A DNA stretch of 64,000 nt, taken from assembly GCF_024713945.1 (NCBI RefSeq), contig NC_134680.1, forward strand, positions 4,178,001-4,242,000. The letters are read 5' to 3'. The notes beneath the pieces are model-generated. The model made no database searches. It had not been told where the DNA came from and saw only the letters and a program-made list of their open reading frames with translations. The translations under genes and the position numbers were made by a program. Source of the stretch: Dermatophagoides farinae. Lineage: Eukaryota > Arthropoda > Arachnida > Sarcoptiformes > Pyroglyphidae. This document shows, piece after piece, positions 1-64,000 of the stretch (position 1 is the first letter of the stretch; the number at the start of each line of letters is the position of its first letter).

Positions 1-250
1 GCATTGCTGTTGATTGTGGTCCATATCCACCTCCATATGGTATATTTGCCTGATTCAATGATGCAGATGATATTAATGAATTTCGATCTAAACCAACTGT
101 GTATAAATGAATTGAATTAATAGACAAAAAAAATCGACAAAATAATAAACAAAAATTACATTTGACAAGAAATCGTTCTTCATTCAATATGGCAATAGCA
201 TTGATAACCAATAATGCTGCTTCAAGCAATGAATATAAACCAAGGGCCAT
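1..250 (-). CDS. IER3IP1: IER3IP1/Yos1-like ER-Golgi protein, 5' part (runs off the window)
   Basis: Two exons are visible on the minus strand: 160-250 with the start codon at 250, and 1-96, which continues beyond the window edge. The intron (97-159) begins GTAATT and ends ACACAG. The N-terminus reads MALGLYSLLEAALLVINAIA, then an LNEERFL stretch. This closely follows the remembered animal IER3IP1 N-terminus (TLYSLLQAALL, NAIAVLHEERFL), including the first hydrophobic segment. Family knowledge: IER3IP1 is a roughly 80-residue two-pass protein of the ER/Golgi that works in secretory trafficking. The region after the intron is Gly-rich (IPYGGGYG) and diverges from vertebrates. The C-terminal membrane segment lies outside the window. 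The gene is divergent to the small membrane-protein gene that starts at 558. Confidence 0.85.
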   Translation of the reverse strand, partial: MALGLYSLLEAALLVINAIAILNEERFLVKCNFCLLFCRFFLSINSIHLYTVGLDRNSLISSASLNQANIPYGGGYGPQSTAM

Positions 251-557
251 GTTTTATTTTTTGGTCAATAATTTTTTTTTTTGGGATTTGGAATTTCAAT
301 CCAAAAACAAACCGAGAATCCACTTGATTTGATTTGACGCGTTGACAGAATTCTTGAATACACGTGATCACAATAATAATGCTGTTCATATATGAAATCA
401 CGCTATAAAATTGTTACAGGTTGTATAAAATTCGAAAAATGAAAATTTTTTTTTCTATTTTACATCAACATTTTATCATTAACATCAATCAATTAGATTA
501 TATTGAATAAATTTTGATTGAAACCTGATAATTATTGATTCTAAAAACAATTCCACA
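251..557. promoter_or_regulatory. Shared upstream region of two divergent genes
   Basis: These 307 bases separate the start codons of IER3IP1 (-) and the small membrane protein (+), so both promoters and leaders probably lie here. The stretch is AT-rich and includes a CACGTGATCAC segment near 361. I see no convincing TATA box. Confidence 0.4.
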
Positions 558-827
558 ATGCTTGAAATGATACAACCAACACAACCGACAAAAATTGTTG
601 CATTATCATTAACCAAATGGTTCAATTGGACTTGTATTTTATCGTTGATTGTAATGATATTTGTTTTAGTGAAATTATTCCTATGGATCTATGTATTACA
701 AAATGTTCATCATAATCAAGATTTAACTAATGATGAAACAAATGTCGATAATGATGAACATGTACAAATTATTCGATCTTTATTCAATATTTCATCATCA
801 TCATCATATACATCGAGCCATGGATGA
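558..827 (+). CDS. Small single-pass membrane protein, 89 aa, unrecognised
   Basis: This single-exon reading frame has a short polar N-terminus, one strong hydrophobic segment at about residues 24-48 (from NWTCILSLIV to IYVL), and an acidic, Asn/Asp- and Ser-rich C-terminus. The profile fits a small single-pass membrane protein. I do not recognise a family. Support comes from its position as the divergent partner of IER3IP1, the clear membrane segment, and codon usage like that of neighbouring genes. It could instead be the first exon of a longer gene or a chance frame. A MITE begins 9 bases after the stop codon. Confidence 0.45.
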   Translation: MLEMIQPTQPTKIVALSLTKWFNWTCILSLIVMIFVLVKLFLWIYVLQNVHHNQDLTNDETNVDNDEHVQIIRSLFNISSSSSYTSSHG

Positions 828-836
828 TTATAATTG

Positions 837-903
837 CAGTAATACCCCGCTTAACGCGGGGGTTACGTTCCAAAAATTTTGAGCGTTAAGCGGGGTTTAA
901 CTG
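837..903. mobile_element. 67-bp pogo/Tigger-type MITE with CAGT...ACTG ends
   Basis: The element begins CAGT and ends ACTG. Its 21-bp terminal inverted repeats differ at 2 positions and share the core CCCCGCTTAACGC. The right flank is TA, and the left flank is TG, possibly a decayed TA target duplication. CAGT ends with TA targets are typical of pogo/Tigger (Tc1/mariner superfamily) non-autonomous elements. The left repeat also contains a short internal hairpin (CCCCGC, TTAAC, GCGGGG). The GC content is strikingly higher than in the surrounding DNA. No transposase is present. No second copy was noticed in the window. Confidence 0.7.
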
Positions 904-1066
904 TATATGTTTTTTTTAAAAAAAAGAATTACCATAGTAGCCACAAATGAGTGATATCAATGTTTGTATATTATTTTGAAAAAAATGATAATCTATTAAT
1001 ATTAAAATCACTTTTTTTCAATTCTATAGTATGGCGTGATTTATTCCTTATTGTTTACAGAAAAAA

Positions 1067-1822
1067 ATGCATCGAATGATAATGATTTGGTTAATTTTAT
1101 TATTATTATTGATGATAATGATGATCATGTTCACTGAATCAAATGTTCTCGACAACATCATCGAACAACAACGTTTTTCAAGAAGTAGTAAGAATGATTA
1201 CAATCCGAATCATCAATGTAAATATCATCAAGATTGTAATCAATTATTAACGAAAATATTGTCTTGTTCAAATGCATCGATCGAAATGTATAGAATGATC
1301 GATAATGATTGTACGGAAGAATATCATCGACAACTTTTATTATATTTAAAACAAAATCCACGTGTTTCTTGTCATGAAAATCGTTGTCTTTGTCATGATC
1401 CGGCATATAGTTATGATTCAATCGATCGAATTTGTCGATATCGATGCAAACATGATGGTGATTGTCGTTCCATTCTTAATGAACCACAACAACAATCGAT
1501 AATTGTAGATTATTCGTCGTATGGTCTTGGCCACCAATCAAAAAAACTTCATGATTACATGGAATCATATAATCGTTTCATACCGATGATATGTTCTGAA
1601 CAAGGTCTTTGCCGTTGTCCACAATATTCGCGACAATCATTATTGGATTGGACAAAACATTCATGTCTTGAAGAGATTCAAATTGAATTTCATAATGTTA
1701 ATTTTATTGCCATAACTGCCGTTTCATTATTGTTTCTTATCATCATTATTATGGCACCAATATTCATATTCTGTTTTGGTCAACATACAAATGCTTACAG
1801 TGGCCTTCGACAAACAATTTGA
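1067..1822 (+). CDS. Cys-rich type I membrane protein with EB/EGF-like modules, 251 aa
   Basis: The reading frame starts with a very hydrophobic signal peptide (residues 1-22, ending near MFTES). A Cys-rich ectodomain follows, including HQCKYHQDC, a CHENRCLC cluster, CRYRCKHDGDC and CSEQGLCRC. The tight C-x-C pairs followed by a spaced cysteine resemble the EB/EGF-like modules of secreted arthropod proteins. A single membrane segment lies at about residues 214-237, with a short cytoplasmic tail. The sequence before the start, TTGTTTACAG then six A then ATG, looks like a 3' splice site, so a 5' non-coding exon is likely. The role is unknown; a cell-surface or adhesive protein is the natural guess. 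Confidence 0.75.
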   Translation: MHRMIMIWLILLLLLMIMMIMFTESNVLDNIIEQQRFSRSSKNDYNPNHQCKYHQDCNQLLTKILSCSNASIEMYRMIDNDCTEEYHRQLLLYLKQNPRVSCHENRCLCHDPAYSYDSIDRICRYRCKHDGDCRSILNEPQQQSIIVDYSSYGLGHQSKKLHDYMESYNRFIPMICSEQGLCRCPQYSRQSLLDWTKHSCLEEIQIEFHNVNFIAITAVSLLFLIIIIMAPIFIFCFGQHTNAYSGLRQTI

Positions 1823-2611
1823 TTGATAATTTCCATATATATCATTGGTCATGATAAAAAGAACATTTTTTTTTTTTTTTGATTATATCAGGTCATTATT
1901 ATTATTATTATCTAAGAAAGTTTTAAGAATAAAAATGTGGATTAAAATAATAACAATTACAACAACAAAAAAAACAACAACAATAATAATAACAACAATT
2001 ATTAATTAAGAGAAAAAGAAAAAAAAATACACACACACACAAAATTCAATATATATTTGAATTTATGTTGATAGTGATTTATATATGAATATATAATTTG
2101 AATAATAAACAAACAAACAAATGATGGTCATCAATTTATTTAATGTGTGTGTGTGTGTGAGTGATGTATCGATTATTTATAAATGAGAAAAAAAAACTAC
2201 CACCAACAAACCAATCGGATGAACTAATATCTTATCGTCATCGAAACTAATATAATAGTACATTGATGAAAGAATATAGACATTCATTGGTATGTTTGTT
2301 TGTTTGTCTATGATGATGACGATAATCGATCGAGATACTTTATTCATTCATTCATTCTATTAATTTGTTGTTGTTGAAAATCGTTTTTTTTTCTGGAAAG
2401 GCGATGGTGGATCATCATTTGATGAATTGAATGAATTTGAAATGATGATAATGATGATAATGATAAATGATGGCTATATAACCAATGGATGACAATGATG
2501 GCAATAATGATGATAATGATAATGATACTATTATTATATTGTATCGGATAATTTTCACTATGAATAATGATTTTATCATTATTATTATTAATAAAATAAT
2601 AATTATCATAA
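1823..2611. other. Intergenic, between convergent genes
   Basis: This stretch holds A-rich runs, a TG repeat near 2143-2158, ATTC repeats near 2341, and GAT repeats near 2440-2520. I see no gene in it. It must contain the 3' ends of the genes on either side. Confidence 0.6.
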
Positions 2612-3363
2612 TTAGAATGGCGATGTTGAGCTTCCAGAGCTACCAGCCGATTGTGCACGTGCCGATGGTGATGCCAATGAGCCACGGCCACCACGTGTTT
2701 TAGTTTGTGTACGATCAAAATTTCTTCGTGCTTCACCTTTGGCAACAATTGTATGAATTTCTTCCATAACAGGTTGAATTTCTTGAACCACTTTACGGTA
2801 TGGTGTGATGATTTCACGGACTTCCTATTTTTTTTTGAACGAATGGGTTATTAGTATGAATTGAATCAATTAATTAATTTCATTAAAAACGAACCTGAAT
2901 AATTGGTTTTTTAACTTCGTGAATAAGTCGATGTGGTTCTTCTTCCGATGAAGTTTGTTCAACTTCACCAGCACCAGCTGCTTCATGTGTTTGATGTACA
3001 CGGATACGTGATGAGCTTGATTTGAAATGAATTTCCAATGGTAGGGCACCACCTTCAACTTCGATTACCTAAATAAATAAAAAAAAATTGAAACAAATCA
3101 ATTGTTGAACAAATTATTGAAAAGATAATGAGGATGATTTTGTTTTATTTTACCTGTGGCTCAATGTCTTCGTATGGAATATCAACAGGTTTCATTTCGA
3201 CCGTATGTTTTGTCTGTACAGCTGCCTGAATTCTTTCTCGGCCACTACCACCTTCTTTAAATTGTCCATCCATAGCATCGAAACCGCCTTGTGCATTGAC
3301 ATTTATTATGGCAATAACAGCGATGGCCAACAAACAATAGGTGAATCGATTGTAAAACAACAT
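2612..3363 (-). CDS. Secreted cuticle-like protein, 198 aa (paralogue of the glycine-rich protein at 16.6-18.1 kb)
   Basis: Three coding exons join in frame: 3154-3363, 2895-3068 and 2612-2824, all at phase 0, with CAG|GT donors and TAG acceptors. The first exon encodes a signal peptide (MLFYNRFTYCLLAIAVIAII, cleavage near NVNA-Q). The middle shares with the 16.6-kb gene a core that includes LHFKS/IHFKS, then SEEEP(H/Q)RLIHEVKKPIIQ, EVREII, PYRKVVQE and TIVAKG/TIVSQG. Intron positions inside this core are identical in the two genes. The C-terminus here is basic and Ser-rich rather than a glycine repeat. The signal peptide, charged core and a Gly-rich paralogue suggest an extracellular or cuticular structural role. 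I cannot name the family. Confidence 0.75.
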
Positions 3364-3593
3364 TTTTTTTCTGATGTAGGTATTTGAATTTTTTAAGAAA
3401 AAATAAAAATTTGGATGAGCAAAACACAAACAAACGAAAAATGATCACACTTGAAAGACAGGATGATGTTTACAACAGCAAAACACACACAATACAGCTA
3501 CACAATGTAAAAAAAACAAATAAAAATAGTTAGACTTTAAAATGGCTTTTAAGTGATCGTCGAATGATGATTTTTTCAAACAAATCGATCGCA

Positions 3594-3601
3594 TTTTTAT
3601 A
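3594..3601 (-). promoter_or_regulatory. Candidate TATA box for the 198-aa secreted protein
   Basis: The minus strand reads TATAAAAA at this position, about 230 bases upstream of the start codon. Between them a CATCAG then A-run then ATG suggests a leader intron ending just before the start. The paralogue at 18.1 kb has the same arrangement. Confidence 0.4.
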
Positions 3602-5338
3602 TCATTTTTTGTCTTGCTCATTTTTTCCTTTCTAAAACTTAGATGGGCGGATGGATTCGATTCGGTTGGTCATCACCATCATCATCATCATCATCACTAT
3701 ACTCTGTGTCCGTCCGTTTTTTATTTTCACTCTTCGGACACAATGATATGATGATAACGAAAAAAAAAGAGATCCATTCTTAAGATTCATTTTTTTTTGT
3801 TGATAGGCCGATCCAAACACCAACTACTACTGTAAATACGACAATAAATATGATGATGATGATTTTTTCAAGAAACCCTTTGACATTTGACATGTTTGCC
3901 TAAAAGAGAAAAAAAAATATAATCAATCAAACTATACTAAAATGATAACGATGAAAAGAGAAGAAGAAAAAATAAAAAACAGAGACTAAGGAAAAGAAGA
4001 AAAAGAACAAAAAAAAATCAGGAATTGAACTTCACTACATCACACACACATTCCATGCCACGCCATCCTATTCAATTTAATTTTTATTTTTTTTTTAAAT
4101 ATATTGCCACCATTGTTATTGGTCCATCATACAATCAATTCGGATCCATCATCATCATCGTTCGGGTCGATCATCGGGTGTGTGTGTGTGTGGATGCAAA
4201 AAACATTGCTAAACATGATGATGATGTAAACAAGGACAGGACAAAAACACACAGAGACCAGGTTCAGAGTTCAGATCTTAAACGTTCAATTTCAGTTTTG
4301 TTCGATAATATGTTGTTGTTGTTGTTGTTTGATGAACGGAAAACAAACGTAGGATTGTCCGAAATATTTCTTATGACGATGATGATGAAAAGGATCAGGA
4401 TATATGTGTGTATGATGGTTATATCTATTTAACACTTGTGTCCAATTTTTTTTTCTTCTTCTTTCGAATTGTTATCGTTTATTTTTTTTTCGTCGTCTGA
4501 TTAGATCAGTGTGATTGTTGTTGCTTTTGTTGAGAATTATTATCATTATAATAATAATAAACAATGACAATCATCTTGTTTTGCTGAGTATGTAATACCG
4601 AATTTTTTCTGATTCGAATCGAATTGGATGATGATGATGATGATGATGACAATTGTGCTAGTGATGATAATGATGAGATAATGATGATAATAATAATGTC
4701 TTTGTCCACATAAATATGATTGCAATCTTTTTTTTTAAGAAAAAAACAGATCAACAAAAAAAAATTTAAAATGGACCATACCTCGAATAGATTATATCCG
4801 GATGAATTTGTGTTTCGAATGGAAATGGTAAAAAAAATCATTTTTGGTTCGAATCATTTTGGAGATCAAAATAACCAATTCACAAATACAATGATCTACG
4901 TGTGTGTATGTATAGAATAATTTGCAACTGCGAAATAGGAAGTTTTATCGTTTCATAATCATTCACTAATCTTATTTTTTTTTTTAATTAAATTCATACT
5001 TTAGTTCAAATGATGATGATGCTATGTAGAAAACGCAACGCTACTGTTGTCGCTATATTAGCACTGTGACATTGTTCATACTGTGTATTGTAAGGTTCAA
5101 ATGTTTTTCGTGTTTTCATTAATAAAATTCGCTTTATGCCATTCATCATTCAATATCTAGCGTGAAAAACATTTTGTGACCATGATTCAATCACCACAAT
5201 AGAAATGATAATCATTTTTAGACGATAAGACCATGACAATGATGACAAAAAAAAATGTTTTGTCCACATTGTTGAAAAATGAATCTATCACTAAGCTCCA
5301 TCGCAGTTATCAAGTGTCAAGTTTCCGATATTCATTAT

Positions 5339-5376
<38 letters not shown>

Positions 5377-8300
5377 CCTTTTGTTGCCTTTTTTTTCGAT
5401 AATGGTGTTAATGAATTTAACCCATTCATTCATTCATTCATTCGTTTTTTTTTGAATGTCACAAATGTCATGAATTTATCATATGGTGAAATCAAGTTGA
5501 CAATTTCAAAAAATTTTTTTTCTTCCAAATCAAAACATCTTTCTTTTGTAGTAGTGGTCGATTGAACATTTCAATTGACCTCGGTAGCAAAAAAAAACGG
5601 AAATACCAAATCCCAATGGAATGAATGAATGAATGAATGAGAATTCATCATTCATTCATCATCAATAATAATTTTGGATATTCGATTCAAAAACTTGTTA
5701 TTATACAGGATTGGAGAAAACAAAAATATATGTTTTCATTTTCATTTTCCCGTCTCAGTTTTTTTTTGCCGTATTTTGAAAAAGAAAACAAATCCACATC
5801 ATGTAAAATATCCGTAATCATAACAATGATGATTATGGGTTGTTTTTTTTCTTTCAATTTTGTTTCGATTCAATAATCCATCATTCTTTATAAAATTTGA
5901 TTTCAATTATTGATGATGATGATGATACAATCAAATCGAATCAAATAAAACACTATACGGAAGGAAATTCGAATTCGAATCTATTATATATGTAAAGAAA
6001 AAAAAATAACTTGCTCAAATTATCTCCCATTCACAGATGTGATGATGATGAAGCAAATCGAATGATAATGATGTGTGTGTGTGTGCATGTGTATTCGAAT
6101 CTTTTTCTTATTATCATTCGTAGATCGATTCACATCTCATCGGATATTTTTTTTTTTTTTGGTTTCATATTACCGGATATCTTTTAACCTGATGTTGCTG
6201 CTGCTGCTGCTGCTGTATTGTGGAAATAATACCCGTAATCATAATAATCATATAATATAATTAACGAATTTGAATCAAATTTGTTAAAAAAAAGGCCATC
6301 AGGTCATCCAGATGTTTCTCACAACATATCATATTTATGATCATCATTTGTTTGTGTCTGTGAGTTTTTGTGTTTGTCGAATATTATGGATCAATTTTAT
6401 TCATCATCGTCATCGTCATCATTTTTTTTTCTATTGAATTTTGTTGTTTAAATAATGTGTGAAAAAAAATAATCATTTATCGTGTATGTGAAAATTGTCA
6501 CGTTTACGAAAATGAAAATGAAAATGAAATGGACAAAAAAATTTCAATATTTTTTTTTTAGCTGCTGTCTGTCTGAAAATTGTAGATTGGGTTATCATTT
6601 TCAAAGAAAAAGATTAAAATTCCGAAAAAGAAATAAAAGAAATATATTCGATTCATGATGATCATGAATGACGATGATGTAATCAAATTGTTTATGCAAA
6701 TTTCTTCTTCCATTTCATTATTTACTTGTTAAATTTTTTTTTTCGTTTGTGACCTTTTTTTTCTCCCCCTCCTACATTTGTTTGTTAATGTTTTCATTCC
6801 ATATATTAATTTCTCTTTTGTCCATATGTTTATTATAGGTGATTACAATGAAAAAAAAATTGACCACTACTACCCTAGTAATATAACCAATAACAAATGA
6901 ATCCAAGATAAAAATTGAAAAAGAATAAAACCATCATCATCAATCATAATCCAATGTGAAAAGGAGAAGAAAATCGTTTAGATCGGTATGGTATTCATCA
7001 TTAAATTCAGTAATCATCATCATCATCATCATGATCTAATTGGATCGACAATTTTCAAATATCACACACATATAAATCCACAAATAAATAATAACATGAC
7101 ATGTTGTAACTACCGGAAATTGATGATGAAAACACACAGACACATGCATACACATTCATTCAAGATGATAATAATGATTGGTCTGGCAACGACCACTACA
7201 GTATATAATAATACAAGTCTTACTGTCATAATCGATTCGTTGCCATCATCATTTGCATCATCAATAGATACATCAGACCAGAAGCGAGGAAGTAAATATT
7301 CTTTCTTCCTTCATTTTTTTTGGCCTAAAATACACCTTACCATCATCATCGTAATCATCACATCAACCGGCTTCAAAATTATCGCCTTTATTCGGTATCA
7401 AATTTTGTTTTTTTGTTGATCCATTTCCAGCATTATCATAACATTATCATCATTGTATAAAGCATCAGCCGCCCATCACATCATCATCATCATCATCATC
7501 ATAATCAACATACGATAACAATGATAAGTTTGGATTTTTTTTTCATTTTCTTCTTCGTTTCATTTTATAATGAAGAAAAAAAAATTAAAATGAAAATGAA
7601 AACAATAGAGGAAATCGAATGATGATGATCACCATCATCATGATGAATGAATGGATGAATGTATGTACGGATGCCATATTACCACCGACAGATGTGTGAA
7701 CTCTGTAATCAACAAACACACACGCACACGGCATTATTATAAGGACAATTTTTATTTCACTGTTATCATCAGCATCATCATCATCATCGATGATGATCAT
7801 TTTAATTTATATTCTTGTTGATTGAAATTATCTTATTTTTTCCTTTTGATTATATGTAGTTAGTTATTATTGAATGTCATAATAATGAATTGAATTTCCG
7901 TGAATGATGAATTTTTTTTCTGTTTTGTTTTCCTGGCCAAATATTAGAATATAGTGATCATTATCATCATCAATTGGATCAACCCAACCGCTTATTGTTA
8001 TTGAAATGATCGTATACATTGTATTCAATATTTTCGATCTATTTAGATGATAATTTTATCACTTTATTACTCATATATCATATCTATATATTGAAATGTA
8101 AAAAAATTTGACAAATTTTTCCATTTAAGATCAATGAATGAATGAATGAATGAATGAAAAAACATATAAACATTGTCAATTGAACAAATAACAACCTGTT
8201 GTGAAGAAAAAAAAATTCATTATAATTTGTCGATCAAACAAATGAACATATGAATGAAAAAAAAGGTTATGTTCTTGACCTTGTTCTTCTTTTTTTGAGA

Positions 8301-11300
8301 TCGTGTCATGTTCATCATCATCGTCGTCACACCAATCAATCAATCATAATCATAATCATCATAATTATTATTATCGTGTAGTGAATTATATCAAATGTTT
8401 AGATTATAGATGAAATTTTGTTTTTTTTCCTTTCTACAAATTCGAATATAATTTGTCATCATCATCATCATCATCATCAACAATGACAATCAAATCCTTT
8501 ATGATCAATCGATCCCTAAAAAAATTGATATTTACGTGAAAAAAAATTCACATTTGATACGAATCAATAAATAAAAAAAAAATTTTCTTTTTTAGGTGAG
8601 AATTTAAATTTATAGCTTTGACCTTTCTCATCATTATCATCATCATCATCATCATCATCGAAAGAATCAAATAAATTTCCATCAAAATATTTTTCTTCTT
8701 CTGTTGTTGTTAGATTTGAATTTGATTTTTCAAAAAAAAAAAAAAAATTTCATTTTCATTTCAGGACAAACGGTGTCGAATTCGAATGCGCTTTGTATTT
8801 AAATTTGAATTTTTTTTTCTTCTCCAACTTTAAATCAGTTTTGTACAAGTGAACAGAAAGAAAAAAAATTGTGAATGATGGATTTGTGGCTGAAATTTTT
8901 TTTTCTCTCGTTTTTCTATTCATTCTATTCGTATGTAATGGAAAAACTAAACGGAAATTCAATGAATTGAAGAAAAAAAAATTCAGAAAAAAAGAGTGAT
9001 AGTGAAAAATACCATACAAACAAAACTTTTTGATTTTTTTTATAATCTTTTTTGGAACAATGTGATGGTTCCTTATAGTGGGAAGGATGGATGATGATTA
9101 CAATTAATACATTTTTTTTCTATATGAGTGTGTGTGTGTGTGTGTGATGATGATCATGACCATCGGATTGAATAAATAGTTGATAAATGATGACAACGAA
9201 AACAGACAACTGAAAACACTGTGCAGCAAACATCTGAATAAAAAGAGATAATAAATGTTTACGATGACAAACGAAAATCAACATACCATATAATCGAATT
9301 GTGAATGATGATGATGATGATGATTATATAAGAATGGTGACCATATTTTTTTTTGCAGGAACAACGATGATGAAGAAAAAAAAATTCAATTAAATTTCTT
9401 TTTTTTTTGTTCTTTTTTTCTAAGGTTCTTCATAAGGTGTATACCGGGGGGGGAAGGGACATCGTATTTAATGTTTGACATGTCGATAATGATGATAATG
9501 ACGACCTGAATGAATCGACCTGGACACACACATACACACAATCATTCTCAATAACCACAATTTTTTTTTCTTTGAAAATTTCAACTGATTGATTGATTGA
9601 TTATGACCGTGTGCCATCATCATTTTTGAAATTTTTTTTTTTTTTTTTGCTGTTGATGTGTGTATGATGACTTTTGAGAAAATTCCATAAGGGAGAAAAA
9701 ATCTGGAACAAATCTCTTTTCGTTTTTTTTTACTTCTGTTTCGGCTAGAACAGTCCATTGGTCAATTATTTTTCTTCCATTCACATTCATTACAAATATT
9801 TTCATGATGGTGTGATTTGATGATGATGATGATGATGATGATCGAATCATTCAAATTTTTTTAATGAAAATTCGCTACATATTTGTATGACTGGTGGTGA
9901 TGAGAAAAAAAAATTCTTTCAACGATTCCTATTATCGATTAATGATAAGAACTAGTTATTAATCCAAACCCGATTATCATCAATGGATTATGTTTATTGC
10001 GAAAAAATCCCGACCAATCCTAAAAAAAAATTCCAATAATAATGTTTATGCACCGGATATTTGATCAATTTGATTGTCATCGCTTGTTTGCACCATAACA
10101 ATGAAAATAAGATGCTATATCATCTGGAAAATAAAATTCAAAAATATAAAACAAAAAAAACAAAATGAAAATTTGAATGATTGATTACAAATGGGAAATC
10201 AACATACAACAACAACAACAACAACAACAACATTGAAATCATTTTTTTTTGTTGTTGTTGTTGTTTCATATTCATTGAATGGCAATGGCAATACTTCCTC
10301 TACCATTGATTATCATTATCATTTCAATGATAATGATGATGATGATGATGATAACAGCGAAGATCAAGAAAAAATTCATTTTTCTTTTCTTTTTCGTTCT
10401 TGAAACATATTCACATCATTCACAGAAGCAAATCTTTATATTTTATCAACAAATTGTTTTGTACCACAAATATTTTTGAATACAATACATGTGGCTTGCG
10501 CCCAAAGCTTTTCATTGTTTTTTTTTTTTTTTTTTGAATATTTTTTCATATTTGTAATCTTCATCGATCATCATATTATTATTATTATTATTATTATTTG
10601 AAAGGTTGGTCTGATTATTGATGATATTTCCGGCTATAATCATTCAACAACAACAACAACAACAACAAAAAATAATAAAATAAAGGTTGGCCATCAACCA
10701 TTTGGCAGCAGCAGCAGTTTTTATCGACACCATTATTAACATCTTGACTGATAGATGGACTTGATCATATCAAATCAACATAGATGGCAAGCAATGAATG
10801 AGAGCAAAAATAAAAAATGGACATCATCATAATCATAATCATCACTGATATCATATACATATCATCACTTATATCAAATCACATAACTTTTTGTTGTTGA
10901 TTCCGGTTTTGATCATTGAAAAGAAGAAAAAGAATGATTTCAAAGATACACACGTACACACACACACAATACAATAAATCAATGGATCAATTGTTCACCA
11001 CTTATCATCATCACCATCATCATCATATATATGGATGGTTTGAGCATCATATTGGATCCATCTTCAATATATTGTTATTATTATCAATTATTTGGAATGA
11101 TCAAACGGATGGATCGGATCGAATAAACATTGACGGGAATTGATCACGATCAATAGGTTTGTGAAATGAACTGAATTGGCGGGACAATGTCCTCTATTTT
11201 TTTTTCGTTTCCTTTTGCTTTCACTTTTGTTGTTGTTGTTGTTGTTGTTTGTTGGCAGCCAGTGGTCATGGTGGTTTTTTTTTTGATGGAACGGATCAAA

Positions 11301-12146
11301 TCGGATTGTATTGATGAACCTGGGCTGCCATCAACATCGGGCCAACAATAATTTATTTTCATTTCATTTGTTGTCGATGACAATGATGATCGCAATCTTG
11401 ACCCGTATTTATCTAAGTGTGTTTTTTTTTATTATTTCAAATCATCAGGTTCACGATAATCGAGTGAAAAAAAAATTGAAAAGTGGGGGAAGAAATGATG
11501 GGAAAAATAAAATATGCTACTACGATACTATCGGATATGTTCAATCGATTGTTTTGTCCGATGACGATGGTATTTGGCCATTTGGCCATTGGCATTGATT
11601 GATTAATCAAAATTATTGATGATGATCTTCCTTATTCTCTTCTATTTGATTCGATTCATTCATTCATTGAAATGGAAATGAATTGTTATTATTGAAATGA
11701 CCGCGCTATTATGATTTTAAAATGAAAATCATAAAAATCATCATTTATAAATCAATTGGTTAGACGGGTTTATCAAATCAAAAAATTTATATTTCAAATT
11801 TCCATTCGAAATCGTTATGTTTTTGTTGAAGTAATAATGAATCAGAATTTTTTTTTTACGGTCAAAGATTTGTTTTTGGTTGTAACCATTGTCCATCCTG
11901 TTAACTTTCAATGATCTTCTTCAGCACTTGTCAACAATGGATTTATGCTTAGATTTCGCCGGATATTAATGCTTATATTCACGTATACGTGGAAATCATT
12001 CGATTCATATGTGTGGTTCACTCTAGTGGCCAATATCAAAGTCACTCGAATTGGAAACATTTGTTTAGTTCATATAAACATCGTTAGATGGCGAGCATGA
12101 AAGTGTTTGGTTTTTTTTTCGTAATTTAATAATTTTCATCATTCAT
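3602..12146. other. 8.5-kb gene-poor stretch
   Basis: No reading frame here has recognisable domains or convincing codon usage. The stretch is full of GAT/CAT, TTG, AATG and CA/TG microsatellites and poly-A/T runs. Candidate frames such as 6988-7419 and 11311-11598 are mostly translated repeats. It may hold regulatory DNA, leader exons, or non-coding transcripts, but nothing can be assigned by eye. Confidence 0.5.
5344..5372. repeat. (AC)n microsatellite
   Basis: An uninterrupted dinucleotide repeat of about 14 units lies in the gene-poor stretch. Confidence 0.95.
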
Positions 12147-13433
12147 TCATAAATGAAAACAGATATTTTGACAATAATGACAAACATTAAAATAGATTAC
12201 ACTAATGATTAGATATTTGATAAACATCATGATTATTATGATTGATATTCGAAAATTGAAATTATTTTTCAAACCATTATTGTCAAAATATTGATAATAT
12301 GGTCTATTCGTTGATGATTGATTCGTGAAAACTTTTTCATTTGTTTGATTTGTTGTTTGGGTTTTCGTTTCGATTGTGGTGAAAAAATCCTCATCTAATG
12401 GTAATGGCCAAATCGGTGGTTTCATACAGATGATAAAATCATCTAATGAACGTCTTCTATAAATGGGAAATTTTCGTTGAAAAGAAATGACTAAACGTTT
12501 TTCCACGGCTAAAACATATCGATTATATGATGATATAAGATATAATGTTTCATTTATATTGAAACCGAATACAATATCATGTAAAAAATTTACTGGTGGT
12601 TCACAATCAGCCATTAATTGTTGATTATTTGGTATCATATAAAAATCTTGATCATCATTAATACATAATATACCATAAATTTCTTTCAACAAATAATTAT
12701 CGAATACAACGACCGTTGGTGCTGGTTGTGTAGCGACGAAAATCTGGTAGAATTTTCCATCAATCGATAGGCTTATTATTTGTGTATTAATTTCATCACT
12801 AAGTGAATCGGTATTTAGACTAAAATTTTTATATTCATGTTCAATTTCAAATTTTTCATTACGATTATCTGGATAACCGGTGGCTAAAAAACGATTATAT
12901 GTATTAATTAATTGGATTCGAATAGTTTTATTTACATTCGATCCCGATGTTATTGTTGTTTCATAAAGATCAATCAATGCAATCCAATAACTTAGTATTA
13001 ATTTGGATTGATCATTTGGTGGCGATAAGAATGCAAGAGAAATTTCACCCATTGAAGTTGTTTCATTCAATTCATATGGCCAATGCTTCATTAATTCACT
13101 ATCATATAGATATGATCTCATATCGATAAATTTTTCATCAAATAAATAAAGACGATGATTATCATGATCATAATGTTTTTCATTAAATTGATCATAAATA
13201 GCTACAATATGATCAGAATAATAGATCCATAATTGTTCATGTATAATAGCCATCGATGTGATTGTCGAAATAGTTGCTCGTAATGTTCGAAATGAACATG
13301 TTCGATTCATGTCATTCAAATATTCAAGATTTTTATATGGTGATGATGTTTCAAGGCTATTAATTATCATCACATGATTGTTTATCGATATCAACCAGAC
13401 ATAGATATTAAATAATGTTGAAATTGTTGACAT
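12147..13433 (-). CDS. Four-cysteine type I membrane protein A, 428 aa
   Basis: This single-exon gene is tandem with the homologous gene at 13.5-14.8 kb. I start it at 13433 (MSTISTLFNIYVWLISINN), where a signal peptide begins right after CAG and seven A. An in-frame ATG at 13466 would add 11 residues. The ectodomain has N-glycosylation sequons and motifs shared with the neighbour: SMAII...LWIY..DHI, then WP...LN, GILC, DCEPP, FGF.I...LYLIS, A.EK, and a final cysteine before PP.WP. Four cysteines (NRTC, GILC, ADC, IIC) are shared. A hydrophobic segment (FRISIIIIMMFIKYLIISVI) near the C-terminus is a likely membrane anchor. The family is unknown to me. The alternating short hydrophobic strands could suit a beta-propeller, but that is a guess. 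Confidence 0.75.
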   Translation of the reverse strand: MSTISTLFNIYVWLISINNHVMIINSLETSSPYKNLEYLNDMNRTCSFRTLRATISTITSMAIIHEQLWIYYSDHIVAIYDQFNEKHYDHDNHRLYLFDEKFIDMRSYLYDSELMKHWPYELNETTSMGEISLAFLSPPNDQSKLILSYWIALIDLYETTITSGSNVNKTIRIQLINTYNRFLATGYPDNRNEKFEIEHEYKNFSLNTDSLSDEINTQIISLSIDGKFYQIFVATQPAPTVVVFDNYLLKEIYGILCINDDQDFYMIPNNQQLMADCEPPVNFLHDIVFGFNINETLYLISSYNRYVLAVEKRLVISFQRKFPIYRRRSLDDFIICMKPPIWPLPLDEDFFTTIETKTQTTNQTNEKVFTNQSSTNRPYYQYFDNNGLKNNFNFRISIIIIMMFIKYLIISVIYFNVCHYCQNICFHL

Positions 13434-13540
13434 TTTTTTTCTGTTTGTTTTAATCGACAAATTCATTTAAAAAAACAGCCGTTTTTATATTAATGGTATG
13501 AAAATTTCAAATTATTGAATTAATTGATTTTTTTTTATTG

Positions 13541-14809
13541 TTATTCAGTTTTTTGACGACGACGGCAACAACATCGACAACAAATATTTATATGACGAAA
13601 ACATTTAATAATCAATATGAGGATGAAATATTTTCCGATCATGAATATTATTATTCTTGATGCATAGATATGTAAACGGATTTGTTTCAAAAATGTTGGC
13701 ACCTTTAAACGATACGGTATGAATGGATTAATTCCGGTTCGTGGATTAATTGGTGGCCATTCCTTTGATGTTGGTCGTCGACATTTGAATAGTTGTTGAA
13801 TCGATCCATTATATTGAACGGTAAATTCTCTTTCCAATGTTTGAAATAAATATTTATCCATAGCAAAATAATATTTAAGTTTCATTGAGACAAAATATAG
13901 ATATTGACCGATTGTAAAACCGAAACCAATTGATTTGAATATTTCAAATGGTGGCTGACATTCTTTTCGCCATTTTCCCACAAGAAACAATGTTGGTTGT
14001 TTTTCTTTGGATTGACCACTACAAAGTAAACCGATTATCGTTAAATTGCGATATAATGTCATCGCATATATGGCAACATGTGGCCGCTCCACATTATACG
14101 ATAGGATCATTTGTACATATTGTTCATCAAATGAAATACTTATTATGGATAATTGAGCCGTTTCATTATTTGAATTACTTAATAGTTCACCCATCGGTTG
14201 TATACGATAATAATAATTAAATCGACTAATCTGTGGTTCTGATTCGATCATGTCGAATGTAATGTATGTATTGTTACCTTCAATTTCGGGTGCTAATATA
14301 TGATATCGTAAGGTAAGATTAAATAATGGACCGCTATTATATATTGTCATCGTTACATTTCTTTCGTTAGGCATCGAAATTATTGATGAATTTTTCTGCT
14401 TTACATTCAACGTTTCGATAAATGGCCATAACAATTTCAACCAATGATTCAATTGTTGCCGAAATGTCAATAAATTTTCATTATATAAATATAATATAGA
14501 TTTATATGGATCGTAATGACGATCCAATACATTACGATAAACAATGATGATATGATCAATACGATATATCCAAAGATCACCATAAATTATTGCCATTGAT
14601 AATATTTTTGATATGAAATGTTTCTTACCCTTATCATCATCATCCATAATACAGGAATAATTTGAATTATGGAAATAATCTGAACGTTCAATATAATTAT
14701 TACTAGAGTACGGAACATCGGAAGTGAATGGAATCGATTCAAATGTTATGATCACCATACACATCATCGTTATCATCACTATAGCCATCGATGGCGTTAT
14801 CATCATCAT
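13541..14809 (-). CDS. Four-cysteine type I membrane protein B, 422 aa
   Basis: This is the tandem paralogue of the gene just downstream, on the same strand, about 110 bases apart. I prefer the start at 14809 (MMMITPSMAIVMITMMCMVI), which gives a signal peptide; the open frame extends up to 14908. Shared motifs with protein A are SMAII..DLWIYR.DHI, LWPFIETLN, GLLC, ECQPP, GFGF, LYFVS, A.DK and a last cysteine in FKCRRP. A membrane segment (IIIFMIGKYFILILII) is followed by a short Cys/Arg-rich tail (INICCRCCCRRR), which could be palmitoylated. Function is unknown; the layout suggests a cell-surface protein from a recent lineage-specific duplication. Confidence 0.75.
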   Translation of the reverse strand: MMMITPSMAIVMITMMCMVIITFESIPFTSDVPYSSNNYIERSDYFHNSNYSCIMDDDDKGKKHFISKILSMAIIYGDLWIYRIDHIIIVYRNVLDRHYDPYKSILYLYNENLLTFRQQLNHWLKLLWPFIETLNVKQKNSSIISMPNERNVTMTIYNSGPLFNLTLRYHILAPEIEGNNTYITFDMIESEPQISRFNYYYRIQPMGELLSNSNNETAQLSIISISFDEQYVQMILSYNVERPHVAIYAMTLYRNLTIIGLLCSGQSKEKQPTLFLVGKWRKECQPPFEIFKSIGFGFTIGQYLYFVSMKLKYYFAMDKYLFQTLEREFTVQYNGSIQQLFKCRRPTSKEWPPINPRTGINPFIPYRLKVPTFLKQIRLHIYASRIIIFMIGKYFILILIIKCFRHINICCRCCCRRRQKTE

Positions 14810-14909
14810 AATGATGAAAAAAAAATCCGGAAATTTTTCTACTTTTTTTTCTAAATCGAACACAATGGTAATGTCGAATTTTGATTTAAATAAAATTCTA
14901 ATTATCATT

Positions 14910-16575
14910 GTTTTTTTTTTGTTTCATTTATTATTTATATGATTAATTTGATTATTAACATCCAAAATTTGGCCACTTTTGTGTTTAAATTATTATATGG
15001 TTCTACTGCAAAATAGACAAACATGAAAATAGTCAGAAGCGGATCATCGGTCAACAACCATAACTGTTGTTTGTGATGTGTGGGTGTGTTCTCCAAATTG
15101 ACCATTTAGAATTTCGAATGAATTATCACCCATTATGATGATGATCCATGATAGCCATGATATATAGTGGCCATTGTTATCATAATTATTTTATGAAAAA
15201 AAACAAAGTTGCTTCCGTGCTTTTTTCTCTTCAAAACACAATCTACGTTTGAAAAGAACCTGTGTCACTTGTGTCAACGGGTGTGGTGATGATGATTCAA
15301 ATGATCAATATATGTGCATATCAAATCGATATGAATCTGAATTGAAGAAAAAAAATGTCTCATTCTATATGCTTCAATTTTGTAATTTTTTTTTCATCAT
15401 CATCATCATCTAACAACAAAAACAAAATAATATCATCAGATAATCGACATTTGATGGTGCGAATCAAGAAAAAAATATCAACAACAATGATGAATGAAAT
15501 GAAATGAATGAGCTTCCATATTTTTTTTTATTTTTTTTCAGTTTTCAGTTTTTGTTTCTGTTTGAATCTGAAACCGAAAACTTCCTGAAAAAATAAAAAA
15601 AGCTCATCCATGTGTGTGTGTGTGTACAGATGACTGACTTTTAAATACCATTGAACAATTGATAATGATGATGATTGTTATGGTTGATGTGGAAATACAA
15701 TTGAACACACCACACATACACACACACACACACATACCGGCATTAATAGATGGGTGTGTGTGAATAAATGAATAGTGGGATGATGATGATGATGATGATA
15801 ATGACAATAAATGATCGCACCATGATCACATCATTATCAGGAAGAAGAAGAAACTTTGATTATGATGATGATGATGATGATGATGATGAGAACTAATAGT
15901 GTGTTCCGGATGAGACAAATCTAAAATTTTTGTTTTCTGAGGAAAGTTTATTCATTTTTTTAAAAAATTTTATTTACAAACTTCTGTAGTAATATGATTC
16001 GAAATTAAATATAGTATGTATGTATGTATGTGGTAAGAGTATAGCGGAACACGATGGAAAAGGTTTTTTTTTACTCTTCTTCTTCCACTTGTTGCTTATA
16101 ATAAATAAATTAATAATAAACGGAGACGAGAAAAAAAATGTGTGATATTGGTTAGTGGCTAAAGCATGTGAATGGAGTGAGTGAAAAAAATGATTATGAT
16201 GACGATGATCCATTTCCTTTGATGATTAATTGATTGATTTATATAGCGCATATATCGATTTACCAAATTGATTTGATGAATGATGCCAACCAATGAGTAG
16301 GAGAGAAGTTGGAAAAAAAATCATGAATTATAAAACATGAGAATGAATGAGCGTTTTGAAGTGTGGATTTTTTTTTTGTTGATAAATTAATTCATCATTT
16401 GACGAATGATCGATGGGTGGATATTTGTAAATTGAAGGTTGTGGGTGATAATTCTTGCGCTTCTTATGTGTACTTTTGTTTTTTTTTTGGCTTTTTGTTA
16501 ATTGGCTTAGTGGATTGTTTTTCGGTTGATTTATTAGGTCAGATTTTTTTTGGGTTTGAAAAATGTTTAAGATGT
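14910..16575. other. Intergenic, microsatellite-rich
   Basis: This stretch holds TG/CA repeats near 15610-15735, a GAT array at 15859-15889, and poly-A/T runs. I see no gene. It contains the leader of protein B and the 3' end of the glycine-rich gene. Confidence 0.55.
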
Positions 16576-18082
16576 TTAATAAGAACCGCCACCACCACCA
16601 CCACCACTACTATAACCTGTAAAAAGAAACATTTCTAATGAATATTTTCAAATATTCGTAGCAATTCTTACCACCACCACCACCGCCGCCCATGCTGTAT
16701 CCACCACCACCACCGCCGGAAGAGCCGCCATAACCGCCACTTCCGCCGCCACCACCACCACTATAACCTGTAAAGATAAACATTTCTAATGAATATTTTC
16801 GAATATTCGTAGATATTCTTACCACCACCACCACCTCCAGAAGAGCCACCATAACCACCACCACCGCCAGAAGAGCCACCATAACCACCACCACCACCGG
16901 ACGAGCCGCCATAACCACCACCGCCGCCGGAAGAGCCACCATAACCACCGCCGCCGCCGCCGCCACCACCACCGCCATAACCTCCTCCTTGACCTTGACT
17001 GACGATAGTTTTGACTTCCTCTTTGGCAGGTCGAACTTCTTGCACGACTTTTCGGTATGGAATGATGATTTCTCGTACTTCCTGTTTTTTGGAACAAATA
17101 GATTATCAATATGATGAATTGAATCAATCAATTGTATATATCAACGAACCTGAATAATTGGTTTTTTAACTTCGTGGATCAATCGTTGTGGTTCTTCTTC
17201 AGACTGAGTATATTCAGGTTCATTTCCGTAACCACCCATATTTGATTGCATGATTTGGATTTTACCTCCAGCTGATTTGAAATGCAATTTCAATGGAGCT
17301 GAACCTCCATCGAATTCGACGATACGTGGGGTACCTTGGCTAACTTGAATTGGCACTGGTCGAACTTCGAAAGTTTGACGTGATTGGATGGCACCTTTGA
17401 TGACTTGTGGACCACCGCCGCCGCCACCACCACCACCACCCATACCACCACCACCACCACCATAACCACCACCACCACCACCACCACCACCTTTATTAAT
17501 AAGTAAAGTTTTAATACTGGATATAAATGGTATAAATTTTGCTCTATTACCATATCCACCACCGCCCATTCCATAGCCGCCGCCGCCGCCACCCATGCCT
17601 CCTCCACCGTATCCACCACCACCCCCTTTATTATTAAGTAAAGTTTTAATACCGGTTAGAAATGGTATAAATTTAGCTCTATTTGTATTAAAATTACCAC
17701 CACCACCGCTGTATCCACCGCCACCACCGCTCATCCCATATCCGGCCGAGCTAACCATCATGACGGCACCCCCACCGCCACCGCCATAACCACCCCCTTG
17801 AAGAGAAACAAAAAAAAAATTATTCTATCGAATGGTGACAGAAAATTACTTTGACTTACCACCACCACCACCACCGTAAGCGAAACAAATAGCCACTAAT
17901 GTGGATGATATCACAGCGAACTTTTATTTCCAAAGATTAATAATTAATGATGATATCGATGATGATGATGGACCGGAAATTCATTTGAAAATAGCAAAAC
18001 AAAAAAATGAAAATGAATTTTTTTTTATGAAAAAAAACATAAACCATCATCACAATACAATACAATTACATACTCGCAACAT
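16576..18082 (-). CDS. Secreted glycine-rich (cuticle-like) protein, about 326 aa, 8 coding exons
   Basis: Exons joined in phase are 18074-18082, 17860-17920, 17698-17796, 17551-17625, 17150-17490, 16823-17081, 16672-16767 and 16576-16616. The first codons (M-L-R, donor GTATGT) join a signal peptide reading FAVISSTLVAICFAYG. Gly-Gly-Tyr runs follow, then a charged core (PQVIKGAIQSRQTFEVRP, LHFKS, SEEEPQRLIHEVKKPIIQ, EVREIIIPYRKVVQEVRP). The rest is SSGGGGGYGG repeats ending in GGSY. The core matches the 198-aa protein at 2.6-3.4 kb. The Gly/Tyr composition fits a cuticular or other extracellular structural protein. The introns at 17626-17697 and 17491-17550 are similar to each other, are multiples of three and lack in-frame stops, so they could also be translated. 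The introns at 16768-16822 and 16617-16671 are near-copies of each other. Confidence 0.75.
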
Positions 18083-18249
18083 TTTTTCTGAGTAGGAAAT
18101 GATCCGATTCGATTCAAATTTCCAATGATGATTATCACCGAATTTCACAGAAAACACACTTGGAACACAATTTGAAATTTTCTAAAACGTTTCAAATACA
18201 ACAAACATAAATGAATGAACGAATGAATGAATGGATGATCATGTTCGGG

Positions 18250-18257
18250 TTTATATA
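18250..18257 (-). promoter_or_regulatory. Candidate TATA box of the glycine-rich protein gene
   Basis: The minus strand reads TATATAAA, followed by CCCGAACATG. It lies about 170 bases before the start codon. A polypyrimidine acceptor (TTTCCTACTCAG) sits five bases before the ATG, so a non-coding first exon and leader intron are probable. Confidence 0.5.
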
Positions 18258-19670
18258 TCATTGGCTCATTTGTTTCGAAATTTTGAAACATTTTTTTTCA
18301 TATTTATTATGGAAAAAGAGAAAACAGTAGAACAGGTCAAGAGTCATACATGAGATGTTTTTTTTTGTTATGTCATCAAGAGAGAGAGAATCAAAAAAAA
18401 AAAATTTGGAACCATTAATGTTAGTGAGTGGAAATTGAGAGAACATTTTTAATAGTCGGGCCCATTTTTTTTTCTTTTTCTCGTTCATCCATCTTGAAAC
18501 ATTATTTGACTTCGGTTATTCAATTCAAATATGAATAAAATAGTGTGACATTCATTGCAATTTTTCATTTTCATTTTAATCTAAATTGAATTTGAATGTA
18601 TGAATGAATGAATGAATGAATAACGGCTAATAGAGAGAATGAAAAGAATGATTGATTCAACTTTTCATATTCAATAAGGCCTAAGGTCAAGTTGTTGGCA
18701 ATATAATTTTGAAATTAACATAACCCTTTCTTTCTTTTTGTTGTTGTTGATCGATAATCGAATGCGGAACAATGTTATCGGTATTGATTTGAATGTTTTA
18801 TTATAATTAAAGATTTTTTTTTAATTTTTTTCTTTTATCATTATTTAATAGAAATCTTTTATAAATCAAATTAATTGATATAATGGTTTCCAATGAAAGA
18901 AAACAAAACAAAACAAAAAAAAAAATTGTTACTTCGTCAATGATGGTCAACATTTTTCATCGTTGTTACCATGGCCTTTTCTCTTCATTGATTTATTACC
19001 AAACGATGTTTTAGATGAATAATAATCATCATCATCATTTTCAAGTATAATTCATTCATATTCATGCATTCGACCTCGAATTTTTTTTTTCTTCTTCTAA
19101 TATTCATTTTCATCCCACAACAGCAACAACAACAGAAATCTATTAGCTCAATTAGGTCCCACACAGTATTGTTGTCATCATGAATTTTTTTTTTTGCTGT
19201 TGTTGTTCATGGATCGTTATTATAAGGATAATATATTACCATTGCGTATTTTTTTTCTATTTTTTTTTCATTTGTTTATTTGTTTTTTTTTTGTTTCTTA
19301 AAGTTCCAAATTAGGTCCCAGTTGAAATTGATGTAACTATGCACGTGTGTGTGTGTGTGTGTGTATGTGTGTGTTTCAAAAATATTTTATCATTGCAATA
19401 TCTTGCTGTAATCATATAATGATAAGATGATGATAATTGTAAAAAGATGACCGTTTTCCATCATTGAATCTTTTTTTCATAATCATTATGATGATGATGA
19501 TGATGATGATAATCACATTGATCTTTTTTTGAAATTATTTTTAATTAGTAACTACAAGTGGTATTTGGACATATAGTTATAGATAAATGACCATAAAATT
19601 ATAATCATCATCAGTTTTTTTCTCCTAATTTATCTGGAATATCGATCTGATCAAGATAACGTATTAATGG

Positions 19671-19706
<36 letters not shown>
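19671..19706. repeat. (TGA)12 microsatellite
   Basis: A perfect trinucleotide array of 36 bases. It is one of the longest of the many GAT/CAT arrays in the window. Confidence 0.95.
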
Positions 19707-19708
<2 letters not shown>

Positions 19709-19792
19709 TGATAACGAAATTTTTTTTCTTTCACCTTTTTTTATAATTTCCTTGTTCAAAAAAAGTGTTTTTTTTTTGCTAATTTTCTTTAT

Positions 19793-19828
19793 AACCCTCT
19801 CTTTTTTTTCAGTGAAAAAGAGAGGGTT
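19793..19828. repeat. Perfect 14-bp inverted repeat with 8-base loop
   Basis: The arms AACCCTCTCTTTTT (19793-19806) and AAAAAGAGAGGGTT (19815-19828) are exact reverse complements. They stand out from the low-complexity background because the outer half contains CCCTCT. It could be a small fold-back element or a structured transcript. Confidence 0.8.
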
Positions 19829-22800
19829 GAAATTATCAAGTTTTTTTTTTCTTAAAAAAAAATTTGGATTCCCTCGTTGTTGAGAAATGTTTACAATTTT
19901 AAAAATAAAAAGTTAAATTCGGAAAAAAATCATAAAATTGAAAGTAAAATTTGAATTTTTGAAACAAACAAACAAACGAACGAACGAACGAAAAAAACTA
20001 ATCATTTGAGAATGATGTGTGTGTGTGTGTGTGCATTTTGTATTGGAGCAATCATCATCATCATCATTTAAATGCGAAACGATGTGATCCAAAATGGAAA
20101 TTTGGCACTCGATAAAATATCTGTGCAATATATAACGATTTAAATTTTTTATATTTTTCTTATTATGCACTGTTTCTAAAAAATGAACTGAAAAAAAATT
20201 GTCCAAATAAAACGAACATATGAAATGAAATGATGATGATGATGATGGCTTGTGTGGTTATATGGAGAAGAAAAAAACTAAACCATCATACACATACATC
20301 TTGTCTGGCCGCCATCGTTGATGATGATGATGATGCTTTAAAAATTGATACGATGAAAAAATTTTCAACAATTTTCAAGCGAAAGATAAATAAAGTGAGT
20401 GCAAAAAATAAAAAAATAAAATAAATTTCTCAACACCAACAAAATAATAAAAAAAAACACCCTGAAACCAATATTAAAACAGAAAACAGACTATTTTAAC
20501 CTTTAGGGTGCTTTTCCACCTCCTTTTTCTTTTTCTTATCTGTTTTGGATGTTACATGCTTATTATTGATGATGATAACAAGAAAAACATTGTTCCGGAG
20601 ACGAATGATGATGATGATGATGATGATGATTGTGATGTTGATGACATCGATGCCGTTGAATGAATGAATGAATGAATTCAATGGATGAACCTTCTTAATC
20701 AAAAATGATTTTTTCTTTTTTTGTCAAAATCAACGGAAGCCAGACCAATTTTTCTACAACTTTTTTACTTCAAAAGAAAGAAAGAGAGAGAGAGAGAGAG
20801 AAAGTCATTATTGTTTAAATGGGTAAATGAATGAAGATATTATTATTTCCGAGTTTTTTTTTCCTTTCATCATGAATAGATCGTTGCTTTTTTTTTGTTT
20901 GTTTCTCCTTTAAAATCTATTTAATCATAATCGATTAATCGGGTTTTAACCTCGATTCCGAAATGTGTAAAAGAAAATGCGAATGAATTTCAATCAAATA
21001 TCTATGATTAGATATCAAAAAAAAACAAAAAAAAAAATTAAATTTAAATTTTATCAAAAAAAAAAAAAAAAAAAATTATGACTAGCCACTAAAGCTACAT
21101 AAAAAAAATTCACCTTTTATAATGACTGAAAATTTTTATGATTTTTTTTCTCACATTTTTATTTTTTTTATTGCCTGATATGTAATACACGTGTTATTAT
21201 CATCATGATAAATAATAATTAGCATATATAAAAAACATTGATGAATGAAAAATGACCACATAGACACAAATTTAAATAATAATTTGATCGATTTTTTTTC
21301 AAAAAAAAAAAAAAAAAATGAATAATCTAGGAAATAAAATTCAAGTAAAATTTTAAAGGACATCATATCATTATGGTCTGATGACATATCGTGTCGTGTC
21401 GATTGATTTTTATTTTCTTTTGAAGGTCATCATCATCATCATTTTCAAAATCTTCCAAATCCATACTCCAAATGAAGATGAATTAATTAATTAATCAATT
21501 AATTAAAAAGAAATTTATGTCAATTATTAATAATGAGCAGAAAAATATTCAAAAAAAAAATTTACTATCACGATCACGATTGAATGAGATTAACATATAT
21601 CTCATTTACATTGGTTATATTACCATTATTTTTTTTTTACTGGGCAGAGGGAGAATCAATTACTAATTAATTGTAGCAATAATGAATTACATCATCACAT
21701 AATATTATCGGACATTGCCAATTGATCGACTGGGCAATAGCATTATTTAAGATGTGAATAATGATAATAATGGTCATTTGTTGTTGTTGGCTAAAATTTA
21801 TTCATTTTTTTGTGTGTGTGTGTGTGTTTGCGGCAGCCACCTGTTCACATCGAAAAAATTGATTCGATCCTTAATATGATAGTATGATTGATATCAAGGT
21901 GTTCGATTTGATAGGTGATGGCCATTTGTGATAATCAGGCCAAAAGAAACAAAAAAAAAATGATCCGCCAATTTATGTGGAAATTTATTTGAAAATGAGA
22001 TGAAATAAAATAGATGTGCCAGAAAAATGGTCGCAAATTTGAAAATGGAAAATAATTAACTTGTTTTGACGTATTCACAGAATTCTTTTCCAATAACTGA
22101 CGAGTCTTTAGCCTGTGGTGGTAGTTGCAATATGATATTATCTTTTTTTTTGTTGCGTTGTTAATTTGATTTAATGATGATGATTTCTCAAAATCAACAA
22201 CAACAAAGTTCAATCGGGTCGATTGATAATGATGGAACAAATTTAAAATTTAAATTTAAATAAATTAAAAAGAATCTTGATATTAGCCATGTCTATATGA
22301 TAATGATGAACTTGTCTGATGATGAATTTATTTAAATTTTTTGTGTCACGACTTTTCTTTTCTCCAGGGTAGTAAAATTCTCTCAAATAAAAAGCTGATG
22401 ATAATCAGACAAAAACAGACAAAAAAACAATTCCGTTGAATTCATTTATCGATTAATGTTACATGGATACACAACAATTTGATGATGAATGAATATTGAC
22501 GTGATAGCCGCTAGTGATAATCGGATATATATGGTAAGGAAATGAATTTTATCAAATGATTTTTTTTGTCGTCTTTCTTCATCGATACATTTGATTAATG
22601 AAAATGAAATGAATTTTTACTTCGTTTTTATTTTGTTTCACGCAAAGATCAATGATGATCAATTATAATAAGGAATACCATGGTCAATGGAAAAAAAATA
22701 ATTCGAATCGAAAGATATCGATAGTATCGTTTTGATGAAAAAAAAATGAAAACAAGGAAATCTATCTCTATAGCGAAATGATTCAAAAAAAATTTTTTTT

Positions 22801-25468
22801 AATCATGACCGTTTTCAATCAAAAATTGATTAAATTGATTCTCGCTTTTTTTTGTACTGAATTAAAAACTTTTGCCTCCAACAATCATCAATTCAAATTG
22901 TCATGTTGTTATTGTCTCATCATCATCATCATCATCATCAGATCAAGATAAGATTGAGTGTTAATATGTGGAAAGAGAAAAAAATGATTATTTCACGCAT
23001 ATTTGATTCATTAATCAATTATTACCTTTAATTATAATGGTGGCGGTAGTTCGCCATAATAATGATGTTTTGTTGTTATTTGATCAGTTTAGATCGAAAT
23101 CTATCTGATTGCTCGTATCAAATTGTGGCTAATCGAAGTTCAACAACAACAATAACAACAGTGGCACAATATACCAATGAAATGATGAATCAATTTAATT
23201 TCCTATATATCCAAATCGATTAATCCGATTTGAGAATTTGTTTTCTCTTTAAATAATAAAAATTGATCTATGATTTGAAAATTTCGAAACAAATAATCGC
23301 TATTGCCAAGTTATTGGCAATCCATAATCGCACACACACACACACACACACATTGATCATCATCATGTGGCTGACAAGATATTTTCGATTTCATCATCAT
23401 GGTAAAAGATTAAAATTAAACAAAACAAAATCTAATCTGATCAGAGTTGTTTCGTTTTTTTTTCTCAGTAAAACACAAAACCAATGAATGATTTATTCTT
23501 TTTTTTTTGGTGAGAAAATATACAACATATATATGAGAAACGAATGATTCAAATAAGATATTTGTATATGTAGTATGTTTGTGATTTGATGTTGGATCAT
23601 CTTTTTCATCAATTATAATAATCAAATTTATGGTCAGATTATCATCATCATTTATAATTATTTCATCTATGAAAAAAAAGAAATAGCAAGAAAAAATTGA
23701 AAAATTTCATCAACAAAAAAAACAAAAAACGTGACATTCAAATTTTTTCCCACTTATCATTTCACATTCATTAATTCGTATAGATTTTTTGTTTTCATCT
23801 TTGTTGAGTTTTTTTTTTCTTTATTTTGTTTGTTTCCAATCAATCAATCAATCGCAATGGCCTGGTATATTAGATTATTATGTAAATGATTCGCGAATGA
23901 TATTCATCATCATATGATCACATACAATCGATGATGAAATGTTTTTTTTTTCTATTGAGAATCCTTATCTAAAGATATCTTCTACAATCAACAGTCATCA
24001 TCATCATCATCAATGGGTCATCGAATCAAATATGGCCCGAATTTTAAATTTAAATTTTTTTTTTGTTTTCATTCAATTCAATTCAATCATTGATTATTAT
24101 TATTATTATATGTACACAAACAGAATGAAACAAAACAAAAATTCATTAAACATTCAGCCACCATCATCATCATCATCAGTTGTAATATTAGCATTTAAAT
24201 GGACATAGATATATCGAAATAAAAAAAAATCGAAAAACATCACCATTCATTCAATGATTGAATGATGATGACGAAGTAAAAAAAAAATGTTCAAATTTCT
24301 GATTTATACATCGATAATATGGCCAAATGATGATTATGATATAACGGGGGCATTTTTAGGCTTTTTATTTTTTTTCTTATTTCATAGATGATTGTTTTGT
24401 GTATGTGTGTGTATGTGATGGCGTCGATTATGATGATGATGATGATGATTCGATCGGCTGACCTTTTATGATGATGATAATGGCCATGATCATGATGAAG
24501 ATGATCGATGATCGATTTATCATTTGATTCAATTGATAATATAAAAAAAAAATTTTTTTTTTGTTCATTTTTTTTCTTTGTTATTCAAAATGTTTTTGTT
24601 TCAATGTTGGAATCATATCATCAGACAGACATTATAAAGATTCAAATGAATCATGGAATGTCACACATACAAACAACGCAGAATGATGATTTGAATGTTG
24701 TTGATTGATGATGGATGATCGAATAATTTTTGATAGAAAAATTTCCATTCCTTGTTTATGTCATTTGTATATATTTTGCAAAAAACTAAGCAATTTTACC
24801 CGAATCGGATATATAACATTTTTTTTTGACCTTATGATCAAATGATAATCTTTATTTATGATCAATCGATCAAAAAATAAAAAATAACAGACAAACAAAC
24901 AAACAAAAAAACGAATTGATAATATCTCAATCAAAATTGTTGAACTTTGTTTTTTGATCAGGTCAATCATTTGGAATCATTGTCATAATCATCATTATCT
25001 GCTGTAGTGTTTCACATCATATTTTTTCATTAATTTATTTACGTTCATTATCAAATGGCGAAAAAAAAGGAAATGGAAAAATTTCCAAGAATAATGTTGT
25101 CCTCCTACTGTCATCATCATCAACAACACATCTTGATGGTCATCACATTTGAAATGATTTATTATTTTTTTTTTGACCAAATAATGATGTGAAAGTGATG
25201 GCATATTGGTCATTTATGAATCATGACAAATTTGAATTTTTTTTTTTAATACAAACAATTTGTGTTTGAATTTCCAAGTAGGTGATTTTAGCGGTTGATA
25301 TGATAATATAATTATTATTAACTATAAATTATAACTGCAACTTTGTTACAAAATCAACGACAATTTGATTCGTGTATGTTCTCATTGATTTTTTTTTTGA
25401 TTCAATTATTATTATAAATTCGTCGTCTTGATATAAATGATACATTGAATGAACACACTCACCTCTCC

Positions 25469-25496
25469 CACACACACACACACACACACACACACA
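25469..25496. repeat. (CA)14 microsatellite
   Basis: A perfect dinucleotide array in the gene-poor stretch. Confidence 0.95.
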
Positions 25497-26049
25497 ACTG
25501 ATTCACACAGCAAACAATTCGAATTGGAGAACGTGCTGTTATGCTATGATGTAGGCTTTATCATTAGATTTTATCATTATCATCACCGTGTGTAAAGTGT
25601 GGTGTCACGAACAACAACAACAACAAAGTCATCTGGATCATTTTTCATTGTGTACTTTTTGTTGTTGTTGTTGTTGTTTCTCTATTACAATATTTCTGTG
25701 TATGTGAATGAAATTGAAACTGAAAAAGTAGATTTGAAGAATTTCAAATAAACAATGACCATTATCTTTGTGTGTAGTTGATCATCATCATCAAATGCCA
25801 TGGCCATCCTGACCCATCCTTAGTTTTTTTTCTCCATTATCATCATCATCATCGTCATCATCATTAAATAAATAAATTTAACATTTTTTTGCAACATTTT
25901 TTTTTTGACGGCGTCACGCAATGACCGAATAATAGAAATAAATTAGATAATGAAAAAAAAAAAAATCCGAAACTATGTATAATGCTGTGCTATGCTATGT
26001 GTGTGTGTGAGTGAGTGCAACAAGTTTTTGTTTTCACAAGACTTGAAAC

Positions 26050-26050
<1 letters not shown>

Positions 26051-26082
<32 letters not shown>
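26051..26082. repeat. (AAC)n microsatellite
   Basis: A perfect trinucleotide array of about 10 units. Confidence 0.95.
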
Positions 26083-27669
26083 GGAAGAACGTGGGAAAGG
26101 AGAGGGGAAAATCTAAATCAAAATTATGTTGATCAACAACAATCAGAATCCGAACAAATGATGATGATGGTGAATTTGCCACACAAACACACGCGCACAT
26201 AATAATAATAGTCATAATCAAATTTGATGATTTGATTCAACCTGTTGGAAAAAAATTGCCCGACTAATTATTGTTTTAATTTTTTTTTCGTATTTAGATA
26301 GTGAAAATAAAACAAAACAAAACAAAACAAAAAAAACGAATATAACCAATTTTGAATATCAAATTCGGTGATACAATTCAAGATCCATTTCATCAATCGA
26401 TCAATAATGACCTTTTTTTTGAGAGAAAAATTATGAATAAATGTGGTCGGTGTGCTTGTTACAAATATATATATATCGAATACATTTCGATTAACGAAAA
26501 CCATTCTCTTCACACACACACACACACACATACAAATTAAAAGTACAAATGTACACGCGTACTTGGCCTTTTTCTCTTTGTTATTTTTTTGCTATTGTTT
26601 TTCATAATTTAAATCATCATCATTTTTTTCAACATTATATAATGTTGTAATTGTAGTCTACATTTTTTTTTCTTACTTGATCCTCATCATCATCATCATC
26701 GTCATCATCATCATCAGTTGAATAACAAAGTGCCACCACAAATCATCAATGATGATGATGATGATGATGATGGTGATCCAGTTTCACATTTTGGATTTTG
26801 AACAAAAACTAAAAAAAAAATCAAAAGTATTTGTTGATGAAAAAAAAACGTAATTGCAATTTTTGTTGTTGTTGTTGTTGTCGTTGTTTTTATTGTTATT
26901 ATAATGATAATGATGTTTATTGTTGTTGTCGGTTGTTGTTGAAATGATAAATCACATTATTTCAAGAATGTATTAATGATAATGATGATGATGATGATTT
27001 CATTTCGAAAATTGTGATTGTTAATTCATCCATTCAGTCAACAATGAAACTTGAATAGTTAAAATTTAACAGGAATTATAATGATACCAGAATATTGAAA
27101 TGATCAGATCAGATCAGAATGATGTAAAAGATTGTAAACAATCAATGATCAACAAATGATGATGATGTAAAAAAAAAATTTAAATGTAATCATCATTATC
27201 AATTGACCTTTTGAATACTACTATTGATTTTTTGATCTCTGATCAAATAATAATCGATACATAATTGTTTATTTATTTATTTATTTTTTTTTCGAAAGCT
27301 TTTCTGTCTAAATAATCTGATTAACATAATGATGACAACCACGATGATGATGATGATGATGATACAAAGTTACAAAATACAAAATAAATTCAAAGATGAT
27401 ACTTTGTATTTTATAAACGTGAGTTGATTAAAATGATGAAAGAAAATACGTTATCTTTGTTTGTTTTTACACAATCTGTGGTAATAAATAATTGTAGTTG
27501 ACATGTCATTTCAAAACCAAAACAAAACAAAACAAACAATTAAAATTAAATTTAAACTAATATACACTACTTCTAAACAGAGAAAAAATTAATTTTAAAT
27601 TATAATTAATGAAAACGAACAAAACAAGGAATTATGACATAAAATTAGGCAACAAGTATTTTAATTAAT

Positions 27670-30614
27670 TCAAATGGATAGATTCCAAAATTGAAACAAT
27701 TTTTCAATAAAAATATTAACATTTGGATCTTGACTTAATCGTATTATTGTATTGGATGATTTAGCAGTTGTTGTTTGATTGTTATTAGTTGAATCGTTTG
27801 TCGTTGTGGTTGTCGTCAATCCATCATCGATTGTATTATCGATATTTGTTGTTGTTGTTATTGAATGACCATCATCATCGATAATCGATGTCGATTCAAT
27901 AGAAAATGTGGTTGATGAAAAATTATTCATATCCATGCATTCTGAATCAAATGAATCGAAAACAATTTTTTCAATCATTTCAATCATTTCGGGTAATTTT
28001 TGTTTTGCCATTGAAACCAATGATGTAATCATTGAACTATTTTTTAATTTATGATAATCGATAAACAAATCGGTTATGATTCCATAAAGACGATCCAAAC
28101 CAATCATTACATCTTGTCGTCGATTATCCGATGATAAATTATCCACTATTGATTCATCATCACCATCTTGATGATTCAGATTTAAATCAATCAACAATTG
28201 TCGTGCAATATCAGCATCACTTGATTGTAGATCGGCTAATGCTTCCAATAAATCATCACGATGTTTTCGTCGTATCAATTGTCGGATGTTTGGATATAAT
28301 CGAACCAACATTGATCCCAAACTTTTATCGATTAGATCAACATCGATTTCAATTTCAATCGATTGTCGTGTAGCTTCTCTTGTAATGAAATCTTTAAGTA
28401 TCGAAATTGTTGATACATTATCCGACGTCATTGTGATAACACCACGGCCACAATTACAAATCAATATTGATTTAGTCATTGTTGAAATATAATAAAAAAT
28501 TTCGGATTCAACATCGGATAATGTACGGGATAATTTTTCCGGTATTTCCGGTATACATAACCGTAACCATGTATGTGCATCGGCTAAACTAAATTGTCCG
28601 GTTATTGATAAACGATTTGGATGATCAATACTAGTATTGGAATATTGTCTTTTATGCAATGAAAGTGGCTGTATCTGATATGATCGTGCCTGACAGGATT
28701 TTGGTGTTATTCGCGATATAACATAAACGGATATTGTACCATGTTGTCCTTCAACAGGACGTAATCTTATCTCCAATCTACTTGTATTTGTTTGACAACG
28801 AAATGTAACCAATACTTGATCCGGATTAATATTGTAATCACCAAAACCACCAGCACCAATCATTTGATCATCATTAAAACTAATGACAGCTGAATTACGT
28901 TCACAATCGATAAGATCTAATGGTAGATCACAATGTAATACGACAACATCGATTGATACTTCAACCTCCAACATTAGAATATATGATGCATCTGAAAAAT
29001 TTCATTTTTTTAAAAAAAAGAAAGAAAATTATCATCAGGAAAATAATCACTTAGAGCTTTACCATTATGGAGAACAAATGAATCATTGATGGCAAAAAAT
29101 GGTAATACAGATAGATTACCATCATTTGTATTTATTTGTGTTTGATCAACATTATTCGTAGCACTAGCCATCGATGATGCCATAGCCGTATGTTTAGCAT
29201 AATTTTTTCGTTCATTTTCCAATTGTTTCTCCATTCGTTTACATTCATCCTGTAATGATCGTATACGATCAGCATTCTCTTTACTAATCATAAGATAATT
29301 TGGATTCAATTGTTTTAATTGTTTTGTTTGTCCATGCTGTAATAAGCCGAATACCATTCCAGTGAATGTTGAACATAGAAGAAGAAGATCATTACGTTGA
29401 CCAATTATTATTGGTAATAAATTTGTTATCGATTCACTACAATTATATGAATCAATCATTGTTGGTGTAGCAGTCAAATCAACCTGTTGTTCAACATCAC
29501 CATCATGTATTGTTTCATTTAATCGCCAAATCTCGATGGTACCATCGGCACGACCAACATAGAATTCGGGTTGAATTTCCGAAAAACATAGACAAGTTAT
29601 TGGTTGTCGAATACCCTCGACTGGTACTTCCCAATGATGAACAGGTTCTAATTGATCTTTACCTTGAAATTGAAATGTAACTAATGATATTTTACCATCC
29701 ATTGTGCCATAACATAAATTTATATCATTATTATTGGATTTTTTCACCGATGAATTATCACTATTATTGATCATCATTTCAGCTTCAGCATAATCATAAT
29801 CATTGATTAAATCATAATTATCTTTCGCTTTTGTTCGATTCGAGTCATTTGTTTTCATCGAATTTTCCGTTTGACGAGAATCCATATGCTGTTGTGGTAC
29901 TAATCGTATTACTGATGGTATACCACAAACTTCTATTTCAAAATTACATTGTGAATCTTTCAATATACGTAATAGACGATCTTGACATGCTAAAATCGGT
30001 ATAATTCGTCGATTAAAACGTTCTTCCATAAGAACAAAATCATTTATCTGTGCTGGACAAACATAATAATGTCTTGAACGAACAACAGAATTGTATGATG
30101 AATTTGATCCACCCGTACCACCACTGGCAACCAATTCTGTATTAACAAGATAACTATTATAAATATATTGTCCCAATACATGTATCTCATCCGGTTGTCG
30201 ATGCATTTGAAACATTTTAATTGGTTCAGTTAGATTATTCAATTCAAGACCAAAAAATTGTTTGCCTTTTTTATTGAATCCTTTAATCATTGAAGGACCA
30301 CAAACAATAAGTATTTTTGTTGAACCATTTTGTTTAAGACCAGAATAAGCATCGATACAATTAATTTTAGCATTTGGACCCGGTAATGTTTTGAATATAG
30401 TATCAGCTTGATTTTTATCCATATTTATACTGAAATAATGTAATGAACCAGAATGATCACCGATAGCCACTTCGAATAAATGTGGTGAAAGTTTTCGTAT
30501 CAATTTCATTGCATTTCTAGATGTAAGACCAACTTGAATATAATCAAATCGTGTAAACGATGATGATGATGATGATAATGAATTCTGATTTGAATTCATT
30601 GTTGATGTTGGCAT
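27670..30614 (-). CDS. BBS7: BBS7, BBSome subunit, 957 aa
   Basis: Two exons, 29063-30614 and 27670-28991, join at phase 1 (donor GTAAAG, acceptor TTTTTCAG) to give FVLHN-DASYILMLEVEV, matching the remembered human FTLNKDDASYSLILEV. Other shared blocks are RFDYIQVGLTS, IGDHSGSL, FKTLPGPNAKI, GFNKKGKQF, LTEPIK, PILACQDRLLR, YGTMDGKISL, VGRADGTIE, RCQTNTSRLEIRLR, VEGQHGT, PLSLHKRQ, LTGQFSLADAHTW, DNVSTISILKDFI and ERLYGIITDLFID-like LDRLYGIITDLFID. The order is an N-terminal beta-propeller, a coiled coil near residues 430-470, then the platform and helical region. Family knowledge: BBS7 is a core BBSome subunit that moves membrane cargo in cilia. The protein is longer than human BBS7 (715 aa) because of Ser/Asn-rich inserts and a Thr/Asp-rich C-terminus. 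The start at 30614 is chosen near the conserved N-terminus; the frame is open up to 30695. Confidence 0.93.
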
Positions 30615-31334
30615 TATTTTTTTTTTCGAAGCAAATTTATTCAGCCGATCCAAAATCGTGAAACACGTAATAACAAACCAGCGATCATACACCAATGATC
30701 GCGTTACTATGGTTATGTTGGAAAGAATTTTGGTTTTGTTTGTTTTTTTTCGTCATCCGAAATAAATTTACGCATGACCATTTTTTTGAATTAGAAAAAT
30801 ATTTTTTTTTTATTTCTGATCATTATTCTGGACAAAAACGAAAATGGAGAGAGAGAGAGAAAAAAAAATTCGGTGCAATTGCATTGTTTTGTTTACCAAA
30901 TAAAATATATTGCCAAATAAATATGGACAAACAATGATGATGATGATGATCTATTGAAAAATTTTCAATGCAATAAAAATTAAGAATTGCAATCGGGTAG
31001 GATTATATTAGGATCAGAAATTATTATCACTTGTTAAACAGATGAGGGTTACAGAAATATACAAGATCGGAATTTAAAAACAAAATAAAAACACACAAAA
31101 ATTACATATGGTGAGGGATATACAAATTGAATAAAAAAAAGTAAACAGAATTCACTAATTTATTGTTCCAGGATTCCAAAATCAAGATGAGAGCGAATGA
31201 ATCAAAGTGGAATTATTATTGGTATCGTTTATGATTTGTACGTTATATTTTCGTCTATCCATTGTGTGTGTGTGTGTGTGTGGTTTTGTATTTTTTATCA
31301 CTTAAATAAATAGATTTTTTCAAATAAAAAAAAA
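30615..31334. other. Intergenic between BBS7 and HECW (same strand)
   Basis: This stretch holds the BBS7 promoter and leader and the HECW 3' untranslated region. It is AT-rich, with a (TG)n run near 31264-31282. I see no gene in it. Confidence 0.6.
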
Positions 31335-34300
31335 TCATTCAATTCCAAATGTAGATGATTCTTCAACGGCTAATAATAGCTTTTCATAAAGGCTTTCGAA
31401 TGATGTATATGGTGGTAGATCTAACCGGTTGAAACAAGTATGAGCCCTAAAAAGCGGTAGACAAAAAATCTCGTTGAATAAAATTAGCAAACAAAACAAA
31501 AAATGATAATCATACCTAGGTAGACTAGTTGGTTTACCAAGTTTTTCTATACAAAATTTTCGTGGTCCATTACTACCACGCAACGCAGCGAATCCTTCAT
31601 ATGGTATTGATGATGTACCAGTGACAAATTGTAACAATCGTAATCGTTGTTCATTATCGAATCGATGTTCAATGGCAGCCCAAAACCATTGTATAACTGG
31701 ATGACTATCATGATAACCGGAACGATATTCAGTATTTTTACGCCAATCATTTACATCGATTTCGGCTGTACCGGCAATCACTAGTTCTAATTCTCTTGCA
31801 TCAAAAACAGCTGTCAAACGTGGTTCGATAACTTCATTAAATCCTTTCAATAATGATTGACTTTGCTGGGCAACACCGCGTTCAACCCGCCATCGCACCA
31901 TACGTTCAATATATTCTTTTTTATTTCGTTCAGTCACAGATATATTTTTTCCAGTTGGTTTCAATTCCTAATTTTTTGAAGAAAATTAAAGTAGAATAAG
32001 TTCATTTTACACTATAAAGACATTAAAATTACCTTTTCAACTATTTGTCCTGCAATCTCTTCGGTCACTGAAAATGTTAGATCTAATGCATCTTGCATTT
32101 CGGTTATATCATTTTCTTTAAGCCACATTAATGATTGATGAAAACCGGCATCCAAATATTCGAGATCAGATAGATCACATTCAGATTTGAGCAATGATTT
32201 ATAAAATGGCCGTGTGAAAAATGCATCCAATAGGTATTGATGAATAAGTGCTAGGCCCAGCACACGACCAGCAAAACGAAACCATTCCTGATAATCATCT
32301 ACGAATGCTGACATTGGTGAAATTTGTACAGTATATTGATCATTAGCAGAATATTCAAAAAGGCCATAATATGGATTGAATAGTTCACGTGAAAGTAAAA
32401 AGAAAAATTCACGTGATGGACCACCATAATCAAGACCTTCTTCACCAGTGAATGAAATGTATAGTCGTGATTTTTGTAGTTCTTTCTTTGTAGATATGGA
32501 CATTATTTTGTTGAATGCATCTTCCAATAGATGATCGCGACGAACGATCAATTTCAACTTTGATGGTCCCTGTCCATAGCCATTTTTTTCTAATTTTCTA
32601 TAAAAATGTCGTAGTTTTGTTTCAAAATCACGTTTATATGGGCCATGACTACTAGCAATTCGTGTGGTCGGTGCCGTTATTGGTATCAAAGAGAAACCAC
32701 TCAAATTAGTCGAACTGGATGAATTTGTTGTTGTTCGATTATTGTTTGTGGAAGATGATGATGGTGGAACATAAGACATAATTTCATTTTCAAATAATGA
32801 TAATAACATAATAAGATCCAGATCATTAGTGAAACGACGTAGTGCATCAACACCTTCTGTACGTATTGTCTGTATACGATCACGTAATGAACTATTATTT
32901 TTGATACTGGATCTTCGTTCTGAAAGAATGTCCCAGATATTTGGTTGTTGAAGAAAAGCGACTACTTTATCATTATACGATGTAGGTACTGATGCTTCAT
33001 ACGAAGCTAATGATTGTTCGGTTAATTGAGCGGGAATATTGAGTCCAGGTATAAACATAGATGATGATACAGTACCAGAACTTGTTCCATTAGTGGTAAT
33101 AGCAGTGGAATTATTATTGGCCGATAAATGTGGTCGTGGGGGTGGAATCGGCGACATTCCAGCAGCAATCATCATATCAACTTGTGAATGTATACTGGCT
33201 GATGCCGGTGAATTAGTTCCTGGACGATTACCAGTACGTCTACGGATCGGTGCCATCGACACTGAATGTGGATTTATTTCCGGTAGATCAAGTGGTAATC
33301 GTGGATCAATATAAGTAGTCGAACGGGTACTATGATCAATGAAAAACATTTTATTCGAACGATCACGTTTTGATTCCCAACCTATTTTGAAAAATAAGGA
33401 TAAAATTATTCTATAAATATAAAAAAGAATCAAATCTAACCTCGTGGAAGGGGTTTATCCGTATTGGCAAATTTATTAATCAACGAAACTAGATAACGAT
33501 TATGTTGATAACGTTGAAATGATTCAGTGGATGGTGGTGATTTTTGTCCTTCACGACGAATTTTCGTTACCATATGTTTCAATGTTGTCGAACCATTATA
33601 TTGTCCTAATGCATCATCATTTAGATGTAATACGTTAAAAAAATCGGATCGTAATAGAAAACGAAGTGCTGGTACATCAAGAATTCGATTTGCAGTCGAT
33701 GATGATGATGGTGGTGGTGTTGGTGTAGGAGGTAATTCTTGTTGCTGTTGTGTTTGTAGAATATTCGTTGTAGATGTACCACTAGTTGAAGAATCTGATT
33801 GAGTGATTCCTGTTGTTGCTGAAGATGGTGGTAGATTGGATAATTGTTGGTTACACAATTGTTGCGTACCAACAGCTGATGCGGCCTGTCCACCAGTAAA
33901 ATAAGCTTGTGTTAGACTTAAAACACCGGAACCTTGACTACAACTGGCAGTTGAAGGTGAATCGATTAAATCAGAGTCTGATAATTGATAAGCGAATGTT
34001 GGATTAGAAATTGAATATGCATTCGATATGTCTTGTATCATGTCATTACCACATTGAAGATTTAATGTATTTCCGCTGGTATTATTAGTTGTTGTAGCGG
34101 CAACAAGAGCCGTATTTGAAAATCCGATTCCAGTTGTCGTATTCGAAGAAAGACGTTGTTGTTGTAAAGCAGAAGTTAGTGGTTGTTTTAAATAATTTCG
34201 TTGTTGAGATGTTGTTGAATGTCCTCCTCCAGTAGAAGCAGGAAAATCTCCACCAATAGCACCACGATGACGGCTAGAACCAGCACCATTACCACCAATT

Positions 34301-37300
34301 GAACGACGAATCGATTGATAACGACGATCCAATTGTTGCCGATGTATGTGTTCAGCATTTGTAATATAATGCATTGTAATTGCCGATATTGATGACGGAT
34401 CATTTGGAAATTGATGATTTACAATCGAATTATTTGATTGCGGATCAACAATCATTGAACTATATGATTGATCGGAAGTGTTTGCATTCGTTGTCGAAAC
34501 GGAAGGTATAATTGTAGCCAATGATAATGGCTGTTCTAATTCTGTAACAACATTACTTGCCGATGATGATGATGTCGTTGTTGTTGTAGTATTTGTCAAT
34601 GGATGTGATCCTCCTGATGATGATGACGATTGAATCAATTGATTAGTTTGACCAGAATTTCTCTGCTGATTATTTGTGATATTAGGATGATAAATAGGTC
34701 TGATCCATGTGGTTGTACGTTTTTCATGATCAATATAAAATATCCGTCCATGAGCATCACGACGTGCTTCCCAATTTGGTGGTAACGGTTCCTCTGTTTC
34801 CACACGGCTATAACGAAATGTACGTTCAGGTAATGATGGTAACCTAGTAATCGTTGCTGATCGTACATTTGGTAGATGATTTCCTTGACCACCACCACCT
34901 ATATTCATTGATCGTGGTCGTGATGAATTTGTATGATGTGATAAACCTTAATGAATAAAAATGAAAAAATTATTCATCCATTCATAAACAGAAAAATAAT
35001 TTCGAACAATTTTAATATGAAAAACACAATTACTCACCATCAAGGACAACCGTTTGTGATCGTCGATGATGCATTGAATTATTATTATTACGTCTTTGAT
35101 GTTGTTGTTTTGTTTGTTGTTGATGATTACTATTATTATCATTACCAGCAGATGATTGTTTTAAATTTTTTGTCATTATTACGGGATCATTATTTAATGA
35201 TGATGAAGTGGTTGATTGATCTTCAATAGAATTCACATTCTGTTCTATTATCTCTGCTGCTGCTGTTGATGATGATGATATATCACATTGATCTATAGTA
35301 GATAACGATGATACGCCTACACGTTCTAGTCGTCGATGTTGTTGACCAGTTGATGTTGAAGTTGATTGCTGCATTGGATTAATATCCGATTCATCTTCGC
35401 CATCACAATCATCATCAGCTTCTGATTCAATCTCTTCCATATCTGCATCATTATCATCATCATCATCTTGATCGACATCAGCATAAATATCATTATCACT
35501 ATCATCATCGTCATCATTCGATCGTGATATGTTCGAACTTGAGCCATTCTGTTGATTTGATGATTGATTAGGATGATGATGATTTTCTCTAACTGCGGTC
35601 AAATAATTTCGGCTAGCTAAATCATCGGAATAATCTTCACCACAATTTTGCATCATAACTGAAGTATCATCATCATCATCATCAACATCCGCATCAACAT
35701 CAACATCATCATAAGCTTCGGCAATATCATCTAAATTATGATGATAATAATTTGTATTAGACGTATTATTCGTTTGATTTGGATTATGATGATTATTTGG
35801 TGAACGTCGATGTTCTAGTTGTTCCAATTCCATTGCTTCATTTGGACAAATTTCATTTACATATGGCTCTAATTGTCGATCACAGACAGTAATAGTCGTG
35901 GTAGTGGTTTGTGATGATGATGATGATGTTAATGTTGTTGATTGCTGTTTTGCTGAATTGGTGGCAATAACTGTTTGATCATCATTTAATAATTCCGGTA
36001 CCATTGTCGTTGTCGTATCTGATTCAATCACAGATTCTGTTTGTTGTATGGGCGTTGTTTGATTAAGTACCGACTCGAATTGTGTAATTAAATTTGATAG
36101 AGCACTATTACAGCTTAAACTTGTCGATGATGATGAAGATGATAATGATTCGCCATGATTATTATTATTATCACATTCATTTTGAACATTGGCACTATTT
36201 GAATTGTTCATTGAAATATTGTCATCATCATCAGTGACACCATCAACACGATTCAAATAACCAGTTAATCTATCACTATCGATATCACCAACCACATCAC
36301 TAGTAGCTGATTGTTGTCTAAGTAAATTACTTGCATTTCTAATCTCTTCATCCGTTATTTGTCTAGCATAACGTCGATCTGGTTGCCGTTGATGATATGC
36401 TATATGTTTACGATGATTAATTGAACGACCATCTGTTCGTATTGATGATCTTGTTGCATTCTTCTGCTGCTGCGGTTGTTGTTGTTCAGTATTGCCCATG
36501 GATTCGTTATGCATTGATGATGAATTTGATGATGATGATAGAATTGACGTTTGACTTGAATTGACCATCATTGTAATGGCTTGATCACCATCATCATCCC
36601 CATCATCACTCGTTGTTGATTCAAATCGTCTGTTACTATTGTTGTTGTTATTGGTGCTAGAATTGAGAACTAGATTTTCCGGACTAGCCGAATTTGATGA
36701 TGGTGATGGTGAGGATGATGATGAGGATAGAATCGACACACCAAGACAACCAGGAAATCTATTGGAATTATTATCAATAGTACCACCACTACTTAAATCG
36801 TTATCCGGTGTTGTAGTAGCAATATTATTATTATTATTATTGGTAGGTGCTATCGATGTTGATGGATGTTCGAATTCATTTACAATTATATGACCATGTA
36901 TTGTTGATGTAATTCGATTATCACTATCATCATCATCCTCACCATTATCGTTGTTTTGATAAGATGTTGCAATATGATCTTCTGAATAAACATTATCATT
37001 ATTATTATGACTACCATTTTCATCTATTGCAGAAGATATGACACAATCATTTGATGTTCCCAATGAATTATGATTATGAATCATCGATTGTTGATTTATC
37101 CATGTTGTACGTATTGGAGGTGTCGGTGGTGACGATGATGATAAAGATGAGGCACCAGTTCCATGACTATTAGAACGATATTCAGATATTATTTCACATT
37201 CAGGATTTTCATCATTCATTTCCGTCGATGTTTGGCAAATGTTGGGTGATAATTGATGAGGACTGCTACAATTTTCAATGATCGGTGGTGATTGTTCAAT

Positions 37301-38602
37301 GATAATAGCCGAACCATTACTTGCATTTGTTCGTTCTAATGGTTTATGATGATGCCTTTGTTGTTGTTGTTGGCTTTCACTTATAGGTGGTGAGGATGAT
37401 GATGATTGCAGTTGTCCATCGAATATGGATTGTTTATTCGGAACTAAACATTCAAATATATTATTTGAATGACCATTAATTAAATGATCATAATCTTGAT
37501 GGTGATTATTGTGGTTCGAATTCAATGCTATTGTCATCATTGATGGACGTTGTAATCCATGAATCGAACCAATCATACGTTGATTATCAGCAACAATGTT
37601 CAATGCTGTTTGTTGTTTAGGTGGTAGTGGTGGTGGTGGTGCCGGCCTAACTGGTATAATTCGATTAATCATTATTGGTGGTGTAGTTGTCATTGTTGTT
37701 GTTGTTGTCGAAGTTGTTTTTGTCTGTATGAAATTTGAATTTGACAATATCATTTGGCCATGATGATGATATTGACGAATAGAATTTTTTCCCATTGATT
37801 CTATGTGACTTTGTGGTGATGTTGATAATTGTTGTTGAGGTATCTGATTATAGTGATGTTCACGTTCACCATGTTGTAGATAAGATTTGAAATTTGAGTT
37901 TGAAGTTTTATTATCTATATATTCATTTTTCAAGAAAATATGATAAATAAGAATAAAAAACTCTTTGAATATTTAAAACAAAAACCTACTATGATATGAG
38001 GATGTTGATGATTTAGAACCTTTTTGTGAATGATGATGATGATGATGATTTTTACCATCATCAATTAATGGTTCAAATGCGGCTGATGTATATTGTTGAT
38101 GTTGTCCAATATTATCACTATTATTTGTAGCATTTGATGTTGTATCACTTTGTCTTCTATTTGAATTATGATTACCGGATGATGAAGTTCCGGTCGTCAT
38201 TAATAATTGTTTTTGTGTGGCGAAAATATTCCTCTGACCGGACACAACATTATTCTTGCCATTATTACCACCGATTGTAGTTGTAGCCGTAGTCGTTGTG
38301 GCAGTATTATTTTTAACAAAATGGCTATTGATGGAATGATTATTAAGATTAGTTGTTCTTGTTGTTGATCCGGATGAACCTGATGATGATGATATTGATG
38401 ATGAACGATTTGAAATCAATGGTCCACCAAATAGTCCACCAATCGATGTTGTCGTCGAAATAGAACTATTATTATTACCTTTAAATGATCCACGATGATG
38501 GCCATAATATGGATAATGATTTGATGATGAGGATGATGATGAATTAGAGGATTGATTCGTGGATGATGAGGATTTTTTCTTTTTAAATAAATTATGCATC
38601 AT
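31335..38602 (-). CDS. HECW: HECW-type HECT E3 ubiquitin ligase, about 2,302 aa
   Basis: Six exons join in phase: 37990-38602, 35038-37914, 33441-34946, 32033-33381, 31516-31967 and 31335-31446. Two WW domains are seen: [20 protein letters not shown] (residues about 1218-1250) and [14 protein letters not shown] (about 1662-1695, split by an intron, second Trp replaced by Tyr). Between WW2 and HECT lies the HECW-specific block [26 protein letters not shown] and [14 protein letters not shown]. The HECT domain (about 1940-2302) has [38 protein letters not shown], and the catalytic Cys in [13 protein letters not shown] (Cys 2270, codon 31434-31436). The order matches HECW1/2 (NEDL). About 1,160 residues before WW1 are low-complexity Ser/Asn/Asp/His/Gln with an Asp/Glu-rich patch. 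I see no HECW_N or C2 domain; upstream exons may be missed. Confidence 0.9.
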
Positions 38603-39905
38603 ATTTTTTCTAAATGATGATTATAACCAGAAAGAAAAGAGTGTATTGTTGTTTAATATTTTCTGTTATTATATGATTTGATGTTTGTCTATTTTGATTG
38701 TTTTATTGAGAATAAAAATTTAATAATTGTTATTATTATTAATGAGCAATTTGTATATGATAAACATACCAAAAGAAAATAGGGTGTTTGGATATTGACG
38801 GCGTGGTTCATATCAATCATAACGACGACGACGACGACCATTATTATCATCAAGTATGTCGATGTGAGGAAAGGAATGAGCGTAATAGACTGTAAATAGT
38901 GTTTAGATTTTTTTTCTTTTACATTTTGACAAATTCACTTTTGATTATAATATTGAAAAAAATATTAGTTTAATTAAAAAAAAAAAAGAAATTCTTAATA
39001 CTTACAATTTAGTAATCAAAAAACGAAAACTAAAAAAATCATGACAATTCAAATTGAATTCAGCTTATGGTGGATATTTATACATTACAATGTGTGTGTG
39101 CGATCAATCAATTTAGATAATGTATAATTCATTTTCTATGGATCAAAAAAAAATCAAATTGAAGAAAGATAAAATCCTAATCAAACATTGAAATTGTTCA
39201 GGAAAAAAAATCAAATCAAATGTCAATATTATATGAGATATGATGATGAATAATTTCACACACACAACAAATCATGTATATGAAATGATACACAAATATA
39301 AACATAAACATTTTATTATATTGTTGACATATATAGAATAGTATAAATGGGATGCATCATAAAATGAAAGAATATACTTCTGGAACATAATAATTCTTGG
39401 AACAAATATAAATCAAATATACACACACACATACAATGATTTGGATTCATTCCAATCATCACAATTTTTCTCTTTATAGTGAGCCACAAAAAAAAAAGTT
39501 CGATATGCACATTCACAACACTCTCACTATCTATGTATACATTTGAGAATCCATGTATCATATATACATTGCTGCTGCTACTACTACCTTTTTGTTTATA
39601 TATTTTTAGGATCATTTTGTGTGTTTATTGACCCCCATTTTGGATAACAAGTAGTGGTCAATATGATGAAAGCAATCGATCCATTATAAAAGTAGTAGCA
39701 TTTGGATTCATGGAAGTTTTTTTTCCCTGTTCTGTTTGACGTGGATAGATGGCAATATGATGATCATAAATAAATTAATTTTTTAAATTTAATTTAAAAA
39801 ATAAAAATGTTCTATTATTATTTTTTTAATCGCTGAATATAAAAATGTAAAACGTTTTTGGAAAATTTTTTGAATTATTTGTTTGTTTTTTGAATAATTT
39901 TGTAA
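38603..39905. other. Divergent intergenic region between HECW (-) and the 661-aa membrane protein (+)
   Basis: This 1.3-kb AT-rich stretch probably holds both promoters and HECW leader exons. I see an ACG repeat near 38823 and no convincing gene. Confidence 0.5.
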
Positions 39906-41891
39906 ATGATGAATATGTTGGCTTTGATGGCCATTTCAATAATCATAATAATCATTGGTGATGATTCATATCAACAACAATCATCGTCAGATGATAATAA
40001 TGATCATGCAATTTGTGTATATGTAAATGATCGATTTTCATCCAATTTATTAACAATTGGTTATCATAGACGTGATGATCATCTATGGATAATAAGTGAT
40101 GATTCTATATTACATCGTTTATCATCATCATTAAAAATAACAACAACAATAGCAATGGAAAATATAACAAAATGGAATCATATCGATAGTATTGAAATGG
40201 AAAAAAATTGGCCATCATTAACATTGAATAATGTTAAACGAATCATATTAATGTCTTCGACGATGGATTCAAACGATTATTTCATATTGATTAATAATGA
40301 ATACATTAATAATAATATTATTGTTTATGATTTAGATGATCATAAACCTATTTGGATCATTAATCAGACACTAGATGATTATCAAATGTTTATGAATGGA
40401 GAAATCATAATGGATATTGATCATAATCGATTATTAATTATTAATAAATTTGAATATCATCTTATTGGTATGAAATTGAAATCATCACCAAGTACAATAT
40501 TACTTCTGAAGAATGGTTCGATTCAATGTCAATCGGATAATAATACTAATGGACCATTTTGTCATATGTTATCCACACGAATTGTAATGAATTTTTTCGA
40601 TGGTAATCAATGGAATTTTGTCGATCAGAATGGTCGACTTTATCAAATTGAAAAACATCATTTTGACGAACAATCATTACCATATATGGCCAACATTGCA
40701 ACGGTAAAAAGTTATATCAGAACCATTTTCAAATATTTTGAATGCAATGATTATGAACGTAATAAAAAATCGACTATCAATGGATTGGATAATAAAACAA
40801 ATGTAATGATTATGATTGGTATAGCCATTGCTATTGTTTTACAAATGATTGTTTTGTTGATATTATTTATATGGTGTTATTGGTATCGAAAACGACGAAA
40901 ACAAAGGCAACAATTGTTACAATTTAAAAAAAGATCTAAAGAAGAAGAAAGGTCATTTTCATTGAAAAAAACACCAAAATCAAAAATGGCTAAATCACCT
41001 TTCAAAGCAATACTTGAACCACAAACACTTTCACCATTTTTATCAACAACTACAACTAGTTATCAACAATATGGTTCGACTCCATCAACCACTTTATCAT
41101 CGAAACAGATGATGGGTGATGAATTCTGTAGCCAAACGGAAACATTTCGTGAAATAACGGAAAAATCTGTTTCGAAATCGTCGAAAAAGAAAACTATTAT
41201 TCCTAATAAAAAATGGTGGTCAAAACGATCTCAATCGCCACCAAAACAACAACAACCATTATTGTCATTGGGGGATGAAAAAACAAGAAAACAAAAAATC
41301 GAATTGATTGAAATTATTGATGAACCGATGAAAACAATGCCGGTACTGCCAAAAATGACAAACACAGCAGTAGCAATAACATTATCGGATTATTTTGGTG
41401 GTGGTGGCGGTAATAAAAAACCGGCAACGATTGATAAGAAAACAATGGAAACTTCCGAACGACGAAATCGATCACCACCAACTTTATTACCTGGTCATCG
41501 GGATCGAAATCGAAATCTGGAACGTAAACGTTCGAAAGAGAAAGAGGATAGTCTAAATGAAATTAAAAAAAATCGTATAGACGATATAAAAGTTAAACAA
41601 CGACGTCGTGAACGACAATTAATTAAAGTTATTAAATTATTAGCCAAAGATTCGAATGATCTTCGACAACAACGGCGACGATTACGTGGTAATTACGTTG
41701 ATGATGTTGACGATGATGATGTTGATAATGATTTTGAACAAACACGAACCACAACGGAACGACGTACATTAACCAGTTCAAGAGAGCAAACCGATCCGGA
41801 ATTAGTACGTGATCTATTGAATAATCTAGATCGTCATCGTGAACGTAAACGACGACGACAACTACAACAACAAAAACAAAATAAAAAATAA
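39906..41891 (+). CDS. Type I membrane protein with long basic tail, 661 aa; probable third four-Cys family member
   Basis: A single-exon gene. It has a signal peptide (MMNMLALMAISIIIIIIGDD), an ectodomain to about residue 298, a membrane segment (about 299-323, MIMIGIAIAIVLQMIVLLIL), then a 340-residue tail rich in Lys/Arg, Ser/Thr and Gln. The ectodomain shares with the 12-15 kb pair the motif LWI..DDSI, an NWPSLTLNN block resembling their WP...LN, and four cysteines in matching order (AICVY, SIQC, FCHM, YFEC). These support distant homology, which I infer rather than prove. The tail carries basic clusters (YRKRRKQRQQ, ERKRRRQLQQ) and could bind acidic lipids or enter a complex. The function is unknown. 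The stop codon lies about 107 bases before a candidate AATAAA. Confidence 0.7.
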   Translation: MMNMLALMAISIIIIIIGDDSYQQQSSSDDNNDHAICVYVNDRFSSNLLTIGYHRRDDHLWIISDDSILHRLSSSLKITTTIAMENITKWNHIDSIEMEKNWPSLTLNNVKRIILMSSTMDSNDYFILINNEYINNNIIVYDLDDHKPIWIINQTLDDYQMFMNGEIIMDIDHNRLLIINKFEYHLIGMKLKSSPSTILLLKNGSIQCQSDNNTNGPFCHMLSTRIVMNFFDGNQWNFVDQNGRLYQIEKHHFDEQSLPYMANIATVKSYIRTIFKYFECNDYERNKKSTINGLDNKTNVMIMIGIAIAIVLQMIVLLILFIWCYWYRKRRKQRQQLLQFKKRSKEEERSFSLKKTPKSKMAKSPFKAILEPQTLSPFLSTTTTSYQQYGSTPSTTLSSKQMMGDEFCSQTETFREITEKSVSKSSKKKTIIPNKKWWSKRSQSPPKQQQPLLSLGDEKTRKQKIELIEIIDEPMKTMPVLPKMTNTAVAITLSDYFGGGGGNKKPATIDKKTMETSERRNRSPPTLLPGHRDRNRNLERKRSKEKEDSLNEIKKNRIDDIKVKQRRRERQLIKVIKLLAKDSNDLRQQRRRLRGNYVDDVDDDDVDNDFEQTRTTTERRTLTSSREQTDPELVRDLLNNLDRHRERKRRRQLQQQKQNKK

Positions 41892-41990
41892 AAATTTTAA
41901 AATCAAAAATTATCTTTCCTCTTTCCTCACACATTTGTTGTTTGATTGATTAATGATTCGAATACAAATGTAAAATGGATTTGTTTGATG

Positions 41991-42003
41991 TTTATTGAAT
42001 AAA
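41991..42003. terminator. Palindromic candidate poly(A) signal TTTATTGAATAAA for convergent genes
   Basis: The plus strand carries AATAAA at 41998-42003, and the minus strand carries AATAAA at 41991-41996. They lie between the convergent 661-aa gene (stop 41891) and DDX18 (stop 42168). A second minus-strand AATAAA is at 42100-42105. Confidence 0.5.
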
Positions 42004-42167
42004 TCGTAAATGAAAATTAATCATCAACAACAACATTCAAAATGGGCAACCAATTCGGTAATATACAACATAAATGAGATAAAAACGTTGGTTATTGGTT
42101 TTATTTAGTTGGTTTTTTTTACAACAAATCAAAAAATCAAAAAAATAAAATGAAAATTTTTAAAAAA

Positions 42168-44324
42168 TCAAACAAATTGTCTATTATCTTTTCGTAATGG
42201 TACTGCTTTATAAATGATTGTTTTTTCTGCTTTCTTTTTATTCACCGAAAATGGTGTCGATATATAATTACTTCCACCACCACCACCACCACCATTACTT
42301 ATTGGTCGTCGTCGAGCTTTACGTTCAGATTTTCCGGCACGATGATTCGATACGGCTATTTTTGTTTGAAAAAAAATAGATTACATTCAAAATAGGTGAA
42401 AAAATTATCAATTCTAACTTACGAAGATCAACAAATGGTGGATGTTCAAAGCCAAATGATTTAGCAACTGCCAACAAATCTAATTTATTAATATCATAAA
42501 TATTCTTCAATGAATGTGAATCATATGCTCGAACATAGGATTTATATGCTTCTTTCGCAGACATGTTTAGGAAATAATTTCGTGAAATTAATTTTTCAAT
42601 CTAGAAAATGAAAAAAAAACATCAGAAAACAACCGATAAAAATGAATTTGAATATTGTTTTACCTGTGGTTGTACATTTAGAATTTTATTCCATGCAAAT
42701 TCATATTCAACTAATGGTATTTTAGCATCACGTAGATATTGTAGAAAACCACGTTCTTCTGGATTCAAGAATAATAATGCATTACCATGAGATTCAATAC
42801 CACGTGCCGTACGACCAACACGATGAATATATTCTTTTGGATCATCTGGTGGATCATATTGTATGATCCAATCAACTTTCGGTATATCAAGACCACGTGC
42901 AGCAACATCCGTACAGAATAATGTACCTGTTTGTACATTACAAAATTGAAAAAATGTTGTCGTACGTTTATTTTGTTTTTGTTTGCCCTGAAATTATTGA
43001 AAAAAAAATGAAATTTGATTAATCAATTTTTTCATCAAAAGATTTTCACCTATTTAATAGCTTACATGAATCGACATGACTGGTATATCGATATAATTGA
43101 ATAATTCATGATGAAATTTTACCGACATACATGAACTAAAGAATACCATACATTTTTTGTTACGATTCTTTTTCAAAAATGTAAACAATAATGGTAATCG
43201 TTTATCATTGGTGATCATAACGAAACCTTGTTGTAGTCCATCGACAGTAGCCATTTCTTGTGGCTGTGGATCTAGGCCAATGTATAATGGTTCTTTTTTC
43301 AATGCTAATGTAATAAGATCATCAGTTTTTTTCGATAATGTTGCACTGAATAACATAGTTTGACGACGTTGTTGTTGTGGCAACAGTTTTATAATGGCAC
43401 GCATTTCATCTTCGAAACCGATATCCAATAAACGATCAGCTTCATCAATGATAAGACATTGAAGATTTTTATAAAGAAAATATTTGGTATTCTGTAGATG
43501 ATCCAACAATCGTCCTGGTGTTGCAATCAATATGTTAATACCTTTGGTTAGACGATTTGCTTCCGATGATCGATTCACACCGCCCATAATAAGGCCATAT
43601 GTTTGATTATGATAACGCATTAGGGATTCTAAAACACTATATGTTTGCATAGCTAATTCACGTGTAGGCGATATGATTATGACACCGACACCATTTCGTG
43701 GCATAAATTTTAATTTATACATCAATTCAATGGCCGGTATAAGGAATGCCAAGGTTTTACCGCTACCCGTTTTAGCCGATCCAACTAGATCTCTAGCAAC
43801 AAAAATAGAGAGAATAGAAAAAATACACGTAAATTTTGATTTTTGTTGAAATGGAGATGAAAAAAAAATCTTACTTTCCCTCTAATAAATGTGGTACAGC
43901 TTTCGATTGAATTTCAGTCATATGAGTGAATCCCATTTCATCAATAGCTTTCAATGTTTTTTCTGATACCTTATCGGCCAAATCTTTGAATGTTGAATTT
44001 GATAATAATGATTTAACGATTGCCGTTTTCGATGTATCCACCAATGTTGGACAATCATCCTGTTGGTCGGTTTTTAATCCTAAATGATGTGATAATGATT
44101 AAATATTTTTGTACTTTTATCAACTACTTACTTTTGGCCGGTGAATGTTCACCATCCGAATGACATTTTTCCTTGTCTTCAATTTCATTTTGAACTATTT
44201 CTTCGGCTGACTGTTCCTGTTCTTCGGGCTGTTCACATAGGTCAAATTTTCTTTTATTTTTTAATTTTAATTTACGTTGTTTTTTTAGCTGTCGTTTGAC
44301 CAGATCGTCAAGATGTTTGGTCAT
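42168..44324 (-). CDS. DDX18: DDX18/Has1/Pitchoune DEAD-box RNA helicase, 604 aa
   Basis: Six exons join in phase: 44132-44324, 43875-44079, 43066-43792, 42664-42987, 42423-42600 and 42168-42355. The helicase motifs are in order: [15 protein letters not shown] (Q motif), AKTGSGKT (I), PTRELA (Ia), ATPGRLLDH (Ib), DEAD in [15 protein letters not shown] (II), SAT (III), [11 protein letters not shown] (V) and HRVGRTAR (VI). Blocks diagnostic for DDX18 are [44 protein letters not shown] and [17 protein letters not shown] with [12 protein letters not shown]. Family knowledge: Has1/DDX18 is a nucleolar ATPase for 60S/40S ribosome biogenesis. The N-terminus is Lys/Arg-rich then acidic, and the C-terminus is Gly-rich then basic, as in the family. 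Its promoter faces UFM1. Confidence 0.95.
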
Positions 44325-44612
44325 TTTTTTTTGCTTTTTAAAAATTTGAAAATTTGTCAACAGATAATTTTTTGGAAAGCGTGCTTCTGCATTCATCACA
44401 CACATGTGTTGTGTCTTTGTGTGAGTCAGTCATTCATAAATGATGTTTTTGTTTTGATGATGAAAAATTATAATTTGCCACCTGGCATTTTTTTTTATTT
44501 CGTTCGAAAAAAAATCTCCCCATTGATTAATTCAAATTGATTTTTGTTTTGTTTTGTTTTGTTTTTCATAATTTAGATTTAGAATTAATTTAATTTATAT
44601 TTCATTTTCAAA
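44325..44612. promoter_or_regulatory. Probable bidirectional promoter of DDX18 and UFM1
   Basis: Only 288 bases separate the two start codons of these divergent housekeeping genes. The segment contains a TGAGTCA site at 44422-44428 and long T runs. No TATA box is convincing. Confidence 0.45.
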
Positions 44613-45132
44613 ATGTAAGTATTTCATTTGGATATATGAATCATTAAGTTTCAAATCATATATGATTGTGAAGGTCGGATTCTATTTCGGGTGATTCATC
44701 ATCAGCATCGGCCACAAGTTCAAGTGGTGGTGGTAAAGTAACATTTAAAATAACATTAACATCGGATCCAAAATTACCATTCAAAGTGTGAGTTTTTTTT
44801 CTTGTTGATAATTTTAATTTTAAATGCAAAATTAAAACAAATATATAAAATCTTCAAATTAATAGACTTAGCGTACCGACCATTGCACCATTCACAGCCG
44901 TATTAAAATATGCAGCCGAAGAGGTAAGATTAAATTTTCGAATTAAAACCTAATATATAATTACATTTTTGATTTATAGTTTAAACAAAATCCTGCAACA
45001 TCGGCAATCATTACCGATGATGGTATTGGTATAAATCCATCACAAACAGCTGGTGATGTATTCCTTAAACATGGTTCAGAACTTCGTCTAATACCACGTG
45101 ATCGTGTTGGTTGGTTACCACATTTTCAATGA
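44613..45132 (+). CDS. UFM1: UFM1, ubiquitin-fold modifier 1 precursor, 108 aa
   Basis: Four coding pieces join in phase: 44613-44614, 44674-44787, 44866-44923 and 44980-45132. The start codon is split: the leader exon ends in AT before GTAAGT, and the next exon supplies G. The core [54 protein letters not shown] and [18 protein letters not shown] is nearly identical to remembered animal UFM1. The mature protein should end at the Gly of RDRVG, which is conjugated to target lysines after protease processing and UBA5 activation. Two oddities are seen. A Ser/Gly-rich N-terminal extension of about 21 residues replaces the short animal N-terminus. The propeptide is WLPHFQ rather than the Ser-Cys of vertebrates. 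Confidence 0.93.
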
Positions 45133-45428
45133 TTTAGTTATCAATTTTTTTTCAACCAAAAAAACCGGAATTTTTTTTTTATTTTAATCATCCAGTCACA
45201 TTTAAGTTCATTCATAAATGAGAATGATTTTAAAATTGCATACACACACACAATAACAATAATAAAAAAAAATATTTCAATTTTTTTTTTAAAAAAAGAA
45301 AAAAATATTTTTTTTGTCCAAAAATAAATTTTGTTTTGTAAAAACGCACACACTTAAATACGAAAAAAAAACATTAACAAAAAAAAAACAAACAAAACAG
45401 AAAAATAACATAAAAAAATTGCTGATAA
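45133..45428. other. Intergenic between convergent UFM1 and the 672-aa gene
   Basis: This A/T-run-rich stretch includes a plus-strand AATAAA near 45261, a candidate poly(A) signal for UFM1. I see nothing else in it. Confidence 0.6.
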
Positions 45429-47522
45429 TCATCGACGATGATTTTGATGAATTTTGATCTGTGAAAATTGAGCTTTTAAACGTAAGCCCAATGTTGTGAT
45501 TAGATCATCAATCTTTTGTCTATCCATTGCTAGATCAACAGATTGTATGATGAAGCGATAACAATAACAAATACTATTCAATGATATAAATTTTTTATCA
45601 ATCAATTCGATTGAACGTAAATTTGTCGGTTGAAAATGATCCCATATGATACGGAAAAATTCTTTCTGTGGTAAATGTTGTTCCATTTGTTCATTTTGAA
45701 TTGTTTGAACATTATTGGAAAATTGTTGCTGTTGTTGTTGTTGTTGTTGCCAATAGAATTTAAAATGACGATAGAATATTTGTGGATATAATGATCCAGT
45801 TGTTGGAAGTATCTGTTGATTTTGTTGTTCATTTCTATGATTTTGATGATCGCTTAAATCAATTAAATGAAAATATTTTGAATATAAAATTCTTGTGTCA
45901 TTCAAATTCCATTTAATACGAAGACAATTTTCAACCAAAAGATTTAAACTTAATAAACGTTTTGTTGATTCATTCCGTGACCAGAAACCAAATCTTATAT
46001 CATCAATACATAGATCTTCGGTGATTAAATCATCAACATATGATTTACGTAGATAACGGCCAATTATCGTTGACATCATACGGAATTGTATCTGTGGTGT
46101 TGAATCCATAAGACTAATGCTTAATATATACAAATCTAATGGTTCATTTGATGAATAAAAACAATCATAATGACTATTAATATTATTATTATGGATAGCC
46201 ATCAATGATGAACGTTCGATTAGATATGGTTTAACATTACGACAACCGGCTATATTATCCAACATAAGTTCACCAATATCATTGATAAATTTTTGTACTA
46301 AACTATTCGATGATAATGGATGTGTATAAATAACTCTGTATAGATAAAGATATTGAAAAGTTATTTTTCATTATTTTGATAAAGTATTGATTGAATTAAA
46401 AAAAACATACCTTGGTACAAAACAATCAAGTTTATAATCTCGATATTCGAAAACAAATAGATTTACATCACTGCTACTAGCACCACCAACACCTTCGAAT
46501 ATTTTTCCAACAATTACTGTTGTCGCTGCCGATGATGATGATGATGGTGATGATATTGTTGTTTCATTAGATTTTCGTAATTGTCGATGATTACAATAAC
46601 CAAATGGATCATATTGTTCCAATTGTTCATTCAACAAATTCATTTGTTCATGAATCATTTGACAATGGTGATGATGATGATGATTTTCTTTATTATTCAT
46701 CATTGTCAATTGACAATATTGTTGTTTTTGTTGAACAATACAATTATTATTATTATTATTATTATGAATAATTAAATTTTTCTTATTATAATAAAAATAT
46801 CGACGATTTGATTCAAAACATGATTTTAAACGTTCATAATTATCACAGAATAATTTTCTCATCGATTTCATTGATAATGGACAATAATCAATGAGTATAA
46901 AATTGCCATATGAAGCCATTTCAGTCAATTGTAATGATTCATTCCATAATCGTGGTGATGATGACGAACATGATCGTGATGATGATAATGACAATTCAAT
47001 CGGCGTTAAGCCGGATAAACCATTGCCAATTGTAAGATAAACAATGATTTCTATCAAACATGTACGATGTAAATCTTCAATCGACATAAACATATCACGT
47101 AATAATGATCGATAATTAATCATCATCATTGATGATGATGAATGATTTTTGTCATTCATTTTAGCGGCAAAATTATAAATCAAATGTATACGTTTAAGAT
47201 TGATGGCCAATCTGAGATCGGAAATTAAACGTGAATGTTGATGTAAATGACGTATATCAATATCGGTCCATATTCGAACACCATAATCAATGATTAAATG
47301 ACGAATATTTTCCTGCGCTATTTGTTTTTGTTTATGGTCATCAGCCTCAACGGGATCATTATTGTCATTTGATTTTTTTGTAGTTGTGGTTAGATCAACA
47401 TCACCGATAATTAATATTTCATATTTGGAATCAATCATTCGATTTGAATGCAATAAACGTACAAAATTTATGGCAAACGAATAGTTTCGTTCACAGCTAA
47501 ATATAATGATTAATTCTGACAT
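45429..47522 (-). CDS. Unrecognised intracellular protein, 672 aa
   Basis: Two exons, 46411-47522 and 45429-46335, join at phase 2 (donor GTATGT, acceptor CTATACAG) to read CFVPR-VIYTHPL. There is no signal peptide and no membrane segment. The N-terminal third (ELIIIFSCERNYSFAINFVR, YEILIIGDVDL, HLIYNFAAKM, FILIDYCPLS) has alternating strands and helices and weakly recalls a degenerate short-chain dehydrogenase of the sepiapterin reductase kind. It lacks a clear TGxxxGxG site, so I do not claim this. Poly-Asn, poly-His, poly-Ser and poly-Gln tracts interrupt it. The second half (DIRFGFWSRNESTKRLLSLN and beyond) is not recognised. Long open frames on both sides of a well-formed intron make the gene model solid even though its role is unknown. 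Confidence 0.7.
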
Positions 47523-49517
47523 TTTTGTCGTTGTTGATGAATTTGATTTGATTTAAAATCTTTCAAAATTGATAATGAATCACAACACAAACATTTTTTT
47601 CAATCAATTTTTTTTTTGAATTCATTAATAACGATATTTTCGAATGATGAATGAAAATAAAATATTTCTTGTTGCTTGTTGTTGTTTTTATATTGAAAAA
47701 AAAACAAAGAGAAAATCGAATCAAAAACTTTTTCTTCTTCTGGAAGGAGGCTATTTTGCATCAACAATTGAATAATAATGATAAAAATTCATTTGGTAAG
47801 ACCCAAATATTTGAATTCGAAATGTTTGTTTTTTTTTTTTTTTGATCGTGATCACATCACATTACACTGTAGCAAGCACATCATCGATCATCGATATGAG
47901 CAAAAATAAAAAAATAAAGAAATTTCTGGTTTTTTTTTTGTTTCTTTAAAAGAAGAAGAAATCATTACGATCGTATATTGATTGCAATTTGCAATTATAT
48001 GTGTTTTGACGTTTTTTACCATCACCATCATCACAACCACCACCACCACCACCACCATCATCGCCATCATCATCATCATCATCATTATCCATTATCATTG
48101 TATATGTGTGAGTATCGCCCAACCAGAAATTTTTTCTCGTGAACAATAAAAAAAAAAAATTTCCTTTGAATTTATTTTCACCAATATTTTTTTTTTTACC
48201 ATTCATTCATTCACTAACTCACTGACTTGTACATGCACACACAAACACACGCTGTGTATTTCACATGAATTAGAATTCAATGATGATGATGAACGAACGA
48301 ACGAACGAACGAAAGCGGAATAAACAAAAGTTTACAGAATAGAAAGCTTCAAACAAAAAATGTGAAAAAAAATTAACCGGAATTGTCAAATTTAATGATG
48401 ATGAAAAAAAAACCCGAGCGTGAGCAAGAGAATTCCGTTCGAAAAAAATAACATTTTTTCTGCAGAAAAAAAAAATTGAAACGCATTAATCTATCGAATC
48501 AATCAAATCAAATCGAATCATCACCATCATCATCATCGATTTGTAATTCGAGTAGCAACAAAGAAGAAATGACAAAAAATTTCCATATTTTTTTCATCAT
48601 CTGTATTTTGATAAAAACAAAAAACATGTATCTGAAATGGTTACATTATTATTAATAGTAGTATATGTTTGTATGTGCGGGTGTTTGTGTTGTGTATGTT
48701 GTACATGAAATAGCACATGAAGAGAATTCCCGGAAAAAAATTTTTTTTCCATTTCATTTCATTTTCAAATTATCTTTGTCGTCATAATCATGTTTTTCTC
48801 TTTTCGAAAGCGATCGTTACATTGATGGTTGTGGTATGTTGTTGGTGTTGGTGTTGGTGGTGGTGGTGGCAGCAATCATGATGATGGTGATGATTAAAGA
48901 CAACCATTTTCTTTGTTTTTTTTTTTTTTGTTCATCATCTTGGGTTTACTGAGAATTGTTGTTGAGCAAATTTTTTTTTTTTTTTTTTTGATTCGAATCC
49001 GTAGCCGTGAATTCTTATTGTATGTGAACAGATGTGTTCAGAATATCATATTATTCGATACAGAAACCCAAAAAAAAAAAAATGTTGATGGAATTTTCTT
49101 TGGAAATTGTCAACTAACATTGTTTGGTTTTTAACCTGGTGAGGGCAGGAGAATCGATCATTGTCAAGATTTTTTTTTGAGTGATTGAGCGATTTTTCAT
49201 TGGAAAATTTACATTGTTAGTACGGTTTGTTTGTGGCTTCATTGTCGGTTTTTTTTACTGGTTGTTGATTTAATTCTAGGGAAAAATAATTGCACATTTA
49301 TAATGTGACTCATTTTTTTATCAATGTGAAGTCTTTTTCTTGGAAATTTAAAAAAAATTAAAGGTTTTTTTTTGTTTCAATTAAATAGAATGTAAATAAC
49401 GGTTTTTTTTCTTCTGGATACTGTTCAAAAATGACGAACAAACACATGTGAATATAACAACATGTTTATTATTTGAAAGAATGTTTTCATCATCAAATGT
49501 GATAATTTAATCAAAAA
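47523..49517. other. 2-kb divergent intergenic region
   Basis: Between the 672-aa gene (-) and TRMT10C (+). It contains ACC/CAT repeats near 48018-48085, CGAA repeats near 48296-48313, and long A/T runs. I see no convincing gene. Confidence 0.5.
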
Positions 49518-50863
49518 ATGTCCCGACGATGTTTTTGGCAAAATTTTAAAATGATTCTAACCGAATCATCGTATCGATCATATTCAACATTTTTATCGAA
49601 TGCAACGAAACCGAAATCAATTGAAAGTAGGTATAAATATTTTATGCTTTTGGATTATGATGATTTCTGATTTTTTTTTGTTATTTCTAAAAAATTAGAT
49701 AAATTAATATACAAAACAATAGATCAAACAAAATATCGACATCTGATCAATGATGATTATTCATCAATTGATTCAATATTGAAAGAATATGATTACTTGA
49801 AATATATGACCGGTTATGTACCATCGGATATTAGCGTGGAACAAATGTCCGATTTATTATCAATGGAAAATGAACGTCAACGTAAACAATATTTGCGATA
49901 TTTATTTCTAAATGAAATTCGTAAACAAAAAGATGAAAGAAAACGTTCGGAACGAAAACAACGATATCAACAATATTTAGATACTCGTGCTGAACGTACA
50001 TTCGGCATTTTCGATGATAATGGCCAACTTTCCTATCAATTGTGGTCAAATACAATGATTGGTAGAATATCATCAAGAAATGTATCACATATACGTACTA
50101 CACAACGTTTACGTTATGCATCAATGTTTGGACAGAAATTAATTATCGATCTTGATTATGATGATCATATGTCATTAAGTGAATGTCGAATACAAGTGAA
50201 TCATATTATGAGATTATTAGTGGAAAATTTACGCTCAACAAATGATCCATTTGATATTTACTTTACAAATTGTGATGATCAAAAACCAACAATGAAAAGT
50301 TTATCCAAATATTTCAATACAATGCCTTTTCAGGTTAGTGTAATCACAAATACTACATATGTTTAAAACAAATCGAAAAAAATTTTTCTGTTTTTGTTTT
50401 TTTTTAGTTAATGTCATTAAAGGAACAATTTCTAACAAAAAGTTATATGGATGTATTTGATCATAATCTTCTTGTTTATCTAACACCAAATGCCACGGAA
50501 ACATTAATCAATTATAATCATGATGATATCTATATAATCGGTGGTTTTCTTGATAAATCCAATCTAAATAAACCAGTAAGTCATCTAAAGGCGTCAAATG
50601 ATGGAATCCGACAATATCGTTTACCATTGGATCAATTCGTACCTTGGGGATCGGGTTCATCAAAACATCTTTGCATAATGCATGTAGTTGCCATTTTAAA
50701 TCAAATGAAACAGACTAATGATTGGAAACAAACATTATGTGAACAGATACCGAAACGTAAAATGAAAGATTTCGATGAATTAGAACGTGAAAATCGTGAA
50801 CGAAAATTAGCCTATATGAAACGGAAATTGTCAATCAATAATAATCATATGGAAATTTTATGA
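49518..50863 (+). CDS. TRMT10C: TRMT10C/MRPP1-like mitochondrial tRNA methyltransferase, 399 aa (complete copy)
   Basis: Three exons, 49518-49626, 49699-50333 and 50408-50863, join in phase. The N-terminus (MSRRCFWQNFKMILTESSYR and following) is basic and Ser/Thr-rich without acids, as for a mitochondrial targeting peptide. A charged coiled region (ENERQRKQYLRYLFLNEIRK) precedes the SPOUT methyltransferase domain: LIIDLDYDDHMS, VYLTPNA, IYIIGGFLDKS, then LPLDQFVPWGSGS with ILNQM. The length is close to human TRMT10C (403 aa). Family knowledge: TRMT10C with SDR5C1 methylates position 9 of mitochondrial tRNAs and forms the platform of RNA-only-free RNase P. The 3' part from 49995 lies inside the tandem duplication. 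This copy keeps its 5' exons and should be the working one. Confidence 0.88.
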
Positions 50864-50992
50864 TAATAACCAAAAAAAAAAAAAAAAATATTGGAAAAAA
50901 AATTATAAATACAAATTGATGATGATAATGAATGGAGGAGTATTAAGATTTTGATGATATATAAAATAACAATATACATTCAAAATAATTAA

Positions 50993-51789
50993 TCAATCAA
51001 AATATTCATAACGATGAACGGTAAAACTAATTAATGATGCAATGCCTAATAATGAACCGGCAGCAAAAAATACACCCGTATATGATAATGTTAAATCATA
51101 TAAAAGGCCAGCTAATGGTGGACCGGCAATAGCTGATAGGCCACGAACACAGCTTATTAATCCGAATGTTGTTGTCAATAATTCCAATGATAAAATATCG
51201 ACCAATATGATCGATGTTAATGACATGTATGATGCTATTTTTTTTTTAAATTAATTAATGTAAAATTAAAATTGTAAATTAAAAAATCGATAACAATAAA
51301 TGGTACATACAGATTGTGAAACCAAATAAAATCGAAATAGCCATCAATATCCAATATGATGGACAGAATGGTATGGCCATCACTGATAGACCGGCAATCA
51401 AAAGACAAACATTATTGATGAATAAAGCGGAAATTCGTATAAGACCGAAAAAGATATTTGTACCACTAAAACGATCGCTAATCAAACCGAATGCTAAACG
51501 GCCAATTACATTCGATATACCAATGGCTGATAGAATCCATGCTGCTTTTGTTCCTTCAACTTTTGATATATAAACGAAGGACGAACAAAAAATGAACAAA
51601 ATTGTTTTGAATTCAATCAAATAAACTTACTATCCAAATGTTCGGTAGCAAAACGTACGACATAAACATATGGAATATAATATCCAATCATTCCGAATAC
51701 ATTCGATAGGGCAAGTAATGCCATTGGTGTAATTTTTAATACAGAAAAATCTAACACCTCTTTAAGATTGATACGATTTTCCATTGCTT
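50993..51789 (-). pseudogene. 5'-less duplicate of the SLC16-like transporter gene
   Basis: This carries copies of the last two transporter exons (51311-51559 and 50993-51234) and the 3' part of exon 2 (51631-51789). The first exon and most of exon 2 are absent, so the N-terminal membrane segments and the GGYGW motif are missing. The sequence is the same as the complete gene at 52788-54779. It cannot encode a whole transporter. Confidence 0.85.
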
Positions 51790-52658
51790 CGTACATTCGG
51801 CATTTTCGATGATAATGGCCAACTTTCCTATCAATTGTGGTCAAATACAATGATTGGTAGAATATCATCAAGAAATGTATCACATATACGTACTACACAA
51901 CGTTTACGTTATGCATCAATGTTTGGACAGAAATTAATTATCGATCTTGATTATGATGATCATATGTCATTAAGTGAATGTCGAATACAAGTGAATCATA
52001 TTATGAGATTATTAGTGGAAAATTTACGCTCAACAAATGATCCATTTGATATTTACTTTACAAATTGTGATGATCAAAAACCAACAATGAAAAGTTTATC
52101 CAAATATTTCAATACAATGCCTTTTCAGGTTAGTGTAATCACAAATACTACATATGTTTAAAACAAATCGAAAAAAATTTTTCTGTTTTTGTTTTTTTTT
52201 AGTTAATGTCATTAAAGGAACAATTTCTAACAAAAAGTTATATGGATGTATTTGATCATAATCTTCTTGTTTATCTAACACCAAATGCCACGGAAACATT
52301 AATCAATTATAATCATGATGATATCTATATAATCGGTGGTTTTCTTGATAAATCCAATCTAAATAAACCAGTAAGTCATCTAAAGGCGTCAAATGATGGA
52401 ATCCGACAATATCGTTTACCATTGGATCAATTCGTACCTTGGGGATCGGGTTCATCAAAACATCTTTGCATAATGCATGTAGTTGCCATTTTAAATCAAA
52501 TGAAACAGACTAATGATTGGAAACAAACATTATGTGAACAGATACCGAAACGTAAAATGAAAGATTTCGATGAATTAGAACGTGAAAATCGTGAACGAAA
52601 ATTAGCCTATATGAAACGGAAATTGTCAATCAATAATAATCATATGGAAATTTTATGA
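51790..52658 (+). pseudogene. 5'-less duplicate of TRMT10C
   Basis: This carries the 3' part of exon 2 (51790-52128) and exon 3 (52203-52658), identical to the complete gene. It lacks the mitochondrial targeting exon and the coiled N-terminal region. A fortuitous ATG at 51784 opens the frame (MLRTFGIFDDNG), so a product containing most of the SPOUT domain is conceivable if it is transcribed and spliced. It has no promoter of its own that I can see. Confidence 0.85.
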
Positions 52659-52787
52659 TAATAACCAAAAAAAAAAAAAAAAATATTGGAAAAAAAATTA
52701 TAAATACAAATTGATGATGATAATGAATGGAGGAGTATTAAGATTTTGATGATATATAAAATAACAATATACATTCAAAATAATTAA

Positions 52788-54779
52788 TCAATCAAAATAT
52801 TCATAACGATGAACGGTAAAACTAATTAATGATGCAATGCCTAATAATGAACCGGCAGCAAAAAATACACCCGTATATGATAATGTTAAATCATATAAAA
52901 GGCCAGCTAATGGTGGACCGGCAATAGCTGATAGGCCACGAACACAGCTTATTAATCCGAATGTTGTTGTCAATAATTCCAATGATAAAATATCGACCAA
53001 TATGATCGATGTTAATGACATGTATGATGCTATTTTTTTTTTAAATTAATTAATGTAAAATTAAAATTGTAAATTAAAAAATCGATAACAATAAATGGTA
53101 CATACAGATTGTGAAACCAAATAAAATCGAAATAGCCATCAATATCCAATATGATGGACAGAATGGTATGGCCATCACTGATAGACCGGCAATCAAAAGA
53201 CAAACATTATTGATGAATAAAGCGGAAATTCGTATAAGACCGAAAAAGATATTTGTACCACTAAAACGATCGCTAATCAAACCGAATGCTAAACGGCCAA
53301 TTACATTCGATATACCAATGGCTGATAGAATCCATGCTGCTTTTGTTCCTTCAACTTTTGATATATAAACGAAGGACGAACAAAAAATGAACAAAATTGT
53401 TTTGAATTCAATCAAATAAACTTACTATCCAAATGTTCGGTAGCAAAACGTACGACATAAACATATGGAATATAATATCCAATCATTCCGAATACATTCG
53501 ATAGGGCAAGTAATGCCATTGGTGTAATTTTTAATACAGAAAAATCTAACACCTCTTTAAGATTGATACGATTTTCCATTGCTTCTATTTCGGTTAATTG
53601 ACTTGTTATTGTCCATGTACGTGGCCTTTGTACAAATGATCGTCGTGAATGATTAGAATATTTTGAATTAACCGACATTGAACTTTTATTCACCGATAAT
53701 GAACTTTTATTCATTGATAATGTACCATGATTATTATTATAACGACGATTACCAGCACTTGCAATCGATTGATTTGATTTACATGTTGAATTACGTTGTA
53801 AACGATTTTTCATCGCATTATCATTATCACCATCACCATTATCCGATTTTTGAATTATTAATGGTTTCATTAAAAGGCCATAAAATGTACAACAACCAAT
53901 ACAAATAGCCAATATTAATAATGATTGTTTCCAATCATAATTAGCCAATAAAAATTGACAAAATGGTGAGAATAGAAATGCACCCATACCAGAGCCACAG
54001 ACAGCGATACCGGTAGCGAATGCACGTTTAGTTGTAAAATAATGGCCAACCGATACAATCGATGGTAGATAGATGAAACCAAAACTGCAGCCAGCTGAAA
54101 AATTGAAATTTCAAATTAAAATTAATCAATCAATTGGATTTTTTCCATACTTACTAACTATACCATAGGTTAGCAAAAGTATGTAGACATTTGGTGCACG
54201 TGTAGACAATGCTAATGCAAGTGCAGCCATTATACTGCCTATAATTGAAATCGGACGACATCCATAACGATTAACAAGAGTGGATACGAATACGCCGACA
54301 GTCATATAACAACCGCTTAATAAAGATCCAGTCAATGCTGTAATTGCTTCATTCGAACCGAAATAATCAAGAAAATGTGGTAAAAATATACCGAATGTAT
54401 AGCAGACACCATCAACTGTAAGATTACACATGAATGATGCGAATACAACGATCCAACCATAGCCACCATTTGGTATACCATTCGATAAATCAGCGTTTTG
54501 TTGTCCATCATTATCATCATGCGTATTAATAACACATTTACTTGTTGAATCACCTGTTGCTTTTCGTATAGTAATCGTCGGTGTTGCTGGACTTTTCATC
54601 GAACCATCAATATTTTCAATGGTAGCCAAATGTTCAACATTCAATGATAATGGTGATGGAAGTTTTTTTCGTTTTGATGATAATTTTTTCTCAATACTAT
54701 TTATCGTTTCATGATGATTGTGATTATGATTATGATTATGATTGTGATTATGATTTGCATTATCAATCTGAAAAATCAT
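52788..54779 (-). CDS. SLC16/monocarboxylate-transporter-like MFS protein, about 594 aa (complete copy)
   Basis: Exons 54155-54779, 53426-54094, 53106-53354 and 52788-53029 all join at phase 1. The signature PNGGYGWIVVFASFMCN, followed by YTFGIFLPHFLDYFG, is the MCT-type first membrane segment (family form GGWGW). Other family blocks are GSLLSGCYMTVG, NRYGCRP, GCSFGFIYLPSIVSVGHYF, KRAFATGIAVCGSGMG, a long hydrophilic loop, then VIGRLAFGLISDRFSG and SSYMSLTSIILVDILSLELL with GPPLAGLLYD. That gives the two six-segment halves. The N-terminal tail has an Asn-His repeat. The start at 54779 is uncertain: TGATTTTTCAG lies just downstream of it and could be an acceptor, with the true start in an exon further right. 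Substrate cannot be told from sequence. Confidence 0.85.
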
Positions 54780-55200
54780 TTTAAATAATTGTTGATACGA
54801 TGATTCAATTAAATATGAAAAAAAATTTACAAGACAACAATAGCAACTAAAAACCAAATATGAAAAACAAAACAAAAAAAAATATAGTAAATTGAATCAA
54901 ATGGAATCAAAAATGAAAATGTAGTAAGCATTTCCCAAGGCAGCCGAAATAAATGATTGATTGATTGATTGATTGATAAACAATGATAATGATGATGATT
55001 ATGGATTTGATTTGGATTTAAAATTTGCTGTGGTCATTATAATAATTTATAATAAATTTTTTTTTACTATGTCAACAACAACGAAAATGATGATGATGAT
55101 GATGGCACTATTGTCTTCGAATGTTTCCGGTATTTAAATATAATTATTATTATTTCAACGAAACAAAATATTGATGATTGATCAAATGTTTGAAATATAA

Positions 55201-55253
55201 TGATGATGATGATGATGATGATGTTGTCGTTGTTGTTGTTGTTGTTGTTGTTG
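55201..55253. repeat. Adjacent (TGA)n and (TTG)n microsatellites
   Basis: Two trinucleotide arrays lie back to back in the transporter upstream region. Confidence 0.9.
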
Positions 55254-57668
55254 ATCGAATGATGGTCAGATTATAATAATCATGACTATATTGATGAGAT
55301 GTAAAAAACAAATGAAAAGTTTAAAAATAAAAATGTTTGCATTTATGTTACAACAACGACGATCGCGACAAATAGACACAACAACAATATATTTGGTGGT
55401 TTTTTTTTCGCTTTTAGATATTCATAATACACATTTTATATGGATTTTTTTTTCTACTGGACAGCTAGAAAAATTTTCTTTCTCTCTCTCTCTCTTTCTC
55501 TCAATTCAATTCGATTTTATTCGGTCAATTTGAAATATAACCAGATTCGATGTAGGTGTGTGTGTGTGTTTGTGTGTGTGCTGAAATCGATTGGTATAAT
55601 AGTTTTTGAACTAGCAATCAGTAATCGATTATGGCGGCCGATAGCATCTTTTCCATTGAACATATAAATCGAATGAATGTGTGTGTGTGTCGGCATCGTG
55701 TTCGTTATCGATATATCGATATCGAATGATATTATCATTCATTCATTCATAATAAATAAACAAAAATTCAAATAAATTTAGTAATCGGCCATGATAATTG
55801 TTCTGCTTTTTTTCTATTTTTATTTTTTTTTTTTTTTGATCATTCAAAATAATAATACAAATGATGATTGGATAATCAATAAATAAATCAATCAAATTGA
55901 TTGGATATATATTTGATTGATTGGCACTGGAAAATATCCGATCTGGTAATTGAATATATTGGTATCGTTTTTATTTTTCGTTAAATGAAAGACGATATGT
56001 ATGATGTTTGATGTGTGTGTGTATGTATGTGGTGAATGCAGAAAATTGTTATCATCAAAAAAAATTTATCGATGAAGGATTTTTGTGCTAGAAGAATGGA
56101 TAATTTATCATTATTTTCTACTTTTTAATTCGGTCAATACACACCGGATGTTTCTCATTGAAAATTGATTACCGATTAAAGAAAAAAAAATGAAAAATAA
56201 TGAAAAATGTCCTACTACACCAAAAACCACCATCCATCCACAATGTGAAGAAAACCCCCATATGACATTACATGCCATATATTTGCCGATCAATCATTCA
56301 ATCGATTGATTGATTGATTTGAAATCAAATCGAATGACTATGTATATGGTACATTCTAATCATATGTCGTCATCATCAAAAAAAAAAAAAAATTTTTTTT
56401 TTGAAAACAAATCAAAACAAAACAGAAATGCCGACCAACGACCATATGATCGCCAACGAGCCAAAAAAAAACGTTCGATTTCGGTATTTTTGTTTGATTC
56501 GTTGTTATTCGATAAACTTTTTATTTTTTTTTTATTTTCGTCATCATTCATGTTTGTTGTCATAGGAAAAAAAATTATTCAATGAATTGCATTTGATGAA
56601 CAAAAACATTCAATTCAAATGAATGAATAAAAAAAAACTCAATCAACCGATGATTAATATTGACCATAATTGACCTGAATTTTGGAATCATTCGATTGCC
56701 ACTCAAAAAATTTTGACAAGTACATTTGTCCTGTTTGTTGATTAATATATTTGGAATTATTCCCAGTGACGTATGTGTGTTGTGGTTGAAATAATTTTTG
56801 ATGACAAATTTTTTTTCTGTTTTTCAAAATCGAATGACGATAATAATAATAATAATAATAATAATTGAGCTTAATCCGAATCAAGACACGTTTGGATTTA
56901 TTTCCATAAATTTCAACGGAAAAAAAATTTGTTTTCTTTTTTTTCGTCAAACGAATTTTCTCATCCACTTTTTTTTAGGTATTCAAATTGATTTTGATTG
57001 TAAATGTTGATTTGTTGGAGAAGATCATCCATCATCCATATCGAACGGATTGATTGATTGGCTGACTATTTATGACACGATCACATCATCATCATCATCA
57101 TCATTGATGATCATTGATCAACATGATGGTTAAATTAAATATATCTCAATTGTTTTCAATGTTTGACTTTCATCAATCTGATATTATCGATAGACTATAG
57201 TAGATTATATAGCTGCTGCTGCCACCTCGATTGACAATTTTTCATTTTTCATTTTTTTTTGTCTTTTATGATTAGTCTATTAATATTATCAGTATTTTAA
57301 TCAATAATTAATAAATAGTAATTATAATCATCATCATCACCGTCAATATGATCATCATTCATTCATTCATTCATTCATTCATACAACAAACAACCAACAG
57401 CAACAAAAAAAATTTGGATCAAAATTTTGTTCGATATTTGAAAACAAATGCAATTAGTGTTGTGAGAATGGAAATGTTTGATATTTGTATCCGGTGTGTG
57501 TGTGTTTTGCGTGTATATGTTTTGATGATTATTTTGTTGTTTTTCTCGAATGAAATTATCATTTTTTTTTGTTTGTTTGTTTGTTTGTTTAATTTCAAAA
57601 TTCAATCAAAATTATTTGTTTGTTTTTCAATCATCTGTTCATGGGATTTTCAATTTCATTTTTACGTA

Positions 57669-57690
57669 TGTGTGTGTGTGTGTGTGTGTG
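57669..57690. repeat. (TG)11 microsatellite
   Basis: A perfect dinucleotide array. A second TG array starts near 57910. Confidence 0.9.
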
Positions 57691-58381
57691 CATGTAATTC
57701 AACAAACATAAATTCATTTTTTTTAAAGAGAAAAAAAAAGATAGAGAATAAGAAATAGAAAATGAAATGATCAAAATGAATTATGAAAATCGAAATAAAT
57801 ATGTTTGTGTATGAGGCGTGTTTGTTTAATTTGGTCATTTTGTTTGTATTCGTTTACGTCGTTGTTATTCGATGACAAAGCACCGGCTGTAATAAATAAT
57901 TTTCTTTTTTGTGTGTGTGTGTGTGTGTGTGTGTTTGTGGTTTTCAGTTTGATTAAAATGATTTTCAAGTTTAAATGTGTAGGTCGTATCATTATGATGA
58001 TTATAAATGGCTAAGATGACGACGATGATAATGATGAGAATGAGTATGATAGAGGTCGAGATCAATTTTAAAAATTAATTTTGAATCTAAATTAATTATG
58101 ATTGTGATTCACATCATGATATGGATTATTCATCCATGATGATGTGAATAAGGTGAATTATGTGTGTGTGTGTGTGTGTGTGCGTGAAAAAAAACAACAA
58201 TTGGAAAATATGAGCATATTCTGATGGAACAACAAAAAATCATTGGTTTCATATGTATCGTAGTGTATGTGGGTGTGTGTGTGTGGAATTCACTAATAAA
58301 TTTTCATTTTTTGTTTGATCGATGCAACCTCTTTGTTTTGATCGAATATGATCATATATAGTCGATTGAATATTCAATAAC

Positions 58382-61300
58382 TTAATATCGTATTCCTTCG
58401 TCATTAAACATGTGTGGTGCTTTTTTATATCGGATTCCTTCATCATCAAATGGTGATTTTTTATAACGGATACCTTCATCATCGAATGGTGATTTCTTAT
58501 ATCGGATTCCTTCATCGTCAAATGGAGATTTTTTATAACGGATACCTTCATCATCGAATGGTGATTTCTTATAACGGATTCCTTCGTCATCGAATGGTGA
58601 TTTTTTATAACGGATACCTGTATGACAGAATAAAAAACCAAAGTAAATAAAGTTAAATCACACAAATTCGGTAAACCAATTTGAGAGGAAAAAGTGTAAG
58701 ACCTCGTGAAAATTAGACATTTTCATCAGAATGTAAAAAAAACAGTAGAAACAATAACCGAAGCAGATGTCAATGGTTTTGTGACGATGGAAGACAACAA
58801 CAACAACAACAGCAACAGAAGCAGCGTTTTGATGTCAAGAAAAGAAGTGCAAATTGAAAGAATGAAAAAAAGCAGTTTGCATTTGTGTGTGCTTGTGGGC
58901 GATTGAATAGCGAGTGCAAGGAAAGATAAACGTAAGCAGATTCATTTAGTGATCAATAATTTGGAAGAAGAAAAAATTGAGGTCGTTGACTTACCGGTTG
59001 CACTGTATAATAAATTCATTATGTAAATATTTGGTTGGACATTAATATTTTAAATTTGATGATTCAAATGTGATTGAAAAAAATGACTACCAGTGTTGTG
59101 GATATCTCTTTTAAAACGGATACCTTCTTTATCCCAAGGAATTGCGCCTAATATTATTTTTTGTGATAGTAATTTTTTCGAACGTGGTGTTTCCAATACA
59201 GGACGATCGGTTTCAATTAACCGTGATGATGATGATTTACTAGCAACCGTATGACCCGTTCCGGTTGTTGTTGTTGTTATCGCATGATGTTTTTGTCGAT
59301 TGATTTTTGTTGCAATAGGTTCGATTACTTTCATTGTTGCCGATGTCGTCATTGCGGCCGTACTTGTTGGAAATAATTGTGGTGAAAGAGTGAATAGATT
59401 GGCTCCATCATTGCCAAACAATGATGCAGGCATAAAATCCGATTGATTATCATTATCTTCAATCGATCGTGGTGATTGTTTATTGGCCATGATTGAATGT
59501 GATGATGATAATGATGAATCTTCATCATCACTATTTCGACTCGTTTTCATCGACGCGGATGATTGTTGTGATAATAGATCTAGATTGTCATTCGAATCTG
59601 TTTTGAATAATTTTAGTTGATCAACATCAAACGGTGACAGGGATGATTGTTGTAAATGATTACGATAATCATATAATGACGATGTTGATGTTGTTGTTGA
59701 TTTCAATTTCTTATTCTCTTGTTGCTGTTGTTGTTCCATATGTTGATTATTTCCAGACATTTTTAATGCATTTTCCAAACGTTTTAATTGTTCTTTTGAT
59801 TGAATCTTTTCCAACAATGGTTTAGCAACGGATAGATTCATCAACAACAGGATCATACGTTTATTAACACGATTATTTTTATCGGAATTCATTGAATTAC
59901 GATTTCTTCGGCTACCAATTTGAACAATTTTACCATTCTGTTTTTTATAACGTATTCCTTTTAGATCTTTCCAGAATGAATCCAAACGTTCAGCATATGA
60001 TGATTTATGTAATGAATCACTATTATCTTTCAAATGGTTTTTATCTCTTCTATCTATTACCATTCGTCCAAGATGATTATGGCCATTACTTGGTTGGCCG
60101 AAAAACCAGCTCTTCTTTTCACGCATCGATGATTTAGATGATGATGATGGTCGTTCATTTACAAATTGATGATTTTCATTTTGTCGATCATCGATGACCA
60201 ATTGTATACATTTTTTTATCAAATTTACATATAAATGTGGATTCATTATCATTTTCGATGTTGAATTTTGATTATTCATATTTTTAGCTGTTACTGCTGC
60301 TGCTGTCGTTGCTATCATCATCATCTTTGGATTCGAATATTGTTCATGATGATGTTCTTGTTGTTGTTGTTGCTGCTGCTGATGTCCTCTATCGACAGAT
60401 GACTCTACTGCTATTGGATTATCACTATTTCTACCACTATTACTATTAACACTATCTTTATTTAGATCATCATGTCTATAATATGTACCATCATGATCGA
60501 TATTTTTCAATTCAATTGATTCAAATTGATTGTTTAATCGTTGTTGTTGATGATTATTAAAAAAATTAAATAAATCACTATGAACATTATGATTATCATC
60601 AGCTTGATGATAATCGTCAAAATCATCATCACCATCATGATGATTATGATGATGATCATAATCATAATCTATATTCGTGCTGCTGCCACCACCACCATTA
60701 TTCTGTTCCATTGGTATAATTATTCTGTTTTTTCTCATTGAAATCGAAATCGGTATGGCTGATGATGATATTGTTTGATGATTAGTTGCTAATTTATTAC
60801 TATCCGTGAATAAATTTTCATCATTATCATCATCTACATTTTGTTTTCAAATCAAACATATATCAAAGTGGAATTTTTCGAAAAATTCGAATTGAAAAAA
60901 AAACAGGGTAAAAAAATTATTGAAATGATTATACAAAAGAAAAAACAGATAAATGGTGCTCTTTAACAGTGTGAAATTTTTTTTTTGTTTTATTTTGAAT
61001 TGAAATAGTCGATGAATTTTTGGAAAAAGAAAGTAATTTTTTTCTTGGAAAAGAAAATAAAATTATTACAAACCTTTACTAGCAAGATCACGTGTCAATA
61101 TGGCCGATATGATCTGTTGACATGCTTCCAATGGTCTATTACCAATGATCAATGGTTGTGCCATCAATGTCCAACCAGGTTGTTGTTGATTATCGATACT
61201 ACGTTTGGCCAACATTGAAATCGAAACATCATCGGTTGATGATGATAATGGCAATTTTGATGATGTTGGTTGTATCGATGATGATGATGATGATGGTGTA

Positions 61301-61620
61301 ATCGATACACAATGTGTCGGTTGTACAGTGATCATCATCATCATCATCAGTGATATACATAGTGCCATTATTGTCGATAATGATATTAATGAATTACGTT
61401 GGGAAGCGGAAATGTATGCTGAAGAAAAAGAGGACAATAATGGTGTTAATGATGATAATGATGATGATGATGATGATGATGGACACAATACCATATCCGT
61501 TTCAATACAATTATCTGTGTTAAAAGAATAGGAAGCATTGTTGTTGTCGTTGTTGTTAAAGACAAACATCCGTTTATGTTGAAATTGTTTTGATGAACAT
61601 TTGACATTTGATGTAGACAT
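58382..61620 (-). CDS. Candidate neuropeptide precursor with tandem GIRY/GIRF peptides, up to 841 aa
   Basis: Three exons join at phase 1: 61074-61620, 59091-60833 and 58382-58617 (donors GTTTGT and GTAGTC, acceptors ending TAG and CAG). A hydrophobic signal-like segment (MALCISLMMMMMITVQPTHC) starts at residue 85, at 61368, which may be the true start. After it comes an LAKR-S dibasic site. The long middle part is low-complexity with scattered KR/KK sites and WKDLKGIRY-KK. The C-terminus runs AIPWDKEGIRF-KR, DIHNTGIRY-KK, five SPFDDEGIRY-KK units, and a final APHMFNDEGIRY. Tandem short peptides set off by Lys-Lys/Lys-Arg behind a signal segment are typical of neuropeptide precursors processed in the regulated secretory pathway. 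No Gly follows the peptides, so they would not be amidated. I do not recognise the family. Confidence 0.75.
58421..58600 (-). repeat. Five 36-bp coding repeats (SPFDDEGIRY-KK)
   Basis: Five units in exact 36-base register encode the same 12 residues. All differences between units are synonymous (Ser, Phe, Asp, Gly, Arg and Lys third positions). Units 2 and 4 are identical, and units alternate GGA and GGT for Gly, which suggests growth by 72-base doubling. Confidence 0.95.
58618..59090 (-). other. Long last intron of the peptide precursor gene
   Basis: At 473 bases it is much longer than other introns here. It splits the Gly codon of DIHNTG-IRY. I found no further peptide-coding exon in it. 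Confidence 0.6.
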
Positions 61621-63115
61621 TTTTATTTCTGATGATAATTATTCAAAATTAATTAATTAATTAAATTCGAAAATCAGCAAAAAGTGTTTATGTGTGAAGT
61701 GGAAAAAAACGAACAAAGAGTGAAAAAAAATTACAATAAAATTCATACACAAACAAAAATTTTTGTCAATCAAAAAAAAATGATTCGATATTTTTTGTTC
61801 TCGTTGTAGAAATTAATTTCCTTATTTTTTTTTTTCTCTCTCTCTCTCTCATATGATAAATTTGAAACTTGATGAAATGAAATTTATTCGTTTGTAAATT
61901 TTCATGCTTTTATATACCATGGCCACCATCATCGGATGGACCAACACCTAATACCCGACGACAACGATAACAACCAAAAAAAAAAAAAAAAAAAAAGAAA
62001 GAGAACCACCAGATAGATACATAAGGTGGTTACAATAACAACAACGACAATAACCGGCTTGTCTTGCGCTAAAACAAGCAAATAGAAACAGCTATATTCT
62101 GGACATGAACAAACAAGAAACAACGATAACAACAACAACAACAACAAAAATATCGGCTATTTAATAGACCATTTTTCTACCATTTTTATTCTATGTTTAA
62201 ATTTTGGGCGGATCTTTTTTTTCACTCTTTGATTGAAAAAAAAAACAAATGTGGTGCCCGTACACACACACACACACACATCATACAAATATTGAAAATA
62301 AAATGTTATAGTCAGTCAATAATAATAATGATAAAATATATAACTACCTTACATGACATTACATATTGAATATGATAATAATGGTCAATATAAAAACATT
62401 GAAATATCAACAGTCAAACAAAACAAAACAAAAATGAACAATGAATGAATCAAACCTATAAAATTGGATCTTTTTTTCCCTTTCATCATTCATTCATTCA
62501 TTATTATTGTTTTATTACATTGGCAAAATGTCACAATGTTCGATGTCAAATTAATATAATTATTATATATTATGACAAGATTATTTTTTGTTGTTGTTGT
62601 TGTTGTTTCGTTTCATGACATTTTCATTTTTATTTTCATTTTTTTTATATAATAAACTACACTTTATTATTATATGATCAAAAGTTAACAATTACATCTT
62701 CTATAATATTGAATGTCGTCATTGTCATTGTTAATGGGTTTGTGTGTGTGTGTGTATGGGATTCTATTTGGTCAATCAATGATGATCATCATCATTTCAT
62801 TGTCAAAAAAAAAACAACAACAACAAACACTTGAATAAACACTTGAAAATGCATTTGAACATCTTCATCTTATACATTTGAAGAGAATTTATCAATAGTG
62901 TAGAGAAAAATAAAATTGCCATTAAGTTTTGGGGAATCTATTTTTTTTTTTAAATAGAATTATTCCATAAACTTTGTTTCCATGTCTTCATTGGTTAGAT
63001 GGTTATATTGGAATAAAACCTACCATCATCATCATCGAACTTCAGTGACTTTATGAATTTTATTATGAACCAGAAAAAAATAAGAACAAAACAAAACAAA
63101 AAAAACAACAAAATT

Positions 63116-63167
63116 TCATTCATAATTGGATTGTCCGTAAAATGTGAGGCAATCCAATTATGAATGA
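63116..63167. repeat. Perfect 18-bp inverted repeat, 16-base loop
   Basis: Arms TCATTCATAATTGGATTG (63116-63133) and CAATCCAATTATGAATGA (63150-63167) are exact reverse complements. It could be a fold-back element or hairpin transcript; no flanking target duplication is evident. Confidence 0.85.
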
Positions 63168-63815
63168 GCGAAAACAAACAAACAAACAAACAAATGACCA
63201 TTCAAATTAGAATGTGAATGTATGTTTCAATTATGTTTTTTATTATTATTATTATTATTATTATCATCAATGTTCCAAATAATGGAAATGGACAATAGGA
63301 ACACAAATATGAAATGAAAAAAAAAGTTTTATTTTTGAAACTTTTTTTTTCATTTTATTTTTTCATTCATTCATTCAATGATTCTCGTTGAATTGTGAAA
63401 TTTTTTTTTCATTTTGAAAATTCGAATGATGATTGTTTTTTGTTTTATTTTTGGCTCAAAAGTTTTTTTTCTTTTTTGAATGAAAATGAAAATGAATCAT
63501 TTGCAAACAAACAAATCGTATGAATATGTTAATCAGACTAAAATCATCTCATAGTAAATATTCATTCAGATTCTTATGATTTTATCATTGATCAATGATC
63601 AAACAATCAGATCAATTTTTCATTTATTTCTTTTTTTTTAGAAAAATCAGAATCAACACACACACACACATTATGTACTCAAACAAACAACGAAAAAAAA
63701 TATCCTGGTAAAAGGCGGATTTGTGTTCACCTGTTTTATTTATCTTAAAGGTGCGACACACACACACACAAAAGTGTGAAAAAAACCCATATAAACGCAA
63801 TACGGTAGTAAAGTA

Positions 63816-63818
<3 letters not shown>

Positions 63819-63851
<33 letters not shown>
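63819..63851. repeat. (AC)n microsatellite
   Basis: A perfect dinucleotide array of about 16 units. Confidence 0.95.
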
Positions 63852-63852
<1 letters not shown>

Positions 63853-64000
63853 GATCAAAATTATTGTCGAACCTTGTCTGCAAAAAAAAAACAATCAGAT
63901 AAAAATGAATCGTGTTTTTCTTATTTATTTCAAATTCACTCCCTTTAATCACACATGCACGCTATAGAATTTGAATTGAAACATTTTTTTTCATTTTTTT

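Follow-up and report, generated by a model that had tools for sequence, protein, structure and literature searches.

The window, that is, the whole 64-kb stretch of Dermatophagoides farinae DNA analysed here (C4:4,178,001-4,242,000), carries on its minus strand a gene predicted to encode a multi-copy precursor of peptides ending in GIRY or GIRF, referred to here as the GIRY gene (Table 1). A preliminary description of the window had joined three exons, the first ending at 61,074, and this arrangement holds, with the three segments in phase and separated by GT-AG introns. The exon 2 frame is open over 580 codons (598 from stop to stop), and exon 3 translates as IRYKK-(SPFDDEGIRYKK)x5-APHMFNDEGIRY-stop. 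Removal of intron 2 restores the reading frame and the DIHNT-GIRY motif together, exon 2 ending in DIHNT-G and exon 3 opening with IRY-KK, which makes the predicted exon 2/exon 3 join persuasive on its own; the transcript is presumably spliced in this way in vivo. Elsewhere in the window, positions 49995-51790 are repeated exactly and in tandem at 51790-53585, with 1,796 identical bases at an offset of 1,795 bp; this may be a recent duplication or an assembly artefact and includes a 151-aa open frame that we take to be TRMT10/RNase P protein 1-like.

Table 1. Features of the GIRY gene (window positions) and of related or compared loci (contig positions, with locus positions in brackets).
Feature	Position	Strand	Remarks
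Predicted start and signal peptide MALCISLMMMMMITVQPTHCVS	61303..61368	-	hydropathy peak; ATG context
Exon 1, coding part	61074..61368	-	donor AAAG/GTTTGT, phase 1; open frame 61,066-61,638
Intron 1, 240 bp, GT...AG	60834..61073	-	AAAG/GTTTGT...TGTAG/ATG, phase 1
Exon 2, spacer with WKDLKGIRY-KK and AIPWDKEGIRF-KR, end DIHNT-G	59091..60833	-	donor ACTG/GTAGTC
Intron 2, 473 bp, GT...AG	58618..59090	-	ACTG/GTAGTC...CATACAG/GTATCC, phase 1
Exon 3, peptide array and stop codon	58382..58617	-	open frame, motifs
DKNHLKDNSDSLHKSSYAERLDSFWKDLKGIRY, dibasic-bounded, then KK	59947..60045	-	contains WKDLKGIRY
LLSQKIILGAIPWDKEGIRF, dibasic-bounded, then KR	59113..59172	-	contains AIPWDKEGIRF
DIHNTGIRY, then KK	58607..59106	-	intron 2 between G and IRY
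Five tandem 36-nt units, SPFDDEGIRY-KK	58421..58600	-	identical protein
APHMFNDEGIRY, last peptide	58385..58420	-	TAA directly after, free acid C-terminus
Neighbour gene, 166 aa, two exons	C4:4244398-4244981 (L024:4499-5082)	+	predicted; beyond window
Second precursor, 542 aa	C7:781269-786067 (L016:3770-8568)	-	predicted two exons
C7 gene, ATG and intron	ATG L016:8568; intron L016:8246-5077		predicted; phase 1
Orcokinin-type frame, seven FDE[IML]D-[HR]-[ST]-GF units	C8:1587766-1588164 (L030)	-	
Sulfakinin-type frame, end QERHLRFGKRFSSRAKYSDLDYGHMRFGRR-stop	C2:3874655 (L017)		

The start codon had been placed at 61,620, where an open frame does exist, although initiation there appears less likely, as it would leave the hydrophobic stretch about 80 residues into the protein. 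In the 841-aa model that begins at 61,620, the stretch MALCISLMMMMMITVQPTHCVS shows the highest hydropathy (15-residue mean 2.35, compared with up to 1.82 for a second hydrophobic stretch, MILLLMNLSVAKPLL) and occupies residues ~77-101. The ATG at 61,368, with A at -3 and G at +4, is followed immediately by this stretch and would give a normal-looking N-terminal signal peptide, and is therefore the preferred start, yielding a predicted precursor of 757 aa with much low-complexity spacer. A pyrimidine-rich candidate acceptor, CTCTTTTTCTTCAG/CATAC (61419-61432, minus strand, ending at 61,419), lies inside exon 1 as first described, with no ATG between it and 61,368; this strong-looking acceptor suggests an intron in the 5'-UTR and a start at 61,368. 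Both the signal peptide and its cleavage site are predictions. Hydrophobic N-terminal stretches are found in all three predicted proteins discussed here, those of the GIRY gene, the C7 gene, and the neighbour gene.

The GIRY and GIRF peptides reported earlier, including the five copies of SPFDDEGIRY, are all read on the minus strand of the window, and all nine Arg-Tyr/Phe pairs of the spliced precursor, counted with no filter on their flanks, lie in a G-I-R-[YF] motif. Eight of the nine are followed by KK or KR and the ninth by the stop codon, as had been described, with none followed by Gly, in agreement with the earlier view that the peptides are not amidated. In the six frames of the window, the pattern G-[ILMVF]-R-[FY] stands before a stop or a pair of basic residues nine times, each time in the GIRY gene. 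WKDLKGIRY and AIPWDKEGIRF are present and have the proposed dibasic site on their right, but neither has one directly on its left; the left dibasic sites lie farther off, with DKNHLKDNSDSLHKSSYAERLDSFWKDLKGIRY and LLSQKIILGAIPWDKEGIRF as the expected bounded products.

The five SPFDDEGIRYKK units differ at 7 of their 12 codons, with pairwise differences comprising 36 synonymous and 0 non-synonymous changes. Such silent-only divergence shows that the array is not a fresh duplication of DNA, and that the peptide has been conserved. Outside these identical units conservation is looser, the silent bias being weaker though in the same direction: when the last five codons of all units are compared, 52 codon differences are silent and 23 replacing for the 9 units of the window gene, and 151 silent and 56 replacing for the 16 units of a second gene, on contig C7. 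A count for the C7 gene that gave 83 silent differences and no replacing ones carries no weight, since its 12 units were chosen by a pattern that fixes those residues.

A Der f 2 stretch, taken from a PDB alignment, matches the genome searched here at 99% over 119 residues (next best match 45%), which marks it as D. farinae. The C7 gene emerged from searches of this genome (62,435,336 bp, 22 contigs), in which the best non-self match of the GIRY array lies at C7:781,902-782,174 (E 1.4e-15), with a weak further match at C3:6694761 (E 0.456). In the reverse direction, the best non-self match of the C7 array is the GIRY gene of the window (E 8.9e-16), in an alignment that crosses the terminal stop of the latter. 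By these reciprocal best non-self array matches, the predicted C7 gene is a paralogue of the GIRY precursor gene. The N-terminal parts of the two precursors show no clear similarity (their alignment score is reached by 26 of 500 shuffles), and paralogy thus rests on the arrays. In the C7 precursor, 16 of 16 Arg-Phe pairs lie in G-x-R-F units (13 GMRF, 2 GLRF, and 1 GFRF), 15 of which end in EG[ML]RF and one in GGFRF, alongside one degenerate segment; the units are of the LLNDEGMRF type and include two copies each of PDPLFNDEGMRF and PNLLDNEGMRF, and ADPSLLNDEGMRF. Fifteen precede KK, KR, RR, or RK, and the last runs directly into the stop codon, with none followed by Gly, so that 23 of the 25 units of both precursors precede a dibasic pair and two a stop, with none ending otherwise. 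That another multi-copy precursor, elsewhere in the genome, shares this C-terminal signature points to a family and not to one isolated gene. The frames beside the C7 gene (L016:567-2357) are presumably septin-like.

Across the genome, a codon pattern for EG-x-R-[FY] followed by basic-type codons is matched 26 times, against 5 times for the reversed-pattern control; the window gene accounts for 6 of the 26, the C7 gene for 14, and other places for 6. By this pattern, which is blind to units lacking E before G and to very divergent genes, there are two multi-copy genes. Among the matches considered as family units, EGIRYRK at C4:4534940 was dropped, as it lies in a frame that we take to encode an adaptin-like protein. 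Another, at C4:4,244,736 on the plus strand, is the single EEGIRY-RR of a predicted gene beyond the window (context EIIRR-ITQHQMDADSLVRLYDLCLRSEEGIRY-RR), which lies head to head with the GIRY gene at ~5.0 kb from start codon to start codon. This neighbour gene, with its ATG at C4:4,244,398, an 83-bp phase 1 intron, a hydrophobic N-terminus, and two cysteines, is preceded in L024 by 4,498 bp whose open frames reach at most 111 aa. Against the GIRY precursor the EGIRY motif alone aligns, with the score reached by 14 of 500 shuffles (16 of 500 against the N-terminal part), and against the C7 precursor the score, again over the motif, is reached by 2 of 500. A whole-genome search with the neighbour protein returned only itself, and searches with it gave no NCBIfam match and BES1_N as the only Pfam entry (E 0.58). 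Its one match in the PDB, to a histidine--tRNA ligase (E 1.1), is taken as chance. The head-to-head position is striking, though judged after the fact, and we regard the neighbour gene as a candidate third member of the family whose homology to the GIRY gene is only suggestive.

When the units of the three genes are set out in 22 rows, with the five identical SPFDDEGIRY units as one row, G and R are invariant (22/22), and in 19 of 22 the residue before G is E. The consensus first proposed, (F/W)-x2-3-GIR(Y/F), is revised, as its core is E-G-[IML]-R-[YF] and mostly L or F stands where F/W had been placed, to give [LF]-[ND]-x-E-G-[IML]-R-[YF]-OH, not amidated.

Searches of Pfam with exons 1 and 2 of the GIRY gene gave no family, and those with its array gave matches that all fell under the cut-off (FixQ, E 0.00099; PmbA_TldD_3rd, 0.0019; DUF6798, 0.0035; Nudix_N, 0.013; DAB2_SBM, 0.086). 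Exon 2 and the array had no match in NCBIfam, and a scan of IMG/VR with the array likewise gave none. With the C7 array, DicB (E 0.036) and PCF11_RFEG_rpt (0.57) fell under the cut-off. HipN reached 26.3 bits on this array (cut-off 23, E 5.9e-6) and was rejected, as no single stretch passes and the score is taken as a sum over repeats. The long low-complexity spacers, the lack of a Pfam domain in exons 1-2, and the restriction of array matches to short or repeat-summed ones would suit a secretory or structural repeat protein that escapes cutting, or a repeat that is not transcribed. We nevertheless consider either reading very unlikely, as the units of the two precursors end at a dibasic pair (23/25) or a stop (2/25), the array has drifted only at silent positions, and the same end signature recurs at a second locus.

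The hydrophobic N-terminus, the near-identical peptides bounded by dibasic sites, the silent-only divergence of the array, and the second precursor instead support the reading as a peptide precursor given in the preliminary description. We are fairly confident that the GIRY gene encodes the prepropeptide of a non-amidated family of regulatory peptides, most likely neuropeptides, of D. farinae. The signal peptide would direct the precursor into the secretory pathway, where a prohormone convertase may cut after KK and KR and a carboxypeptidase trim the basic residues. The expected products are five copies of SPFDDEGIRY, APHMFNDEGIRY, DIHNTGIRY, and two longer forms, each with a free Tyr or Phe at its C-terminus, to which the C7 paralogue would add 15 peptides ending in EG[ML]RF and one in GGFRF. 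A receptor, probably a GPCR, would then read the common end E-G-[I/M/L]-R-[Y/F]-OH. Expression of the GIRY precursor is presumably neural. The main alternative is a non-neural secreted multi-copy peptide of the gut, the epidermis, or a salivary or reproductive gland, with for example a defensive or mating role, as any secretory cell could use the same layout. This is unlikely in our view, with the invariant C-terminal signature, variable N-terminal parts, and presence at two loci looking rather like those of a receptor ligand. Most defensive peptides, moreover, differ from the acidic, cysteine-free peptides of the array; the longer WKDLKGIRY form is exceptional in charge.

The GIRY and C7 precursors are thus best read as a real small family of mite regulatory peptides that we do not place in a named family. 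We see about an even chance that the GIRY and GMRF precursors, perhaps with the third, single-copy, cysteine-bearing gene (ITQHQMDADSLVRLYDLCLRSEEGIRY), make up an undescribed signalling system of astigmatid mites whose acid-ended E-G-[IML]-R-[YF] peptides act on one orphan receptor group. Many mite peptide receptors are without a ligand, and neuropeptide systems, peptides and receptors alike, are candidate targets for selective acaricides. With its 25 units over two genes of a house dust mite, a non-amidated family offers synthetic ligands for direct testing and, if the reading is true, mites would carry peptide families absent from standard arthropod lists.

The family was first described as a candidate undescribed one, and we could match neither precursor to a named family known to us or met in literature searches. 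Full-text searches with letters of the EGIRY/DEGIRY type gave no neuropeptide among the matches listed, as judged by title; those of the EGMRF/DEGLRF type appeared in a food-peptide context alone, with no neuropeptide, and those of the SEEGIRY/GIRYKK type gave no match. Topical searches likewise gave no such neuropeptide among the matches listed, which did not include the main chelicerate neuropeptide surveys. Excerpts of PMC12105342 report 23 neuropeptides of D. pteronyssinus and name allatostatins, CHH, insulin-like peptides, sNPF, ETH, and bursicon, while in excerpts of PMC7591027 neuropeptides appear as receptor ligands only. The Ixodes table, as excerpted from PMC7828734, names no GIRY family, and an extract of PMC4748124 describes further novel putative neuropeptide genes, found through tandem repeats that carry amidation and dibasic signals.

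The named families closest in layout or sequence were set apart in the preliminary description, and here the comparison extends to their own loci. The orcokinin core is absent from all 22 unit rows, and an orcokinin array lies at a separate locus on C8. The YGHM core of sulfakinin is also absent, no Gly follows the aromatic residue, and a canonical sulfakinin motif (DLDYGHMRFGRR) is found separately on C2, in a frame that reads LDYGHMRFG. The reversed control of the sulfakinin pattern also gives 1 match, so that the identity of the C2 locus rests on the reading of its frame; a stricter pattern, DDYGHMRFG, gave no match in the genome. As both the orcokinin array and the sulfakinin motif occur at other loci, the GIRY gene is neither, and its simple membership of either family is already refuted. 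Five of the seven units of the C8 frame end in GFA ahead of KR, and in the C2 frame an upstream HLRFG copy is unusually divergent.

NPLP1 is a multi-copy precursor with partly non-amidated peptides. To our knowledge no NPLP1 peptide motif is recognisable in the GIRY and C7 precursors. RYamide/luqin and FMRFamide-like peptides need a Gly for C-terminal amidation, and the absence of this residue excludes both by their usual definition; the earlier description had likewise found no match to RYamide. Whilst they resemble the GIRY and C7 units in ending in -RY or -RF ahead of dibasic sites, Gly follows none (0/25) of the Arg-Tyr/Phe pairs in the two precursors.

Descent from a known family, as either a sulfakinin that lost amidation or an orcokinin-like peptide, is very improbable indeed. 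FDDEGIRY is superficially like the reference sulfakinin FDDYGHMRF-amide, with F-D-D-x-G, an F-D-D stretch, and a hydrophobic-Arg-aromatic end in common, but the GIRY and C7 units lack the Tyr-Gly-His-Met and the amidation Gly, and the sulfakinin motif and seven-unit orcokinin frame occupy loci of their own. The FDExDxSGF (NFDEIDR-type) core of orcokinin is also absent from these units, although orcokinin and pedal peptide-type precursors share with them multiple copies, KR and KK sites, acidic peptides, and a free acid C-terminus. Though it falls outside these groups by the features that define their membership, the GIRY family is built like non-amidated multi-copy neuropeptides such as orcokinin.
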